This document shows, piece after piece, positions 1 to 64,000 of a DNA stretch of 64,000 nucleotides. The position numbers were made by a program, and so were the translations under genes. The notes beneath the pieces were generated by a model. That model searched no databases. It saw only the letters and a list, made by a program, of their open reading frames with translations, and was not told where the DNA came from. Numbering within the stretch: the stretch's first letter is position 1; each line of letters opens with the position of its first letter. Source of the stretch: Pseudoxanthomonas sangjuensis (GTDB lineage: Bacteria > Pseudomonadota > Gammaproteobacteria > Xanthomonadales > Xanthomonadaceae); the NCBI RefSeq assembly GCF_010211755.1, contig NZ_PDWR01000017.1, positions 1 through 64,000 of the forward strand, read 5' to 3'.

Positions 1-57
1 GCATTCACGAAGGGCTGTAGCGCGGGCAGTGCCCGCGCTACAGCCCTTCGTGAATGC
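1..57. repeat. 57-bp near-perfect palindrome at the left edge
   Basis: Bases 1-28 are the exact reverse complement of bases 30-57, with base 29 as the single centre. The inner part (17-41) is a GTAG-headed palindrome like the SMAG/REP units seen elsewhere in this window. The outer arms duplicate, in inverted orientation, the last codons of cysH (Gly-Ile-His-Glu-Gly-Leu-stop). A natural terminator would not be expected to mirror coding sequence this exactly. It may be a SMAG unit plus an inverted duplication, or a fold-back artefact at a contig end. Confidence 0.9.
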
Positions 58-751
58 CGCACTCGCGCTTGAGGCCGAAGAAGCGGGTGTCCTCGTCGCG
101 CATGCCCGGCTCCCACGGGCGGGTGGTGTGGAAGTCGCCGATCGACACGTAGCCCTGGTGCCACAGCGGGTGATAGGGCAGGTCGTGCCGCTTCAGGTAG
201 TTCCAGATGTCGCGGTCGTTCCAGTCGGCGATCGGGTTGAGCTTCCAGCGGCCGTTGCGGACTTCGAGGATCGGCGTGTTGCGGCGGCTCTCGGACTGGC
301 TGCGGCGCAGGCCGGTGAACCAGGTGCCGACCTTCAGTTCCTCCAGCGCGCGGCGCAACGGTTCCACCTTGCGCAGGTCGTTGTAGCGCTCGATGCCGGT
401 CACGCCCTGTTCCCACAGGCGGCCATGGCGCGCCTCCATCCATGCGCGGCTCAGCAGCGGGCGATAGATCTTCAGGTTGAGCTTGAGGCGTTCGACCAGT
501 TCGTCGGCGAAGCGGTAGGTTTCCTCGAACAGGTAGCCGGTGTCGACCAGGATCACCGGAATGTCCGCTTTCCGTTGCGTCAGCAGGTGCAGCGACACCG
601 CCGACTGCGCGCCGAAACTGGTGGTCATCGCGTGCGCGCCGTGGCCGTTCGCCAGCGCCCATTCGACGCGCTGCCCGGCGTCCATGGCTTCGAGCGCGGC
701 GTTGAGCTCGGCGATGTCTGGCTGGGGTTGCTGGAGGGCGACGACGGTCAT
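38..751 (-). CDS. cysH: CysH, phosphoadenylyl-sulfate (PAPS) reductase
   Basis: A cytoplasmic 237-aa reductase that converts PAPS (or APS) to sulfite using thioredoxin, the step before CysIJ. The PP-loop-like SFGAQSAV lies at residues 45-52, [10 protein letters not shown] follows, and the substrate-binding [11 protein letters not shown] is present. The C-terminus ends in the catalytic ECGIHEGL, with the active cysteine at about residue 231. The paired cysteines of the Fe-S plant-type APS reductases were not seen, so PAPS is the more likely substrate. The ATG overlaps the cysI stop as ATGA, so the two genes are translationally coupled. The last codons lie inside the terminal palindrome. Confidence 0.95.
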
Positions 752-2451
752 GCTTGCAGTTCCAGGGCGATCCGTTTGTGGGTGGGGTAGGCGGGCAGGG
801 CGACGATGCCGCTGCGGTGCAGGAAGTCGCCGAAGCCTTCGCCGTCGTTGCGTTCGGCGGCGTAGCGGGCCAGCAATGGGTCCAGCGCGGCGAGGATGTC
901 GGCCTCGGCGATGTTCTCGCGGTACAGCGTGTTGAGGCGTTGGCCGCGATGGTCGGCGCCGAGCATCAGGTTGTAGCGGCCCGGCGCCTTGCCGACCAGG
1001 GCGATTTCGCCGAGGTACGGCCGCGAGCAGCCATTGGGGCAGCCGCTGATGCGCAGCAGGATCGGCGAATCGAGCAGGCCGTGCTTCTCCAGCAGCGCGT
1101 TGAGCTTCGCGGTGAAATCGGGTAGGTAGCGCTCGGCCTCGGCCATCGCCAGCGCGCAGGTCGGCAGCGCGACGCAGGCCATCGCGTTGCGTTGCAGGGT
1201 GCTGCCGCGCGCGCTGCCGTCGTCCAGCGCGTATTCGCGCGCCAGTGCGTCGATGCGCCCGCGTTGGTCGGCGGGCACGCCGGCGATGATGAGGTTCTGG
1301 TTCGCGGTGACGCGGAATTCGCCCTGGTGGATTTTCGCGATCTCGCGCAGGCCGGTCAGGTGCGGCGCGCCGTCGCGGTCGGCGATGCGCCCGGAGAACA
1401 GGTGCAGGCCCAGGTGCCAGCGGCTGTCCTCGCCTTCGACCCAGCCGTAGCGGTCGCCGTTGTGGTCGAAAGAAAAGGCCCGCGCGGGGGAGAGAGAGAA
1501 TCCGGCGCGGGTTTGAATCTGCGCGACGATGAAGTCCAGCCCGTGCTCGTCGATGGTGTACTTGAAGCGCGCATGCTTGCGCTCCACGCGGTCGCCGTAA
1601 TCGCGCTGCACGGCGATGATCGCCGCGGTCAGTTCGATCGTGCGCTCGGGTTCGACGAAGCCGATCACGTTGCCCAGGCGCGGATAGGTCTTGGCATCGC
1701 CGTGGCTGGCGCCCATGCCGCCGCCGATGGCGACGTTGAAGCCGGCGAGCCTGCCGTTCTCGACCACGGCGATGAAACCGAGGTCGTTCGCGAACACGTC
1801 CACGTCGTTGTACGGCGGAACCGCGATCGCGATCTTGAACTTGCGCGGCAGGTAGGCCTTGCCGTACAGCGCGTCCTCCTCTTCGCCGCTGTCGGCCAGC
1901 TTTTCCTGGTCCAGCCAGATTTCGTAGTAGGCGCGGGTCTTCGGCAGGAACGCTTCCGACAGGCGCTGCGCCCATGCGTGCGCCTCGGCGTGCAGGCGCG
2001 ATTGCAGCGGGTTGCTGGCGGCCAGCACGTTGCGGTTGACGTCGCCGCAGGCGGATATGGTGTCCAGCAGCGCGGCGTTGATCGCCTGCATGGTCGCCTT
2101 CAGTTCGCGCTTGACCACGCCGTGGAACTGGAAGGTCTGGCGCGTGGTGATGCGCAGCGAACGGTTGGCGTAGGTGGTGGCGATGGCGTCCAGCTGCAGC
2201 CATTGCGCGGGCGTGAACACGCCGCCCGGTGCGCGCACGCGGATCATGAACTGGTGCGCGGGCTCCAGCTTCTGCCGGCGGCGTTCGTCGCGCAGGTCGC
2301 GGTCGTCCTGCTGGTAGCTGCCGTGGAACTTGACCAGGCGCTGGTCCTCGAAGGACAGCGAGCCGGTCACCGGGTCGGCCAGGCCTTCCAGCAGGGTGCC
2401 GCGCAGGCCGCGGCTGTTGACCTTGATGTCTTCGACGGAAGGATGGCTCAT
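748..2451 (-). CDS. cysI: CysI, sulfite reductase hemoprotein beta subunit
   Basis: A 567-aa siroheme/4Fe-4S subunit that reduces sulfite to sulfide with six electrons passed from CysJ. Cluster and siroheme ligands are visible as CVALPTC (around residues 426-432) and [10 protein letters not shown] (around 470-474). Upstream are the sulfite-site elements [12 protein letters not shown] and [10 protein letters not shown]. The length is that of the family (about 570). It starts one base after the cysJ stop and overlaps cysH by 4 bp, so the order is cysJ-cysI-cysH in one operon. Confidence 0.97.
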
Positions 2452-2452
2452 G

Positions 2453-4294
2453 TCAGTACACGTCCCGCAGGTAGCGGCCTTCCGCTTGCAGCCCGGTCAG
2501 GTATTCGCCGGCCGCGTCGCGGTCTAGCGCGCCGTGTTCGGCGGCGATGTCGATCAGCGCGGCATGCACGCCCTTGCCCATGGCGATCGCGCCGCAGACG
2601 TAGAAGTGCGCACCGCCCTGCAGCCAGTCCCAGACCTCGCGGCCGCGTTCGCGCAGGCGTTGCTGCACGTAGATCTTTTCGGCCTGGTCGCGGGAGAAGG
2701 CCAGGTCCAGGCGCTGCAGTTCGCCGCGCTTGAGCGCGTCCTGCCATTCGGCCTGGTACAGGAAGTCGGCATCGAAATGTTGCGCGCCGAAGAACAGCCA
2801 GTTGCGGCCGGAAGCGCCGGTTTCCGCGCGTTCCTGCACGAAGCCGCGGAACGGCGCCACGCCGGTGCCCGGGCCGACCATCAGGATGTCGCGGCTGGCG
2901 TCGGCCGGCACGCGGAAGCGCTCGTTGGCTTCGACGAAGACCTCGGCGCGGTCGCCTTCGTCCAGCGCCGACAGGAAGCCGCTGGCCGCGCCGCCGTGGG
3001 CATGGCCGTGCGCGTCGTAGCGCAGCACGTCGACGGTGAGGTGGGCTTCGTCGCCGACGCGCTTGCGGCTGGAGGCGATGGAATACAGGCGGGTGGTCGG
3101 CGCGCGCAGGGCCGATACCAGCGCATTCGCGTCCCATGCGGCCGGCCAGCGGCGCAGCGCGTCGACCAGTTGGTGGGTGTCGACCAGCCCGGCGAATCCG
3201 GCGCGCTGTTCCGGCTGCAGCAGCGCGGCCAGCGAGGCGTCGCCGCCGCGTTCGGCCAGCGCCGCGAGGAACGGGCGCGACAGGCGGGGCAGTTCGCGCC
3301 TGTCCGACAGCCATTCGTGCAGCGGGCGGGGTTCTCCATCGATGGCGACGTCGGCATTGCCGTCCAGCTTCGCGGCTTCCAGCACCGACTCGACCAGCGC
3401 GGCCGGGTTGCGGTGGCGAATGCCGAGTGCGTCGCCCGGTTCGTAATGCAGGCCGCTGCCTTCCAGCGACAGTTCGATGTGGCGCACGTCCTTGCCGACG
3501 GCGCCGTATTCGCCGTAACGGGCGCCTTTCGGCGCGCGGCCGGTCAGGCGCTGGTTGAGCAGGATTTCGGCGGCGAAGGGCTTGTCGTGCGAATGCGCCG
3601 CGGCGCTGGCGTGCGGGCGCAACGGCGTGACCGTGGCCGACGGCGTGGCGGATTTCAGCAGTTCGCGCGCCTGCTCGAGCGCCTGCCGGCGCCATGGAGC
3701 GGCGGCGGTGTCGATGTCCAGGTCGGCTTCGCCCAGCGCGAACAGGCGTTGCGCGCCCAGTGCGGCCAGGCGCGCGTCCAGCTTGCGGGCGATGCCGCAG
3801 AAATCGGCGTAGCTGGAATCGCCCAGGCCGAGCACGGCGAACTTCAGTTCCGCCAGCTTCGGCGCGCGCTTGCCATTGAGGAATTCGACGAAGCCGATCG
3901 AATCGTCCGGCGGATCGCCTTCGCCCTGGGTGCTGATGACCACGAACAGCAGCTTCTCCTGAGTCAGTTCGCGGGTCGGGTAGGCATCGGCGCGGACCAG
4001 GCGCGCGGCCAGGCCGGCCCCTTCCAGATCGCCCAGCAACTGCTCGGCGGCGCGGCGCGCGTTGCCGGTCTGGCTGCCGTAGACCACCGTCGCGCGCAGC
4101 GATGCGGCGGGCGGGGCGGCCACGGACGGCTTCGCCAGCGCGACCGCAGGCGCGGCGGCCTGGGCCAGACCTGCAGCGTAGCCGGACAACCACCACAGCG
4201 ACGGCGCATCAAGGCCTTCCAGCGCACGTGCCAGTGGAGCCTTGCGGTCTTCGGGCAAGGGAGAGGGCGGCAGGGATGCTGGCTGCGCGGACAT
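2453..4294 (-). CDS. cysJ: CysJ, sulfite reductase flavoprotein alpha subunit
   Basis: A 613-aa NADPH-dependent diflavin reductase that feeds electrons to CysI. After an Ala/Pro-rich N-terminus comes a flavodoxin domain ([10 protein letters not shown] near residue 70; [11 protein letters not shown]), then a CPR-type FAD domain with [10 protein letters not shown], then an NADP domain with [27 protein letters not shown] and the C-terminal aromatic ending RYLRDVY. ATG at 4294 was chosen; a GTG three codons upstream is possible, and neither has a clear Shine-Dalgarno. It is the first gene of the cysJIH operon, divergent from the RND pump across about 200 bp. Confidence 0.96.
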
Positions 4295-4498
4295 CGGGGC
4301 CACGTTCGTGAGGGGGGGCGAGCGATGTTAGGCAGCGGCGGCGGCCGGTTGAAACGGCGACTGGTTATGCGCTTATGCCGGCGCGGAATGAATTCGGCCG
4401 GGCGAGGGAATATGCCGATGGTCATGTCATCCGCGGGCCGCACCCGAGCGTTCATTCGAACTCGGTAAACTCGACCCATTCCGGCCCCGGATCCCTGC

Positions 4499-5587
4499 AT
4501 GTTCAAGCCCCTGTTCCTGCGAGCGATCGCCTGCGTCGCACTCGCTTCCGCGTTGTCTGCCTGCGGTGAAGGCGACGCCAACGCCGGTCGCGGCCAACCG
4601 CCGGCGACGGTGACGACGATGCGCGTGCAGCCGGTGCGCTGGAGCGACGAACTCGAGGCGCTGGGCACGGCCAAGGCGCGCGAATCGGTCACGGTCACCG
4701 CCAGCGTCAGCCAGACCATCGCCTCGGTCGAGTTCGACAGCGGCCAGTACGCGCGGAAGGGCCAGCCGCTGGTGACCCTGGTCCAGGGCCAGCAGGCGGC
4801 CAGCGTCGCCGAGGCCCAGGCCGATCTGCGCAACGCCGAGCAGCTGTACGAGCGCAGCCGCAGGCTCGCCGACCAGCAACTGATCGCGCGCGCCGACCTG
4901 GAAACGCAACGCGCCGCGCTGGAAGCCGCGCGCGCGCGCGTGGCCACGCAGCGCGCCACCGTCGCCGACCGGGTGATCCGCGCGCCGTTCGCCGGCGTAC
5001 TGGGCCTGCGCCTGGTCAGCGCCGGCTCGCTGGTCACGCCGGGCACGCCGATCACCACGCTCGACGACGTCTCGGTCATCAAGCTCGACTTCACCGTCCC
5101 CGAATCGGCGCTGTCGCAGCTCGCCGTCGGCCAGCGCGTCAACGCGCGCAGCGAGGCGTGGCCCGGCGAAACCTTCACCGGCGTTATCGCCAGCATCGAT
5201 TCGCGCGTGGACCCGGTGTCGCGCGCGGTCACCGTGCGTGCCGAGATCCCGAACCCCGACGGCAAGCTGCGCCCGGGCATGCTGCTCGACGTCGGCGTCG
5301 AACGCGCCGCGCGCGACACGCTCGCGATTCCCGAGCTCGCCCTGCAGCAGAACGGCGCGGTCGCCAGCGTGTTCCTGGTCGACGCCGGCGAGCAGGTCAG
5401 GGAAACGCCGGTGAAGATCGGCGCGCGCCGCTTCGGCCAGGTCGAGGTCGTCGAAGGCCTGAAGGCCGGCGACCGCATCGTCGTCGAAGGCACGGTCAAG
5501 CTGCGCGACGGCGCGAAGATCAAGGACGTGGGCGCGAAACCGGCCGCGGGCGACGAAGGCGCTGCGAAGCCCGCCGGGGAGCGCTGA
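4499..5587 (+). CDS. RND efflux periplasmic adaptor (HlyD/AcrA family)
   Basis: A 362-aa membrane-fusion protein linking an inner-membrane RND pump to an outer-membrane channel. It has an N-terminal signal with a lipobox-like ALSAC, so it is probably a lipoprotein. A barrel-sandwich half (SVTVTASVSQTIASVEF), a coiled-coil hairpin rich in Ala/Glu/Arg, the second lipoyl half (VIRAPFAGVLGLR) and beta-barrel and membrane-proximal domains follow. The C-terminus is Lys/Ala/Gly-rich. It lies 3 bp upstream of the transporter gene. No outer-membrane factor gene is adjacent, so the pump presumably shares a TolC-like channel encoded elsewhere. Confidence 0.93.
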   Translation: MFKPLFLRAIACVALASALSACGEGDANAGRGQPPATVTTMRVQPVRWSDELEALGTAKARESVTVTASVSQTIASVEFDSGQYARKGQPLVTLVQGQQAASVAEAQADLRNAEQLYERSRRLADQQLIARADLETQRAALEAARARVATQRATVADRVIRAPFAGVLGLRLVSAGSLVTPGTPITTLDDVSVIKLDFTVPESALSQLAVGQRVNARSEAWPGETFTGVIASIDSRVDPVSRAVTVRAEIPNPDGKLRPGMLLDVGVERAARDTLAIPELALQQNGAVASVFLVDAGEQVRETPVKIGARRFGQVEVVEGLKAGDRIVVEGTVKLRDGAKIKDVGAKPAAGDEGAAKPAGER

Positions 5588-5590
5588 GCC

Positions 5591-8500
5591 ATGCTGCTGT
5601 CCGACGTCTCGATCAAGCGCCCCGTCTTCGCGACGGTGATGTCGCTGATCCTGATCGTGCTCGGCGTGGTCTCGTTCACCCGCCTGCCGCTGCGCGAGTT
5701 GCCCGACGTCGACCCGCCGGTGGTGTCGGTCAACACCAGCTACACCGGCGCGTCGGCGGCGGTGGTCGAGAGCCGCATCACCCAGGTCCTCGAGGACGCG
5801 ATCAGCGGCATCGAGGGCGTCGACCTGATTACCGCGACCAGCCGCAACGGTCGTTCCGACATCAACATCGAGTTCACCCTGACCCGCGACATCGAGGGTG
5901 CGGCCAACGACGTGCGCGACGCGATCAGCCGGGTCAGCAACCGCCTGCCCGAGGACGTCGACCCGCCGCGGGTGGCCAAGCAGGACAGCGATTCCAGGCC
6001 AATCATGTACCTCAACCTCAGCGAACCACGGCTGAGCGCGGAGGAACTGACCGACTACGCCGAACGCAACCTCGTCGACCAGCTTTCTTCGATCGACGGC
6101 GTGTCGTCGGTGTTCATCGGCGGCGGCAAGCGCTACGCGATGCGGGTGTGGCTGGACGCGGACGCGCTGAGCGCGCGCGGCCTGACCGCCGACGACGTCG
6201 GCACCGCGCTGCGCCGCGAGAACATCGAGCTGCCCGGCGGCAGCATCGAATCGCGGACCCGCGAGTTCGCGCTGCGGGTGATGCGCGGCTACCAGACCCC
6301 GGAGAGCTTCCAGACCCTGGTGGTGGGCAAGGGCAGCGACGGCCACGTCATCACCCTCGGCGAGGTGGCCAGGGTCGAGCTGGCCTCGGAGGAGAGGCGC
6401 GCCTACTACCACGGCAACGGCGTGCCGCAGATCGGACTCGGCGTCGTCGCCACGTCCACCGCCAATTCGCTGGAAGTGGCGCGCAATGTCCGCGCGCTGG
6501 TCGAGCGGGTGTCGCCCAGCTTGCCCAAGGGCATGCAGATGACCGTGCCCTACGACACCACCGTGTTCACCGAGGCCGCGGTGCACGAGGTCTACAAGAC
6601 CCTGGCCGAAGCGATCGCGCTGGTGCTGCTGGTGGTGTTCGTGTTCCTGGGCAGCGTGCGCGCGGCGCTGATCCCGGCGGTGACCGTGCCGGTGTGCGTC
6701 ACCGCCGCGTTCATGGCGCTGTATGCCTGCGGCTTCTCGATCAACCAGCTGACCCTGCTGTCGCTGGTGCTGTCGATCGGCCTGGTGGTCGACGACGCGA
6801 TCGTGGTGCTGGAGAACTGCCAGCGCCGCACCGACCTCGGCGAGCCGTCGCTGCTGGCGGCGCAGCGCGGCACCCGGCAGGTCGCGTTCGCGGTGATCGC
6901 GACCACGGTGGTGCTGATCGCGGTGTTCCTGCCGATCGCGTTCATGGAAGGCAACACCGGGCGCCTGTTCCGCGAGCTGGCCGTCGCGGTGGCCGGCGCG
7001 GTGGCGATTTCCGGTTTCGTCGCGCTGACCCTGACGCCGACGATGTGCTCGATCCTGCTGCGCCCGCATACGCACCGCAAGGGCTTCAACAACTGGGTCA
7101 ACGACCGCCTCGACGCGCTGACCCGCTGGTATCGCGGCCTGGTCGGCAAGGTGGTCGGTCGCGGCTGGCTGCTTGCCGCGGTGATGCTCGCCACCTTCGC
7201 CGCCAGCGGCGTGCTGTTCAAGCTGGTGCCGTCGGAACTGGCGCCGGCCGAGGACCGCGGCGACTTCAACGTGTCGATCACCGGCCCGGAAGGCGCCGGC
7301 TTCGACTACATGGTCGGGCAGATGGCCGAGATCGAGAAGCGCCTGCTGACCTATGCCGGCGACGACAAGCCGGTCTCGCGCGTGATCACCCGCGTGCCCG
7401 GCGGCTTCGGCGGCCAGGGTTCCGCCTTCAACAGCGGCCGCGCCACCGTGTTCCTCAAGCGCTGGGAAGAGCGCGACGTCAGCACGCAGGACGTGATGGA
7501 GGACGTGCGCAAGCGGCTGGCCGACATCCCCGGCGTGCGCATCACCACCGAGGCGCGGCAGGGCCTGGTGCGCGGTTCCGGCCGGCCGGTGCAGTTCGTC
7601 ATCCGCGGCCCGACCTACGAAACACTGGCGCAATGGCGCAACCGGATGTTGCTGCGCATGGAGGAGAACCCGCGCCTGCTCAACGTCGATTCCGACTACA
7701 AGGAAACCCTGCCGCAGATCCGCGTCGACATCGACAGGGCGCGCGCCGCCGACCTCGGCGTGCCGGTGCAGGCGATCGGCAGCACCCTGCAGACCATGCT
7801 TGGCTCGCTGCGCGCCGGCACCTACGAGAAGGACGGCGAGGAGTACTACGTGGTCATGCAGGCGCCGCTGGAGAACCGGCGCAGCCTGACCGACATCTCC
7901 GGCCTGTACGTGCGCTCCGCCACCACCGGCCAGCTGATCCCGCTGTCGAACCTGGTCAAGCTGACCGAGAACGCCGAGGCCGGCACGCTGAGCCGCTTCA
8001 ACCGCATGCGCGCGATCACCCTCAGCGCCGGCCTGGCGCCCGGCTACACCGTCGGCGAGGCGCTGGAATACCTGCGCGGCATCGCCGCCGAGGAGCTGCC
8101 GCCGGAAGCGCAGGTCGACTACAAGGGCGAGTCGCGCGAGTTCATGAGGTCCAGCGGCGCGGTGTTCTTCACTTTCGGCATGGCCCTGCTGGTGGTGTTC
8201 CTGGTGCTGGCCGCGCAGTTCGAGAGCTTCCTGCATCCGCTGGTGATCATGCTGACCGTGCCGCTGGCGATGCTCGGTGCGTTGCTCGGCCTGGCCATCT
8301 GGGGCGTCAGCCTGAACCTGTACAGCCAGATCGGCATCGTCATGCTGGTCGGCCTGGCGGCGAAGAACGGCATCCTGATCGTCGAATTCGCCAACCAGTT
8401 GCGCGACGAGGGCCGCAGCGTGGCCGAAGCGATCGTCGAGGCCGCGACGGTGCGCCTGCGCCCGATCCTGATGACTTCGGTGGCGATGATCTGCGGCGCG

Positions 8501-8716
8501 CTGCCGCTGATGCTGTCCAGCGGCGCCGGCGCCGCCAGCCGCGCCAGCATCGGCGTGGTGATCGTGTTCGGCGTGGCCTTCTCGACGCTGCTGTCGCTGT
8601 TCGTGGTGCCGGCGTTCTATTCGTTGCTGGCGCCGTACACGAAGTCGCCGGAGGCGGTGGCGCACAAGCTGGCCGAACTCGATGCCGAAGTGCCGCCGGT
8701 GGGCGGGCACGAGTAG
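5591..8716 (+). CDS. RND efflux transporter (HAE1/AcrB-like inner-membrane pump)
   Basis: A 1041-aa proton-driven multidrug-type pump with the usual duplicated fold: TM1 after SIKRPVFATVMSL, a large periplasmic loop, TM2-6, a second loop and TM8-12. Proton-relay residues are present: the Asp pair in GLVVDDAIV (about residues 401-402, TM4) and the Lys in GLAAKNGILIVEF (about 925, TM10). These favour the multidrug HAE1 group over metal pumps. The substrate cannot be read from sequence. It follows its adaptor by 3 bp; its stop codon lies two bases before the DUF559 element. Confidence 0.95.
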   Translation: MLLSDVSIKRPVFATVMSLILIVLGVVSFTRLPLRELPDVDPPVVSVNTSYTGASAAVVESRITQVLEDAISGIEGVDLITATSRNGRSDINIEFTLTRDIEGAANDVRDAISRVSNRLPEDVDPPRVAKQDSDSRPIMYLNLSEPRLSAEELTDYAERNLVDQLSSIDGVSSVFIGGGKRYAMRVWLDADALSARGLTADDVGTALRRENIELPGGSIESRTREFALRVMRGYQTPESFQTLVVGKGSDGHVITLGEVARVELASEERRAYYHGNGVPQIGLGVVATSTANSLEVARNVRALVERVSPSLPKGMQMTVPYDTTVFTEAAVHEVYKTLAEAIALVLLVVFVFLGSVRAALIPAVTVPVCVTAAFMALYACGFSINQLTLLSLVLSIGLVVDDAIVVLENCQRRTDLGEPSLLAAQRGTRQVAFAVIATTVVLIAVFLPIAFMEGNTGRLFRELAVAVAGAVAISGFVALTLTPTMCSILLRPHTHRKGFNNWVNDRLDALTRWYRGLVGKVVGRGWLLAAVMLATFAASGVLFKLVPSELAPAEDRGDFNVSITGPEGAGFDYMVGQMAEIEKRLLTYAGDDKPVSRVITRVPGGFGGQGSAFNSGRATVFLKRWEERDVSTQDVMEDVRKRLADIPGVRITTEARQGLVRGSGRPVQFVIRGPTYETLAQWRNRMLLRMEENPRLLNVDSDYKETLPQIRVDIDRARAADLGVPVQAIGSTLQTMLGSLRAGTYEKDGEEYYVVMQAPLENRRSLTDISGLYVRSATTGQLIPLSNLVKLTENAEAGTLSRFNRMRAITLSAGLAPGYTVGEALEYLRGIAAEELPPEAQVDYKGESREFMRSSGAVFFTFGMALLVVFLVLAAQFESFLHPLVIMLTVPLAMLGALLGLAIWGVSLNLYSQIGIVMLVGLAAKNGILIVEFANQLRDEGRSVAEAIVEAATVRLRPILMTSVAMICGALPLMLSSGAGAASRASIGVVIVFGVAFSTLLSLFVVPAFYSLLAPYTKSPEAVAHKLAELDAEVPPVGGHE

Positions 8717-8717
8717 G

Positions 8718-8766
8718 AAGCCCTTCCCCCCTTGAGGGGGGGGAAGGGTTGGGATGGGGGCGCGCC
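8718..8766 (+). repeat. left terminal inverted repeat of the DUF559 element
   Basis: This G/C-tract arm can fold on itself (cccttcccccc...ggggggaaggg). It is followed after a few bases by GGCGAAGTC, which also occurs inside the related repeat pair at 32.0 kb. Confidence 0.85.
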
Positions 8767-8824
8767 GGAGCTGGCGAAGTCGGTGTTCCGGATTTTTTCC
8801 CAAGCCAGCCATCGACACGCTACG

Positions 8825-10006
8825 ATGCTTGGCGTGCCCAGCTGGCTCAAGCAACGTTCCCGGGAACTCCGTTCGCAGATGACGGATGCTGAACGCCGCC
8901 TGTGGGACATCCTGCGCGAACGCCAAATTCGCGGTTTCAAATTCCGCCGCCAGCAACCGCTTGGGAATTACATCGTCGATTTCATCTGTCTTGAGGCGCG
9001 ACTGGTACTCGAAGTCGATGGCGGACAACATGGCGACGAGGCGGACCATCGGCGCGATGCCTGGCTCCGTGGGCAGGGATTTGTCGTGCTGCGTTTTTGT
9101 AACCATGATGTGTTGTCGAACACCGACGGCGTTTACCAGACGATCGAGGCTGAATTGAAAAAGCATCAGGGACCACCGGCTTCGGAAAGATCGCCGTGGG
9201 GTGCGCGCGAGCGTACTTCGGCGCACCCCCATCCCAACCCGTCCCCCGTCAAGGGGGAAGGGCTTAAGGGCAGGGGCGAAGGGCAGAAGAACGAGTTGCG
9301 CCTGTACGGCTTCAACGCCGTGCGCGCGGTGTTCGAGCGGCGGCCGCAGGCGATCCGCAAGCTCTGGCTGGCCGAATCGCGCATCGGCGACCTGAAGCCA
9401 CTGCTGGCCTGGTGCGTGAAGAACCGCATCGGCTATCGCGTGGTCGAAGAAACCGACCTCGACCGGCTCGCCGCCAGCTCGCACCACGAAGGCGTGGTCG
9501 CCGACGTGCTGCGCGTCGAACCGGCGCCGCTGTCGTCGTGGCTGCGCGGATTGCCCGATGGGCCGGCGCTGGCGATCTGGCTGGACGGTGTCGGCAACCC
9601 GCACAACTTCGGTGCGATCCTGCGTTCGGCCGCGCATTTCGGCGTCGCCGCGATCCTGCTGCCGGAGAATTCGACGCTGGCGTTGTCCGGTGCGGCCGCG
9701 CGCGTGGCCGAGGGTGGCGCGGAAAGCGTGCCGCTGGTGCGCCTGCCCGCGTCGCGCGAGGCGATGGCGCAACTGCGCGGGGCGGACTTCGCGCTGGCGG
9801 CGACGGTGGTGCGCGGCGGCAGCGACCTGTTCGCGCAGCGGTTGCCGCAGCGGCTGGTCTACGTGATGGGCGCGGAAGGCGATGGCATGGACGCGAACCT
9901 CGCCGCGCAATGCGACCTGCGCCTGTCGATCCCGGGTACCGGTGCGGTCGAAAGCCTCAACGTCGCGGCGGCGACCGCGGTGTTCCTCGCGCAATGGCGC
10001 CGGTGA
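8825..10006 (+). CDS. DUF559 nuclease-like domain fused in frame to a TrmH/SpoU-type RNA methyltransferase
   Basis: One 393-aa reading frame with two unrelated halves. Residues 1 to about 118 are a complete DUF559 domain, a PD-(D/E)XK-like fold related to Vsr; visible features are MTDAERRLW, FKFRRQQPLGNYIVDF, VLEVDGGQH and VVLRFCNHDVL. Residues 119-156 are the translated right terminal repeat (HPHPNPSPVKGEG). From about residue 157 comes a SpoU methyltransferase with the substrate-binding LYGFNAVRAVFERRP, motif 1 NPHNFGAILRSAAHFG, motif 2 VMGAEGDGM and motif 3 LSIPGTGAVESLNVAAA, probably a 2'-O-ribose methyltransferase of rRNA or tRNA. The methyltransferase's own ATG appears to have been replaced. 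A TTG at 9296 could serve as an internal start, so fusion versus re-initiation is unresolved. Confidence 0.75.
   Translation: MLGVPSWLKQRSRELRSQMTDAERRLWDILRERQIRGFKFRRQQPLGNYIVDFICLEARLVLEVDGGQHGDEADHRRDAWLRGQGFVVLRFCNHDVLSNTDGVYQTIEAELKKHQGPPASERSPWGARERTSAHPHPNPSPVKGEGLKGRGEGQKNELRLYGFNAVRAVFERRPQAIRKLWLAESRIGDLKPLLAWCVKNRIGYRVVEETDLDRLAASSHHEGVVADVLRVEPAPLSSWLRGLPDGPALAIWLDGVGNPHNFGAILRSAAHFGVAAILLPENSTLALSGAAARVAEGGAESVPLVRLPASREAMAQLRGADFALAATVVRGGSDLFAQRLPQRLVYVMGAEGDGMDANLAAQCDLRLSIPGTGAVESLNVAAATAVFLAQWRR
9218..9265 (-). repeat. right terminal inverted repeat of the DUF559 element, translated in frame
   Basis: The reverse complement matches the left arm closely over about 47 bp. In the coding frame it is read as the low-complexity linker SAHPHPNPSPVKGEGLKG. 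This Pro/Gly-rich peptide is known from DUF559 proteins whose C-termini run into the flanking repeat. Confidence 0.85.
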
Positions 10007-10836
10007 ACGATATCCCGTGGCCGCACTGGCGCGGCCTGGCCGGCTGGTCGGCGGATGCCGCGGCCGCGCTCGCGCGCGAAGCCGGGCCGGTTGCGGCGAT
10101 GCGCGCGCAGGGGCGGATGCAAGGGCGTTGCGGACTTTGCGGCAAGACGACGGTATTCCGCGCGGGTCCGGCAGCCGGATCGATCCGCGAGGCCCTGCAT
10201 TGCAGCGCCTGCGGCGTGTTCGCGCGGCAGCGCGCGGTCGCGATGGTGCTGTTCGACGCGCTCGCGGATCCGGCGCGGGCGCGGGTCTACGCCACCGAGA
10301 ACGCCAGCAGTTTCTACGTGCAGTTGCGCAACCGGGTCGGTCGCCTGCGCGGCAGCGAGTACGGCATCGGCTGGCGCCGGCGCCTGCAGATGTCGAGCTG
10401 GTTGTGGCGCAGCGGGGCCTGCGAGCTGGTCCGCCTCGAAGACGTCACCGCGCTGAGCTTCGCGGACGCGGGCCTGGACGGCATCGTCTGCCAGGACGTG
10501 CTCGAGCACGTGCCGGACCATGCCGCGGCGCTGCGCGAATTCGCCCGGGTGCTGAAACCCGGCGGCGTGCTGGTGCTGACCGTGCCCTGGTACCACGATG
10601 CGCAACAAAGCACGCGCGTGGCGTGGCCCGACGGGAAGGGCGGCCTGGAATTCCTCGGCGAGCCCGAATACCACGGCGATCCGGTCCACGGCGGCGCGCT
10701 GTGTTTCCACCACTTCGGCTGGGACCTGCTCGATGCGATGCGCGAGGCGGGATTTTCCGACGCGGCGGCGTGCCGCGTCTGGGACGCGGACGCCGGCTTG
10801 CCGGAAGGGCAGTGGGTGTTGCGCGCGATCCGCTGA
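9994..10836 (+). CDS. zinc-ribbon class I SAM-dependent methyltransferase
   Basis: A 280-aa protein. Two CxxC pairs near residues 47-82 (GRCGLCGK and LHCSACGVF) suggest a zinc ribbon ahead of a Methyltransf_11-type domain with the post-motif signature VCQDVLEHVPDHAAALREF and VLKPGGVLVLTVPWY. The usual glycine-rich motif I is replaced by VYATENASSFYVQL, a divergence seen in some uncharacterised methyltransferases. The substrate is unknown. The ATG at 9994 overlaps the end of the RNA methyltransferase; a GTG at 10003 giving a GTGA overlap is an alternative. It converges on the M28 peptidase gene. Confidence 0.75.
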   Translation: MAPVNDIPWPHWRGLAGWSADAAAALAREAGPVAAMRAQGRMQGRCGLCGKTTVFRAGPAAGSIREALHCSACGVFARQRAVAMVLFDALADPARARVYATENASSFYVQLRNRVGRLRGSEYGIGWRRRLQMSSWLWRSGACELVRLEDVTALSFADAGLDGIVCQDVLEHVPDHAAALREFARVLKPGGVLVLTVPWYHDAQQSTRVAWPDGKGGLEFLGEPEYHGDPVHGGALCFHHFGWDLLDAMREAGFSDAAACRVWDADAGLPEGQWVLRAIR

Positions 10837-10840
10837 CCGC

Positions 10841-12244
10841 TCAGCGGGCGGGCGGCGCCTCGGCCTTCGGCGCGCTGCCGAAATCGCCCTGCGCTTCCGC
10901 GGCCAGGTAGGTGAACACCGCATAGGCGGCGACGTTCTGCGCCAGGTCCTTCGGATCGATCTTGTCCAGCGTGTCGTCGGCGGTGTGGTGCAGGTCGAAG
11001 TACTGCGTGCCGTCGTGGTTCAGCGAGGCCCAGGCCATGCCCTGCGCCGCGAACGGGCCGATGTCCGATTCCGGCCCGCCTTCGCCCGGCTGCAGCTCGA
11101 TGCCGAGCGGCGCCAGCACGCCGGCGATCCGGCGGATCGCGTTCTGCGCGTAGTCCGGCGCGCTGCTGTCGAAGGCGTAGATGCGTCCTGCGCCGAAATC
11201 GCTCTCGGCGGCGATGACGTGCCGTTCGATCTCGGCGGCGTGCTTTTTCGCGTAGGCGAAGCCGCCGTGCAGGCCCTGTTCCTCGTTGGCGAAGGCGACC
11301 ACGCGGATCGTGCGCGCCGGCTTCAGCGGCTTGACCAGTTTGGCGGCGGCCATGCTGATGCCGATGCCGGCGGCGTCGTCGATCGCGCCGGTGCCGAGGT
11401 CCCAGGAATCGAGGTGGCCGCCGATCAGCACGACCTCATCCGGCTTCTTGCGCCCGGTGATCTCGCCGATCACGTTGTACGAGGTGTATTCGCCGTCGAT
11501 GCCGCAATCGAGCGACAGGCGGATGCGGGTCGGGCCCAGCGCGACCAGCCGCGACAGTTGTTCGGCGTCGGGCACCGACAGCGCGGCCGAGGGGATCGGC
11601 GTCAGGCCGTCGGCGAAGCGGGTCATGCCGGTATGCGGCACCCGATGCGAATCGGTGCCGGCCGAGCGCATCACGTAGCCGATCGCGCCCTTGCGGATCG
11701 CCTCGGACGGGCCGCGGCCGCGGATGCCGCCGCCGATGCGGTAGTCGGCGCCGTCGCGCTTGCGTTCCATCGTGAAGTCGACGAAGGCGATCTTGCCCTT
11801 CAGCGAACCCTCCGGCGCGGCCTGCAGCGCCTCCAGGCCCTCGAAGCGCACCACTTCGCCTTCGACCGTGCCGCCGGGGCTGCCGCCGAGCGCGGTCACG
11901 TACAGCGGCTGCGAATGCGCGCCGAGCACTTCGGCGCGTTCGCTGCGGCGTACCCATTTCGGGAAGGTCACCGGCTCGGTCCACACCTTGTCGAAGCCGA
12001 GTTCCCTGAACTTCGCCTGCGCCCACGCCACCGCGCGCGCATCGCCCTCGCTGCCGCCCATGCGCGGGCCGACCTCGGTGGTCAGCGATTCGGTGACCTT
12101 CCAGCCGGTGTCGTCGGCCAGCGCGGCCTCGCGCAGTTTCGCCGCCGTCGCCAGCGCGGCGTCGGCGATGCGGGTTTCGCGTTCGGCCGCGGCGGCGGAA
12201 GCGATGGCGCAGGTCAGGGCGAGCAGCAGCGGCAGGCGGCGCAT
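10841..12244 (-). CDS. secreted M28-family zinc metallopeptidase (carboxypeptidase Q-like)
   Basis: A 467-aa secreted peptidase. The signal peptide is MRRLPLLLALTCAIASAAAA. A PA-domain-like insertion precedes the catalytic M28 domain. Zinc ligands and catalytic residues are visible in GGHLDSWDLGTGAIDDAAG (His-x-Asp, then the bridging Asp), NEEQGLHGG (catalytic Glu pair) and DLHHTADDTLD (distal His). The overall layout matches plasma glutamate carboxypeptidase/PGCP-like aminopeptidases. It is probably periplasmic or exported and releases amino acids from peptides. It stands alone; a terminator separates it from upstream mscL. Confidence 0.9.
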   Translation of the reverse strand: MRRLPLLLALTCAIASAAAAERETRIADAALATAAKLREAALADDTGWKVTESLTTEVGPRMGGSEGDARAVAWAQAKFRELGFDKVWTEPVTFPKWVRRSERAEVLGAHSQPLYVTALGGSPGGTVEGEVVRFEGLEALQAAPEGSLKGKIAFVDFTMERKRDGADYRIGGGIRGRGPSEAIRKGAIGYVMRSAGTDSHRVPHTGMTRFADGLTPIPSAALSVPDAEQLSRLVALGPTRIRLSLDCGIDGEYTSYNVIGEITGRKKPDEVVLIGGHLDSWDLGTGAIDDAAGIGISMAAAKLVKPLKPARTIRVVAFANEEQGLHGGFAYAKKHAAEIERHVIAAESDFGAGRIYAFDSSAPDYAQNAIRRIAGVLAPLGIELQPGEGGPESDIGPFAAQGMAWASLNHDGTQYFDLHHTADDTLDKIDPKDLAQNVAAYAVFTYLAAEAQGDFGSAPKAEAPPAR

Positions 12245-12256
12245 GCGGGGGCTCCG

Positions 12257-12293
12257 AAAAATGAAGAAGCCGCGAGCTTAGCAGCCCGCGGCT
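12257..12293 (-). terminator. intrinsic terminator after mscL
   Basis: On the minus strand a stem AGCCGCG/CGCGGCT is followed by a U-rich TCTTCATTTTT tract. It sits just downstream of mscL and upstream of the peptidase start. Confidence 0.55.
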
Positions 12294-12318
12294 CCGGTGC
12301 ACCGTGACGGAAGTTGGC

Positions 12319-12726
12319 TTACTTCTTCAGCGAATCGCGGATCTCGCGCAGCAGCAGCACGTCTTCGGACGGGCCGGCGGGCGCTTCCTCGGCCGGTTTC
12401 CTGATCCGATTGACCGCCTTGATCACCAGGAAAATGACGAAGGCGATGATGAGGAACTGGATGATGGTATTGACGAAATCGCCAAAGCCCAGCACCAGCG
12501 CCGGTGCGGTTTCCTCGCCGGCGGCATCGACCACCGCTTCCTTGAGCGTGATCGACCATTTGGAGAAATCCACGCCGCCCGTGAGCAGGCCCACCACCGG
12601 CATGATGATTTTTTCCACCAGGGACGTGACGATCTTGCCGAATGCGCCACCGATGACGACGCCGACGGCCAGATCGATGACGTTCCCCCTGGCGATGAAT
12701 TCCTTGAACTCGCTGACTACGCTCAT
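12319..12726 (-). CDS. mscL: MscL, large-conductance mechanosensitive channel
   Basis: A 135-aa pentameric inner-membrane channel that opens under membrane tension and protects against hypo-osmotic shock. It shows the family hallmarks: N-terminal amphipathic [20 protein letters not shown] entering TM1 (pore), [18 protein letters not shown], a periplasmic loop, TM2 ([16 protein letters not shown]) and the C-terminal bundle helix ending [12 protein letters not shown]. The length is typical (about 136). It lies 51 bp downstream of the FAH-family gene on the same strand. Confidence 0.97.
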
Positions 12727-12777
12727 TGCTACGCTCCTTGTTGGCTGAATTCCGGGAACTGGTTCTCCCGCGCGGGA

Positions 12778-13509
12778 CTATACCGCGGCGCCGGTCACGC
12801 GTCCCTGAAGCGTGGCCACGCCGCCCAGCGCAGCGGCGAAGCGGTCGCCCGGCCGCAGCGGGCCGACGCCCGCCGGCGTGCCCATGAACACCAGGTCGCC
12901 GGCCTTCAGCGCGTACAGCTTCGACAGCTCGTGCAGGATCTCGGCCACGTTCCAGATCAGGTCGCGCAGCGCGCCGTGCTGGCGCGGTTCGCCGTTGACC
13001 GACAGGTCCAGCTGCAGCGAATACGGATCGGCGACCGCCGCCGCCGGGACCAGTTCGCTGACCGGCGCGGAATGGTCGAAGCCCTTGGCGATGTCCCACG
13101 GATGGCCCTTGGCCTTGGCCGCGGCCTGCAGGTCGCGGCGGGTCAGGTCCAGGCCGACGCCCCAGGCGAACACCAGTTCCATCGCCGCTTCGACCGGCAG
13201 TACGCCGGGCGGCGCGTCGGCGCCGAGTGCGACCACCGGTTCGACTTCGTGGTGCAGCTGGTTGGTGCCGGGCGGATACGGCACGTCGGCGTTGCCGGTG
13301 ACGATGGCGTCGGCCGGTTTCGCGAAGAACATCGGTATGCCGCGATCGGGCTGCTCGCTGGCGGGCGTCGCGCCCATTTCGCGCGCATGGTCGGCGAAAT
13401 TGCGGCCCACGCAGTAGATGCGGTGCACGGGGAAGAAGCCGCCGCCGCGCACGGGAACGCGCGGTTGCGCAGGGGCGGGGATCACGTCGTTGGAAGCAGG
13501 GTCGGCCAT
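12778..13509 (-). CDS. fumarylacetoacetate hydrolase (FAH) family protein
   Basis: A 243-aa metal-dependent C-C hydrolase or decarboxylase related to YcgM/FAHD1, acting on acylpyruvate-type substrates such as fumarylpyruvate or oxaloacetate. Seen are IYCVGRNFADHAREMG, the metal-binding Glu pair in LHHEVEPVVALG, FAWGVGLDLTRRDLQ, KGFDHSAPVS and MGTPAGVGPLRPGD near the C-terminus. ATG at 13509 fits the usual family N-terminus; the open frame upstream has no homology-like character. The exact substrate is not readable. Confidence 0.9.
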   Translation of the reverse strand: MADPASNDVIPAPAQPRVPVRGGGFFPVHRIYCVGRNFADHAREMGATPASEQPDRGIPMFFAKPADAIVTGNADVPYPPGTNQLHHEVEPVVALGADAPPGVLPVEAAMELVFAWGVGLDLTRRDLQAAAKAKGHPWDIAKGFDHSAPVSELVPAAAVADPYSLQLDLSVNGEPRQHGALRDLIWNVAEILHELSKLYALKAGDLVFMGTPAGVGPLRPGDRFAAALGGVATLQGRVTGAAV

Positions 13510-13558
13510 GGCGTCGCGCTTGCGAAAAGCGCGACGATTCCACGCCGGCACGCCGGCG

Positions 13559-13849
13559 TCAACGCGCCAGCGGCAGCGCCGGCTTGCGCACCACGCGGTA
13601 TTCGCCTTCGACCACGCGGCCGCCATCGCCGGCGATGGGTTCGGCCGGCTTGCGGCGCTGGCGCAGCGCCCTGAACAGCAGTCCGCCGGCCAGCATGGCC
13701 ACGCCGACGAACAGGCCGAACACCAGCAGCAGGCACAGCAGGCCCACGCCGACCAGGCCAAGGAGCAGGCGCAGCAGCGGATGGCGGGGTTTGCGCGGGG
13801 CGAAGACCGAGCGCAGACGGAAACCGTCGAAGCGGAAGGTTCGGAACAT
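13559..13849 (-). CDS. small single-TM membrane protein
   Basis: A 96-aa protein with a basic N-terminus (FRFDGFRLRSVFAPRKPRH), one long hydrophobic stretch of about 35 residues from residue 28 (LGLVGVGLLCLLLVFGLFVG), which could be a hairpin, and a basic cytoplasmic tail with GEYRVVRKP. No function is recognised. It is convergent with nothing and lies 49 bp upstream of the FAH-family gene, so it may be co-transcribed with it. Codon use resembles its neighbours. Confidence 0.6.
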   Translation of the reverse strand: MFRTFRFDGFRLRSVFAPRKPRHPLLRLLLGLVGVGLLCLLLVFGLFVGVAMLAGGLLFRALRQRRKPAEPIAGDGGRVVEGEYRVVRKPALPLAR

Positions 13850-13945
13850 GCGGGTGGCGTGTGACAGAATGCGGTCGGGCCGGACCGGTGACTGAAAGTA
13901 TCGGATGACCGGACGATGACAGTGTGAGAACTTCGTTAAGAAACC

Positions 13946-14269
13946 ATGCCGCTGATCGCATTCGACGCATTGAAGGACGGCGAACTGGCCGAGGTCGAGG
14001 CCATGATCGACGGCGATGCCGAATCGCTGGTCCTGTACCGCGAGGGCGACCGCGTCCGCGCCTGGCTCAACGTTTGCCCGCACGCCGGCCGCCGCCTCGA
14101 CTGGGCGCCGGGCAAGTTCCTGCGCAGCAAGGAAGGGCTGCTGGTCTGCGCCGCGCACGGCGCTTCGTTCGAACTGGCCAACGGCGACTGCGTGGCCGGG
14201 CCGTGCCGCGGCGACGCGTTGCGCGCGGTCGAAGTCGTCGTCGTCGATGGCGAAGTACGCCTGGCCTGA
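13946..14269 (+). CDS. Rieske [2Fe-2S] ferredoxin-like protein
   Basis: A 107-aa cytoplasmic protein that is nearly all Rieske domain. The cluster ligands are complete: CPHAG (Cys-x-His) at residues 35-39 and CAAHGASF (Cys-x-x-His) about 17 residues later, followed by ELANGDCVAGPC. There is no TM or Tat signal. It could donate electrons to an oxygenase or reductase, but no partner is evident. The DODA-family gene is convergent and only 3 bp away. Confidence 0.88.
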   Translation: MPLIAFDALKDGELAEVEAMIDGDAESLVLYREGDRVRAWLNVCPHAGRRLDWAPGKFLRSKEGLLVCAAHGASFELANGDCVAGPCRGDALRAVEVVVVDGEVRLA

Positions 14270-14272
14270 GGC

Positions 14273-15070
14273 TCAGGCCGCCGCGCCGTCGAAGCGGTAG
14301 ATATCCATCGCCAGGAAGCCCAGGTCGATGCCGGCGTCGATGCGCCGGGCGCCCAGCGCGTCGCTTCCCGCCGCGCCCATCGCGAAGAACAGCGGCAGCA
14401 GGTGTTCGTCGGTCGGATGCGCGCGCTCGGCGAACGGCGCCTGCCGGCGGTAGTCGAGCAGCGCGTCGACGTCGTCCGCCGCCAGCCGTTGCCCGATCCA
14501 CTCGATGAAGGGCTTCACGTACGGCGCTTCGTTGCCGTCGCCGTAGCCGGCACGGAAATCGTGCAGGTTGTGGGTGATGCTGCCGGAACCGAGCAACAGC
14601 ACGCCCTCGTCGCGCAGCGGCGCCAGCGCACGGCCCAGTTCGAACTGGTGGCGCGGGCCCAGCATCGGCTGGATCGACACCGGCACCACCGGGATGTCGG
14701 CCTGCGGATACAGGAAGCGCAGTGGCACCCAGACGCCGTGGTCGAGGCCGCGCCGCGGGTCGACCGTCGCCGGCAGGCCGGCACGCGCGATCCGCTGCGC
14801 GATCTCGTCGGCCAGCGCCGCATCGCCCGGCGCCGGGTACTGCAGTTCGTACAGCTCGCGGGGGAAACCGCCGAAATCGTGCACGGTCTCCGGCTGCGCC
14901 GCGCCGCCGACCAGCGGTTGCCGCGCCAGCCAGTGCGCGGTGGCGACCGCAATCGCGCGCGGGCGCGGCAGCGCGGCGGCCAATCCGGCCAGCTGCGCGC
15001 CGACCCGGCCGGGCGCCAGCGCGGTCATCGGCGAGCCGTGCGAAACGAACAGGGAAGGCAGTGTGGACAT
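14273..15070 (-). CDS. DODA/LigB-type extradiol ring-cleavage dioxygenase family protein
   Basis: A 265-aa member of the class III extradiol dioxygenases (E. coli YgiD, plant 4,5-DOPA dioxygenase). Metal-ligand histidines are in SLFVSHGSPM, DHGVWVPLRFLYP and GSGSITHNLHDF, and the C-terminal RAHPTDEHLLPLFFAMGAA is also diagnostic. It is a non-heme iron or zinc enzyme opening catechol-type rings; its physiological substrate in bacteria is generally unknown. The start is ATG 15070. A 41-bp nested hairpin separates it from the upstream DUF4199 gene. Confidence 0.92.
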   Translation of the reverse strand: MSTLPSLFVSHGSPMTALAPGRVGAQLAGLAAALPRPRAIAVATAHWLARQPLVGGAAQPETVHDFGGFPRELYELQYPAPGDAALADEIAQRIARAGLPATVDPRRGLDHGVWVPLRFLYPQADIPVVPVSIQPMLGPRHQFELGRALAPLRDEGVLLLGSGSITHNLHDFRAGYGDGNEAPYVKPFIEWIGQRLAADDVDALLDYRRQAPFAERAHPTDEHLLPLFFAMGAAGSDALGARRIDAGIDLGFLAMDIYRFDGAAA

Positions 15071-15128
15071 GGCTGCCAGCGTAGCGGAATCGACCCGCGA
15101 TGCCGGTCCATCCGCGAAACAGTCCGTT

Positions 15129-15169
15129 GACGCGCCGCAGGGCGGGGCCCGCCCCGCGGAAGGCGCGTC
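15129..15169 (-). repeat. GC-rich nested hairpin between DUF4199 gene and dioxygenase gene
   Basis: The outer stem is GACGCGCC/GGCGCGTC, with an inner GGGCGGGGCCCGCCC palindrome, directly after the DUF4199 stop on the minus strand. No U-tract follows, so it is at best a weak terminator or an mRNA 3'-end stabiliser. Confidence 0.6.
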
Positions 15170-15170
15170 G

Positions 15171-15710
15171 TCAGCCGCGCCGCGCCGGCAGCGCGCGCGG
15201 ATTGCGCAGGATGACGGCCGACAGCAGCGACACCAGCACGCCGACCGGGAAGATTTCGATGAAGGTCATCGGCAGGCGGTAGGCCGGGTTGGCGTAGCTG
15301 GCCTTGAAGCGCTCCAACTCGGCGACCAGCTTCGCCAGCGCTTCGCCGCTGACGCCCCTGGCCTTCTGCTGCTCGATGATCGAGTTGGCATAGGAGCCGG
15401 CGAAGTCCATGCCGGTGACGGCCAGCGTGGTTTCCCAGGCCAGCGCGTAGATCACCCCCGCGACGAAGCTGACGCCCAGGCCCAGCGCGAACGCCGGCCA
15501 GAAGCGGATCGTGCCGCCGGGGGCGTCGTCGCGGTGGCGCTTGATCGCCACGAACACCAGGCTCAGCGCGGCCAGCATGATCAGGTAGCCGACCAGCATG
15601 CCCAGTCCGCCGTGCGGTGCGTCCTCTCCCAGCGCGACGACGACCAGGGACAGCGCGCCGCCGGCGACCAGGCCGGCGATGGCGCCGTACGTCAGCATCT
15701 TCTTCAGCAT
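15171..15710 (-). CDS. DUF4199-family membrane protein
   Basis: A 179-aa inner-membrane protein with four predicted TM helices: GAIAGLVAGGALSLVVVAL, LVGYLIMLAALSLVFVAIK, FALGLGVSFVAGVIYALAW and the C-terminal IEIFPVGVLVSLLSAVIL. A charged segment (EQQKARGVSGEALAKLVAELERFK) lies between TM3 and TM4. This matches the DUF4199 family, whose function is unknown. The start MLKKMLTYG was chosen because the segment upstream of it is non-hydrophobic and Arg-rich. Confidence 0.8.
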   Translation of the reverse strand: MLKKMLTYGAIAGLVAGGALSLVVVALGEDAPHGGLGMLVGYLIMLAALSLVFVAIKRHRDDAPGGTIRFWPAFALGLGVSFVAGVIYALAWETTLAVTGMDFAGSYANSIIEQQKARGVSGEALAKLVAELERFKASYANPAYRLPMTFIEIFPVGVLVSLLSAVILRNPRALPARRG

Positions 15711-15810
15711 CGGGTTTCTCCTCGCGTTGGATGGACGGCCCGGTCGTCGGGGAGGGGGCGGCGCGCCATTCTTGCGCCGATCCGGGCATCGCACCAGCGC
15801 CGGCCCGGGG

Positions 15811-16200
<390 letters not shown>

Positions 16201-16201
16201 T

Positions 16202-18061
16202 TCAGCCGCCGCGCGCCTGCCACCAGAACATCAGGTTGATCGCCAGCACCACGATGGTGGTGTAGATCAGCGACAGCGGGCCGCCGACGCGCCACAGCTG
16301 CCTGCTGGTGTAGTTGGCCGGGCCGATGATCATCGAGATGATCGGGTTCGACGCGGTCATCAGGTTGTTCGACGCCGACAGCGCCACGATCAGCGCGAAC
16401 GCGGTCGGGTTGCCGCCGGCGGCCAGCGCCAGGTTGATCGCTATCGGCACCATCACGATGGTCGCGCCGACGTGGCTGATCACCAGCGAGAACGCGGTGG
16501 TCAGCAGCGCCACCGCCAGTTCCAGCAGCCACGCCGGCATGCCTTCGGGCAGGCGCTCGACGGTGTGCCCGGCGACCCACGCCGCCGCGCCGCTGCTGTC
16601 CATCGCCCAGCCCAGCGGGATCAGCCCGGCCATCATGAACACCGTCTTCCAGTTGATCGCCGCGTAGGCCTCGTCCATGCGCAGCACGCCGGTCAGCAGC
16701 ATGCCGGCGACGCCGGTCATCAGGGTCAGCGCCACTGGCAGCTTCGAGGTCAGCGCGATCAGCACGGTCATCGCGAAGATCGCCATCGCGATCTTGAACT
16801 TGTGCGGGCGCTGCTCGTCCTTCGGATAGTCGGTGACCACGACGAAGTCGTGGCTTTCCGCCGCCTGCGCCAGGTCGGTCCAGATACTGTGGAACACCAG
16901 CATGTCGCCGGCGCGCAGCTTGACCTGGCGCACGTTGTCGCGCAGCACGTGCTTGTCGCGGTTGATCGCCAGCAGGCTGATGCCCAGTTGCTTGCGCAGG
17001 CGCAGGTCGGCCGCGCTCTTGCCGATGTACCTGGAGTTCGGCGGGATCACCGCCTCCGAGATGCCCGAGCGGCTGGGGTTGAACAGGTCGCCGAGGTGGC
17101 GCAGCCGCGACGACATGCGCAGGAAGTTGTTCTGCGCGAAATCGGCGACTTCCTGCTTCGGCCCCATCACGCCGATCACGCTGTCGACCCAGATGCGCAT
17201 GTCCACCGGCGGCGACAGCCGGGTGTCGTCGCCGCTCTGCAGGGCCAGGACCAGCGGCGCGCCGTGCAGCAGTTCGGCGTCGCCGACGCTCATGCCGACC
17301 AGCGGGCTTTCCGCGCCGACCACCAGTTCGAACACGTCGCCGTGGATGCCGTAGGTGTCGGCGAAGTAGTTCTCGACGCGGGTCGGGGCGACGCTGGTGC
17401 CGTCGCCGTCGCGCAGCTTCCGGTCGCCGTGGAAGCGGAAGTACAGCAGCGACGCCGCGACCAGGGCCACGCCGACCGGCAGCGGCGCGAACATGCGCAG
17501 CGGCTCCAGCGTGGCCATGCCCGAAGGCAGGTTGTTGTTGGCCGACTGCAGCAGGTCGTTGAGCAGGATCAGCGGCGAGTTGCCGACCATGGTCAGCGCG
17601 CCGCCCATCACGATGGTGGCGGCGAGCGGCAGCAGCAGGCGCTGCAGCGACAGCGAGGTCCGCGAGGACAGGCGTGCGGCCACCGGCATGAACAGCGCCA
17701 TCACCGACGGGTTCTGCATGAACGACGAATTGAGTGCGGCGATCGCGGTGGTCATCGTCAGCAGGCGCCGCTCGATGCCGTGGCCGCGGCGTAGCAGCCA
17801 GCTGGCCAGGCGGTTCAGCGCGCCGGTGCGGTCGAGGCCGGCGCCGAGGATCATCGTGGCGATGATGCTCATCACCGCGTTGCCGGAGAAGCCGCCGAAG
17901 ATCTCTTCCGGCGCGATCAGGCCGCTCAGGCCCAGCACCACCAGCACCACCAGCGCGACCAGGTCGCTGCGGATGCGCGGGAACACGAACATCGCCATGG
18001 TGAAGACCACCAGCCCGAGGACGAGCTTCATGTCGGTGGTCAACGTCAGGGCGGTGTCCAT
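16202..18061 (-). CDS. SLC13/DASS-family transporter with two RCK_C (TrkA-C) domains
   Basis: A 619-aa inner-membrane transporter of the divalent anion:Na+ symporter group. An N-terminal block of TM helices (FVFPRIRSDLVALVVLVVLG; MQNPSVMALFMPV; MVGNSPLILLNDLL) is followed by two soluble TrkA-C-type modules (about residues 210-300 and 310-390, e.g. GMSVGDAELLHG, GKSAADLRLRKQ), then a second TM block with ISHVGATIVMVPIAINLAL and SASNNLMTASNPII. Such SLC13-RCK proteins are often annotated as sulfate or dicarboxylate permeases; the substrate here is undetermined. It overlaps the VOC gene stop by 1 bp and abuts the ACT gene. Confidence 0.9.
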   Translation of the reverse strand: MDTALTLTTDMKLVLGLVVFTMAMFVFPRIRSDLVALVVLVVLGLSGLIAPEEIFGGFSGNAVMSIIATMILGAGLDRTGALNRLASWLLRRGHGIERRLLTMTTAIAALNSSFMQNPSVMALFMPVAARLSSRTSLSLQRLLLPLAATIVMGGALTMVGNSPLILLNDLLQSANNNLPSGMATLEPLRMFAPLPVGVALVAASLLYFRFHGDRKLRDGDGTSVAPTRVENYFADTYGIHGDVFELVVGAESPLVGMSVGDAELLHGAPLVLALQSGDDTRLSPPVDMRIWVDSVIGVMGPKQEVADFAQNNFLRMSSRLRHLGDLFNPSRSGISEAVIPPNSRYIGKSAADLRLRKQLGISLLAINRDKHVLRDNVRQVKLRAGDMLVFHSIWTDLAQAAESHDFVVVTDYPKDEQRPHKFKIAMAIFAMTVLIALTSKLPVALTLMTGVAGMLLTGVLRMDEAYAAINWKTVFMMAGLIPLGWAMDSSGAAAWVAGHTVERLPEGMPAWLLELAVALLTTAFSLVISHVGATIVMVPIAINLALAAGGNPTAFALIVALSASNNLMTASNPIISMIIGPANYTSRQLWRVGGPLSLIYTTIVVLAINLMFWWQARGG

Positions 18062-18480
18062 TACGCGCCGGATGCTCCGTCTGGTTCGGTGGATTGTGCG
18101 CCCAAGGCGAAGTTCAACTCAATGCCGTTGCCGGCCGGGTCGCGCAGGAAGATCTGTTTTTGCGACGTCGAGGGCACCTCGGCGATGCGGTAATCGACGC
18201 CGTGCCGCCGCAGCCGCGCCTCGGCATCGTCCGCATCGGTGCAGGCGAAGGCGATGTGGTCGAAGACGGTCGCCGCGTGCGTGGCGCGCGCTTCGCCCGG
18301 CCCGGCTTCGGTCAGGTGCAGGATGTCGCGGCCCTGCGCGTACAGCCAGTGGCCGCGGCTGCGGAACGGCGGGCGCCAGCCTTCCTCCAGCCCGATCGCT
18401 TCGACATAGAAGCGGCGCAATTCGTCGAGCAGCGCCCGCGGGGCGCGGAGGTTGAAATGGTCCAGCCCGGCGACCGGCAT
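18061..18480 (-). CDS. VOC-superfamily (glyoxalase/dioxygenase fold) protein
   Basis: A 139-aa vicinal-oxygen-chelate domain protein. Metal-ligand positions are visible: DHFNLRAP near the N-terminus, LHLTEAG, FDHIAFAC and the terminal NGIELNFAL (Glu ligand). Related proteins include lactoylglutathione lyase-like and fosfomycin-resistance-like enzymes, but the reaction is not assignable. It starts 5 bp after trmB and its stop overlaps the transporter ATG (TAATG), so it is the middle gene of an operon. Confidence 0.85.
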   Translation of the reverse strand: MPVAGLDHFNLRAPRALLDELRRFYVEAIGLEEGWRPPFRSRGHWLYAQGRDILHLTEAGPGEARATHAATVFDHIAFACTDADDAEARLRRHGVDYRIAEVPSTSQKQIFLRDPAGNGIELNFALGAQSTEPDGASGA

Positions 18481-18485
18481 CGCGC

Positions 18486-19226
18486 TCAGGGCCCGACGCG
18501 GTCGTACAGCAGGTCCCAGACGCCATGGCCCAGCTTCTGCCCGCGCGTCTCGAAGTGGGTCTGTGGCCGCCATTCCGGCCGCGGCACGTGGCCGCGAGCG
18601 CCGGCGCGGTTGGCGAAGCCCGGCGCCGCGTCGAGCACGTCCCACATGTGTTCGGCGTAGGGCTCCCAGTCGGTCGCCAGGTGCAGGCGGCCGCCGGTGC
18701 GGATCTTCCTCGCCAGCAGCGCGGCGAACTCGGGCTGGACCAGGCGGCGCTTGTTGTGGCGCTTCTTGTGCCAAGGGTCGGGGAAGTAGATGCGCACCTC
18801 GTCGAGTGCGCCGTCGGCGACTTCGTGCTTCAGCACCTCGACCGCATCGTGGTGATAGACGCGGACGTGGCCGCTGCCGTCCTCGGCCAGCGCGTTGAGC
18901 AGGCGGCCGACGCCGGGCGCGTGCACCTCGATGCCGAGGTAGTTGCGCGAGGGGTCCTGCTTCGCTGCGAAGCGCAGCGCCTCGCCGTTGCCGGTACCGA
19001 TTTCCAGCACCAGCGGCGCTTCGCGGCCGAAGAGTTGCGCGTAGTCGCGGATACCGCCCTGGTAGTCGATGCCGAAGCGCGGCCACTGTTCGTCGAACGC
19101 GCGCTGTTGCGCCTCGGTGAAGCGGCCCTGGCGCAGCACGAAGCTGCGGATCTCGCGGCGGCCTTCGGTCTTGGTGAAGGGCTTCGGAGGAATCTTTGCG
19201 CCGGGACTGGAGAAAGGGTCGGTCAT
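18486..19226 (-). CDS. trmB: TrmB, tRNA (guanine46-N7)-methyltransferase
   Basis: A 246-aa SAM-dependent enzyme placing m7G46 in the tRNA variable loop. Seen are the SAM motif [12 protein letters not shown], the family signature [16 protein letters not shown], and the C-terminal substrate segment [20 protein letters not shown]. The length fits the family. It heads the trmB-VOC-SLC13-ACT cluster and lies 89 bp downstream of thiG across a GTAG-type repeat pair. Confidence 0.97.
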
Positions 19227-19234
19227 CGTCTCGG

Positions 19235-19309
19235 GTAGGGCGGGTCTTGACCCGCCAGCTTTTGCGCGTGGTGTCGGGATGGCGATGGCGGGTCGCGACC
19301 CGTCCTACC
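19235..19309. repeat. GTAG-headed (SMAG/REP-like) inverted repeat pair
   Basis: Two palindromic units face each other between thiG and trmB: GTAGGGCGGGTCTTGACCC at 19235 and the reverse complement of GTAGGACGGGTCGCGACCC ending at 19309. Each folds alone (GGCGGGTC/GACCCGCC) and the pair folds together. This matches the organisation of SMAG/REP dimers mobilised by RAYT transposases. Confidence 0.85.
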
Positions 19310-19315
19310 GGCGTG

Positions 19316-20110
19316 TCATCCAATCAGCCCCTCGATCGGGCTCGACGCGCTCGCGTTGCGCTTGCGCGGGATGCGCCCGGCGAGGAAGGCCTCGCGGCCG
19401 GCCTGCACGGCCTTCCTCATCGCGCTGGCCATCAGCACCGGGTCCTTGGCGCCGGCGATCGCGGTGTTCATCAGCACGCCGTCGCAGCCCAGTTCCATCG
19501 CGATGGCGGCGTCCGACGCGGTGCCGACGCCGGCGTCGACGATCACCGGGACCTTGGCGTTGTCGATGATTTCCAGCAGGCTCCACTTGTTCTGGATGCC
19601 CAGGCCCGAGCCGATCGGCGCGGCCAGCGGCATCACCGCGACGCAGCCGATTTCCTCCAGGCGCTTGGCCAGGATCGGGTCGTCGCTGGTGTAGACCATC
19701 ACGTCGAAGCCGTCGGCGACCAGCAGTTCGGCGGCCTTCAGCGTCTGCACCACGTCCGGGTACAGCGTCTTCTGGTCGCCCAGCACTTCCAGCTTCACCA
19801 GCTTGTGGCCGTCGAGCAGCTCGCGGGCGAGGCGGCAGGTGCGCACCGCGTCTTCGGCGGTGTAGCAGCCGGCGGTGTTGGGCAGCAGGGTGAATTTTTC
19901 CGGCGGCAGCGCGTCGAGCAGGCTCGGTTCGTTCGGCGACTGGCCCAGGTTGATGCGGCGGATCGCCGCGGTGACGATCTCCGCGCCGGCGGCGTCGGTG
20001 GCGCGGCGGGTTTCGTCGAAGTCCTTGAACTTGCCGGTGCCGGTGATCAGGCGGGAACGGTAGGGCTTGCCCGCGATGACGAGCGGGTCGTGGGGAAGTG
20101 CGTCGTTCAT
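19316..20110 (-). CDS. thiG: ThiG, thiazole synthase
   Basis: A 264-aa TIM-barrel enzyme that forms the thiazole phosphate moiety of thiamine from deoxyxylulose phosphate, dehydroglycine and ThiS thiocarboxylate. Features are [13 protein letters not shown], the Schiff-base Lys in LVKLEVLGD (Lys106), [14 protein letters not shown] and [18 protein letters not shown]. The start [10 protein letters not shown] was chosen as the conserved N-terminus. It follows thiS by 82 bp. Confidence 0.97.
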
Positions 20111-20192
20111 GCCGGGATTATCGCCGAAAACCCATGGGACATTCGACGGCGGGTTTCCGCAGCAGCGCCCTGGCGCGCTCCTGCCGGCCAGG

Positions 20193-20393
20193 CTAGCCGC
20201 CGCCCAGGGCGTGCACGATCTCGACCCGGTCGCCGTCGCGCAGGGCGTGCGTCGCATGCGTCGAGCGCGGCACGATCTCGCCGTTGACCTCGACCGCGAC
20301 GCGGCGCTCGGCCAGGTGTTCGTTGCGCAGCAGGTCGGCGACGGTGCCGCCGTCGGCCAGCTGCCGGGTTTCGCCATTGAGTCGGATGTCCAT
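20193..20393 (-). CDS. thiS: ThiS, sulfur-carrier protein for thiazole synthesis
   Basis: A 66-aa ubiquitin-fold protein carrying sulfur as a C-terminal thiocarboxylate for ThiG. It has the DIRLNGE beta strand, [14 protein letters not shown], and ends ALGGG, so the required terminal Gly-Gly is present. ThiF, which adenylates it, is not in the window. First gene of the thiS-thiG unit. Confidence 0.95.
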
Positions 20394-20541
20394 GTGTCTA
20401 TTGTCGTCGATCCCGCGCCCTTATGACGCGGCGCAGCGTGTCAGGCGCACCGCTTAATGAAACCATTACATGCCATGCGCCGCCGTACGGCGCACGACCG
20501 ACCGCCTTTCCCGAAGCATCCATCACCTGGGGTAAACCAAC

Positions 20542-22362
20542 ATGTCCTTGTCCAGAATTCCCGTCCGTTCCGTGCTGGCCCTGGCGCTGGCGGCGGCGGC
20601 ACCCGCCTTCGCGCAGAGCGAGTACAGCGGCACCGTGTTCTTCGGCGACAGCCTGACCGATTCCGGCGCGTTCCGGCCGGGGCTGGTACAGGTGGGCGGG
20701 TCGCAGGCGGTGGCGCTGGGCCGCTTCACTACCAACCCGGGCCTGGTCTGGTCCGAGTTCCTGGCCGACTTCTATGGCCATCCCGGCGACGCGGTCGCGC
20801 TCAACCAGGGCGGCGAGAACTACGCGGTCGGCGGCGCGCGCGTGGCGACCGAGGGCACCAGTCCGTTCGGCCCGATCCCGTCGCTGGCCACCCAGGTCGG
20901 CGCGTATCTGACTGCGAATGGCGGTCGCGCCGACCCGAACGCGCTGTACACGGTGTGGGGCGGCGCCAACGACCTGTTCGCGGTGGCGGCGGGCGAGCCG
21001 CAGACCACCATCGTCACCGCGGTGACCACGCAGATCGGCCTGATCGGCCAGCTGCAGCAGGCCGGCGCGCGATACGTGCTGGTGCCGAACATCCCCGACC
21101 TCGGCAAGACCCCGTCGTTCCTGGCGCAGGGCGCCGCCGGTTCCGCCGGCGGCACGCAGCTGGCGATGGCCTACAACAACGCGCTGTATGCCGGCCTGCA
21201 GTCGGCCGGGTTGCAGGTGATCCCGCTGGACACCTTCGGCTTCCTCGGCGAAGTCATCGCCAACCCGGCCGCCTACGGCTACTCCAACGTCACCGGTACC
21301 GCCTGCGGCGCGACGTCGTCGCTGACCTGCAGCCCGGCGAACTACGTCGATCCGAACGCGCCGTCGAGCTACCTGTTCGCCGATGGCGTGCACCCGACCA
21401 CGCGCACGCACGAGATCCTGGCGCAGTACGCCGAATCGGTGCTGGAAGGTCCGCGCCAGATCGCGATCCTGCCGCTGTCCGCCGCCAACACCGGCCGCGC
21501 CCGCGCCGACATGGTCGCGCTGCACGTGGACGGCAAGCCCGCGTCCGACGGCATGCGCTGGTGGGGCGACCTGCGCGGCGACAACCAGCGCTACGAGAAC
21601 GGCGACCTCTACGACGGCCTGGCCCCGGCCGGCAGCTTCGGCGTGGATTGGGCGCGCGGCAGCATGGTGTTCGGCGGCTTCGTCGGCTACGGCCGCGGCA
21701 AGCTCGATTTCGGCCCGAGCACCGGCGGCTTCGACCAGGCGGACGCGACGCTGGGCGGCTTCATCGGCTGGTACGGCGACAACCTCTGGGTCAACGGCCA
21801 GGTCAGCTACACGCAGCTGTCCTTCGACGTCGATCGCGACGTGCAGCTGGGGCCGGTCAAGCGCCGGCACAGCGGTTCGCCGGACGGCGACAACCTGACC
21901 GCGGCGATCGCCGCCGGCTACGAGTTCGGCGACGGCGCGTTCCGCCACGGCCCGGTGGCCGGCGTGGTGTCGCAGTCGATCGAAGTGGACGGCTACGCGG
22001 AAAGCGGCGGCGGTTCGACCGCGCTGAGTTATCCGAAGCAGGAACTGGATTCGCTGGTCGGCAGCGCCGGCTGGCAGGCCAGTTTCGCGATCAACGAGCA
22101 CGCCCGCCCGTACGCGCGGCTGACCTGGGACCACGAGTTCGAGGACGCGCCGGAACAGGCCCATGCGCAGTTGCAGAGCATCCCGCAGGCCGGCGAATAC
22201 GCCGTGCCGGGGCTGGCGGTCGACGACGACTACGGCACCCTGCGCTTCGGCGTGCGCACGCAGCTGTTCGGCCTGCAGGCCGATATCGGCGCCAGCAGCA
22301 CCTTCGAACGCGACGGCGGCGACAACGCCACCGTGTTCCTGACCGTGGGCGGCAGCTTCTGA
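20542..22362 (+). CDS. estA: GDSL-type esterase/lipase autotransporter (EstA/EstP-like)
   Basis: A 606-aa outer-membrane autotransporter. The signal peptide ends APAFA at residue 24. The passenger (about 25-320) is a GDSL/SGNH hydrolase: block I FFGDSLTDSG with nucleophile Ser37, block III WGGANDLF, block V FADGVHPTTRTH with Asp281 and His284. The C-terminal 270 residues form a 12-stranded barrel rich in Gly/Asp/aromatic strands (MVFGGFVGYGRGKLDF) ending in Phe (TVGGSF), the outer-membrane insertion signal. Homologues hydrolyse short or medium acyl esters at the cell surface. The symbol follows Pseudomonas EstA and is by analogy. Confidence 0.92.
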   Translation: MSLSRIPVRSVLALALAAAAPAFAQSEYSGTVFFGDSLTDSGAFRPGLVQVGGSQAVALGRFTTNPGLVWSEFLADFYGHPGDAVALNQGGENYAVGGARVATEGTSPFGPIPSLATQVGAYLTANGGRADPNALYTVWGGANDLFAVAAGEPQTTIVTAVTTQIGLIGQLQQAGARYVLVPNIPDLGKTPSFLAQGAAGSAGGTQLAMAYNNALYAGLQSAGLQVIPLDTFGFLGEVIANPAAYGYSNVTGTACGATSSLTCSPANYVDPNAPSSYLFADGVHPTTRTHEILAQYAESVLEGPRQIAILPLSAANTGRARADMVALHVDGKPASDGMRWWGDLRGDNQRYENGDLYDGLAPAGSFGVDWARGSMVFGGFVGYGRGKLDFGPSTGGFDQADATLGGFIGWYGDNLWVNGQVSYTQLSFDVDRDVQLGPVKRRHSGSPDGDNLTAAIAAGYEFGDGAFRHGPVAGVVSQSIEVDGYAESGGGSTALSYPKQELDSLVGSAGWQASFAINEHARPYARLTWDHEFEDAPEQAHAQLQSIPQAGEYAVPGLAVDDDYGTLRFGVRTQLFGLQADIGASSTFERDGGDNATVFLTVGGSF

Positions 22363-22438
22363 GCCGCGGGGCGCCGGCCGGCGCGGGCACGGCCCGCGTT
22401 GCGCCGGCGTTCGGCCGGCGATTACACTGCCACCCCGC

Positions 22439-22512
22439 GCGGGCGTAGCTCAATGGTAGAGCTGTAGCTTCCCAAGCTACTGACGTGGGTTCGATTCCCA
22501 TCGCCCGCTCCA
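22439..22512 (+). tRNA. tRNA-Gly (anticodon CCC)
   Basis: A 74-nt cloverleaf. The acceptor arms GCGGGCG/CGCCCGC pair perfectly. The D arm is GCTC-AATGGTA-GAGC, the anticodon stem GTAGC/GCTAC has loop TTCCCAA with CCC at positions 34-36, the T arm GTGGG-TTCGATT-CCCAT is intact, and the CCA end is encoded. It decodes GGG glycine codons. Confidence 0.97.
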
Positions 22513-22615
22513 CGCATTCCCGTCGAGGCCCCGGTTCATCCCGGGGCCTCCGCGTCTGCCGTCGCGGCGCCGCCGCGGCATGTCATGCTTGGCGGAACCG
22601 GCCAGGGACGCCCGC

Positions 22616-23500
22616 ATGAAACTCGCCATCCTTTCGCGCAACAGCAAGCTGTATTCGACCCGCCGGCTGGTCGAGGCCGCGCGCGCGCGCGGCCACAGCG
22701 TGCGCGTGCTCGATCCGCTGCGCTGCTACATGCGCATTGCCAGCGACGGCTTCGCCCTGCACTACAAGGGCCGGGCGATCGCCGACTACGACGCGGTGAT
22801 TCCGCGCATCGGCGCCTCGGTGACGCGTTACGGCACCGCGGTGCTGCGCCAGTTCGAGCTGATGGGCAGCTACACGCCGAACCCGTCCGACGCGATCCTG
22901 CGCGCGCGCGACAAGCTGCGCGCGCACCAGCTGCTGGCCAAGCAGGGCATCGGCCTGCCGGCGACGGTGTTCGGCGACAACCCGGACGACACCGCCGACC
23001 TGCTGTCGATGCTCGGCCCGCCGCCGCACGTGATCAAGCTCAACGAAGGCACGCAGGGCGCCGGAGTGATGCTGACCGAGAAGCCGTCGGCTTCGCGCGC
23101 CGCGGTCGAAGCGCTGCGCGGGCTGTACGCCAACTTCGTGGTGCAGGAGTTCATCGCCGAAGCCGAGGGCGCCGACCTGCGCTGTTTCGTGGTTGGCGAC
23201 CGCGTGGTCGCGAGCATGCGCCGGCAGGCGCCGGAAGGCGATTTCCGTTCCAACCTGCACCGTGGTGGCAGCGCCGAGGCGGTGGTGGCGAGCGACGAGG
23301 AAAAGGCGGTCGCGGTGCGCGCCGCGCAGGTGCTGGGACTGGGCGTGGCCGGCGTCGACCTGATCCGCTCGCTGCGCGGACCGCTGGTGCTCGAGGTCAA
23401 TTCGACCCCCGGCCTGGAAGGCATCGAAGCCGCCTGCGGCCACGACATCTGCGTCGATATAATGGACTACGTCGCCGAATGTGTAGCTAAAATCGGCTGA
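22616..23500 (+). CDS. rimK: RimK, ribosomal protein S6 glutamyl ligase (ATP-grasp)
   Basis: A 294-aa ATP-grasp ligase that adds glutamate residues to the C-terminus of ribosomal protein S6 and can make poly-glutamate. The N-terminus [41 protein letters not shown]-site [24 protein letters not shown] and metal-binding [14 protein letters not shown] match the RimK family in order and length. ATG 22616 was chosen because the 12 residues upstream lack family similarity. It is followed by a likely small RNA and a two-component system. Confidence 0.95.
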
Positions 23501-23542
23501 ATCGCCCGTGTCCGGGCCGGCTGGCAGGCTTTTGCCCCAAGC

Positions 23543-23570
23543 TTAACGGAATTTTTAACCCGGGTTTAAT
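23543..23570 (+). promoter_or_regulatory. sigma70-like promoter between rimK and the response-regulator gene
   Basis: TTAACG (-35) and TTTAAT (-10, five of six consensus) are separated by 16 bp, placing a start near 23577. The local sequence is AT-rich against a GC-rich background and contains the near-palindrome TTAACCCGGGTTTAA. Confidence 0.45.
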
Positions 23571-23576
23571 CGCCGG

Positions 23577-23702
23577 CCGGGTAGGCTTGCCCCTGCCGCA
23601 ACTCTGCACGCTCCTCGTGTGCGATCACTTGGGAAACGACAGGATTACGGTAATCGGGGTTGTACTTTGGCCCGGGCCGGGAACGCCGGCCCGGGCATTT
23701 TT
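23577..23702 (+). ncRNA. candidate ~125-nt small RNA
   Basis: A free-standing unit in the 342-bp gap between rimK and the two-component system: promoter-like elements just upstream, no open frame with a ribosome site, and a textbook intrinsic terminator at 23670-23702. It may instead be the processed 3' UTR of rimK. No named RNA family was recognised by eye. Confidence 0.45.
23670..23702 (+). terminator. strong intrinsic terminator
   Basis: An 11-bp stem GCCCGGGCCGG/CCGGCCCGGGC with a GAACG loop is followed by ATTTTTAT. It ends either rimK or the candidate small RNA and isolates the downstream two-component operon. Confidence 0.9.
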
Positions 23703-23749
23703 ATGCCTGCCGGCAAGACGGCCGGCGCATGCACGCGGCCGACGCGGGA

Positions 23750-23771
23750 TTTGTTAAGTTCAATTTGTTAA
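23750..23771 (+). promoter_or_regulatory. direct repeat TTTGTTAA, possible response-regulator box
   Basis: TTTGTTAA occurs twice, 14 bp apart, 72-93 bp before the response-regulator start, in an unusually AT-rich patch. Tandem half-sites are typical of OmpR/PhoB-family binding, so autoregulation is plausible, although the usual spacing is 10-11 bp. Confidence 0.35.
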
Positions 23772-23842
23772 TTTCGTTGGCCGAACCGGGAACCGGCCGG
23801 CCGCCGCGCTGTCGATAAGGCTCACGCGAAAGGAAACCCCAC

Positions 23843-24526
23843 ATGCGCATTCTGGTCATCGAAGACAACAGCGACATCGCCGCCAACCTGGGCGACTACC
23901 TCGAGGAACGCGGCCACACCGTCGACTTCGCCGCCGACGGCGTCACCGGCCTGCACCTGGCGGTGGTGCACGAGTTCGACGCGATCGTGCTCGACTTGAA
24001 CCTGCCGGGCATGGACGGCCTGGAGGTCTGCCGCAAGCTGCGCAACGAAGCGCGCAAGCAGACCCCGGTATTGATGCTGACCGCGCGCGACTCGCTGGAC
24101 AACAAGCTGGCCGGCTTCGATTCCGGCGCCGACGACTACCTGGTGAAGCCGTTCGCGCTGCAGGAAGTCGAGGTGCGCCTCAATGCGCTGTCGCGCCGCG
24201 GCAAGGGCGTGCAGACCCGGCTGCTGGAGGTCGGCGACCTCGAATACAACCTGGACACGCTGGAAGTGCGCCGCCAGGGCAAGTTGCTGCAGCTCAACCC
24301 GACCGCGCTGAAGATCCTGCAGGCATTGATGGAGGCGTCGCCGGCGGTGGTGACCCGGCAGGAACTGGAAACCCGCGTCTGGGGCGAGGAACTGCCCGAC
24401 TCCGATTCGTTGCGCGTGCACATCCACGGCCTGCGCGCGGTGGTGGACAAGCCTTTCGACGTACCGCTGATCCAGACCCGCCACGGCATCGGCTACCGCA
24501 TCGCCGCGCCCGATGGCAGCAACTGA
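23843..24526 (+). CDS. OmpR/PhoB-family response regulator
   Basis: A 227-aa transcription factor. The receiver domain (1-115) has the acidic pair Glu7/Asp8, phospho-acceptor Asp51 in AIVLDLNLPGMDG, Thr80 in MLTARDS and Lys102 in DYLVKPF. The winged-helix output domain (125-222) has RVWGEELPDSDSLRVHIHGL and IQTRHGIGYRI. It resembles the xanthomonad PhoP/RaxR group but cannot be assigned to one by eye. The start has a good GAAAGGA ribosome site. The last 14 bp overlap the sensor kinase gene. Confidence 0.93.
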   Translation: MRILVIEDNSDIAANLGDYLEERGHTVDFAADGVTGLHLAVVHEFDAIVLDLNLPGMDGLEVCRKLRNEARKQTPVLMLTARDSLDNKLAGFDSGADDYLVKPFALQEVEVRLNALSRRGKGVQTRLLEVGDLEYNLDTLEVRRQGKLLQLNPTALKILQALMEASPAVVTRQELETRVWGEELPDSDSLRVHIHGLRAVVDKPFDVPLIQTRHGIGYRIAAPDGSN

Positions 24527-25865
24527 TCCCGCCAACGGCGACCCGGCGAAAAGCCCCGCGAGACCGGCCCGGCGCCGCGCGTTCCGGCGCCGGCTGCGCA
24601 CCCGCATCATCCTGTCGTTCTTCCTGCTCGGCACCGGGCTGACCGCGCTGTTCGCCTACCTGACCGACGTGGCGCGCCAGCGCGTGGAAACGCAGCTGGT
24701 CGAAGACGTCATGAATCGCAACATCGACGAGTACAGGCGCCAGTTTTACTTGGATCGGACCGCGAATCCGGAAATCGAAGTGCAGCAGATGAGGGCGTAC
24801 GTGTTCTCGCCGGACAGTGAGCGCCTGCGCAACGAATTCCCCGAGTGGGTCTCGCTGCCGGACGGCAACCACAACGTCTTCGGTACGGATCAGTACGGCA
24901 ACGAGTTCGCTTACAAGCTTGCGGTGCGCAAAGAGCCGTCGGAGTGGTTTTTCCTCGCCTACGACATGACCCAGACGCGCAAGGGCGAGGTTCAGCTCAA
25001 GCGCTGGCTGTACGTCGCCGTGGTGCTGTTCGGCGCACTGTCGCTGCTGATCGGCTGGTGGTCGGCAGCGCGGGTGATGAGCCCGGTTTCGGAGCTGGCC
25101 GCGCGCCTGCGCGCCTACCGCGGCAGCGAGAATCCCCGGCCGCTGGCCACGCATTTCCCGGAAGACGAGGTCGGCGAGCTGGCCAAGGCGCTGGACGGCT
25201 ATTCCGCACGGCTGACCCACGTCGTGCAGCGCGACCGCGAGTTCAACGCCGACGTCAGCCACGAACTGCGCACGCCGCTGGCGGTGATCCGCGGCGCGAC
25301 CGAGTTGCTACTGAGCAGGCCCGATCTGGACGAAAAGCTGCGGCAACGCGTGCTGCGCATCCAGCGCGCCGAGCAGCAATGCACCGACCTGATCGGCTCG
25401 CTGCTGCTGCTGTCGCGCAACGAGCGCGGGCACGGCAACACGCTGGTGGCCAAGGTGGTCGAACAACTGCTCGAATCGCATCGCGCGCAGCTCGGCGGCA
25501 AGCCGCTGGAGCTGCGCATGGAAGGCGAAAGCGGCCTGACCGTGGACGCGCCCGAGGCGGTGCTGTCGGTGGCGCTGGGCAACCTGATCGGCAACGCGGT
25601 CAAGTACACGCAGGAAGGCGGGGTGCTGGTGCGCTTGCTGCCCGGCGCGGTCGAGGTGGTCGACACCGGCCCCGGCCTGAGCGAGGAGGATGCGGCACGG
25701 CTGTTCGAGCGCGGCTATCGCGGCACCCATGCCGGCGGTTCGCAGGGCGGCGGCATCGGCCTGTCGATCGTCAGCCGGTTGTGCGAACTGTATGGCTGGC
25801 AGGTCGGCGTGCGTCCCGGCGCGGACCGCGGCGTGGTCGCCACGCTGAAGTTCTCGCACGCGTAG
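24513..25865 (+). CDS. membrane sensor histidine kinase
   Basis: A 450-aa partner of the preceding regulator. After a basic N-terminus come TM1 (IILSFFLLGTGLTALFAYL), a periplasmic sensor of about 115 residues (53-167), TM2 (WLYVAVVLFGALSLLIGWW), a HAMP-like linker (MSPVSELAARLRAY), the H box DVSHELRTPLAVIRG with His250, N box NLIGNAVKYTQEGG, G1 DTGPGLSEED and G2 GGGIGLSIV. The sensor has no recognised fold, so the stimulus is unknown. The 14-bp overlap implies translational coupling with the regulator. Confidence 0.93.
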   Translation: MAATDPANGDPAKSPARPARRRAFRRRLRTRIILSFFLLGTGLTALFAYLTDVARQRVETQLVEDVMNRNIDEYRRQFYLDRTANPEIEVQQMRAYVFSPDSERLRNEFPEWVSLPDGNHNVFGTDQYGNEFAYKLAVRKEPSEWFFLAYDMTQTRKGEVQLKRWLYVAVVLFGALSLLIGWWSAARVMSPVSELAARLRAYRGSENPRPLATHFPEDEVGELAKALDGYSARLTHVVQRDREFNADVSHELRTPLAVIRGATELLLSRPDLDEKLRQRVLRIQRAEQQCTDLIGSLLLLSRNERGHGNTLVAKVVEQLLESHRAQLGGKPLELRMEGESGLTVDAPEAVLSVALGNLIGNAVKYTQEGGVLVRLLPGAVEVVDTGPGLSEEDAARLFERGYRGTHAGGSQGGGIGLSIVSRLCELYGWQVGVRPGADRGVVATLKFSHA

Positions 25866-25908
25866 GGGCGCACCCGGCGCGACCGCGGAACCGGACGAGC
25901 CTGCGGAC

Positions 25909-26508
25909 CTACAGGGTGATCCAGAAACAACCGTATTCGCGGCGCAGCCCGAACACGGTCCGCGACGGCGTGCTGGCGTTGCGCAGCGTCTGTTCCAGGC
26001 GCAGGCCGGTCGGGCGTGGCTGCGCCGACGCGGTCTGCGGGTAATAGCCGTCGGCGTTGTCGTCGACCACGTTGCCGGCGTCGTCGACGATCGGCGGCGG
26101 CGCGGGGCGGATCGGCACGATGTCGACCAGCGGCCGTTGCACCACGTCTTCCAGGCGGTCGAGGATGCGGTTGGCCACGTCGTTGGAGGTTCCGGCCCAC
26201 TGGTAGACGCCAGCCAGGCGGTTGACATCGTGCGCGTCGATGGCGGCGGTGATTTCGTAGACCAGGCCGCTGAGCGTGCGCGAGCAGCCGCCGCGCAGGT
26301 AGGGACGGGTGCTGGCCGAAGCGTCGCCGGTTTCCGGCAACCGGTCCATGCCGCCGACGTCCTCGCAGCGCTTGTCGGTGTAGACCGTCTCGCCGTCCAT
26401 CAGCGTGCAGCGATGGACGGCGGTGTCCTGCGCCCGTGCCGGTGCAGGGGATTGCCACGCGGCCAGCGCCGCGAGGATCAGGACCGGTTGGAGTCGGGCG
26501 ATGCGCAT
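25909..26508 (-). CDS. exported DUF4124-like protein
   Basis: A 199-aa protein with a signal peptide ending PAPARAQ near residue 27, then a DUF4124-like start (VHRCTLMDGETVYTDKRCEDVGG), in which a short beta motif with conserved cysteines follows the signal. A middle helix-rich part (YEITAAIDAHDVNRLAGVYQWAG) and a C-terminal segment ending YGCFWITL follow. The function is unknown; it is probably periplasmic. It converges on the sensor kinase gene. Confidence 0.7.
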   Translation of the reverse strand: MRIARLQPVLILAALAAWQSPAPARAQDTAVHRCTLMDGETVYTDKRCEDVGGMDRLPETGDASASTRPYLRGGCSRTLSGLVYEITAAIDAHDVNRLAGVYQWAGTSNDVANRILDRLEDVVQRPLVDIVPIRPAPPPIVDDAGNVVDDNADGYYPQTASAQPRPTGLRLEQTLRNASTPSRTVFGLRREYGCFWITL

Positions 26509-26596
26509 CGATCCGGCACGGCTATCGGGAGCGATCGAGTGTAACCGCGCCGGGAGCGCCGGCGCCCGGTCGCGTTCGCGCCGCGCCGGGCGGGAT

Positions 26597-27427
26597 TCAG
26601 TCCAGCCGCGCCAATACCGCCTGGGTCGGCCGGGCCAGGTTCAGCGCGTAGAAGTGCAGCGCCGGTGCGCCGCCCGCCACCAGCCGCTCGCACAGCTTCG
26701 CGACCACGTCGGCGCCGAATTCGCGGATGCCGTCGGCGTCGTCGCCGTAGGCCTGCATGCGCTTCACGATCCAGCGCGGGATCTCGGCGCCGCACTGCTC
26801 GGAGAAGCGGCGCAGCTGGCTGAAGTTCGAGATCGGCATGATCCCGGGCACGATCGGGAGGTCCACGCCCAGCTTGCGCACCGCATCGACGAAACCGAAA
26901 TAGGCGTCGGCGTTGTAGAAGTACTGGGTGATCGCGCCGTCCGCGCCGGCATCGACCTTGGCCTTGAAATGCTGCAGGTCCCTCAGCGCGTCGTCCGCCT
27001 GCGGATGGGTTTCCGGGTACGCGGCGACCTCGATGCGGAAATGGTCGCCGTGTTCGGCGCGGATGAATCCGACCAGTTCCGACGCATAGCGCAGGTCGCC
27101 CGGATGGCCCATGCCCGAGGGCAGGTCGCCGCGCAGCGCGACGATGCGCCTGCAGCCGATCGCGCGGTACAGCTTCAGCAGCTCGCGGATCTGCTCGCGC
27201 GTGCCGCCGACGCAGGACAGGTGCGGCGCCGCATCGAAGCCGTGGTCCTGCTTCAGGTGGCGGACCGTTTCCGACGTGTAGCTCAGCGTCGAACCGCCGG
27301 CGCCGAAGGTGCAGGACACGTATTCGGGCGCGTATTCCTTCAGCCTGGCCGCGGTGCGGTCGAGCTGCGCGCGCTGTTCGTCGTTTTTCGGTGGGTAGAA
27401 CTCGAAGGAAAGCGGAACCGCTGCCAT
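26597..27427 (-). CDS. metF: MetF, 5,10-methylenetetrahydrofolate reductase
   Basis: A 276-aa FAD-dependent TIM-barrel enzyme making 5-methyl-THF for methionine synthesis. Features are SFEFYPPKND, YVSCTFGAGGST (FAD/folate site), ALRGDLPSG, KVDAGADGAITQYFYNAD and PGIMPISNFSQLRRF. Of two adjacent in-frame ATGs the inner one (27427) has GAGG seven bases upstream and gives the usual xanthomonad length. It follows ahcY by about 60 bp, in the SAH-riboswitch transcription unit. Confidence 0.96.
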   Translation of the reverse strand: MAAVPLSFEFYPPKNDEQRAQLDRTAARLKEYAPEYVSCTFGAGGSTLSYTSETVRHLKQDHGFDAAPHLSCVGGTREQIRELLKLYRAIGCRRIVALRGDLPSGMGHPGDLRYASELVGFIRAEHGDHFRIEVAAYPETHPQADDALRDLQHFKAKVDAGADGAITQYFYNADAYFGFVDAVRKLGVDLPIVPGIMPISNFSQLRRFSEQCGAEIPRWIVKRMQAYGDDADGIREFGADVVAKLCERLVAGGAPALHFYALNLARPTQAVLARLD

Positions 27428-27455
27428 CGCCATGCCTCGTGCGGAACGGGAAGGA

Positions 27456-27479
27456 AACGGGCGGCCGAAGCCGCCCGTT
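27456..27479 (-). terminator. UUCG-capped hairpin between ahcY and metF
   Basis: On the minus strand AACGGGCGGC pairs with GCCGCCCGTT around a TTCG tetraloop, then TCCTT. The U-tract is short, so it probably attenuates rather than stops transcription into metF, or it protects the ahcY 3' end. Confidence 0.6.
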
Positions 27480-27487
27480 CGCATCGA

Positions 27488-28930
<1,443 letters not shown>

Positions 28931-28972
28931 GGCATTTCTCCGTAGTGGCGAGCCGGCATGGCTCAGACATTA

Positions 28973-29093
28973 CGGGCGCCGTTGTTGCGAAGTCATGTCG
29001 CCGAGCCTGGCCGGGTAGATAGGAAGTCCGCGCATGGATGCACGAACTCCCGTGGAGGGATCCACATACGACGGTCGCAGCGCCCCTCGGCGG
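28973..29093 (-). ncRNA. SAH riboswitch
   Basis: The ahcY leader contains the conserved SAH-aptamer segments in order on the minus strand: GCCGAGGGGCGCTGCGACC, then (after a variable hairpin region) GGCCAGGCTCGGCGA, then CAACAACGGCGCCCG. P1, P2 and the pseudoknot partner can be drawn. SAH binding is known to raise expression of downstream SAH-recycling genes in beta- and gammaproteobacteria. The -10 box lies about 10 bp upstream, so the transcript begins almost exactly at the aptamer. Confidence 0.92.
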
Positions 29094-29102
29094 GGACGCG
29101 GC

Positions 29103-29131
29103 ATTATATCTCTTGTTGCGGATGAAACGAT
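29103..29131 (-). promoter_or_regulatory. ahcY promoter with a motif shared with metK
   Basis: A perfect TATAAT -10 (29108-29103, minus strand) puts the start near 29096. The -35 region is poor, suggesting activator or repressor control. Bases 29104-29131 match 23 of 28 positions upstream of metK (37889-37916): TTATATC, CTT, CGGATGAAA and GAT are conserved with identical spacing. It may be a methionine-regulon operator (SahR/SamR-type ArsR regulators are candidates; inference). Confidence 0.65.
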
Positions 29132-29277
29132 AAATGCTTTGCCGGAAGGGTTTGGGTAGGCTTGCAGTGGTTCGCTGCCATGCAGCAAATGGCCTGTAAC
29201 TGGTCTGCGATTGGCGCCGCTCCGTGCGAGCCGCGCCGCGTCCGCCCTTCTTTCCGCGAGCCCCCACTGCGAACCCG

Positions 29278-32016
29278 ATGAACGCCAGCCGCCCCTCCGC
29301 AGAGCGCCCCCTCGAATTCGCCGCCGTCGACATCCCGTTGCGCGAGGACGTGCGCAGGCTCGGCGCCTGGGTCGGCGACATGCTGGCCGAACAGGCGTCG
29401 CCGGAGTTCCTCGCCGAAGTCGAGCGCGTGCGCACCACCGCGATCGCCCGGCGCGAGCAGGCGCGGCGGCAGAACGGCGGATCGATGGCGTCGCTGGCCG
29501 GGCTGCTGGCGGGGCTGTCGCCGCGGCACGCCGAACAGCTGATCCGCGCCTTCGGCCCCTACTTCCAGGTCGTGAACCTGGCCGAACGCGTGCACCGCAT
29601 CCGCCGCCGCCGCGACTACCAGCGCCGCGGCGGCGCGCCGCAGCCGGAAGGCGTGCACGAAAGCCTGCTCAAACTGAAGGCGCAGGGCGTCGGCCTGGAC
29701 GAGCTGCGCGCATGGCTGCCGCGCATCGACATCGAGCCGGTGTTCACCGCGCACCCGACCGAGGCGGTGCGGCGCGCGCTGCTGACCAAGGAGCAGCTGA
29801 TGGCGGCGAGCCTGATCAACGGCCTCGACGACCACCTGACCCCGCACGAGAAGGAAGTCGACGCCGCGCGCTTCCGGATGGCGCTGACCACGGCCTGGCA
29901 GACCGCGGACTCGTCGCCGGTGCGGCCGGGCGTGGAGGACGAGCGCGAGCACGTCGGCTTCTACCTGACCGAGGTGCTGTACCGGGTGATGCCGGTGTTC
30001 TACGAAACGCTGGAAGCCGCGTTGCGCGAGGTTTACGGCGAAACGGTCGAACTGCCGCGCCTGTTGCGCTTCGGCACCTGGGTCGGCGGCGACATGGACG
30101 GCAATCCGAACGTCGACGCGGACACGATCCGCGAGACCCTGCTGGCGCAGCGCCGCGCGATCCTGCGCAAGTACCTGAAGGAAATGGACGAACTGGCCAC
30201 GCTGCTGAGCCAGTCGGACACGATCGTCGACGTCGCGCCGGAGGTGCGCCGGCGCATCGACGAATACCGCGCGCTGGTCCCGCAGTCCGCCTCGCTGTCG
30301 CGCCCGCGCCACGCCGACATGCCGTACCGCCTGCTCAACGACCTGATGCGCGCGCGCCTGCGGGGCACGCGCGACGGTGCGGCGCACGGCTACGCGGCGC
30401 CGGACGAATTCGCCGCCGACATCGAACTGATCCTGCGCAGCCTGGAAGCCAATCGCGGCGTGCATGCCGGCTGGTTCTCGGTGCGCCGCCTGCTGTGGCG
30501 CGTGCGCACCTTCGGCTTCCACCTGGCCCGGCTCGACGTGCGCCAGGAGTCGAGCGTGCACGCGCGTGCGGTCGCCACGGCGCTCGGCGACGGCGGCTGG
30601 GAGGACCGCGACGCGGTCGAGCGCGCCGCGCTGCTCGCCGACTACGCTAGCGGCGCGAAGGCCCTCCCGCCCAGCGATGCCGGGGGCAACCCGAAGCTCG
30701 ACGCGGTGTTCGCCGCATTGGCCGAGGCGCGGCGCATCCACGGCGGCGACGCGCTCGGCGCCTACATCATCAGCATGGCGCACAACCGCGCCGACGTGCT
30801 GACCGTGCTGGCGCTGGCGCGGCGCGGCGGCCTGGTCGATGGCGACGGCCACGTGCCGCTCGACATCGCGCCGCTGTTCGAAACCGTCGACGACCTGCGC
30901 CACGGCCCGGACGTGCTGCGCGACCTCGCCGCCGACCCGGTCTACCGCGCGCACCTGGCCGCGCGCGGCGGCGTGCAGATGGTGATGCTGGGCTATTCCG
31001 ACAGCGGCAAGGACGGCGGCATCGCCGCGTCGCGCTGGGGCTTGCAGCGCGGCCAGGTCGAGTTGCTGGAAGCGGCGAACGAGCTGGGCATCAAGCTGAC
31101 CTTCTTCCACGGCCGCGGCGGTTCGATCAGCCGCGGCGGCGGCAAGACCACGCGCGCGGTCGACGCCTCGCCGCGCGGCAGCGTCGACGGGCGCCTGCGC
31201 GTCACCGAACAGGGCGAGGTGATCCACCGCAAGTACGGGATCCGCGCGCTGGCGCTGCGTTCGCTGGAGCAGGCCGCCGGCGCGGTGCTGCTGGCCAGCC
31301 TGCGCCCGCGCCCGCCGGAACCGCGCGAGGCGCGCTGGCGCGAGGCGATGAACAAGGTCGCGATGGAAAGCAGCCGCGTCTACCGCGAGTTCGTCGCCGC
31401 GCCGCGCTTCATGGACTACTTCCGCAGCGCCACGCCCATCGACGTGATCGAGCGCATGACCCTCGGCTCGCGCCCGTCGCGCCGGCTCGGCCAGGACGCC
31501 GCGCTGTCGAACCTGCGCGCGATCCCGTGGGTGTTCGCGTGGAGCCAGGCGCGCGCGGCGATCCCCGGCTGGTACGGCGTCGGCAGCGGCCTGCAGGCGC
31601 TGGCCGATGCCGGCGGCGAGGATGCGCTGCGCGAGATGGCGCGCGACTGGCCGTTCTTCCGCATCTTCCTCGACGACATCGCGATGGTGCTGGCCAAGGG
31701 CGACATGGACATCGCCGCGATGTTCTCGCGCATGGCCGGGCCGCTGCACGACGAATTCTTCCCGCGCATCGAGCGCGAGCACGCGCTGACCCGCGAGTGG
31801 GTGCTGGCGTTGAACGGCAGCGACACCCTGCTGCAGCACGACCAGCGCCTGGAACTGTCGATCCGCCTGCGCAATCCCTACGTCGACCCGATCAGCGTGA
31901 TGCAGGTCGACCTGCTCAAGCGCTGGCGCGATGCCGGCCGCGAGGACGACCAGCTGCTGCGCGCGCTGGTCGCCAGCGTCAACGGCGTGTCGCAGGGCGT
32001 GCAGAACACCGGGTGA
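29278..32016 (+). CDS. ppc: Ppc, phosphoenolpyruvate carboxylase
   Basis: A 912-aa enzyme that carboxylates PEP to oxaloacetate, replenishing the TCA cycle. It has the catalytic histidine in FTAHPTEA (His159), [14 protein letters not shown], the second active-site block [10 protein letters not shown], the mobile loop [13 protein letters not shown] and the invariant C-terminus QNTG. ATG 29278 matches the family N-terminus; earlier in-frame codons are low-complexity. It is divergent from ahcY and ends at a repeat element. Confidence 0.97.
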
Positions 32017-32020
32017 TCTT

Positions 32021-32147
32021 TCCCTTCTCCCGCCGGGAGAAGGTGCCCCGAAGGGGCGGATGAGGGTATGGCGAAGTCAGCGACGTCCGAATCATCGTGG
32101 ACTTCGCCGTACCCTCACCCCAACTCCTCTCCCGGCGGGAGAGGGGC
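32021..32147. repeat. MITE-like inverted-repeat pair related to the DUF559 element ends
   Basis: Two facing arms: CCCTTCTCCCGCCGGGAGAAG ... ATGAGGGTATGGCGAAGTC from 32021, and the reverse complement of AAGCCCCTCTCCCGCC ... GGCGAAGTC ending at 32147. They have the same order of blocks as the DUF559-element ends (AAGCCC, C-tract hairpin, GGGTTGGG-like, GGCGAAGTC) but no gene between them. The pair lies between convergent ppc and the aldo/keto reductase gene, where its hairpins may also stop transcription. Confidence 0.75.
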
Positions 32148-32157
32148 TTGGACCGGA

Positions 32158-32985
32158 TCAGTTCAGCGTCGCAGGATCCGGGCCGATCCGTTGTCCGCGG
32201 TCCAGCCCGGCGATCGCGGCGAGGTCGTCGCCGTCGAGTTCGAAGTCGAAGATTTCGATGTTCTCCTTGATCCGCGACGGCGTCACCGACTTCGGGAACA
32301 CGACCAGCCCCAGCTGCACGTGCCAGCGCAGCACGACCTGCGCCACGCTCTTGCCGTGCTTTCCCGCGATGGCCTGCAGCGTCGCGTCGCCCAGCAGCTC
32401 GCCGCCGCGCGCCAGCGGGCTCCACGACTCGGTGACGATGCCGTGCCGGGCGTGGTATTCGCGCAGTTCCGCCTGCTGGAACAGCGGGTGCAGTTCGATC
32501 TGGTTCGCCACCGGCGCCACACCGGTCTCGCCGACGATGCGCTCGAGGTCGGCGATGCGGAAGTTCGACACGCCAATGGATTTCGCCTTGCCGTCCTTTT
32601 GCGCCTGGATCAGTGCCTTCCAGCTGTCGACGAACCTGCCGTTGGCCGGGCAGGGCCAATGGATCAGGTACAGGTCGACGTAATCGAGTTTCAGCTTCAG
32701 GAGGCTGCTGTCGAGCGCGTGCAGGGCGCTGTCGTAGCCCTGGTCGGCGTTCCACAGCTTGGTGGTGATGAACAGTTCGTCGCGCGGAATGCCCGAGCCG
32801 GCGATCGCCTGGCCGACGCCGGACTCGTTGCGGTAGATCGCGGCGGTGTCGATGTGGCGGTAGCCCAGCCCGAAGGCGGTGGCAACCACTTGCGCGGTTT
32901 CGTCGGCCGGGGTCTGGAACACGCCGAGGCCGAATTGCGGGATCCTGCGGCCGTCGGAAAAGGCCAGGGTGGGAACGTTGGGCAT
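32158..32985 (-). CDS. aldo/keto reductase (2,5-diketo-gluconate reductase-like)
   Basis: A 275-aa NADPH-dependent oxidoreductase of the AKR5 type. It shows GLGVFQTP, the Asp-Tyr part of the catalytic tetrad in YRHIDTAAIYRNE, the Lys in LFITTKLWN, the His in YLIHWPCP, SIGVSNFRIADL, NQIELHPLFQQ and the cofactor segment VVFPKSVTPSRIKEN. It reduces aldehydes or ketones; the physiological substrate is not readable. The ATG at 32985 was taken because the 25 residues before it do not fit the family. Confidence 0.93.
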   Translation of the reverse strand: MPNVPTLAFSDGRRIPQFGLGVFQTPADETAQVVATAFGLGYRHIDTAAIYRNESGVGQAIAGSGIPRDELFITTKLWNADQGYDSALHALDSSLLKLKLDYVDLYLIHWPCPANGRFVDSWKALIQAQKDGKAKSIGVSNFRIADLERIVGETGVAPVANQIELHPLFQQAELREYHARHGIVTESWSPLARGGELLGDATLQAIAGKHGKSVAQVVLRWHVQLGLVVFPKSVTPSRIKENIEIFDFELDGDDLAAIAGLDRGQRIGPDPATLN

Positions 32986-33109
32986 GCGCGGTTCCTGTGT
33001 CGATCCAAGGGGGACCGACAATCTAATCCATGGCCCGTCAACGTGGCGGCGGGCCGCCATGAAATGCAGCGTTCCCGCGTGTCCGGCCCCGTGCAGGAGG
33101 GGGAGGGCT

Positions 33110-33949
33110 TCAAAGCCGGGCGCGCAGCCACGCGCCGAGATCGCGCAGCACTTCGCCGCGTCCCGGTTCGGCCTCGTGGTAGATCTCGTGGTACAGCGCG
33201 GGATACTCGTGCGCGGTCAGGTGCGTGGGCGGCGCCAGTGCGGCGAATTCGCGTGCGCCCGCCGGATCGACCAGCGCGTCGCTGCCGGCGAACTGCAGCA
33301 GCGTCGGCACCGCCAGTCGCGACGCGGCGGCGATCGCCCGTGGGCCGGTCTCGAAGATGTACTGCGCCAGCCGCGCGCTGATGCGGTCGTGGACGGACGG
33401 GTCGCTGCGGTAGGCCGGCCCGACCGCCGGATCGTGCGACAGGCGGCCGGTTTCCAGTTTGTTGGCCACGGCCAGGTCTGGCGCAATGCGCAGCAGCGCG
33501 CGCGCCAGCCAGCGGTCGAAACGGCCGGCGTGGGTGGCCAATGCCGGCGACGAAACGACGAGGCCGCGCGGCCGCAAGCCGAGCATGGCCACCGCGTGCA
33601 GGGCGACCAGGCCGCCGAGGCTGTGGCCGAGCAGGAAGGGCAGGTCGTCGCCTTCGGCGGCATAGGCGGCGAAGGTTTCGAGCAGGTCGTGCGACAACGC
33701 GGCCTCGCGCGCCGGGACCACGCCGCGCCTGCCGTCCGACAGGCCGTGCCCGCGCAGGTCGAAGCCACGCACCGAGATGCCGAGCGCGTTGAGATCGGCG
33801 GCGAGTCGCGCGTAACGCCCGGCGTGTTCGCCGAGGCCGTGCACGACCAGCAATCGCGCGCGCGGTTGCGGCGCCGGCCAGTCGTGCCATTGCAGCCGCG
33901 TGCCGTCGTGCAGCGTGAACCTGGCCTGCGGCGGTCGGGTGTCGTCCAT
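33110..33949 (-). CDS. alpha/beta hydrolase, monoacylglycerol lipase/lysophospholipase-like
   Basis: A 279-aa Hydrolase_4 protein (PldB/MGL-like). HGLGEHAGRYARLAADL supplies the oxyanion-hole HG, FDLRGHGLSDG follows, the nucleophile elbow is GHSLGG, Asp is in FAGSDALVDP and the catalytic His is in YHEIYHEAE. There is no signal peptide, so it is cytoplasmic. It probably cleaves monoglycerides or lysophospholipids. It lies 68 bp downstream of uup on the same strand. Confidence 0.9.
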   Translation of the reverse strand: MDDTRPPQARFTLHDGTRLQWHDWPAPQPRARLLVVHGLGEHAGRYARLAADLNALGISVRGFDLRGHGLSDGRRGVVPAREAALSHDLLETFAAYAAEGDDLPFLLGHSLGGLVALHAVAMLGLRPRGLVVSSPALATHAGRFDRWLARALLRIAPDLAVANKLETGRLSHDPAVGPAYRSDPSVHDRISARLAQYIFETGPRAIAAASRLAVPTLLQFAGSDALVDPAGAREFAALAPPTHLTAHEYPALYHEIYHEAEPGRGEVLRDLGAWLRARL

Positions 33950-34017
33950 CGCGTTCCCTCTCGTCGAACGCCACGAAGCTAGCGCATCGGGGCCGGTCCG
34001 TGCATCCGGGAGGCGGG

Positions 34018-35895
<1,878 letters not shown>

Positions 35896-35931
35896 GCCGC
35901 CATTGTACCGGCGGCGCGCGGCCCGCCGCCG

Positions 35932-36591
35932 TCAGCGATGCGTGCGGTACGGTTCGTCGATGGCGACGAAGGTGGCCTCGGCCCGCGCGTCGCGGCACCA
36001 GTCCTGCATCGCGGGCAGGGCAAGCACCGCATCGCGGTAGGCGCGGGCTTCGCCTTCGGCGGGGATGGCGTAAGTGGCGAAGCGCGACACCACCGGGGCG
36101 AAGAAGGCATCGGCAATGCAGAACCGGCCGAACAGGAACGGGCCATTGCCTCCGAATTCCACGCGCGTGTCGCGCCACAGCGCCTGCACGGCGTCGATGT
36201 CGGCCTGCGCGGGCGACGCGTCCACGTGCGGCAGGCTGGCCTCGACGTTCATCGGCAGGGTGGAGCGCAGCTGGCCGAAGCCGCTGTGCATCTGCGCGAC
36301 CAGCGAGCGGGCGCGCGCCCGCGCCCTTGCGTCCGAGGGCCACAGGCCGGCATCGGGGTGGCGTTCGGCCACGTATTCGCAGATCGCCAGCGAATCCCAC
36401 ACCGCGAAGCCTTCGTCCAGCAGCACCGGCACGCGCAACGCCGGGGTGAGGCCCTGCAACTGCGCGGCGAATTCCGGCGTGTCCAGCCACAGCTTCTTCT
36501 CGGCGAAGGGAATGCCCGCCGCGCGCAGCGCAAGCCACGGCCGCAGCGACCACGAAGAGTAGTTCTTGTTGCCGATGAGGAGGGTGTACAT
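35932..36591 (-). CDS. glutathione S-transferase family protein
   Basis: A 219-aa protein with an N-terminal thioredoxin fold (YTLLIGNKNYSSWSLRPWLAL, VPVLLDEGFAVWDSLAICEY with the glutathione-binding Asp-Ser) and a C-terminal helical domain (FCIADAFFAPVVSRF). It resembles the YfcF-like bacterial group. The start MYTLL was chosen on family similarity; an ATG four codons upstream exists and no clear Shine-Dalgarno favours either. It lies between metK and uup. Confidence 0.9.
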   Translation of the reverse strand: MYTLLIGNKNYSSWSLRPWLALRAAGIPFAEKKLWLDTPEFAAQLQGLTPALRVPVLLDEGFAVWDSLAICEYVAERHPDAGLWPSDARARARARSLVAQMHSGFGQLRSTLPMNVEASLPHVDASPAQADIDAVQALWRDTRVEFGGNGPFLFGRFCIADAFFAPVVSRFATYAIPAEGEARAYRDAVLALPAMQDWCRDARAEATFVAIDEPYRTHR

Positions 36592-36621
36592 GGTGGGGAT
36601 CATAACCAATGGCGCCCGACG

Positions 36622-36646
36622 AAAACGGGCCGCTTGCGCGGCCCGT
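36622..36646 (-). terminator. intrinsic terminator after metK
   Basis: Minus strand: ACGGGCCGC-GCAA-GCGGCCCGT followed by TTTTC, 27 bp past the metK stop. It separates metK from the GST gene. Confidence 0.85.
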
Positions 36647-36672
36647 CCCGGTGTTGCGATGGTGCGTGTCGC

Positions 36673-37884
<1,212 letters not shown>

Positions 37885-37888
37885 CGGC

Positions 37889-37916
37889 TTATATCCCTTT
37901 ATTCGGATGAAAAGAT
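37889..37916 (-). promoter_or_regulatory. metK upstream motif shared with ahcY
   Basis: A 28-bp block 5 bp before the metK start matches 23 of 28 bases of the ahcY promoter block at 29104-29131. A TATCAT at 37923-37928 (minus strand) could be the -10, which would put this block at the transcription start, where a repressor would act. Alternatively its own TATAAG is a -10, making metK nearly leaderless. Confidence 0.6.
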
Positions 37917-38216
37917 GGGCGCGCATGATACACGGCCGCGCGGCGGCGTGCATTGTGCGCCGTTCAGCATGGCAGCGGGGTTAAACGGCGGCTTGCCGCC
38001 GCGTTGCCGCAAAGCCGCGGCGACGCTGTCGCACCGCAGGCCCGGGTCGCCCCACCGGGACGGTCGCCGGGGGCGGCCGGGAAGCCCCGGCGCGATGCGG
38101 GCACTGGAGCTGCGATTCGCCGAACGGCTCCCGTGGCGGTTGCGCGGCCGCTTTCCTCAAGACCCCGTGTCCGCCGACAACCCGGCCAACCGGCTGCGCT
38201 GCCGGATGGCCGCGCG
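37917..38216. other. non-coding gap between metK and the DUF1439 gene
   Basis: GC-rich, with short hairpins (CGGCGGCTTGCCGCCG near 37986). I see no gene. It holds the rest of the metK promoter region and the 3' end of the DUF1439 transcript. Confidence 0.6.
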
Positions 38217-38780
38217 TCACTGCAGCTTGACCACCACCTGCCCGTTGGCGATCTCGGTGCTGCCGACCCGGCGCGAGCCGATGCGGCCGAGCAGGGTGTT
38301 GTCGAACTCGTATATCGGCTCGTCGCGCGAGTAGTCGGCCAGCCAGGCGTTCAGCGCGCCGCGCACGGTCGAGTTCATCGCGCCGCCCAGCGCCGGTACG
38401 TCGACGCTTTCGATCGCCGGCTGGTCGAGGTGGATGCCCAGCGTGCGCGCGTCGAAGCGCACGCCGCTGGACAGGGCGAAGTGGCCATTGGGCTTGCTGC
38501 CGCCGCCGAAGGTGCCGATGCCGAGGTCGAAGTCGACGCGCATGCGATGGCTGTCGGCCGGAATGCTCAGGCGCGGATTCATCAGGCTCAGCGATATCAG
38601 TCCGCCCAGCTTGTCGTAGCGCTTCGGGAAGTTGCCGTTGAGCGACTGCTGGATCTGCATCTGCGACAGGGAGAACTGGTTGCCGAGCAGCGCGGCCATG
38701 GTGTCCAGGCCGGCGCATCCGGCCAGCGCGAACGGGACGATGGCGACGGAAGCGATCAGCAGGCGGCGACGCGGGTTCAT
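38217..38780 (-). CDS. DUF1439 (YceB-like) lipoprotein
   Basis: A 187-aa envelope lipoprotein. The signal is MNPRRRLLIASVAIVPFALAGC with lipobox LAGC (acylated Cys22). The mature part has the YceB-like pattern FSLSQMQIQQSLNGNFPKRYDKLGGLISLSLMNP split into alternating amphipathic strands, as in SMP/lipid-binding-like folds. The function is unknown. Confidence 0.82.
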   Translation of the reverse strand: MNPRRRLLIASVAIVPFALAGCAGLDTMAALLGNQFSLSQMQIQQSLNGNFPKRYDKLGGLISLSLMNPRLSIPADSHRMRVDFDLGIGTFGGGSKPNGHFALSSGVRFDARTLGIHLDQPAIESVDVPALGGAMNSTVRGALNAWLADYSRDEPIYEFDNTLLGRIGSRRVGSTEIANGQVVVKLQ

Positions 38781-38895
38781 CGTTGGCAGCTCCGGGAAAG
38801 GCCGGCCGCCACGATACCCGCATCGGCACGCATCCGCTGCGTCGATGCGCGCGGTCGGCGGTCGGGCGCGGATTCCGGCCTGCTAGCATTCAGGC

Positions 38896-39918
38896 ATGGA
38901 TTCGATCACCCACCTGTTCTACGGCGGCGCGATCGCCGCGGCCATCGCCCCGAAGCAGCACCGCCGCGCCGCGTTGCTGGCCGGTGCCGCGCTCAATACC
39001 TTGCCCGACCTCGACGTGATCCCGCTGGTCCTGTTCGCCGACCCGGTCGCGCAGATGACCAGCCATCGCGCGGCGACGCATTCGTGGTTCGTGCTGCCGT
39101 TCGTCGCCTGGGCATTGTGGGCCTGGTTCAAGCGTCGCGGCGGGCGCGTGGCGCAATCGCCGGTGCGCTGGTGGTGGGCCATCTTCGCCTGCCTGATGTC
39201 GCACCCGCTGATCGACAGCTTCACCATCTACGGTACCCAGCTGTTCTGGCCGCTGCCGGTGCGGCCGCTGATGGGCGGCAGCCTGTTCATCGTCGATCCG
39301 CTGTTCACCCTGCCGTGGTTCGCCGCCTGCGTGGTCGCGTGGTTCGCGCGCGAAAGTTCCGTCGGCCGGCGCGCGCTGCTGGCCGGCGTCGCGCTCGGCA
39401 CCGCCTATCTCGGCTGGTCGCTGGTCGCCAAGGCGCTGGTCGAGCGCGAGGCGCAACGCTCCCTCGTCGCGATGGGACTCGGCGTCGCGCCGCGCTTCTC
39501 GGTGCCGACGCCGATGAACACCCTGCTGTGGCGGGTGGTCGCGATGACCCCGGACGGCTACGTCGAAGGTTTCCGATCGCTCGTCGCCGACCGCGGGCCG
39601 ATGCGCTTCCGGCGCCATGCCAGCGACGCGACCGTGCTGGACGCGGCACGGGCTGTTCCAACCGTGCAACGGCTGACCTGGTTCAACCACGGATTCCAGA
39701 AGGCCGAGCTGCGCGATGGCGAGCTCGTGCTCAGCGATTTGCGCATGGGCAGCGAGCCCGACTACTTCTTCCGCTTCATCGTCGCCGAGCACGGAAACCC
39801 GGGCTGGCGCGCGGTGCCGCCGCGACAGTTGCCGGCATCGCGCGATGCCGGCGCGCTGTTCGATGCGACGTGGCGGCGCATCCGCGTCGAGCCGGCCGCG
39901 GGCGCAGGCGTGCCCTGA
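38896..39918 (+). CDS. YdjM-type membrane-bound metal-dependent hydrolase (DUF457)
   Basis: A 340-aa inner-membrane protein. The N-terminus MDSITHLFYGGAIAAAI, the His/Asp cluster NTLPDLDVIPL, HRAATHSWFVLP and MSHPLIDSFTIYGTQLF are the putative metal-binding motifs of the YdjM/YbcI family, whose best known member YfhO/LexA-regulated YdjM has no defined reaction. There are four to five TM helices in the first 185 residues and a soluble C-terminal domain of about 150. The ATG is directly preceded by a short AT-richer stretch. Confidence 0.85.
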   Translation: MDSITHLFYGGAIAAAIAPKQHRRAALLAGAALNTLPDLDVIPLVLFADPVAQMTSHRAATHSWFVLPFVAWALWAWFKRRGGRVAQSPVRWWWAIFACLMSHPLIDSFTIYGTQLFWPLPVRPLMGGSLFIVDPLFTLPWFAACVVAWFARESSVGRRALLAGVALGTAYLGWSLVAKALVEREAQRSLVAMGLGVAPRFSVPTPMNTLLWRVVAMTPDGYVEGFRSLVADRGPMRFRRHASDATVLDAARAVPTVQRLTWFNHGFQKAELRDGELVLSDLRMGSEPDYFFRFIVAEHGNPGWRAVPPRQLPASRDAGALFDATWRRIRVEPAAGAGVP

Positions 39919-40029
39919 TGCCGTCATCCGCTGGAACAATCCATTTCCGCGGCGCGGGTTTCGCCGGCGCGGCGGCTGGCTAGCATGGCGGCCCGCAGCA
40001 ATTCCGCCACGCAGCCGAGGAACTCCGCC

Positions 40030-40659
40030 ATGACCAATTTCGCCTTCGATACCGCCAAGGTGGGCAACATCGCCCTCGAGGCGATCAAGAACCGCCGCAC
40101 CCAGTACGCGCTGGGCAAGAACCTGCCCCTGAGCAAGGAAGACACCGCCGCGCTGATCAGGGACGCCGTGCGCCAGTCGCCGTCGGCGTTCAACTCGCAG
40201 TCCTCGCGTGTCGTGATCCTGTTCGGCGAGCAGAGCGGGAAGTTCTGGGGCTTCGTCAAGGAGGCGCTGCGCAAGATCGTGCCGGTCGATGCCTTCCCGG
40301 CCAGCGAGCAGCGCATCGACGGCTTCGCCGCCGGCGCCGGCACCGTGCTGTTCTTCGAGGACCAGGACGTGGTCACCGGCCTGCAGGAGCAGTTCGCCCT
40401 GTACGCCGACAACTTCCCGGTCTGGTCGGAACATTCCACCGGCATCGCCCAGTTCGCGGTCTGGACCGTGCTGGCCAACGCCGGCATCGGCGCCAGCCTG
40501 CAGCACTACAATCCGCTGGTCGACGCCGACGTGCGGAAGGAATGGGGCGTGCCGGCCAGCTGGAAGCTGCGCGCGCAGATGCCGTTCGGCTCGAACGAAG
40601 CGCCGATCGGCGAGAAGGCCTTCATCGAAGACGAAGGCCGCTTCAAGGTGTTCGCGTAA
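40030..40659 (+). CDS. nitroreductase-family FMN oxidoreductase (Frm2/YdgI-like)
   Basis: A 209-aa NAD(P)H:FMN oxidoreductase. IKNRRTQYALGKNLPLS and RQSPSAFNSQSSRVVILF form the FMN site; GIAQFAVWTVLANAGIGASLQHYNP is the dimer and flavin-binding helix; the C-terminus is PIGEKAFIEDEGRFKVF. This pattern fits the Frm2/Hbn1 fatty-acid-repression type rather than NfsA/B. The substrate is unknown; a stress-related quinone or nitro-reductase is likely. Confidence 0.9.
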   Translation: MTNFAFDTAKVGNIALEAIKNRRTQYALGKNLPLSKEDTAALIRDAVRQSPSAFNSQSSRVVILFGEQSGKFWGFVKEALRKIVPVDAFPASEQRIDGFAAGAGTVLFFEDQDVVTGLQEQFALYADNFPVWSEHSTGIAQFAVWTVLANAGIGASLQHYNPLVDADVRKEWGVPASWKLRAQMPFGSNEAPIGEKAFIEDEGRFKVFA

Positions 40660-40740
40660 GCGCCCGGCACCGCGGCAACGCCGACAGCGGCCCGGATTCG
40701 CGCGAGCGGGTCCGGGCCGTCTGCTTTCCCGGCACGGCCA

Positions 40741-41169
40741 TCATGGGGTCACCGCCACCCACAGGCCGCGCGCCGGAGCGGACCGTCCCGGCGGATCCGC
40801 CTGCGCCATGCCGCGGGCCGCTTCCAGCACGGCCGGCGAATGCAGTTCGACCGGAAGGCCGGCGATCAGGTCCGAATACCGTTCGGATCCCAACGCGCGC
40901 TCGAATCCGCGGGCCATGTCGCGGTCGGCGCGGAAGCGGAAGCGTTCGTTGTGGGCGACCGTGGTCAGTACCAAACCCACATCCCGCGCGGTCAGGTTGG
41001 TTTCCAGCGCAAGCAACTGCCAGGCGCGGAAACCGCTGATCGGGGCGGGCGCGGCCATTTCGGCGCGAATCGGACGCAAGTTGGTTTCCTGTGCGTCCGC
41101 ATCGGCGACGACGAGGGCGGGAGAGGCCGCCGCGACGAGCAGCGCCAGTGTGAGCGACGAAGTTTTCAT
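40741..41169 (-). CDS. exported protein of unknown function
   Basis: A 142-aa protein with a signal peptide MKTSSLTLALLVAAASPALVVADADA. The mature part is mostly helical: ISGFRAWQLLALETNLTARDVGLVLTT, FRADRDMARGFERALGSERYSDLIAG. No family recognised. It has a conventional start with GGAGG-like sequence (reverse of CCTCC at 41178) about 10 bp upstream. Confidence 0.65.
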   Translation of the reverse strand: MKTSSLTLALLVAAASPALVVADADAQETNLRPIRAEMAAPAPISGFRAWQLLALETNLTARDVGLVLTTVAHNERFRFRADRDMARGFERALGSERYSDLIAGLPVELHSPAVLEAARGMAQADPPGRSAPARGLWVAVTP

Positions 41170-41335
41170 CGACGTTTCCTCCGAGGTTTGCGGGTGGAGG
41201 GTGCTGCCGTCGCGCGTCTTGCGCACGGAGTGCCTCCGCTACCAAGGATCGAAAAAACGCGATGCGCGTTGCATGTGCTCGAAGGCACACCGACGAACGG
41301 CAGGGAAGCGGGGATCCGGGTTCGGGCGCCGGCGT

Positions 41336-42334
41336 TTATGCCGCCGCCGGCAGTTCCGGCGCCACGCCGGCAACCAGCGCGTCGAAATAGCCGCGGGTCA
41401 GCGCGATCTGCACCTCGGCGGTTTCGGCGCGGTTGACCACGGCGCGGAAGGCGAGGTTCTCGGGGTGGTCCTTCGCGTACCAGCCCAGGTGCTTGCGTGC
41501 GATGCGCACGCCGGCCTGTTCGCCGTAGTGCGCGTGCAATGCGCGCAGGTGGCCCAGCAGGATGTCGCGGACTTCCTGCAGCGACGGCGGCGCCGGCTCC
41601 GTGCCGGTCGCGAGGTAATGCGCGATCTCGCGGAAGATCCACGGCCGGCCCTGCGCGGCGCGGCCGACCATCACCGCGTCGCAGCCGGTGCGCGCCAGCA
41701 CGAAGGCGGCCTTGCGCGGCGAATCGATGTCGCCGTTGGCGATCACCGGGATCCGCAGTTGCGACTTGATCGCGGCGATGGTGTCGTACTCGGCTTCGCC
41801 GCCGTATTGCTGGTCGCGGGTGCGGCCGTGCACCGCGAGCGCGGCGATGCCGCAGTCCTCGGCGATGCGGGCGATCGCCGGCGCGTTGCGGTTCTCCGCG
41901 TTCCAGCCGGTGCGGATCTTCAGCGTCACCGGCACGTCGACCGACTTCACCACCGCGGCCAGGATCCGCGCGACCAGCGCTTCGTCGCGCATCAGCGCGC
42001 TGCCGGCCCAGGCGTTGCAGACCTTCTTCGCCGGGCAGCCCATGTTGATGTCGACGATCTGCGCGCCGTGGGCGACGTTGTACCTCGCCGCCTCGGCCAG
42101 TTGCCCGGGTTCGGTACCGGCGATCTGCACGCTGACCGGCGCCGGTTCGCCCGCGTGGTCCATGCGCGTGCGCGACTTGCTGGTCTTCCAGAAGCGCGGG
42201 TCGCTGATCGTCATCTCGGACACGGCCAGGCCCGCGCCCAGCCGCTTGCACAGCTGCCGGAACGGCTTGTCGGTGACCCCGGCCATCGGCGCGAGGACGA
42301 CCGGGGTGTCGATGGAATGGGGCCCGATGCGCAT
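41336..42334 (-). CDS. dusB: DusB, tRNA-dihydrouridine synthase
   Basis: A 332-aa FMN-dependent enzyme reducing uridine (U17 in E. coli DusB) in tRNA. It has VVLAPMAGVTDKPFRQLC, the catalytic cysteine in VDINMGCPAKKVCNAWAGS, VTLKIRTGWN, AVHGRTRDQQYGG, VIANGDIDSPRKA and VGRAAQGRPWIF, then a C-terminal helical RNA-binding domain. In many relatives fis follows dusB; here it does not. The start MRIGPHSI was taken from the conserved N-terminus. Confidence 0.95.
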   Translation of the reverse strand: MRIGPHSIDTPVVLAPMAGVTDKPFRQLCKRLGAGLAVSEMTISDPRFWKTSKSRTRMDHAGEPAPVSVQIAGTEPGQLAEAARYNVAHGAQIVDINMGCPAKKVCNAWAGSALMRDEALVARILAAVVKSVDVPVTLKIRTGWNAENRNAPAIARIAEDCGIAALAVHGRTRDQQYGGEAEYDTIAAIKSQLRIPVIANGDIDSPRKAAFVLARTGCDAVMVGRAAQGRPWIFREIAHYLATGTEPAPPSLQEVRDILLGHLRALHAHYGEQAGVRIARKHLGWYAKDHPENLAFRAVVNRAETAEVQIALTRGYFDALVAGVAPELPAAA

Positions 42335-42356
42335 GCCGGTATTGTAGGACAGCACG

Positions 42357-42380
42357 AAAAAACCCGGCCGCAGCCGGGTT
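42357..42380 (-). terminator. intrinsic terminator after yegP
   Basis: Minus strand: AACCCGGC-TGCG-GCCGGGTT followed by TTTTCG, placed between the YegP-type gene and dusB, so the two are separately transcribed or attenuated. Confidence 0.88.
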
Positions 42381-42407
42381 CCTCCGGGATGCCGCGGGCG
42401 GGAAGGC

Positions 42408-42743
42408 TCAGGCGGTCTCGTCCGCGATCGCCGCATCCGGCGCGTTGGTTTGCACCGACTTGATGCCGTTGTCGCGCGCGGCCTCGCTTTCGTACATCTC
42501 GCTGCTGCCGATGATCTGGCCGTTGCCTGCCAGCAGGTTGAAGTACGGCTTGCCGTTGCTGGACGTCTTGCGGTCGAACTTGCCGTCGTCCTGGCTGTTC
42601 TTGCGCACCGATTCGATGCCGTTCTTCGCGCCGGCCTTGTCGTTGTAGCCCTGGCTGGCCAGGATGACCTGGCCATTGCCGGCCTTCAGCACGAACTGGA
42701 AATCGCCGTTGCTGCGCTTGCTGATGACGAACTTGCCTGCCAT
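42408..42743 (-). CDS. yegP: YegP family protein (two DUF1508 repeats)
   Basis: A 111-aa protein consisting of two tandem DUF1508 repeats: FVISKRSNGDFQFVLKAGNG (residues 4-23) and FDRKTSSNGKPYFNLLAGNG about 51 residues later, each followed by a helix ending NGI(E/K)SV. Homologues form a small beta-rich intramolecular dimer of unknown role. A strong GGAGG lies 5 bp before ATG 42743. Confidence 0.93.
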   Translation of the reverse strand: MAGKFVISKRSNGDFQFVLKAGNGQVILASQGYNDKAGAKNGIESVRKNSQDDGKFDRKTSSNGKPYFNLLAGNGQIIGSSEMYESEAARDNGIKSVQTNAPDAAIADETA

Positions 42744-42805
42744 TACAACCTCCATGTGCGGATGAAAGGAATGCCGAGGGTAAGCGGGGCGGGATTAGCG
42801 AATCG

Positions 42806-44104
42806 TTAGCTGAAGTGGGTCAGCACGCCGGCGATCGTCGCGGTCATGAAGGTCGCGATCGAGCCGCCGAGCACCGCGCGCAGGCCGAAGCGGGCCAGGT
42901 CGTGGCGGCGGTCCGGGGCCAGGCCGCCGATGCCGCCGATCTGGATCGCGATCGAGCTGAAGTTGGCGAAGCCGCACAGCGCGTAGGTCGCGATCAGGCG
43001 GCCCTCCTCGCTCAATGCGACGCCGGGCGACTTGCCGTTCACGATGTTGGCCAGGTCGGTGTAGGCGACGAATTCGTTGATCACCACCTTCTGCCCGATC
43101 AGCGAGCCGACCGTGGTCGCGTCGGCCCACGGCGTGCCGATCACCCACGCGATCGGCGCGAGGACGTAGCCGAAGATCGTCGACAGGTTGGTCGGCTTGC
43201 CGATGACGCCTGCGATCCCGGTGACGTCGCCCAGCCAGGTCAGCGGCGCGTTGAGCAGCGCGATCAGGGCGATGAAGGCCAGCAGCATCGCGCCGATGTT
43301 CAGCGCCAGGCGCAGGCCGTCGCCGGCGCCGGCCGCGGCCGCGTCGATCACGTTGCTGGTGGTCTTCTCCACCTCCATCTTCACCGTGCCGCGGGTCAGC
43401 GGCTCGCCGGTCTCGGGGATCAGGATCTTGGCGATCACCAGCGTGGCCGGCGCGGCCATGATGCTGGCCGCGAGCAGGTGCTTGGCGTAGAACGCCTGCT
43501 GCACCGGGTCGCCGCCGCCGAGCATGCCGACGTAGGCGGCCAGCACGCCGCCGGCGATGTGCGCCATGCCGCCGATCATCATCGTGATCAGTTCCGACTC
43601 GGTCATCCGCGGGATGTACGGGCGCACGGTCAGCGGCGCCTCGGTCTGGCCGATGAACACGCTGGCGCAGACGCTGGTGGTCTCGGCGCCGGACACCTTC
43701 ATCACCTTGGTGATCGCCCAGGCCATCGCCCGCACCACCATCTGCATCACGTTCAGGTGGTACAGCACGCCCATCAGCGCGGAGAAGAAGATGATGGTCG
43801 GCAGCACCTGGAAGGCGAAGATGAAGCCGATCTTCGAGGTGTCCATCAGGCTGCCGAAGATGAAGTTGCTGCCTTCGTTGACGAAGCTCAGCACCTTGAC
43901 GAAGCCCCTGCCCAGCGCGTCGAACACGTCGCGCCCGCCCGGCACCAGCAGCACCAGCGCGGCGAAGCCGATCTGCAGGCCGACGCCGGTGCCGACCAGC
44001 TTCCAGTCGACCGCGCGCTTGTTGTTGGAGAACAACCAGGCGATGCCGACCAGCACCGCCAACCCGAACAGGCCGAAACCGACGCGCCCCAGACCTTCCA
44101 ACAT
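42806..44104 (-). CDS. nupC: concentrative nucleoside transporter (NupC/CNT family)
   Basis: A 432-aa inner-membrane symporter importing nucleosides with H+ or Na+. The CNT signatures are present: VFIGQTEAPLTVRPYI (nucleoside-binding QTEAP), MIGGMAHIAGGVLAAYVGM, NEFVAYTDL and YALCGFANFSSIAIQIGGIGGLAPDRR. About ten TM segments. It stands alone between yegP and a diguanylate cyclase gene. Confidence 0.95.
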   Translation of the reverse strand: MLEGLGRVGFGLFGLAVLVGIAWLFSNNKRAVDWKLVGTGVGLQIGFAALVLLVPGGRDVFDALGRGFVKVLSFVNEGSNFIFGSLMDTSKIGFIFAFQVLPTIIFFSALMGVLYHLNVMQMVVRAMAWAITKVMKVSGAETTSVCASVFIGQTEAPLTVRPYIPRMTESELITMMIGGMAHIAGGVLAAYVGMLGGGDPVQQAFYAKHLLAASIMAAPATLVIAKILIPETGEPLTRGTVKMEVEKTTSNVIDAAAAGAGDGLRLALNIGAMLLAFIALIALLNAPLTWLGDVTGIAGVIGKPTNLSTIFGYVLAPIAWVIGTPWADATTVGSLIGQKVVINEFVAYTDLANIVNGKSPGVALSEEGRLIATYALCGFANFSSIAIQIGGIGGLAPDRRHDLARFGLRAVLGGSIATFMTATIAGVLTHFS

Positions 44105-44173
44105 GCAGTTCCCCTGACCGGCAACAAAGCCCGCAGGGTAGTCAGGCGCGGTGGCGGCGTCCAGCGGCGCCTT

Positions 44174-45310
44174 TCAGGAGGTGCCCGCCAGCACCCGGTT
44201 GCGGCCTTCCAGCTTGGCCCGGCGCAGGCGCAGGTCGGCGCAACGCAGCAGGGCGGAGAGATCGGCGCCATCCCGCGGCCAGCAGGCGATGCCGGCGCTG
44301 AAGGTCAGGCGGATCGGCTCGGCGTCGTGCTCGGGCAGGAACGGCTGCGCGGCCACGTTGCGGCGCATCGCCTCCAGCCGCTCCCAGGCCAGGCCGGCCG
44401 GGAGCGGCAGCAGCAGGGTGAATTCCTCGCCGCCGATGCGCGCCAGCCATTCCTTCGGGCCCAGTTGCCCGCGCAGCACGTCCACCACGTGCCGCAGCGC
44501 GCGGTCCCCGGCCAGGTGGCCGACTTCGTCGTTGATCCGCTTGAAATAGTCCAGGTCGATCAGGCACAGCGCGAGTGCGTTGGCGCTGCCGGTCGCGGCG
44601 GCGAGCAGGCTCGGGAAGCGGTGCACCAGCCAGGTGCGGTTGGGCAGGCCGGTCAGGCCGTCGGTGCCCGACATTTCCACCAGGCGCTGCATGCGGTAGA
44701 CCACGGTGGCGGTCAGGCCGGTCATCAGCCCGATCAGCACCAGCCGCTGGATCTGGTTGGCCGGGGTGGCGGTGCCGTATTCCACCGAAAACAGCTGGCC
44801 GGGATCGTCGACCGTGGCGAAGATGCACAGCGCGAGCAAGGCGTACTGGACCAGCGCCAGCGCGCCGGCGAACACGGTCAGGCGGCCGTCGTTGCGCAGC
44901 GCGGTCATGCAGATCGAGATCAGGTAGAACGCCCACACCACCATGCTGTTCAGGCTGGCCACCGGCGAACTCCAGGCCAGCAGCGCCAGCACCAGCGTGG
45001 TACTGGTGACGTCGTAGGCGGTGGTGGTCCAGGGCAGCCAGCGGTGGCGGCCGCGCTGGCGCGCCAGCGCGAGCCAGACATGCGCCATCGAGATCGCGAG
45101 CGCCACGCCGAACAGGCCGATCACCGTTTCCTTGGGCGTGCCGCCGGCCAGCGCATTGATCGACGGCAGCAACAGCAGCAGCCACGCCAGCAGAGCCCGC
45201 AACCGCGCCACCAGCAGTTCGCCGCCCGCGCCGATTTCCAGCATGACCGCGTCCGGGCGCGCCAGCAGGCGCCGCCAGAAGTCGCGCAGACCGGAGATCG
45301 TCTGGGACAC
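44174..45310 (-). CDS. membrane diguanylate cyclase (GGDEF)
   Basis: A 378-aa protein. The N-terminal half has about six TM helices (e.g. LLAWLLLLLPSINALAG, VIGLFGVALAISMAHVWLAL, MVVWAFYLISICMTAL). The C-terminal GGDEF domain (about 215-375) has DGLTGLPNRTWL, CLIDLDYFKRINDEVGHLAGD and the active-site RIGGEEFTLLLP. It is predicted to make c-di-GMP. No I-site RxxD is evident at the usual place, so feedback inhibition may be absent. Confidence 0.92.
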   Translation of the reverse strand: MSQTISGLRDFWRRLLARPDAVMLEIGAGGELLVARLRALLAWLLLLLPSINALAGGTPKETVIGLFGVALAISMAHVWLALARQRGRHRWLPWTTTAYDVTSTTLVLALLAWSSPVASLNSMVVWAFYLISICMTALRNDGRLTVFAGALALVQYALLALCIFATVDDPGQLFSVEYGTATPANQIQRLVLIGLMTGLTATVVYRMQRLVEMSGTDGLTGLPNRTWLVHRFPSLLAAATGSANALALCLIDLDYFKRINDEVGHLAGDRALRHVVDVLRGQLGPKEWLARIGGEEFTLLLPLPAGLAWERLEAMRRNVAAQPFLPEHDAEPIRLTFSAGIACWPRDGADLSALLRCADLRLRRAKLEGRNRVLAGTS

Positions 45311-45372
45311 GTAAGTTCCCCCCTTGCCGGCGCAGCATAGGCCTGCGCCGGCCTACCCTCAATCGCCGGCCG

Positions 45373-45945
45373 TCAGCCGATCCCGCGCCACGCCACCCAC
45401 AGTCCCAACAGCACGAACACCGCCGCGGCGACCATCCGCGCCGGCTTCAGCGGCAGGCGGTCGGCGAAGCGATGGCCCAGCCACACCACCGGCAGGTTGG
45501 CGAGCAGCATGCCGACCGTGGTGCCGACCACCACCGGCCACAGCGGCTGGTATTTGGTCGCCAGCAACACCGTCGCGACCTGGGTCTTGTCGCCGACTTC
45601 GGCCAGGAAGAAGGCCAGCGTCGTCGCCAGGTAGGCGCCGCGCCGCGGCAGTTTCTCGTCTTCTTCGCCCAGCTTGTCGGGGACCAGCGTCCATGCGCCG
45701 ACCGCGAGGAAGCTGGTCGCGACGATCCAGCGCAACAGTTGCGGCGACAGCCACTGGTTCAGGCCGACGCCGAGCCACGCCGACAGGCCGTGGTTGACCA
45801 CGGTCGCGGTGAGGATGCCGAAGGCGATCGGCCAGGGCTTGCGGAAACGGGTGGCCAGCAACAGCGCCAGCAACTGGGTCTTGTCGCCGATTTCGGCCAG
45901 CGCAACGGTCGCGGTCGATACCGACAGGGCTTGCAGGGTCAGCAT
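45373..45945 (-). CDS. GDT1/UPF0016-family Mn2+ exporter
   Basis: A 190-aa inner-membrane cation exporter built of two inverted repeats, each with the family motif: LAEIGDKTQLLALLLATRF (residues 16-34) and LAEVGDKTQVATVLLATKY. Homologues (TMEM165, Gdt1, Vibrio MneA) move Mn2+ and/or Ca2+. The yybP-ykoY riboswitch upstream supports manganese efflux. The start MLTLQALSVSTA places the first helix at the N-terminus, as usual. Confidence 0.93.
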   Translation of the reverse strand: MLTLQALSVSTATVALAEIGDKTQLLALLLATRFRKPWPIAFGILTATVVNHGLSAWLGVGLNQWLSPQLLRWIVATSFLAVGAWTLVPDKLGEEDEKLPRRGAYLATTLAFFLAEVGDKTQVATVLLATKYQPLWPVVVGTTVGMLLANLPVVWLGHRFADRLPLKPARMVAAAVFVLLGLWVAWRGIG

Positions 45946-46014
45946 GGAATTCCCGGGGCCAGGCATTCGCGGACGCGAAGGCGGACGCCACGCGGCCCGG
46001 CCCGGGTACGCGCG

Positions 46015-46170
46015 ACGCTCGCCTTCGGTCTTGCCCGGCAGCGAAGCGGCATGCTTCGGCCCCGCGCGCCACGGCGCCGCATGGTCCATGCGGCGAGCCG
46101 AGTGTGTTGACGCGCGGCATCCGCCAGGTGCCTGTGGAGGCGGGGCGGACGGGCTACTCCCCGGAGGTAA
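46015..46170 (-). ncRNA. yybP-ykoY (Mn2+) riboswitch
   Basis: The leader of the GDT1-family gene has, in order on the minus strand, GGGGAGTAG (46162-46154), GCGTCAACACACTCG and GGCAAGACC (46035-46027), the conserved parts of the two Mn2+-binding legs in RF00080-type aptamers, joined by paired regions. These riboswitches sense Mn2+ and turn on exporters. The distance to the start codon (about 70 nt) leaves room for an expression platform. Confidence 0.88.
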
Positions 46171-46200
46171 GTGCGCGAATTGTAGCCGGCCGCAGGGCTA

Positions 46201-46229
46201 TTGACTCATGAATGAGAATTATTATCATT
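46201..46229 (+). promoter_or_regulatory. hemP promoter with Fur box
   Basis: TTGACT (46201) and TATCAT (46223) with 16-bp spacing form a sigma70 promoter. AATGAGAATTATTATCATT (46211-46229) is a strong Fur-box match overlapping the -10, so iron-bound Fur should repress it. Confidence 0.9.
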
Positions 46230-46257
46230 CTAATCGAGCCATTCACCGGATGCCCCC

Positions 46258-46455
46258 ATGAGCGCCCAGCCCCACGCTTTCCCGTCGCCGGCCCGCAACG
46301 TTTCCCATTTCGCCGCGGTCCGGCCCCAAGCCGCCGAAGCGGTTTTCAGCAGCGAAACGCTGCTGCAGGGCCACCGCGAAATCCTGATCCGTCACGGCGA
46401 CCGCGTTTACCGCCTGCGCCACACCAGCAACGACAAGCTGATCCTGACCAAATAA
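46258..46455 (+). CDS. hemP: HemP/HmuP hemin-uptake protein
   Basis: A 65-aa cytoplasmic protein. The C-terminal half has the family pattern SSETLLQGHREILIRHGDRVYRLRHTSNDKLILTK, i.e. a SxxLL(Q)G start and the YxLRxTxxxKLILTK ending. HemP/HmuP acts in expression of heme uptake genes. It stands alone here, without the usual TonB-dependent heme receptor gene, under a Fur-box promoter. Confidence 0.95.
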   Translation: MSAQPHAFPSPARNVSHFAAVRPQAAEAVFSSETLLQGHREILIRHGDRVYRLRHTSNDKLILTK

Positions 46456-46467
46456 GCGTTGTCGGCT

Positions 46468-46495
46468 CGTCATTCCCCCTTCCGCGGGAATGACG
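46468..46495. repeat. CGTCATTCCC-type palindrome after hemP
   Basis: CGTCATTCCC and GGGAATGACG flank an 8-bp loop. This is a common dispersed intergenic repeat in proteobacteria. It may also serve as the 3' end of the hemP mRNA. Confidence 0.8.
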
Positions 46496-46589
46496 GCGAC
46501 ATCAAAAGCCGAACCCTCTTCCTGGCGTGCTGCGCACGCATTTCCCTCTCATGCGGAGGAGAGAGGCAGGCCGATCGCCAGCGCTTGGA

Positions 46590-47849
46590 TCAATCTCCCT
46601 TCGGCGCGACCGGCGGCACGGGCGAGGCGGGCGGGGCGGGTGGCGCCGGCAGTTCGCCATCGCCCCCGTCGCTCCACTCGAACACTTTGCCATCGTCGCC
46701 GGCAATCACCACGTGCCGTTCCGAACGGACGATGGGCGCCGGCGCAGCAGGCGGCGCGGGAGGAGCCGGCATCGCTGCCGTGTCCGGCGCAGGTGGCGCT
46801 GCGGGCGCGGCGGGCGGTGCCGGCGGCGACGGCAACTGGAGGCGGAACGGCACTGCCTTCGGCGCCTTGACGCTGGCGCGTTGCGACTTGCGGTCGCGCA
46901 GGAATTCGACTTCGATCGCGCTGCCGGCGGGCTTGGCGCGCAGGGCGGCCATTGCCTCGCGCGGCGTGTCCACCGGCTTGCCATCGATCTTCTGGATCAC
47001 GTCGCCGGCCTGCAATTCGCCGAGGTCCTCGCCGCTGCTGATCACCAGTACGCCCTTGTCGGTTCCGAAATAGCGGCCCAGTTGCGGATCGATCGCCGCC
47101 AGGTTGAGGCCGCTCCAGCGGAAGGCTTCGACCAACGGTCCGACCTCGAAGCCGCCCTTGCCGTCGGGTGCGATGCGGTGGATTTCGGCAAAGGCCTGGT
47201 CGACCTGTTTCTTGATGGCGTCGCTGTCGGCCTTGAAGGCGCCTTCGATCCCACTGCCTTCGATTTCGATGGCCCCGTCCTTGCGGTGCCGGATGGAGAC
47301 GGGGCCGGAGATCTTGGTGAGGCCGCCATCCGCATCATTGAACACGAAGACCCGGTCATCCAGTTTCGGCGTCGCGCTGACGGTCGCCATGCGGCCATCG
47401 CGCACGTAGCCGATCTTCACCGGCTTGTTTTCTTCCAGTTTTTCGAACAGGCGGAGCGCATTGTCGATGCGCAGCTGCGGGGTGTTGCCGAGGATTTCCG
47501 TCCCATTGAGGCTGACGATGCGGTCGCCGGCCTTCAATCCCGCCTTGGCCGCGGCGCTGTCCGGGGTGACGCCGCCGATGCGCACGCCGGCGGCGGCGTC
47601 GGGCGCCAGCACCACGCCGATGACCGGTCGCCGCGAGAACCGGAAGCTTTGCTGGACCTGTTCCATCGCCTGCGGCAGCGTGTCGCGGGTGAGTTCGGCC
47701 ACGCGGCGCGCGGCGCGCGCCAGGTCTTCGCGCGCGGCGGCCAGTTCCTTGTCGGCATCGGCCGGTTTCGGCGACGACTGGGCGAAGGTTGCCCCGCCAT
47801 CGAGTGCGAAGCAGGCCAGCAGGGCGGCGGCAAGTCGGGAAGTTTTCAT
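46590..47849 (-). CDS. exported tandem-PDZ protein with a Pro/Ala-rich tail, no protease domain
   Basis: A 419-aa protein, exported by a signal peptide (MKTSRLAAALLACFALDGG...). After a helical segment (PADADKELAAAREDLARAARRVAELTR) comes PDZ1 (about 75-160: RRPVIGVVLAPD, GGVTPDSAAAKAGLKAGDRIVSLNG) and PDZ2 (about 265-335: DKGVLVISSG, LQAGDVIQKIDGKPVDTPREAM). No trypsin-like catalytic core is present, unlike DegP. The tail from about 340 has PPAPPAAPAAPPAP repeats. It lies 18 bp downstream of the putative anti-sigma gene, so it may act in that sensing pathway (inference). Confidence 0.85.
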   Translation of the reverse strand: MKTSRLAAALLACFALDGGATFAQSSPKPADADKELAAAREDLARAARRVAELTRDTLPQAMEQVQQSFRFSRRPVIGVVLAPDAAAGVRIGGVTPDSAAAKAGLKAGDRIVSLNGTEILGNTPQLRIDNALRLFEKLEENKPVKIGYVRDGRMATVSATPKLDDRVFVFNDADGGLTKISGPVSIRHRKDGAIEIEGSGIEGAFKADSDAIKKQVDQAFAEIHRIAPDGKGGFEVGPLVEAFRWSGLNLAAIDPQLGRYFGTDKGVLVISSGEDLGELQAGDVIQKIDGKPVDTPREAMAALRAKPAGSAIEVEFLRDRKSQRASVKAPKAVPFRLQLPSPPAPPAAPAAPPAPDTAAMPAPPAPPAAPAPIVRSERHVVIAGDDGKVFEWSDGGDGELPAPPAPPASPVPPVAPKGD

Positions 47850-47867
47850 TTGTGTCTCCTCGGGCAA

Positions 47868-48614
47868 TCAGTAAACGGCCACCAGCTGCGCGTCGTAGCT
47901 TTCGCCCTGCGCGGCCAGCCAGCGTTGGGTACTTTCGAATCCGGCCAGCTGGCGCAGCGCGTCGACGCGCTCGCGCCACAGGTCGGTGCGGCGCGCGTCG
48001 TCCAATGCCGGCTCGGCCAGCGCGGCGTCGATCAACGCGACACGGGTTTCCAGCCGGTCGGCCAGTACCGCCGCCGGCCCGGTGGACACGCGGTCGTCGC
48101 GCATCCGCGCGAGCAGGCCCTCGAGTTGCGCGGACTGCGTGTACAGCGATGCGAGCGCGGCCGCATCGTTTGCCGGCGCCTTCGCGACCGGCGTCGGCGC
48201 CGTTTTCGGCTTCGCAGTCGTGCGGGCGACGCGTGCGGGCGAGGGAGCCGGTTCGACGGCCGGGCTTTCGCCGGGGGATTCGACGGCCGGGTCCACGGGC
48301 GACTTGTCCGCGCTCGCAACCGGCGCGTCGGTTGCCGGCTGCATGGCCACGCTCGGCGGCGTTTCGTCGCCGCGCGGCAGTCGCGCGAACGGCAACGCGA
48401 TCGCCAGCGCCACGGCGGCGGCCAGCGCCATCCACAACGGGCGACGATTGCGCTTCGGCCCCGTGGCCGGACGCAGCTCGGCCGCGAGCTGCGCCCATGC
48501 GTCGCGCGGCGGCGTTTCCAGCGGCAGCGCGGCGAAGGCCTCCGTCCAGTTGCGCGGTTCGTCGCGGCGGCCATTGCCGGGCAGTTTGTCGTGGGGCATG
48601 CGTTCGTCAGGCAT
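47868..48614 (-). CDS. single-TM protein, putative anti-sigma factor
   Basis: A 248-aa protein with a cytoplasmic N-terminus (WTEAFAALPLETPPRDAWAQLAAEL), one TM (PLWMALAAAVALAIALPFA, about 59-77), a Pro/Ala/Lys-rich linker and a helical periplasmic domain (ASLYTQSAQLEGLLARM). The start overlaps the ECF sigma stop by 8 bp. This arrangement is standard for a cognate anti-sigma factor, but no zinc-binding HxxxCxxC motif is present. Confidence 0.72.
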   Translation of the reverse strand: MPDERMPHDKLPGNGRRDEPRNWTEAFAALPLETPPRDAWAQLAAELRPATGPKRNRRPLWMALAAAVALAIALPFARLPRGDETPPSVAMQPATDAPVASADKSPVDPAVESPGESPAVEPAPSPARVARTTAKPKTAPTPVAKAPANDAAALASLYTQSAQLEGLLARMRDDRVSTGPAAVLADRLETRVALIDAALAEPALDDARRTDLWRERVDALRQLAGFESTQRWLAAQGESYDAQLVAVY

Positions 48615-49188
48615 GAGCCGGTTCCTCGATCTGGAGCAGGGCGCGCAGGCGGCGGGTGCCGCGCGCCAGTTGCGACTTGGAAAAGCTGGGCGTGCGTTGC
48701 ATCAGCGTGGCGATTTCGTCGTGGGTATAGCCTTCGGCGTGGTACAGCCACAGCACGCTGCGGGTGGCGGCGGGCAGTTGCGCCAGCGCGCGCTGCAGCA
48801 GCGCGGCGTCGGCGGCGGCTGGCGGCAGCGGCGCCAGGTCCTCGCCGAAGCGGTCCTCGTCGTCGGTGCCGGCTTCCAGCGCCTGCACCCGCCCGCGCCG
48901 CAGCCGCATCAGCGCTTCGTTGACCGCGATCTGGCGAAGCCAGCCCCAGAACGGGCTGCCGCCGTCGCCGCGGTAGCTGCCCACCTGCCGCAGCAGCTTG
49001 AGCATGGTGTCCTGCAGTACCTCCTGCGCCTCCTCGCGGTCGCCGCAGATGCGCAAGGCGAGGGTGAACACCGGCCGCTCGAAGCGCCGGTACAGCTGTT
49101 CGAACGCCTCCGCCTGGCCGTTGCGCGCGCGGGCGAGCAGGGCGGCGGGAACGTCGATGGCGAAGCTGGAGCGGGGCGGCATGTCCAT
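48607..49188 (-). CDS. ECF (sigma70 family, RpoE-like) sigma factor
   Basis: A 193-aa sigma factor. Region 2: AFEQLYRRFERPVFTLALRI, CGDREEAQEVLQDTMLKLLR and the -10-recognition WGWLRQIAVNEALMRLRR. Region 4: LPAATRSVLWLYHAEGYTHDEIATLM and the HTH TPSFSKSQLARGTRRL. The start is uncertain; ATG 49188 has no clear ribosome site and a second ATG lies two codons in. First gene of the sigma, anti-sigma, PDZ run, divergent from the SPFH gene. Confidence 0.9.
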   Translation of the reverse strand: MDMPPRSSFAIDVPAALLARARNGQAEAFEQLYRRFERPVFTLALRICGDREEAQEVLQDTMLKLLRQVGSYRGDGGSPFWGWLRQIAVNEALMRLRRGRVQALEAGTDDEDRFGEDLAPLPPAAADAALLQRALAQLPAATRSVLWLYHAEGYTHDEIATLMQRTPSFSKSQLARGTRRLRALLQIEEPAHA

Positions 49189-49310
49189 GTAGATGCGGCG
49201 GGCGGGAAAAGCGTCGCAGCGGATTTCCCCTGCGGTGGTGGGGCCGGGCCGGGAGGCGGCGCATGGCCGTTGCGGGAAATCTCCGCCTCCGACCCGCCCC
49301 CCCCACGACC

Positions 49311-49341
49311 TCCCTTTGCCGTCGCAGGGAGAGGGGCAAAG
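49311..49341. repeat. solo half-element of the C-tract repeat family
   Basis: CTTTGCC...GGCAAAG enclosing CTCCCT/AGGGAGAGG-type tracts, in the divergent region between the sigma-factor and SPFH genes. It looks like one arm of the family seen at 32.0 kb. Confidence 0.55.
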
Positions 49342-49384
49342 CGCGCCTATAATCGATCCGAACAATCAGGAAAGGGGAAAGTTC

Positions 49385-50344
49385 ATGGGGATCAGCGCAT
49401 TCGTCGTCGCCGCCATCGTCGTCTTCATCATCGTCACCTTCTTCAAAGGGGTGCGGGTGGTGCCGCAGGGCTTCGAGTACACGGTCGAACAGTTCGGCAA
49501 GTACACCCACACCATGTCGCCGGGCCTGCACTTCCTGCTGCCGTACGTGCAGGGCATCGGCCGCAAGGTCAACATGATGGAACAGGTGTTCGACGTGCCT
49601 TCCCAGGACGTGATCACCAAGGACAACGCGGTGGTCAAGGTCGATGGCGTGGTGTTCTTCCAGGTGCTGGACGCGGCCAAGGCGGCGTACGAGGTGGCGA
49701 ACCTGGACCAGGCGATGATCGCGCTGGTGCAGACCAACATCCGTACCGTGATCGGCTCGATGGACCTGGACGAATCGCTGAGCCAGCGCGAGACGATCAA
49801 CGCGCGCCTGCTCGGCGTGGTCGACCACGCGACCAGTCCGTGGGGCGTCAAGGTCAACCGCATCGAGATCAAGGACATCCAGCCGCCGCGCGACCTGGTC
49901 GACGCGATGGCGCGGCAGATGAAGGCCGAACGCGACAAGCGCGCCTCGATCCTGGAAGCCGAGGGCTCGCGCCAGTCGGAAATCCTGCGCGCCGAGGGCG
50001 AGAAGCAGTCCGCGATCCTCGAGGCCGAAGGCAAGCGCGAGGCCGCCTACCGCGAGGCCGAGGCGCGCGAACGCCTGGCCGAGGCCGAGGCCAAGGCGAC
50101 GCAGATGGTGTCGCAGGCGATCGCCCAGGGCGACGTGCAGGCGATCAACTACTTCATCGCGCAGAAGTACGTGGAAGCGTTCAAGGAGCTGGCCACGGCG
50201 CCGAACCAGAAGTTCGTGCTGATGCCGATGGAAGCCAGCGGCGTGATCGGCTCGCTGGCCGGTATCGCCGAACTGGCGAAGGACGCGCTGGGCAAGCAGC
50301 AGGCGGCGATCGCGGCCAGGCCGCCGCGGGTGCCGGGGGCGTAA
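49385..50344 (+). CDS. SPFH/stomatin-like protein (QmcA family)
   Basis: A 319-aa membrane-anchored SPFH protein: N-terminal TM (SAFVVAAIVVFIIVTFF), SPFH domain (VRVVPQGFEYTVEQFGKYTHTMSPGLHFLLP; VDGVVFFQVLDAAKAAYEV), a charged coiled coil (ILEAEGSRQSEILRAEGEKQ) and a short helical end. Such proteins oligomerise in membrane microdomains and often pair with NfeD. A GGGGAAAG ribosome site precedes ATG 49385. The partner NfeD gene follows after a palindrome. Confidence 0.93.
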   Translation: MGISAFVVAAIVVFIIVTFFKGVRVVPQGFEYTVEQFGKYTHTMSPGLHFLLPYVQGIGRKVNMMEQVFDVPSQDVITKDNAVVKVDGVVFFQVLDAAKAAYEVANLDQAMIALVQTNIRTVIGSMDLDESLSQRETINARLLGVVDHATSPWGVKVNRIEIKDIQPPRDLVDAMARQMKAERDKRASILEAEGSRQSEILRAEGEKQSAILEAEGKREAAYREAEARERLAEAEAKATQMVSQAIAQGDVQAINYFIAQKYVEAFKELATAPNQKFVLMPMEASGVIGSLAGIAELAKDALGKQQAAIAARPPRVPGA

Positions 50345-50355
50345 TTTGTTCTGGC

Positions 50356-50445
50356 CCCGTTCGCCCTGAGCGTAGCGCCGAAGGCGCGAAGTCGAAGGGT
50401 GCTTCGACTTCGTCCGCTGCGCGGACTACGCTCAGCACGAACGGG
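50356..50445. repeat. 90-bp cruciform-type intergenic repeat between SPFH and NfeD genes
   Basis: Nested arms: CCCGTTCG/CGAACGGG outside, CTGAGCGTAG/CTACGCTCAG next, CGAAGTCGAAG/CTTCGACTTCG at the centre. This is a widespread proteobacterial palindromic repeat. It splits an otherwise coupled gene pair and may tune the downstream message. Confidence 0.85.
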
Positions 50446-50498
50446 TTCTGGGCATGGGCGGGTTGGATCGAACACGAGTCCACGAGGAAACCGAAACG

Positions 50499-50933
50499 AT
50501 GAGCTTCAAATTCGCATTCTGGGCGGTGCTGGCGTTGCTGCTGTTCGCGGCGGAGACGATGGCGCCGGGCGCCTTCATGCTGTGGTTCGGCTTCGCGGCC
50601 GCGGCGATGGCGGTCGTGGTGCTGGCGCTGCCGGGACTGGGCTGGCTGGCGCAGGCGATCCTGTTCTCGGTGTTCGCGGTGATTTCGGTCGGGATCTACG
50701 TCAAGTGGTTCCGCGGCAAGGGCCGCGCCAGCGACAAGCCGTTGCTGAACCGTCGCGCCGACCAGCTGGTCGGCGAGGTGGCGAAGCTGGAACAGCCCAT
50801 CGTCAGTGGCCGCGGCGGGCGGGTGCAGATTGCCGACGCGTTCTGGTCGGTCGAGGGGCCCGACCTGCCGGCCGGCTCGCTCGTCCGCGTCGTGGCGACG
50901 GACGGGATGACGTTGAAGGTGCAGGAGGCGTGA
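50499..50933 (+). CDS. NfeD-like membrane protein
   Basis: A 144-aa protein with three TM helices (FKFAFWAVLALLLFAAETM, AFMLWFGFAAAAMAVVVLAL, GWLAQAILFSVFAVISVGIY) and a C-terminal OB-fold domain (RADQLVGEVAKLEQPIVSG to VRVVATDGMTLKVQEA). It lacks the N-terminal ClpP-like protease of long NfeD proteins. It normally works with an SPFH partner, here the preceding gene. Confidence 0.92.
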   Translation: MSFKFAFWAVLALLLFAAETMAPGAFMLWFGFAAAAMAVVVLALPGLGWLAQAILFSVFAVISVGIYVKWFRGKGRASDKPLLNRRADQLVGEVAKLEQPIVSGRGGRVQIADAFWSVEGPDLPAGSLVRVVATDGMTLKVQEA

Positions 50934-51358
50934 CGCGATGTTTCAGGCTGTTGTCGCTATTTGCGGTAGTAGTGTTTGCCTCGTCATGTACGAACGACGT
51001 GTTTGATTCGTCGTTCACAACATCTGAAGAGGCTAAGCTTGCCGGGATGATGCGAGCAGGATGGATCCCGGATTGGATCCCGTCGGAGGCACGAAATTTG
51101 CGTGAAGTGCACAACGTCGACACAAACGAAAGTGCATTGGTCTTTCGCGTGCCCACCAGCACGAAATGGCAGCCGCCGGAATCTTGCCGCGCAACTGAAG
51201 AAGGCAAGATCTACAAGCCAGTCTTCAAGCGCGGTTGGATACCGGACGAATGGCTAGGTTTCGATTTCTATGATTGCTGGAAGCATCCGGGCTCTCCTGC
51301 GCTGGCGGTCGAGCGAACAGGGCAACGCGTACTGTTCTGGCGTACGATTCCCTGGTGA
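50930..51358 (+). CDS. lipoprotein of unknown function, AT-richer than its neighbours
   Basis: A 142-aa predicted lipoprotein: GTG start overlapping the NfeD stop as GTGA with AGGAGG just before it (very short spacing), signal CFRLLSLFAVVVFASSC with lipobox-like ASSC. The mature part has GWIPDWIPSEARNLREVHNVDTNES and GWIPDEWLGFDFYDCWKHP, a pattern seen in uncharacterised bacterial lipoproteins. GC content (about half) is well below the surrounding two-thirds, which suggests transfer. A SMAG-like repeat pair follows it. Confidence 0.7.
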   Translation: MTRCFRLLSLFAVVVFASSCTNDVFDSSFTTSEEAKLAGMMRAGWIPDWIPSEARNLREVHNVDTNESALVFRVPTSTKWQPPESCRATEEGKIYKPVFKRGWIPDEWLGFDFYDCWKHPGSPALAVERTGQRVLFWRTIPW

Positions 51359-51371
51359 CGTTTTAGGTGCT

Positions 51372-51445
51372 GTAGGCCGGGGCTACGCCCCCGGCGCACG
51401 CGATCCCTAGGGGCATGGTGCGTCGACCGCGTAGGGCCGACCTAC
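51372..51445. repeat. GTAG-headed (SMAG/REP-like) repeat pair
   Basis: GTAGGCCGGGGCTACGCCCC at 51372 with stem GCCGGGG/CCCCGGC, and a second unit in reverse orientation ending CTAC at 51445. It lies between the lipoprotein and the CDF transporter genes. Confidence 0.75.
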
Positions 51446-51460
51446 GGTTGAGCACAAAAG

Positions 51461-52093
51461 ATGAGCGATTGCTGCGGCCACTGCCAAGCCGACGTCCAGC
51501 GTATGCAGGCGAAGCAGAAGCGCGTGCTGCTGGTCGTGCTGTTCATCAACCTGGCGACCTTCGCGATGATGGTCGCCGCCGCGTGGCATTCGCGCTCCTC
51601 GTCGCTGCTGTCCGGCAGCCTCGACAACCTGGGCGACGCCGCCACCTATGCGCTCAGCTTCCTCGTCGTCGGCGCCGGCCTGAAGGCCAAGGCCCGCGTC
51701 GCCCTGCTCAAGGCCGCGCTGATCCTCGCCGCCGCGCTGGCCGTCGCCGCGCAGATCGTCTGGCGCCTGCTCGAGCCGGCCACGCCGCTGTTCGAGACCA
51801 TGGGCATCGTCGGCGCCCTCAACCTCGCCGCCAACGCCTTCTGCCTGTGGCTGCTCCGCCCGTACCGCGACGGCGACATCAACCTTGCCTCGGCCTACGA
51901 GTGCTCGCGCAACGACATCCGCGAAGGCCTGGCCGTGATCGCCGCCGGCATCGGCGTCTGGCTGTTCGGCGCCGGCTGGCCCGACCTGCTGGTGGCCGCC
52001 GCGCTGCTGGTCATGTTCCTGCGCTCGGCATGGCGGGTGTTCGGTGCGGCGCTGCGTGCGCTGAAGGAAACGCCGGTCGCGCCGCCGGCGTGA
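51461..52093 (+). CDS. cation diffusion facilitator (CDF)-type transporter
   Basis: A 210-aa inner-membrane protein with six TM helices and the CDF metal site: SLLSGSLDNLGDAATYALSF in TM2 (Asp pattern LDxxxD) and NDIREGLAVIAAGIG in TM5. A Cys/His-rich N-terminus (SDCCGHCQAD) may bind metal. It lacks the long cytoplasmic C-terminal domain of CzcD/ZitB, making it a short-form CDF. It probably exports Zn2+, Co2+ or Fe2+; specificity is not readable. Confidence 0.87.
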   Translation: MSDCCGHCQADVQRMQAKQKRVLLVVLFINLATFAMMVAAAWHSRSSSLLSGSLDNLGDAATYALSFLVVGAGLKAKARVALLKAALILAAALAVAAQIVWRLLEPATPLFETMGIVGALNLAANAFCLWLLRPYRDGDINLASAYECSRNDIREGLAVIAAGIGVWLFGAGWPDLLVAAALLVMFLRSAWRVFGAALRALKETPVAPPA

Positions 52094-52114
52094 TGTTCCA
52101 GGCATCACGCACGA

Positions 52115-52156
52115 AGCCCCCCTCCTTTGCAAAAGGGGAATCGAGGAGGGGATTCG
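52115..52156. repeat. C-tract/G-tract palindromic half-element
   Basis: CCCCCCTCCTTTGCAAAAGG and GAGGAGGGGATT form facing arms upstream of gcvT. The same class of repeat commonly accompanies DUF559 elements in related genomes. Confidence 0.6.
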
Positions 52157-52282
52157 CCGCTCGCCGCATCCCGTGAAATCCCCCGCCATCCGCGCTGCGG
52201 ACGACCGCGTCCTCTTCCATGGGAGGCGCAAGCCGGGTCCGGTCTGGGATAATGCCGCCTTTCTCTCGCAGACCCGGACGCC

Positions 52283-53389
52283 ATGACCCAGAAGACCATC
52301 CTCAACGACACCCACCGCGCCCTCGGCGCCAAGATGGTCGACTTCGGCGGCTGGGACATGCCGATCCACTACGGTTCGCAGATCGACGAGCACCACCAGG
52401 TCCGCCGCGACGCCGGCATGTTCGACGTCAGCCACATGACCGTGGTCGACCTGCATGGCGCGCGCACCCGCGAGTTCCTGCGCCGGCTGGTCGCCAACTC
52501 GGTCGACAAGCTGAAGGCGTCGGGCAAGGCGCTGTACACCGCGATGCTGAACGAGCAGGGCGGGGTCATCGACGACCTGATCGTCTACTTCATGGCCGAG
52601 GACTTCTTCCGCCTGGTCGTCAACGCCGCCACCCGCGACAAGGACCTGGCGTGGATCACCAGGCAGGCCGCGGCCTTCGACGTGAAGGTGACCGAGCGCG
52701 CCGACTTCGCGATGGTCGCGGTGCAGGGCCCGAACGCCCGCGCCAAGGTCCTCGGCCTGCTGCGCGAGTCCGACCGCGCCGCCGCCGACAAGCTGTCGCG
52801 CTTCGCCGCGGTCGAGGTGCAGAGCGCCGACGGCGTGCCGCTGTTCGTCGCCCGCACCGGCTACACCGGCGAGGACGGCTACGAGATCGTGCTGCCGCAG
52901 GAGGCCGCGGTCGCGTTCTGGAACGCGCTGCTGGCCGCCGGGGTGAAGCCGGCCGGCCTCGGTGCGCGCGACACGCTGCGCCTCGAAGCCGGCATGAACC
53001 TGTACGGCCAGGACATGGACGAGGCCACCACGCCGTACGAGGCGGCGCTGGCGTGGACCGTATCGCTCGACGAGGGACGCGACTTCATCGGCCGCTCCGC
53101 GCTGGAGGCCCAGAAGGCCGCCGGCGTGCCGACCCAGCTGGTCGGCCTGGTGATGGACGAGAAGGGCGTGCTGCGCCACGGACAGAAGGTGCTTACCGCC
53201 AATGGCGAGGGCGAGATCCTCAGCGGCACCTTCTCGCCCACGCTGGGCAAGGCGATCGCCTTCGCGCGCGTGCCGGCCGGCGCGCCGGGCGCGGTGCGCG
53301 TCGACATCCGCGGCAAGGAGATCCCGGTGCGCGTGGTCAAGTTCCCGTTCGTCCGGGACGGCCAGCCGCAGCCCGGCGTGCTCGGCTGA
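52283..53389 (+). CDS. gcvT: GcvT, glycine cleavage T protein (aminomethyltransferase)
   Basis: A 368-aa enzyme that moves the methylene group from aminomethyl-lipoyl GcvH to THF, releasing ammonia. It has [69 protein letters not shown] (folate-binding Asp region) and [26 protein letters not shown] extended -10-like element lies 35 bp upstream. gcvH follows, but gcvP is not in the window. Confidence 0.97.
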
Positions 53390-53395
53390 GCACGC

Positions 53396-53423
53396 TTTAC
53401 CGGCGCGCTTCGTCCGTTAAACT
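53396..53423 (+). promoter_or_regulatory. putative gcvH promoter
   Basis: TTTACC (-35) and TAAACT (-10) with 16-bp spacing, 58 bp before the gcvH start, suggest gcvH can be transcribed apart from gcvT. Confidence 0.4.
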
Positions 53424-53480
53424 AATTCCACCGCCCCCGACCCGCGCACCGCGGGCCTACGAAAAAACTGGAGCACCCCG

Positions 53481-53876
53481 ATGAGCGAGATTCCCGGCGA
53501 TCTCAAATTCCTCAAGTCCCACGAATGGGCCCGCGTCGAGGGCGACGGACGCGTCACCGTCGGCATCTCCGACCACGCGCAAGGCCTGCTCGGCGACCTG
53601 GTCTACGTCGAACTGCCGGCCGTCGGCGACCACGTCGACGCCGGCGCCGCCTGCGCGGTGGTCGAGTCGGTGAAGGCCGCCTCCGACGTCTACAGCCCGC
53701 TCGCCGGCAAGATCGTCGAGGTCAACTCGGCGCTGGCGGACAAGCCGGAAACCATCAACGAGGACGCCTACGGCGAAGGCTGGCTGTTCGTGCTCGAGGC
53801 CGACGATCCGGAACAGGCCAACGACCTGCTCTCGCCCGACGACTACGCCGCGTTGCTGGAGGAAGAGGAACACTGA
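53481..53876 (+). CDS. gcvH: GcvH, glycine cleavage H protein (lipoyl carrier)
   Basis: A 131-aa lipoyl-domain protein shuttling the aminomethyl intermediate among GcvP, GcvT and Lpd. It has [32 protein letters not shown], the lipoylated Lys in [15 protein letters not shown], and the C-terminal [20 protein letters not shown] ribosome site GGAG lies 8 bp upstream. An intrinsic terminator closes the unit. Confidence 0.97.
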
Positions 53877-53918
53877 GGCCGGCGCCGCCGCCGCGCGCAA
53901 GCGCGGAGCGAGTCACGA

Positions 53919-53946
53919 AACCCGCGTCGCCAGGCGCGGGTTTTTT
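53919..53946 (+). terminator. intrinsic terminator after gcvH
   Basis: AACCCGCG/CGCGGGTT stem with an 8-base loop followed by TTTTTTC. Confidence 0.92.
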
Positions 53947-54345
53947 CTTGCCGGCGCGTCGTGCGCGCGCTGCGCGTCGGCGTCGTTCGGGTGTCTCCGG
54001 TACCGCCCGGGCGGAAGCCGAGGCGGCGCGAAGTTTGCGCAAATCGGCGATCGGGGGCGTTGTGCGACGCCGAAACCCGGAACTTTTTTTCGTGGTCGCG
54101 TCAGCTCGGGTTTATGCCTTCCGGGGCGTCGCGTTCGCGTCGAGCGCGACGTTCGCGCGCGCCCGGCGCGACACGCCTTCGCGCAGCGCATGCGAAAAAT
54201 CTTCGGGAAAAACGCGCTTTTCTTTTCGCGCTTCGCGTCGTCGATCGCATGCGCGCGATCGATGCGCGCGCGCATGCGCTTCCGCGCCGGCGCGTCGGTC
54301 GAGGTTCGCGGCCGACCGGCAGCGCCGGATTTTTTTCCAAAACTG
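53947..54345. other. gene-free region with unusual sequence texture
   Basis: About 400 bp without a credible gene on either strand. It has runs of T, many CGCG/GCGC steps and, at 54265-54282, 18 bp of strictly alternating purine-pyrimidine (ATGCGCGCGCGCATGCGC), next to ATCGAT/GCATGC palindromes (54240-54265). Such tracts can adopt Z-DNA or cruciform forms under supercoiling. Frames crossing it are Arg-rich with no domain-like features. Confidence 0.6.
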
Positions 54346-54374
54346 TTGACACCTGAAAAAAGCGTGATTAGGTT
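54346..54374 (+). promoter_or_regulatory. strong sigma70-like promoter upstream of the histone-like gene
   Basis: A perfect TTGACA (-35) and TAGGTT (-10) with the optimal 17-bp spacer, the best promoter match by eye in the window. The predicted start is near 54381, about 330 bp before the next start codon. Confidence 0.75.
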
Positions 54375-54380
54375 TCGCCC

Positions 54381-54551
54381 CAGCAGAACTTTCCTGCGGA
54401 AGCAAGTGAGCCGGGTCATCGCGACGAAACGGACAACGAAACGGCCAGCCGCCCGTACCCTGACGAAGCAGTACGAAGGCTTCGCTTCCCCCGAAAAAAC
54501 CCCGAACCGAATCCAACGCAGCACCCGCGCCGTCCGCGTCGCGGGTGTTTT
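54381..54551 (+). ncRNA. candidate ~170-nt small RNA or attenuated leader
   Basis: It runs from the strong promoter to a terminator-like hairpin CACCCGCG/CGCGGGTG plus TTTT (54522-54551). No good open frame with a ribosome site lies within. Either it is a free small RNA or the leader of the histone-like gene with an attenuator at its end. No known RNA family recognised. Confidence 0.45.
54522..54551 (+). terminator. terminator/attenuator-like hairpin
   Basis: An 8-bp GC stem with a 10-base loop and a short TTTT tract, about 160 bp upstream of the histone-like gene. Confidence 0.6.
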
Positions 54552-54708
54552 CGCATTTGTAGAGGGGCGTGTTTCAGCCCCCACCGAATCCGTTGCGGCG
54601 CGCCTGGCGCGTCGACGGCTGCCGCCGGGTCCGACTCCCGCGGCGCTTTTTGCTACTGGGCCTTGAACCCGTTGTACAACCCATAGTTCATTGACGAGGA
54701 GCTATCAC

Positions 54709-55089
54709 ATGGCAACCAAGAAAGCCGCCAAGAAGAAACCGGCCAAGAAGGCCGCGAAGAAGGCCGTGAAGAAGGCCGCCAAGAAGACCATGAAGAAGGC
54801 CGCCAAGAAGAAGCCGGCCAAGAAGGACGCGAAGAAGGCCGCCAAGAAGACCGTGCGGAAGGCCGCCAAGAAGGCTGCCAAGAAGGTCGCGAAGAAGGCC
54901 GCCAAGAAGGTCGCGAAGAGGAAGCCCGCGAAGAAGGCCGCCAAGAAGGCTGCCAAGAAGACCGTGAAGAAGGCCGCCAAGAAGGCCGCCAAGAAGAAGC
55001 CGGCCAAGAAGGCCAAGAAGGCGAAGTCCAAGAAAAAGACCAAGCCTGCCGCTGCGGCCCTCCCGGTCACCCCGGCACCGCTGATCTAA
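54709..55089 (+). CDS. Lys/Ala-rich histone H1-like DNA-binding protein
   Basis: A 126-aa, extremely basic low-complexity protein. From residue 3 to about 112 it is made of KKAAKK, KKPAKK and KKTVKK units, with only occasional Asp, Arg, Met or Ser. A short non-basic tail (PAAAALPVTPAPLI) ends it. It resembles eukaryotic H1 tails, chlamydial HctB and Pseudomonas AlgP, and presumably coats or compacts DNA or RNA. It has a GAGGAG site 7 bp before ATG 54709 and a perfect GTTGTACAAC palindrome 29 bp upstream. Repeat number is likely to vary between strains. Confidence 0.9.
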   Translation: MATKKAAKKKPAKKAAKKAVKKAAKKTMKKAAKKKPAKKDAKKAAKKTVRKAAKKAAKKVAKKAAKKVAKRKPAKKAAKKAAKKTVKKAAKKAAKKKPAKKAKKAKSKKKTKPAAAALPVTPAPLI

Positions 55090-55121
55090 AAACAACCCCG
55101 AAATACCGTAACACCCGAATG

Positions 55122-55162
55122 AACTCTCTCCCCGGTTGCCCAGCGGGGGGAGAGTTTTTTTT
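55122..55162 (+). terminator. intrinsic terminator after the histone-like gene
   Basis: AACTCTCTCCCC pairs with GGGG(GG)AGAGTT and is followed by eight T residues. Confidence 0.93.
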
Positions 55163-55226
55163 ATGGGTGTCCGAAGACGCCGACCAGGCGGCCCGGGCCC
55201 GGGCGGCGTGGGCCGCCTGCCGGGGG

Positions 55227-56627
55227 TTACTGCGGCGAAGCGGTCGCGCGGTTGGCGGCCGAGCCGCTGGCGTTGTCCCTGTCTTCCGCAGGCGCGGTCG
55301 ATTCGGCCAGCATCAGGTCGTCCTCGTCGGGCAGGTCGAGCCACTGCTGCGCGGGCAGGCCGAGCGCGCGGTCGAGGATCGTCGGCAGCAGGCCCGAAGG
55401 CAGGTGGCTGCTGCTGTTCCACAGGATCGCCACGCCGAAGTCGCGCTCCGGCAGCATCGCCAGCATGCCGCGGTAGCCCTGCACCGCGCCGGCATGGAAG
55501 ACCAGCGGATGCCCGGCGTAATCGTAGACGCGCCAGCCCAGCGCGTAGCCGGCCGACTGCACGCGCGCATGGCGCCAGCTGGTGCGCATCTCGCCCGGCG
55601 TGGAAATCACCGGCGCGTGCAGCGTGGCCAGCAGCGGCGCCGGCAGCACGTCGGGGCGGTGCCCGGTCTGCGCGATCAGCCACTGCGCCATGTCGCTGAT
55701 GCTGGCGTTGATGCCGGCGGCGGGCGCCAGCCGGTAGTAGGCGGGCTTGGGCGTCAGCGCGGTCCAGCCGTTGCGGTTGCGCACGTGCGGACGCGCCCAG
55801 CGCGGGCTGGATTCGATGCCGGCCAACCCCATGCTGGCGTCGTTCATGCCCAGCGGCTTGAACAGGCGGCGCTCCACTTCGCGCTCGTAGAAGTTGCCGG
55901 TGCTGGCGAACACCACGTCGCCGATCAGGCTGAAGGCCACGTTCTGGTAGGCGTAGCACTGGCCCGGCGCGCAATCCAGCGGCGCGCTGGCCAGCTTGTG
56001 CGCCACCGTGTAGTAGGCGGCGTTGTTCTCGATGTCGCGGTCGAAGGCGTTGTGCACGCGCAGGCCGGTGCGGTGGCTGATCACGTCGGCCACGGTCAGC
56101 TGGCGGGTCGCGGCGGGGTCGTTGAGCCGGAAGCCGGGCACGTAGTCGACGACCTTGCTGTCCCAGCGCAGCGCGCCGTCGTTGACCAGCAGGCCGGTCA
56201 GGGTGCCGGCGAAGCCCTTCGACAGCGAAGCCAGGCGGAACACGGTGTGCGCGTCGACCGACTGCGGCGCGGACACGTCGGTCACGCCATAGCCGCGCGC
56301 GCTCAGCACGCGGCCGTTCTGGACGATGGCCAGGGCCAGGCCGGGCACGCGCCGGCCGACGGTCAGCTGCTGCGCCATCCTTTCGAACGCGGCCACGTCG
56401 AAACCGGCCGGCAGCGATACCGGCGGCTGGCTGGACAGGCTGGTGCGGTACGGCATCGGCCGGGTCGGCGATTCGGGGTGCGCGGTCACGCTTTGCGTGG
56501 CCGCCGGCTCCGGTTGCCGCCATTGCAGGCTAGTCTGCGCCGTGGAGGTGAGCGCCAGCGGCAGCATCGCGCCGAGCAGGGCAGGCCGCCAGGGGCGCAG
56601 CGACCGTCGCTTGCGGTTGTCTTTCAT
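55227..56627 (-). CDS. AmpC/EstB-like serine hydrolase (beta-lactamase family)
   Basis: A 466-aa exported protein with N-terminal signal (RPALLGAMLPLALTSTAQ) and a penicillin-binding-protein fold: nucleophile in SLSK (Ser134-Lys137), Tyr-Gln-Asn (227-229) as the YxN motif, and HAG in VFHAGAVQGYRGML as the third box. Extra C-terminal residues are Ala/Ser/Glu-rich. Such proteins include class C-like esterases, DD-peptidases and D-aminopeptidases; third box HxG rather than KTG favours an esterase/peptidase over a true beta-lactamase. Confidence 0.88.
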   Translation of the reverse strand: MKDNRKRRSLRPWRPALLGAMLPLALTSTAQTSLQWRQPEPAATQSVTAHPESPTRPMPYRTSLSSQPPVSLPAGFDVAAFERMAQQLTVGRRVPGLALAIVQNGRVLSARGYGVTDVSAPQSVDAHTVFRLASLSKGFAGTLTGLLVNDGALRWDSKVVDYVPGFRLNDPAATRQLTVADVISHRTGLRVHNAFDRDIENNAAYYTVAHKLASAPLDCAPGQCYAYQNVAFSLIGDVVFASTGNFYEREVERRLFKPLGMNDASMGLAGIESSPRWARPHVRNRNGWTALTPKPAYYRLAPAAGINASISDMAQWLIAQTGHRPDVLPAPLLATLHAPVISTPGEMRTSWRHARVQSAGYALGWRVYDYAGHPLVFHAGAVQGYRGMLAMLPERDFGVAILWNSSSHLPSGLLPTILDRALGLPAQQWLDLPDEDDLMLAESTAPAEDRDNASGSAANRATASPQ

Positions 56628-56708
56628 GGTTCGTGGGGCCTGCGTAAGCTGGGTCGTGCCGGATGATAGCGCCGGATTTTCCTATTGCACCAAATCAGGA
56701 GAAGTTAA

Positions 56709-57314
56709 ATGGCCATCTTGTTCACATTGCTGGCAATTCTGGTCGTCGTGGCGCTGTTCGTCCTGCTCTGGGGCGTCGGCATCTACAACGGCCTGGTGAC
56801 GGCGCGGAACGCATTCAGGAACGCCTTCGCGCAGATCGACGTGCAGTTGCAACGCCGCTTCGACCTGATCCCGAACCTGGTGGAGACCGCGAAGGGCTAC
56901 CTAGCCCACGAGCGCGAGACGCTGGAGGCGGTGGTGGCGGCGCGCTCGGCGGCGCAGGCGGGCCTGGCCGCGGCCAAGGCCAAGCCGGGCGATCCGCAGG
57001 CGATGGCGCAACTGGCGGCGGCGCAGGGCCAGCTGAACGCGGGGCTGGGGCGGTTGCTGGCGGTGGCCGAGGCGTATCCGGACCTGAAGGCGAACCAGAA
57101 CATGATGCAGCTGACCGAGGAGCTGACCAGCACCGAGAACAAGGTGGCGTTCGCGCGGCAGGCGTACAACGACAGCGTGATGGCCTACAACAACAAGCGC
57201 GAGGTATTCCCGTCCAGTTTCATCGCGGGGGCGTTCAACTTCGCGCCGGCGGCGTTGCTGGACATTCCGGCGGACAAGGCCGAGGTGCGCGAGGCGCCGA
57301 AGGTGAAGTTCTGA
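56709..57314 (+). CDS. LemA family protein
   Basis: A 201-aa membrane protein with an N-terminal TM (FTLLAILVVVALFVLLWGVG), a short exposed tail and a long helical bundle: YNGLVTARNAFRNAFAQIDVQLQRRFDLIPNLVETAKGY is the LemA signature, followed by ENKVAFARQAYNDSVMAYN and FPSSFIAGAFNF. The ATG has an AGGAGAAG ribosome site. LemA genes are often beside M48 peptidases or TPM proteins, as here with the gene 211 bp downstream. Confidence 0.95.
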   Translation: MAILFTLLAILVVVALFVLLWGVGIYNGLVTARNAFRNAFAQIDVQLQRRFDLIPNLVETAKGYLAHERETLEAVVAARSAAQAGLAAAKAKPGDPQAMAQLAAAQGQLNAGLGRLLAVAEAYPDLKANQNMMQLTEELTSTENKVAFARQAYNDSVMAYNNKREVFPSSFIAGAFNFAPAALLDIPADKAEVREAPKVKF

Positions 57315-57321
57315 TCGGGTT

Positions 57322-57370
57322 TCTTCTCCCCGCGAAGCGGAGAGAAGGCGCCCGAAGGGCGGATGAGGGG
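57322..57370. repeat. solo half-element (CTTCTCCCC type)
   Basis: TTCTCCCCGCGAAGCGGAGA followed by GGCGCCCGAAGGGCGGATGA. This matches the left arm of the pair at 32021-32077 in block order, without a facing arm. Confidence 0.65.
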
Positions 57371-57413
57371 CGCGAGTGTGGGTGAGCACGCTCTTGACGT
57401 TGTTTTTGCTGTT

Positions 57414-57488
57414 GTAGGGCCGAGCTAGCTCGGCTGCTCCTGATCTTCCGTCCCGGAACGAAAGGTAGCCGAGCGAGCTCGGCTCTAC
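57414..57488. repeat. GTAG-headed SMAG-like repeat pair
   Basis: GTAGGGCCGAGCTAGCTCGG at 57414 and, in reverse, GTAGAGCCGAGCTCGCTCGG ending at 57488. Both fold as GCCGAGC/GCTCGGC hairpins and face each other. They are close in sequence to the published SMAG family. Confidence 0.9.
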
Positions 57489-57525
57489 AAAGCCGGCCGG
57501 CAACCGAAACCGACGAACCGACCAC

Positions 57526-59451
57526 ATGAACTTCTTCGAACGCCAGGCCGCCGCGCGGCGCAATTCGACCCGGATGGTGGTGCTGTTCGTGCTCGCCGTG
57601 GCCGGGATCGTGGTCGCGGTGGACCTGGGCGTGCTGCTGGTTTTCGGCATGCAGCTGGAAAGCCCCGGCGGCGCGGTGGCGCTGGTCGCGCTGAGCAGCC
57701 TGGCCACGCTGGCGGTGATCGGGCTGGGCTCGCTGTACCGGATCGCCTCGCTGCGCGGCGGCGGCGAGGCGGTGGCGCTGCAGATGGGCGGCACGCCGGT
57801 GCCGGAAGATGCCAGCGACTTCAACCTGCGCCGGTTGCGCAACGTGGTCGAGGAAATCGCGATCGCGTCCGGCGTGCCGGTGCCCAGGCTCTACGTGCTG
57901 GAACACGAGGCCGGCATCAACGCCTTCGCCGCCGGCTACGCGCCGGCCGACGCCGCGATCGCGGTGACCCGCGGCGCGCTGGACAAGCTCAACCGCGACG
58001 AGCTGCAGGGCGTGATCGCGCACGAGTTCAGCCACGTCCTCAACGGCGACATGCGCCTGTCGATCCGGCTGATGGGCGTGCTGTTCGGGATCATGATGCT
58101 GAGCATCATCGGCGAGCGCGTGCTGGTGCACGGTCGCGGCGGCCGCGGTCGCGGCGGCGGCGCGGTGCTCGGCATCGCGCTGGTCGCGCTGGTGGGCGGC
58201 GCCATCGGCCTGTTCTTCGGCCGGCTGATCAAGGCCGGCGTCAGCCGCCAGCGCGAATCGCTGGCCGACGCCTCGGCGGTGCAGTTCACCCGGCAGACCG
58301 CCGGGCTGGCCGGGGCGCTGAAGAAGATCGCCGGCCTGCACGATGGCTCGCTGCTGACCGACAAGGGCAAGGCCGAGGAAGTCAGCCACATGCTGTTCGG
58401 CCAGGGTTTCGCGATGTCGAAGTGGTTCGCCACCCATCCGCCGATCCTCGAGCGCATCCGCGCGCTGGAGCCGTCGTTCGGCGCGGAGCGCCTGCAGCGG
58501 CTGTCCGCGCACTGGCTGAAGGCGCCGCCGAACGGCTTGCAGGAAGACGTCGCGCTGGGCCTGACCGGCCCGCATCCGGGCAGCATCAATGCGCCGCCGC
58601 CCTTGCCGCCGGTAGACGCCGCGCTGGTGCTGGCGCCGGCCAGCGTGACCGCGCAGGTCGCCACCCCGGACGCCGACGACTATCGCCGCGCCGATGCGAT
58701 CGCCGCGGCCATCCCCGACGCGTTGCGCGGGCTGGCCGCGCGCCGCGAGGCGGCGATGCCGCTGCTGCTGGGCCTGCTGCTCGACGACGACGAGGCGCTG
58801 GCCGCGCGCCAGCGCGGCGAGATCGGCGCGCGCCAGGGCGCGGCCATGGCTGATTACGCGGGGCGCATCCACGAGCAGCTGATCGCCGAACTGCACCCGA
58901 TGGTGCGCCTGCCGCTGGCCGCGTTGACTTTCCCGGTGCTGCGGCTGCGGCCGCGGCCGGAGCTGGATGCCTTCATCGACACCGTGCACGCGGTGGTCAA
59001 CGCCGACGGTCGCGTGTCGTTGTTCGAATACTGCCTGGGTCGCCTGCTGGAAACGCAAGTACGCGAATCGCTGGATCCGGCGCGCTATGCGCGCTTCGGC
59101 CGGCGCAAGCCGGGCGCGGTCAAGCACGAGCTGGCGACGCTGCTGGCGGTGGTCGCGCAGGCCGGCAACGCCGACGAGGCGGCCGCGCGCCGCGCCTACC
59201 TCGCCGGCCTGCAGCGCGTGCTGCCGAACGAACACGTGGCGTACGCGCCGCCGGCCGAGGGCGTGCGTGCGCTGGACGACGTATGGGAAGCGCTCGATGC
59301 GCTGGACCCGCTCGCCAAGCAATTGCTGGTCGAGGCGGTCGCCGCCGCGATCGGCCACGACGACCGCATCGCCGTGGCCGAGGCCGAGCTGCTGCGCACG
59401 ATCTGCGGCGTGCTGCATTGCCCGTTGCCGCCGATGCTGGAAAAGGGCTGA
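57526..59451 (+). CDS. M48-family membrane metallopeptidase with a long C-terminal extension
   Basis: A 641-aa protein. Two N-terminal TM helices (MVVLFVLAVAGIVVAVDL; VALSSLATLAVIGLGSL), the zinc site HEFSH (166-170), two more TM helices after it, and the third ligand in RESLADASAVQF give an HtpX/Ste24-like core to about residue 340. It then continues about 300 residues: a Pro-rich linker (APPPLPPVDAALVL) and a helical region with AFIDTVHAVVNADGRVSLFEY and ALIEAVAAAIGHDDRIAVAEAELL-like repeats, TerB-like in style. HtpX itself is only about 290 aa. It probably works with LemA upstream. Confidence 0.9.
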   Translation: MNFFERQAAARRNSTRMVVLFVLAVAGIVVAVDLGVLLVFGMQLESPGGAVALVALSSLATLAVIGLGSLYRIASLRGGGEAVALQMGGTPVPEDASDFNLRRLRNVVEEIAIASGVPVPRLYVLEHEAGINAFAAGYAPADAAIAVTRGALDKLNRDELQGVIAHEFSHVLNGDMRLSIRLMGVLFGIMMLSIIGERVLVHGRGGRGRGGGAVLGIALVALVGGAIGLFFGRLIKAGVSRQRESLADASAVQFTRQTAGLAGALKKIAGLHDGSLLTDKGKAEEVSHMLFGQGFAMSKWFATHPPILERIRALEPSFGAERLQRLSAHWLKAPPNGLQEDVALGLTGPHPGSINAPPPLPPVDAALVLAPASVTAQVATPDADDYRRADAIAAAIPDALRGLAARREAAMPLLLGLLLDDDEALAARQRGEIGARQGAAMADYAGRIHEQLIAELHPMVRLPLAALTFPVLRLRPRPELDAFIDTVHAVVNADGRVSLFEYCLGRLLETQVRESLDPARYARFGRRKPGAVKHELATLLAVVAQAGNADEAAARRAYLAGLQRVLPNEHVAYAPPAEGVRALDDVWEALDALDPLAKQLLVEAVAAAIGHDDRIAVAEAELLRTICGVLHCPLPPMLEKG

Positions 59452-59505
59452 CGGCCGGTTCCCTGCGTCGCCCCCGTTGCTTGTTCAAAGCACCGGGGAA
59501 ACGCC

Positions 59506-61545
59506 ATGGGACGCTCCGTGATCGCCTTGCTGTTGGCCGTGCTGGCCATTCTCGCCGTGCTGCGCTCGGCCTTCGGCACGCGGCTGGACAGCTTCACCAT
59601 CGACGAACCCTGGCACATCGTCGCCGGCACCGCCTACGTGCGCGGCGGCGACCGCCACCTCAATCCCGAGCATCCGCCCCTGGCCAAGCTCTGGGTCGGT
59701 GCGTGGATGCCGGCGGACTTCAAGCTGGGCCCCGAGCCGGCCTTGCGCGAGAAGGTGCAGGAACGCGAATGGGTCGAGCAGACCATGTTCGAGCACAACG
59801 ATCCGGAGCGCGCGCAGCGGCGCGCCCGCATCGCGATGTGGAGCCTGAACGGATTGCTGTTGTTCGCGCTTGGCCTGCTGCTGTGGCGCGCGGCGGGCCG
59901 GGCATGGGCGGTGGGCACGCTGGCGTTCCTCGCCATCGAGCCGACCATCGGCGCGCACCTGCCAGTGGTGATGACCGACGGCGTGCTGGCGCTGACGTTC
60001 GCGCTGGTCGTCGTCGCGGCGGGATTGCTGGTGGCGACGTGGCGCTGGCGCTGGGTGGCGGTGTTCGGCGTCGCGGTCGGGCTGGCGCTGGGCGCGAAGC
60101 ATTCGGCGCTGGCGGGGCTGGTCGGGGTCGGCATCGTCCTCGCGGCCGCTGCGCTGTCGGGCGGGCGGCGCGGCGGATGGCGCGAGGCGGCGCGGCGCGG
60201 CGCGAAGCTGGCCGCCGGCGTCGTGCTCGGGGTCGCCCTGCTGTGGGCGCAGTACGGTTTCCGCTTCCATGCCGATGCCGGTGGCGGCGATGGGTTCAAC
60301 CTCGCGATGGACGCGAAGATCGCCGAGGTCACCAGGCCCGCGCTGCGCGGCGCGATCGCAGTGGCCGACGACCTGCACCTGCTGCCGCGCGCCTACCTGT
60401 GGGGCCTGGCCGACACGGTGCGCACCGGCATCGAAGGCCGCGGCGGCGCCTTGCACCTGGTCTGGGGCAAGGTGTACGAGGGGCGCACGCCGTGGTTCAC
60501 CTGGCCGGCGATCCTTGCCGCGAAGATCCCGATCGCGCTGATGGCGCTGTCGCTGCTTGGCCTGGCGTTGTTGCCGCGCGCGCCGTTGTCTCCCGCCGTG
60601 CGCTGGATGCTCGCGGCGCTGGCCGCGGCCAGCGCGCTGCATTTCGCCGCACTGGCCGTCTCGCCGCAGGCGTGGGGCGGCGTTCGCCATGCGACGCCAT
60701 TGATCGCCGCCGCCGCCGTGCTCGGCGGCGGCGCGCTGGCCGAAGCATGGCGGCGGCGCTCGCGGGTGTTGCTGGGCACGGTCGCGGTATTGTTCGTCGC
60801 GGCCTTCGCCATGACGATCCGCGAACCGCGCCTGTGGGAATACCACAACGAACTGGTCGGCGGCACGGCGGGCGGATATCGCGCCTTCCGCAACGAGGGC
60901 GTCGACCTCGGCCAGCGCTTCGGCGAAATCCGCGAATTCCACGACCGCGTAATCGCCGGGAGCGGGCAACCGCTGTATGTCGACTACATGCTGATCGAAC
61001 GGCAGGCGCGCGCCGCGCGCCTGGGTTATCGCCGTTTCGTCGAAAGCCTAGACGATACCAACGCGGCCGGCGTCTGGGATGGCTGGTTCGTCTATACCGC
61101 CATCGACGAACTGCCGTGGCCGCAGGTCGAATGGGATCCGGCCGAAGTGTTCAAGGACATGGAGAAGGTCGCGGAGTTCGGAAACGTCCGCATCTGGCAC
61201 GGCCGCCTGACGCGGCCGAAGACGCGCGCCTCCAGCATCGCCTACAAGGTGATGGATTACCTGTACAAGGAAAACGGACAGGATTCGGCCCTGGTCGCGC
61301 GGCGCCTCGAGGAGGTCGTCGCCGTGCGGCCCGAGCACGTCGCCGCCGGCGTCGAACTCGGCAACGCCTACCTGCGCCTCGGCGATGGCGCGGGCGCGGC
61401 GCGCGCGTACCGCCGCCTGCTGGAACAGAAGAAGGTGCCGCTGGACGGCAAGGTCGAAAGGCAACTGCGCGACCAGCTTGCGCACCTGGAAGGCGGCGAA
61501 GACCCGGCGAAGATCAAGCCGATGCGCAACCCGTGGATGGAATGA
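59506..61545 (+). CDS. membrane glycosyltransferase (GT39/PMT-like) with a TPR-like C-terminus
   Basis: A 679-aa polytopic GT-C-fold protein. The first periplasmic loop has the acidic active-site pattern SFTIDEPWHIVAGTAYVRGG and LNPEHPPLAK; about ten TM helices follow; a periplasmic part has RLWEYHNELVGG. The last 120 residues form helical repeats (LEEVVAVRPEHVAAGVELG, YLRLGDGAGAARAYRRLLEQ), like a TPR. Known relatives use polyprenyl-phosphate sugars to modify proteins or lipid A. Acceptor unknown. Its stop overlaps a 71-codon frame as ATGA. Confidence 0.85.
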   Translation: MGRSVIALLLAVLAILAVLRSAFGTRLDSFTIDEPWHIVAGTAYVRGGDRHLNPEHPPLAKLWVGAWMPADFKLGPEPALREKVQEREWVEQTMFEHNDPERAQRRARIAMWSLNGLLLFALGLLLWRAAGRAWAVGTLAFLAIEPTIGAHLPVVMTDGVLALTFALVVVAAGLLVATWRWRWVAVFGVAVGLALGAKHSALAGLVGVGIVLAAAALSGGRRGGWREAARRGAKLAAGVVLGVALLWAQYGFRFHADAGGGDGFNLAMDAKIAEVTRPALRGAIAVADDLHLLPRAYLWGLADTVRTGIEGRGGALHLVWGKVYEGRTPWFTWPAILAAKIPIALMALSLLGLALLPRAPLSPAVRWMLAALAAASALHFAALAVSPQAWGGVRHATPLIAAAAVLGGGALAEAWRRRSRVLLGTVAVLFVAAFAMTIREPRLWEYHNELVGGTAGGYRAFRNEGVDLGQRFGEIREFHDRVIAGSGQPLYVDYMLIERQARAARLGYRRFVESLDDTNAAGVWDGWFVYTAIDELPWPQVEWDPAEVFKDMEKVAEFGNVRIWHGRLTRPKTRASSIAYKVMDYLYKENGQDSALVARRLEEVVAVRPEHVAAGVELGNAYLRLGDGAGAARAYRRLLEQKKVPLDGKVERQLRDQLAHLEGGEDPAKIKPMRNPWME

Positions 61546-61757
61546 GGCCCGCCGTGCGTCATTTTGCACTGGCTGCATCGCGCACGGCCGATGCCGGAAT
61601 GCAGGAGGTGGCGGATCGCCCGTGGGGCTTTCCATGGAACTGGCGCCCCCTGCTGGTCGCGCCGACCGCGCTTGACGACTTCGCCGCCGCCGTGGCCGAA
61701 GTCCGTTCCGAAACATGGAACTACCGCGAGGACCTGAGCCTGATCCCTGCGCAGTGA
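61542..61757 (+). CDS. small protein of unknown function coupled to the glycosyltransferase
   Basis: A 71-aa frame starting at ATG 61542 with an ATGA overlap of the glycosyltransferase stop. The sequence has two tryptophan clusters (WGFPWNWRPLLVAP and ETWNYREDL) and no TM. No family recognised. The overlap and local codon use favour a real gene, but its size leaves doubt. Confidence 0.5.
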   Translation: MRPAVRHFALAASRTADAGMQEVADRPWGFPWNWRPLLVAPTALDDFAAAVAEVRSETWNYREDLSLIPAQ

Positions 61758-61769
61758 GGTTCTGCAGGG

Positions 61770-63377
61770 TCAGGCCGCCTTGATGAGGTCGGCCGCGCGC
61801 TCGGCGATCATGATCGTCGGTGCGTTGGTGTTGCCACCGGGCAGGGTCGGCATCACCGAGGCATCGACCACGCGCAGGCCGTCGATGCCGTGCACGCGCA
61901 GTTGCGGGTCGACCACCGAGGTTTCGTCGCCGCCCATGCGGCAGCTGCCGACCGGGTGGTAGACGCTTTCGGCCTTGGCACGGATGAATTCGACCAGTTC
62001 GCCGTCGGACAGGTCGCTGCGTGGCGGGAAGATCGGCGCGCCGCGGTACGGATCGAACGCCTTCTGCGCGAACAGCTCGCGCGAAACCTTCGCGCATTCG
62101 AGCATCATCCTCAGGTCGAAGCCCTCCGCGTCGCTCAGGTAGTTGGCCTCGATCCGCGCCGGCGCGCGCGGGTGGGCGCTGGCCAGCCCGATGCGACCGC
62201 GGCTGCGCGGGCGCAGGAAGCAGGCGTGCAAGGTATAGCCGTCTCCGGGCAGGCGGTTGCGGCCGTGGTCGTCGAGCATCGCCGGGACGAAGTGGAACTG
62301 GATGTCGGCGCGCGCGTCCGGCGCCAGCGGCGAACGGTAGAAGCCGCCGGCCTCGGCGATGTTGCTGGTGCCGGGGCCGCTGCGGCCGCGCAGGTAGTAG
62401 CCCCAGGCGATCTTCAGGTCGCCGACGCGGTCGTAGCTGATGCGCTGCGTCGAATGCTGCAGCGTGCAGATGTCCAGATGGTCCAGCAGGTTCGCGCCGA
62501 CGCCCGGCAGGTCCGCATGCACCGCGATGCCATGCCGGCGCAGGTCTTCTGCCGGGCCGATGCCGGACAGCATCAGCAACTGCGGCGAGTTGATCGCGCC
62601 GCCGCACAGCAGTACCTCGCGTCCGGCGCGGGCGACGACCTCGCGGCCGCGGCGCGCCCAGGCCACGCCGACCGCGCGCCCCTTGTCCAGCACGATGCGC
62701 CGGACCAGTGCGCGGGTGACGATGGTCAGGTTGGGCCGTGGCTTCGCCGGGTCGAGGTAGGCGACCGCGGCCGAGCAGCGCGCGCCGTCCTTCTGCGTGA
62801 CCTGGTAGAAGCCGACGCCGTCCTGGACCGCGCCGTTGAAGTCGTCGTTGCGCGCCAGGCCAAGTTGCCGGCCGGCCTCGACGAAGGCCGACGACAACGG
62901 GTTGGTATGGCGCAGGTCGGACACGGACAACGGGCCATCGCCGCCGTGCAGCGCGTGGAACTCCCGTGCGTCCCGGGCCTGTCGAAGGGCGCGCGCGTTG
63001 CCTTCGCTGCGCTTGAAGTACGGCAGCACGCTGGCCCAGTCCCAGCCGTCGGCGCCATTCGCCGCCCAGCCGTCGTAGTCGGCCGGCACGCCGCGGATGT
63101 AGCACATCGCGTTGATCGAACTGGAACCGCCCAGCACCTTGCCGCGCGGCCACCACAGGCGGCGGCCGTTCAACTGCGGCTCGGCGGCGGTGTCGTAGTC
63201 CCAGTTCAGCGATTTCATGCCGACCAGCTTGGCCAGCCCGGCCGGCATGTGGATGAAGGGATGCCAGTCGCGCGGGCCGGCTTCCAGCAGCAGCACGCGC
63301 ACGGCGGGGTCTTCGGACAAGCGGCTGGCCAGCACGCAGCCGGCCGAACCGGCGCCGATGATGATGTAGTCGTACAA
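61770..63377 (-). CDS. GMC-family FAD oxidoreductase (alcohol/choline dehydrogenase-like)
   Basis: A 535-aa flavoenzyme. It has the Rossmann motif YIIIGAGSAGCVLASRL, GKVLGGSSSINAMCYIRG, GGAINSPQLLMLSGIG (GMC signature 2) and the active-site YHPVGSCRMG with the catalytic His. The C-terminus has NTNAPTIMIAERAADLI. It oxidises alcohols, resembling AlkJ and BetA; specificity is not readable. No betaine genes are near, so choline is not specially supported. Confidence 0.93.
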   Translation of the reverse strand: MYDYIIIGAGSAGCVLASRLSEDPAVRVLLLEAGPRDWHPFIHMPAGLAKLVGMKSLNWDYDTAAEPQLNGRRLWWPRGKVLGGSSSINAMCYIRGVPADYDGWAANGADGWDWASVLPYFKRSEGNARALRQARDAREFHALHGGDGPLSVSDLRHTNPLSSAFVEAGRQLGLARNDDFNGAVQDGVGFYQVTQKDGARCSAAVAYLDPAKPRPNLTIVTRALVRRIVLDKGRAVGVAWARRGREVVARAGREVLLCGGAINSPQLLMLSGIGPAEDLRRHGIAVHADLPGVGANLLDHLDICTLQHSTQRISYDRVGDLKIAWGYYLRGRSGPGTSNIAEAGGFYRSPLAPDARADIQFHFVPAMLDDHGRNRLPGDGYTLHACFLRPRSRGRIGLASAHPRAPARIEANYLSDAEGFDLRMMLECAKVSRELFAQKAFDPYRGAPIFPPRSDLSDGELVEFIRAKAESVYHPVGSCRMGGDETSVVDPQLRVHGIDGLRVVDASVMPTLPGGNTNAPTIMIAERAADLIKAA

Positions 63378-63482
63378 GTTCTTCCCCCGGCAGCTACGGC
63401 GTTAGCTTAGTCGACGCGAACACTGGCGATGTTGCGGTGCATCGTTTACCTTGCGCGCATCGTCGCGCAGGAACACGGACGG

Positions 63483-64000
63483 ATGCAGGTCGAACAGGCG
63501 CCGGGAACGGCTTCGGGGGAAGGTCGGGTTCACCAGGGCGAATGGCGCGCGGTGGCCATTTCCTTCGTCTATTTCTTTTGCGTGCTGGCCGCCTATTACG
63601 TGATCCGCCCGGTGCGCGAGCAGTTGTCGGCCGCGGTCGGTTCGACCCAGCTGCCGTGGTTCTATGGCGCCACCTTCATCGCCACGCTGGTACTGACGCC
63701 GGCGTTCGCCGCACTGGCCTCGCGCTGGCCGCGGCGCAAGCTGGTGCCGGTCGTGTACCTGTTCTTCATCGCCTGCCTGCTGGCCTTCATCCCCGCCTTC
63801 ACCAACGTCGGCCTGCTCAGCCCGCGCGTGCTGGGCATGGTGTTCTTCGTCTGGGTCAGCGTGTTCAACCTGATCGTGGTGTCGGTGTTCTGGATCTTCA
63901 TGTCCGACATCTGGAGCCTGGACCAGTCGAAGCGGCTGTTCCCGATCATCGCCGTCGCCGGCACGCTGGGCGCGCTGGCGGGACCGGCGCTGACCCGCTC
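63483..64000 (+). CDS. MFS/NTT-like transporter, 5' part (continues beyond the window)
   Basis: The first 172 codons of a polytopic membrane protein: TM1 SFVYFFCVLAAYYVI, RPVREQLSAAVGSTQLPWFY, TM2 ATFIATLVLTPAFAALAS, TM3 LVPVVYLFFIACLLAF, TM4 GMVFFVWVSVFNLIVVSVFW, and SLDQSKRLFPIIAVAGTLGAL. This pattern is shared by bacterial relatives of the ATP/ADP (NTT) translocases annotated as MFS. The start has AGGA 10 bp upstream; an ATG at 63429 in frame is possible. Confidence 0.8.
   Translation, partial: MQVEQAPGTASGEGRVHQGEWRAVAISFVYFFCVLAAYYVIRPVREQLSAAVGSTQLPWFYGATFIATLVLTPAFAALASRWPRRKLVPVVYLFFIACLLAFIPAFTNVGLLSPRVLGMVFFVWVSVFNLIVVSVFWIFMSDIWSLDQSKRLFPIIAVAGTLGALAGPALTR

Follow-up and report, generated by a model that had tools for sequence, protein, structure and literature searches.

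The locus raises two questions: whether a DUF559 domain and an RNA methyltransferase that share one reading frame are made as a single protein, and how the two came to be joined. In the window, the 64,000-nucleotide stretch of Pseudoxanthomonas sangjuensis DNA analyzed here, a single frame runs on the forward strand without a stop codon from its first TTG (8732) through 10006. GTG 8834 lines up with the ATG that opens the same frame in a relative (G024, which shares this frame with P. helianthi), and it delimits a gene of 390 amino acids (8834-10006) consisting of DUF559, a linker and a SpoU 2'-O-methyltransferase. The first domain (8846-9157, forward strand; P0001 residues 39-142), which is Vsr/homing-endonuclease-like, belongs to DUF559 (PF04480; 9.9e-39, 132 bits against a gathering cut-off of 20.6). 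The second half (9302-9988, forward strand) contains SpoU_sub_bind (PF08032; 3.9e-14, 53.2 bits, P0001 residues 191-260) and SpoU_methylase (PF00588; 4.8e-32, 111.4 bits, P0001 residues 280-419); the only other Pfam match to the fused protein, MTES_1575, is below cut-off. An AlphaFold model (m0210df1de932) has two confident domains and between them a linker predicted to be disordered (9176-9283, forward strand), with pLDDT below 50 at model residues 118-124 and 126-153. Thus the preliminary description, which had proposed an in-frame fusion of a nuclease-like domain to a methyltransferase lacking its own ATG, is upheld on both points.

The best PDB fold match of the methyltransferase half is RlmB (1gz0), which together with the two SpoU domains places it among the SpoU/TrmH 2'-O-ribose methyltransferases. 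Because it falls short of the curated NCBIfam cut-offs for both YfiF (PRK10864; 205.4 against 267) and RlmB (TIGR00186; 136.7 against 160.15), we call it only YfiF-like and, from its sequence, class the predicted window protein as a SpoU-family enzyme that bears a DUF559 domain. A second methyltransferase match in the window genome (C11:80182) is 29% identical. No sigma-70-type promoter was found, a point against the chimera reading set out below, and none of the 120 matching records in a search for a plasmid-borne copy covers 80% of the fusion. A search for antiphage systems returned DpdF only, at 16 bits, and that reading was dropped.

We favor, with a probability of about 0.77, the reading that 8834-10006 encodes one chimera, in which an intact-looking DUF559 domain would be followed by a complete 2'-O-ribose methyltransferase of the YfiF/RlmB type, with a flexible linker between them that derives in part from a repeat; the chimera probably arose when an upstream DUF559 gene lost its stop codon. 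The same fusion is found in G024, 78% identical over the whole protein (residues 6-393) and with the same AcrB neighbor just upstream, and a named P. helianthi record (L156) has a 420-residue frame identical to that of G024. When the fused protein was compared with 395 genomes of the family, the whole query was spanned, among the matches listed, in the window genome (G000) and G024; these two do not amount to a count for the family, as the G099 fusion described below is absent from those matches. Being common to the window species and P. helianthi, the fusion is old, and the fresh, repeat-bounded insertion that had first been envisaged is not supported. It had also been argued that an anciently fixed DUF559 neighbor would speak against a fusion; the DUF559 is indeed old in two species, but it lies in frame, with no stop between the domains.

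Between G000 and G024 the DUF559 domain has 13, 13, and 51 differences at the first, second, and third codon positions (51 of 77 at the third) and no gap columns, and the linker is also free of indels. For DUF559, dN is 0.137 and dS 1.49 (NG86; dN/dS 0.09); the corresponding dN and dS are 0.145 and 0.84 for the KKHQG...SPWGAR stretch, 0.31 and 0.45 for the repeat-derived stretch, and 0.147 and 0.52 for the methyltransferase. This pattern indicates that DUF559 is translated and is under strong purifying selection. With no stop codon before 10004, translation of the domain must continue through the methyltransferase.

Two neighboring domains could also share a frame by chance, given a genome of high GC content with few stops, or through misassembly. 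High-GC frames are often open, and many long DUF559 frames extend, by eye, only N-terminally into noncoding-looking sequence (L067, L070, L073, L075-L078, L080, L084, L104-L106, L109, and, among others, L188, L191-L193, L195-L197, L200, L203, L224-L226 and L231-L233, all excluded from the counts of fusions below). Against this, the fusion recurs in the independent, named P. helianthi assembly, and the divergence of DUF559 between G000 and G024 is codon-biased. Moreover, among 91 copies, in a comparison for which long frames were chosen deliberately, the frames that stay open for at least 140 codons past DUF559 all enter a recognizable host gene (16/16), and the others stop within 85 codons. 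The shared, codon-constrained fusion refutes chance and misassembly, which we consider extremely improbable.

A third fusion occurs in another genus (G099), with 55% identity in DUF559 and 51% in the methyltransferase with linker. With the three fused DUF559 domains as queries against the 395 genomes, those three scored 197-205 bits and the others listed at most 151; the fork of only these three in the DUF559 tree has support 95/31, and the G099 fusion may have arisen independently. When named genomes were scanned using the DUF559 portion, nine loci emerged, including the P. helianthi fusion. The methyltransferase query found some match in 61/61 genomes, the distant ones often just a weakly similar paralogue. 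The methyltransferase tree places G000 and G005 together (95/86), within a 91/85 fork that also contains G024. G005 has a long branch and no DUF559 match, so either the fusion was lost there or the long branch is misplaced. The upstream neighbor, a gene for an AcrB-type RND transporter (5591-8716, forward strand; PF00873), serves as a synteny anchor: within the stretch searched, the methyltransferase is preceded by an AcrB match, with an intervening gene in some genomes, in G000, G024, G373, G082, G025, G079, G028, G018, G026, G033, G019, and G099. In G079 (L044), G028 (L020), and G019 (L030) an acetyltransferase-like gene, identified by eye, stands between the two; in the fused G000 and G024 the interval is too short to accommodate such a gene.

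Where, then, did the methyltransferase originally begin? By-eye alignment with the tails of relatives suggests that a remnant of its native N-terminus, (TTG)KKHQGPPASERSPWGARER, is preserved at 9155-9214 (forward strand). The window KKHQGPPASERSPWGAR is similar to the native starts MKKPPQAPMQDSPWGKR in G082 and MDKSHRNPPPSSSPWPSR in G005, to which the stretch ahead of the right repeat, LKKHQGPPASERSPWGAR, is likewise close. Tails were read at 35 of 40 loci, the other five yielding none; 33 of the 35 have a PW motif near the start (absent in G079 and G373), followed by a variable, mostly Pro/Arg-rich tail and then an ELRLYG-type beginning of the fold. The native start was therefore likely at 9155, where TTG replaces ATG, rather than at TTG 9296, the start considered in the preliminary description; the native-tail-like sequence upstream weakens a start at 9296 only.

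A possible internal start at 9155 is also the basis of a rival explanation, that one frame gives two products: the working methyltransferase would start internally at TTG 9155 (or 9296), and the chimera would be a by-product of the loss of the DUF559 stop. Several observations are consistent with this. Both TTGs are kept in G000 and G024, the first aligning with the native starts of relatives and preceded in the window, at a distance of five bases, by GAGG, and the second just preceding the methyltransferase fold. Unfused relatives start on their own in this region, and a Met persists at the host start in fusions of DUF559 to PrpF and NadE. The strong constraint on a stop-less DUF559 argues that the chimera is still made, and an ATG at 9155 is retained in neither fused species. 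We consider this two-product reading somewhat doubtful.

The window DUF559 sits between two inverted, REP-like hairpin repeats. The left repeat (8718-8770, no strand assigned), a hairpin with a G-rich tail, is of the same flavor as the one left of DUF559 in P. helianthi/G024, and the right repeat (9216-9265, no strand assigned) resembles a lone repeat at the same place in G373. They pair as 8739-8770/9216-9247 (32 nt, 91%) and 8718-8740/9243-9265 (23 nt, 83%); by eye, both arms consist of a hairpin with a tail rich in G or C. Their inverted-repeat score is 23, whereas controls at 600 random window positions and at 285 positions in the loci of relatives all stay below 16. The terminal inverted repeats first described as about 47 bp are thus present, with arms of about 53 nt (left) and 50 nt (right), and the right one is translated, as had been noted, into a Pro/Gly-rich linker whose core reads HPHPNPSPVKGEGL. 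All three forward frames of the right repeat are stop-free. No Rfam family reaches its gathering score in 8600-9400, and a known RNA family in the repeats was discarded on this ground. The flavor occurs at five places in the genome within 3 mismatches, versus four for a reversed control pattern, so a high-copy REP family is not supported. Elsewhere in the genome, a window-flavor inverted pair of about 180 nt without DUF559 (L004 1480-1670; C6 near 27851) has GGAGCTGGCGAA at its inner edge in common with the window element and by eye resembles a deleted, non-autonomous copy; at L237 (C22:12550) there is a repeat of the same flavor with, by eye, no second arm nearby.

The right repeat does not simply mark the end of a new insert, as the preliminary description had it. 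It lies inside the native tail, past the likely methyltransferase start; G373 has a similar repeat at this spot with no adjoining DUF559; six g26 genomes apparently have, by eye, another flavor there in opposite orientation; and in the G099 fusion both repeats are upstream of DUF559. A right repeat within the native tail and similar repeats elsewhere without DUF559 mean that the repeats are not simple bounds of a new insert, and, with their differing positions in the fused orthologues, led us to reject a fresh insertion ending at the right repeat. Judging from the placement in G000/G024, G099, and G373, the fusion is old and repeats were apparently gained and lost around it; we counted the differing placement in the three fused orthologues against the favored chimera reading. 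The alignment with relatives that had been recommended thus yielded fused relatives and the lone G373 repeat, but no exact empty site for the window insertion at the methyltransferase was recovered among the relatives compared.

The association of DUF559 with repeats extends beyond this locus. The domain is found in 34 of 38 congeneric genomes (85 matches in total) and, across the family genomes sampled, in roughly half (203/395, E up to 1e-20, among the matches listed). At 49 congeneric loci (20 of those fetched were hand-picked, and four were left out, two as duplicates and two on short loci), flanking inverted repeats score at least 16 in 38 and at least 20 in 35; none of the 885 controls (600 random window positions and 285 positions elsewhere in the loci) reaches 16. 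In just 16 of 35 rows did a copy's two arms match each other at least as well as they matched the arms of other copies, because related elements share flavors. When the set was enlarged to 91 copies, 65 had a score of at least 20. Repeat similarity correlates with DUF559 identity (Mantel r 0.49 for these 65 copies, 0.40 for 54 representatives, and 0.28 for 38, each with 0/5000 permutations as high); under the tightest filter, which left 19 representatives less than 60% identical, r is 0.24 and 155/5000 permutations are as high. Outside the family, two of four loci (L157-L160) reach 20, in a Desulfobacillus and a Methylocapsa record. Another repeat-flanked DUF559 of the window genome (L002, C75:85901) lies between genes that we take to be hppD and hmgA.

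The window DUF559 retains D83, E94, D96, and H100 (P0001 numbering), including the acidic residues of PD-(D/E)XK/Vsr-like nucleases. Over 92 copies, E94 and D96 are invariant (92/92), D83 is present in 89, and H100 in 91; by analogy to the family motif these would be catalytic. The best Foldseek match of this half is 3hrl (45% identity in the fold alignment), followed by the homing endonuclease I-Bth0305I (2.3e-05), to whose entry, named mobile intron protein, DUF559 also matches by sequence profile (5.7e-4). The window domain may be an active nuclease. At P0001 residue 123 (9098-9100) it has a Cys where 89 of 92 copies have Trp, which may weaken this copy.

The preliminary description saw DUF559 as a donor of domains to host genes and advised a search for further fusions, and in this the broader survey agrees with it. 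Of the 85 DUF559 copies in the genus, at least 10 share a reading frame with a host gene, a lower bound, as copies with short open frames were only partly fetched and two weak long-frame matches (G006 C1:753707 and G017 C1:2139055) were left out. Genus and family together contain, among the matches listed and with long frames fetched on purpose, at least 19 cases at seven host genes: the YfiF-like methyltransferase (G000, G024, G099), EpmA (G009, G010, G035, G193), PrpF (G405, G322, G387), TilS (G084, G177), NadE (G162), a Mur-ligase-like enzyme with DUF559 inside the host protein (G026, G025, G018, G035), and an MmeI-like DNA methyltransferase with DUF559 between TRD and C-terminal domains (G009, G115). 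Hosts were identified by Pfam in 14 of the 19 cases and by similarity to the others in G010 (EpmA), G025, G018, and G035 (Mur-like), and G387 (PrpF). The frame at L230, possibly a cut-off TilS case, leaves the contig end past DUF559 and was not counted. The MmeI-like insertions at L101 and L194 share the TRD/C-terminal boundary in two genera. DUF559 is just upstream of a NadE-type gene at both L003 (G000 C5:59297; gene by eye), where the pair is unfused, and L228 (G162), where it is fused. Linkers of EpmA fusions and one DUF559 tail (L102, L096, L067) contain extended stretches of Ser-Asn or Ser-Gln beyond the repeat, encoded by short tandem DNA repeats whose length could vary.

These fusions bear on whether DUF559 persists for its own sake, as the nuclease of a mobile repeat element selected through the spread of that element, with the host enzyme a tolerated passenger that gains nothing. 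The repeat flanks and their co-variation with DUF559 point in that direction, as does a fold near that of a homing endonuclease. In fused pairs at five host genes the dN/dS of DUF559 is 0.07-0.24, with no gap columns, and the catalytic-type residues are kept in the 16 fused copies compared, bar H100 in one. The Mur-ligase-like host has an empty site in G002 and G024 and, in G033, a bare repeat scar, in frame, where relatives have the insert. On the other side, fused DUF559s group by host gene in the tree (EpmA 99/93, Mur-like 100/100, MmeI-like 100/91; weakly PrpF, 70/54, and YfiF-like), so descent from earlier fusions seems likelier than repeated joining, and long joint inheritance predicts such grouping; repeated homing to one site would give the same grouping. 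Long retention without mobility would require a benefit to the host. We regard purely selfish persistence as possible rather than probable.

Under the favored chimera reading, a DUF559 gene, of the kind usually found between inverted REP-like hairpins, probably came to adjoin the methyltransferase directly upstream; it would then have lost its stop codon at the methyltransferase start, and the resulting in-frame join would have become fixed. More generally, DUF559 may recognize or process its own hairpin repeats, and the DUF559-repeat unit may land near or in genes, where stop-free repeats would permit read-through and joins in disordered tails or loops would be tolerated. With a right repeat that is stop-free in three forward frames and a disordered methyltransferase tail, the join and later repeat insertions would cost little. 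We infer the order of events, any mobility of the element, present or past, and any use of the chimera by the cell.

The domain is thus tied to a repeat element, to a homing-endonuclease-like fold and to in-frame joins with seven kinds of host enzyme, which suggests a testable route from small selfish nuclease gene to protein domain and an origin for the Pro/Gly-rich linkers (PHPNPLPxGEG-type) of DUF559 fusion proteins. Tentatively, DUF559 might be the mobilizing nuclease of widespread, undescribed hairpin-repeat elements that survive as in-frame parts of host proteins. Such elements would be counterparts of inteins without splicing; they would turn housekeeping enzymes into chimeras with a nuclease, and some would have been retained until they became host domains. 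No paper on the association of DUF559 with repeats was found by title or abstract start among open-licence papers.

The closest organizational parallel is with the REPtrons, REP-gene-REP units with a Y1 transposase (RAYT) gene, in the available portion of Nunvar et al. 2010 (PMC2817692). As described there, they too have a gene between two inverted hairpin repeats, several flavors per genus, and repeat sequences that co-vary with the gene. The REPtron gene is a Y1 transposase, whereas the gene here is DUF559, a PD-(D/E)XK-type domain; Pfam finds no Y1 transposase domain in the fused protein. In addition, Stenotrophomonas REPs reach 37 to 427 perfect copies in that portion of the paper, whereas the window flavor is low-copy, barely above its reversed control, and, by eye, its arms lack the GTAG head. 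By the absence of a Y1 transposase and the low copy number, the locus is not a RAYT element.

I-Bth0305I (PDB 3r3p), a Vsr-like homing endonuclease, shares its fold and motif region with DUF559. In contrast to that case, no intron or intein was found around DUF559, and the nuclease-like domain remains part of the host protein. Pfam results on the fused proteins include no Hint or splicing domain, and Rfam, as above, is silent over the joint; by these searches the window protein is not an intein.

Two known proteins contain the same domain. The COG0565 SPOUT methyltransferase bll5746, noted in 2007 to have a C-terminal DUF559 (PMC1829167), is like the window protein a SPOUT methyltransferase joined to this family; it differs in the C-terminal join, in belonging to another SPOUT family and in its alphaproteobacterial host, and the available part of that paper does not mention repeats. 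Caulobacter VsrA (CCNA_02930) also has a DUF559 domain and, according to the available part of its description (PMC12907096), is required for a DNA-damage response of cells lacking ScmA; it differs in being stand-alone and in its functional link to ScmA, a DNA cytosine methyltransferase. Finally, the palindromic elements of Rickettsia, in the part of a review that is available (PMC10969869), resemble the DUF559 fusions in being inserted in frame in host proteins and translated as an extra segment. What they add is a short palindromic peptide, whereas the DUF559 fusions gain a conserved, strongly selected nuclease-like domain some 100 residues long.
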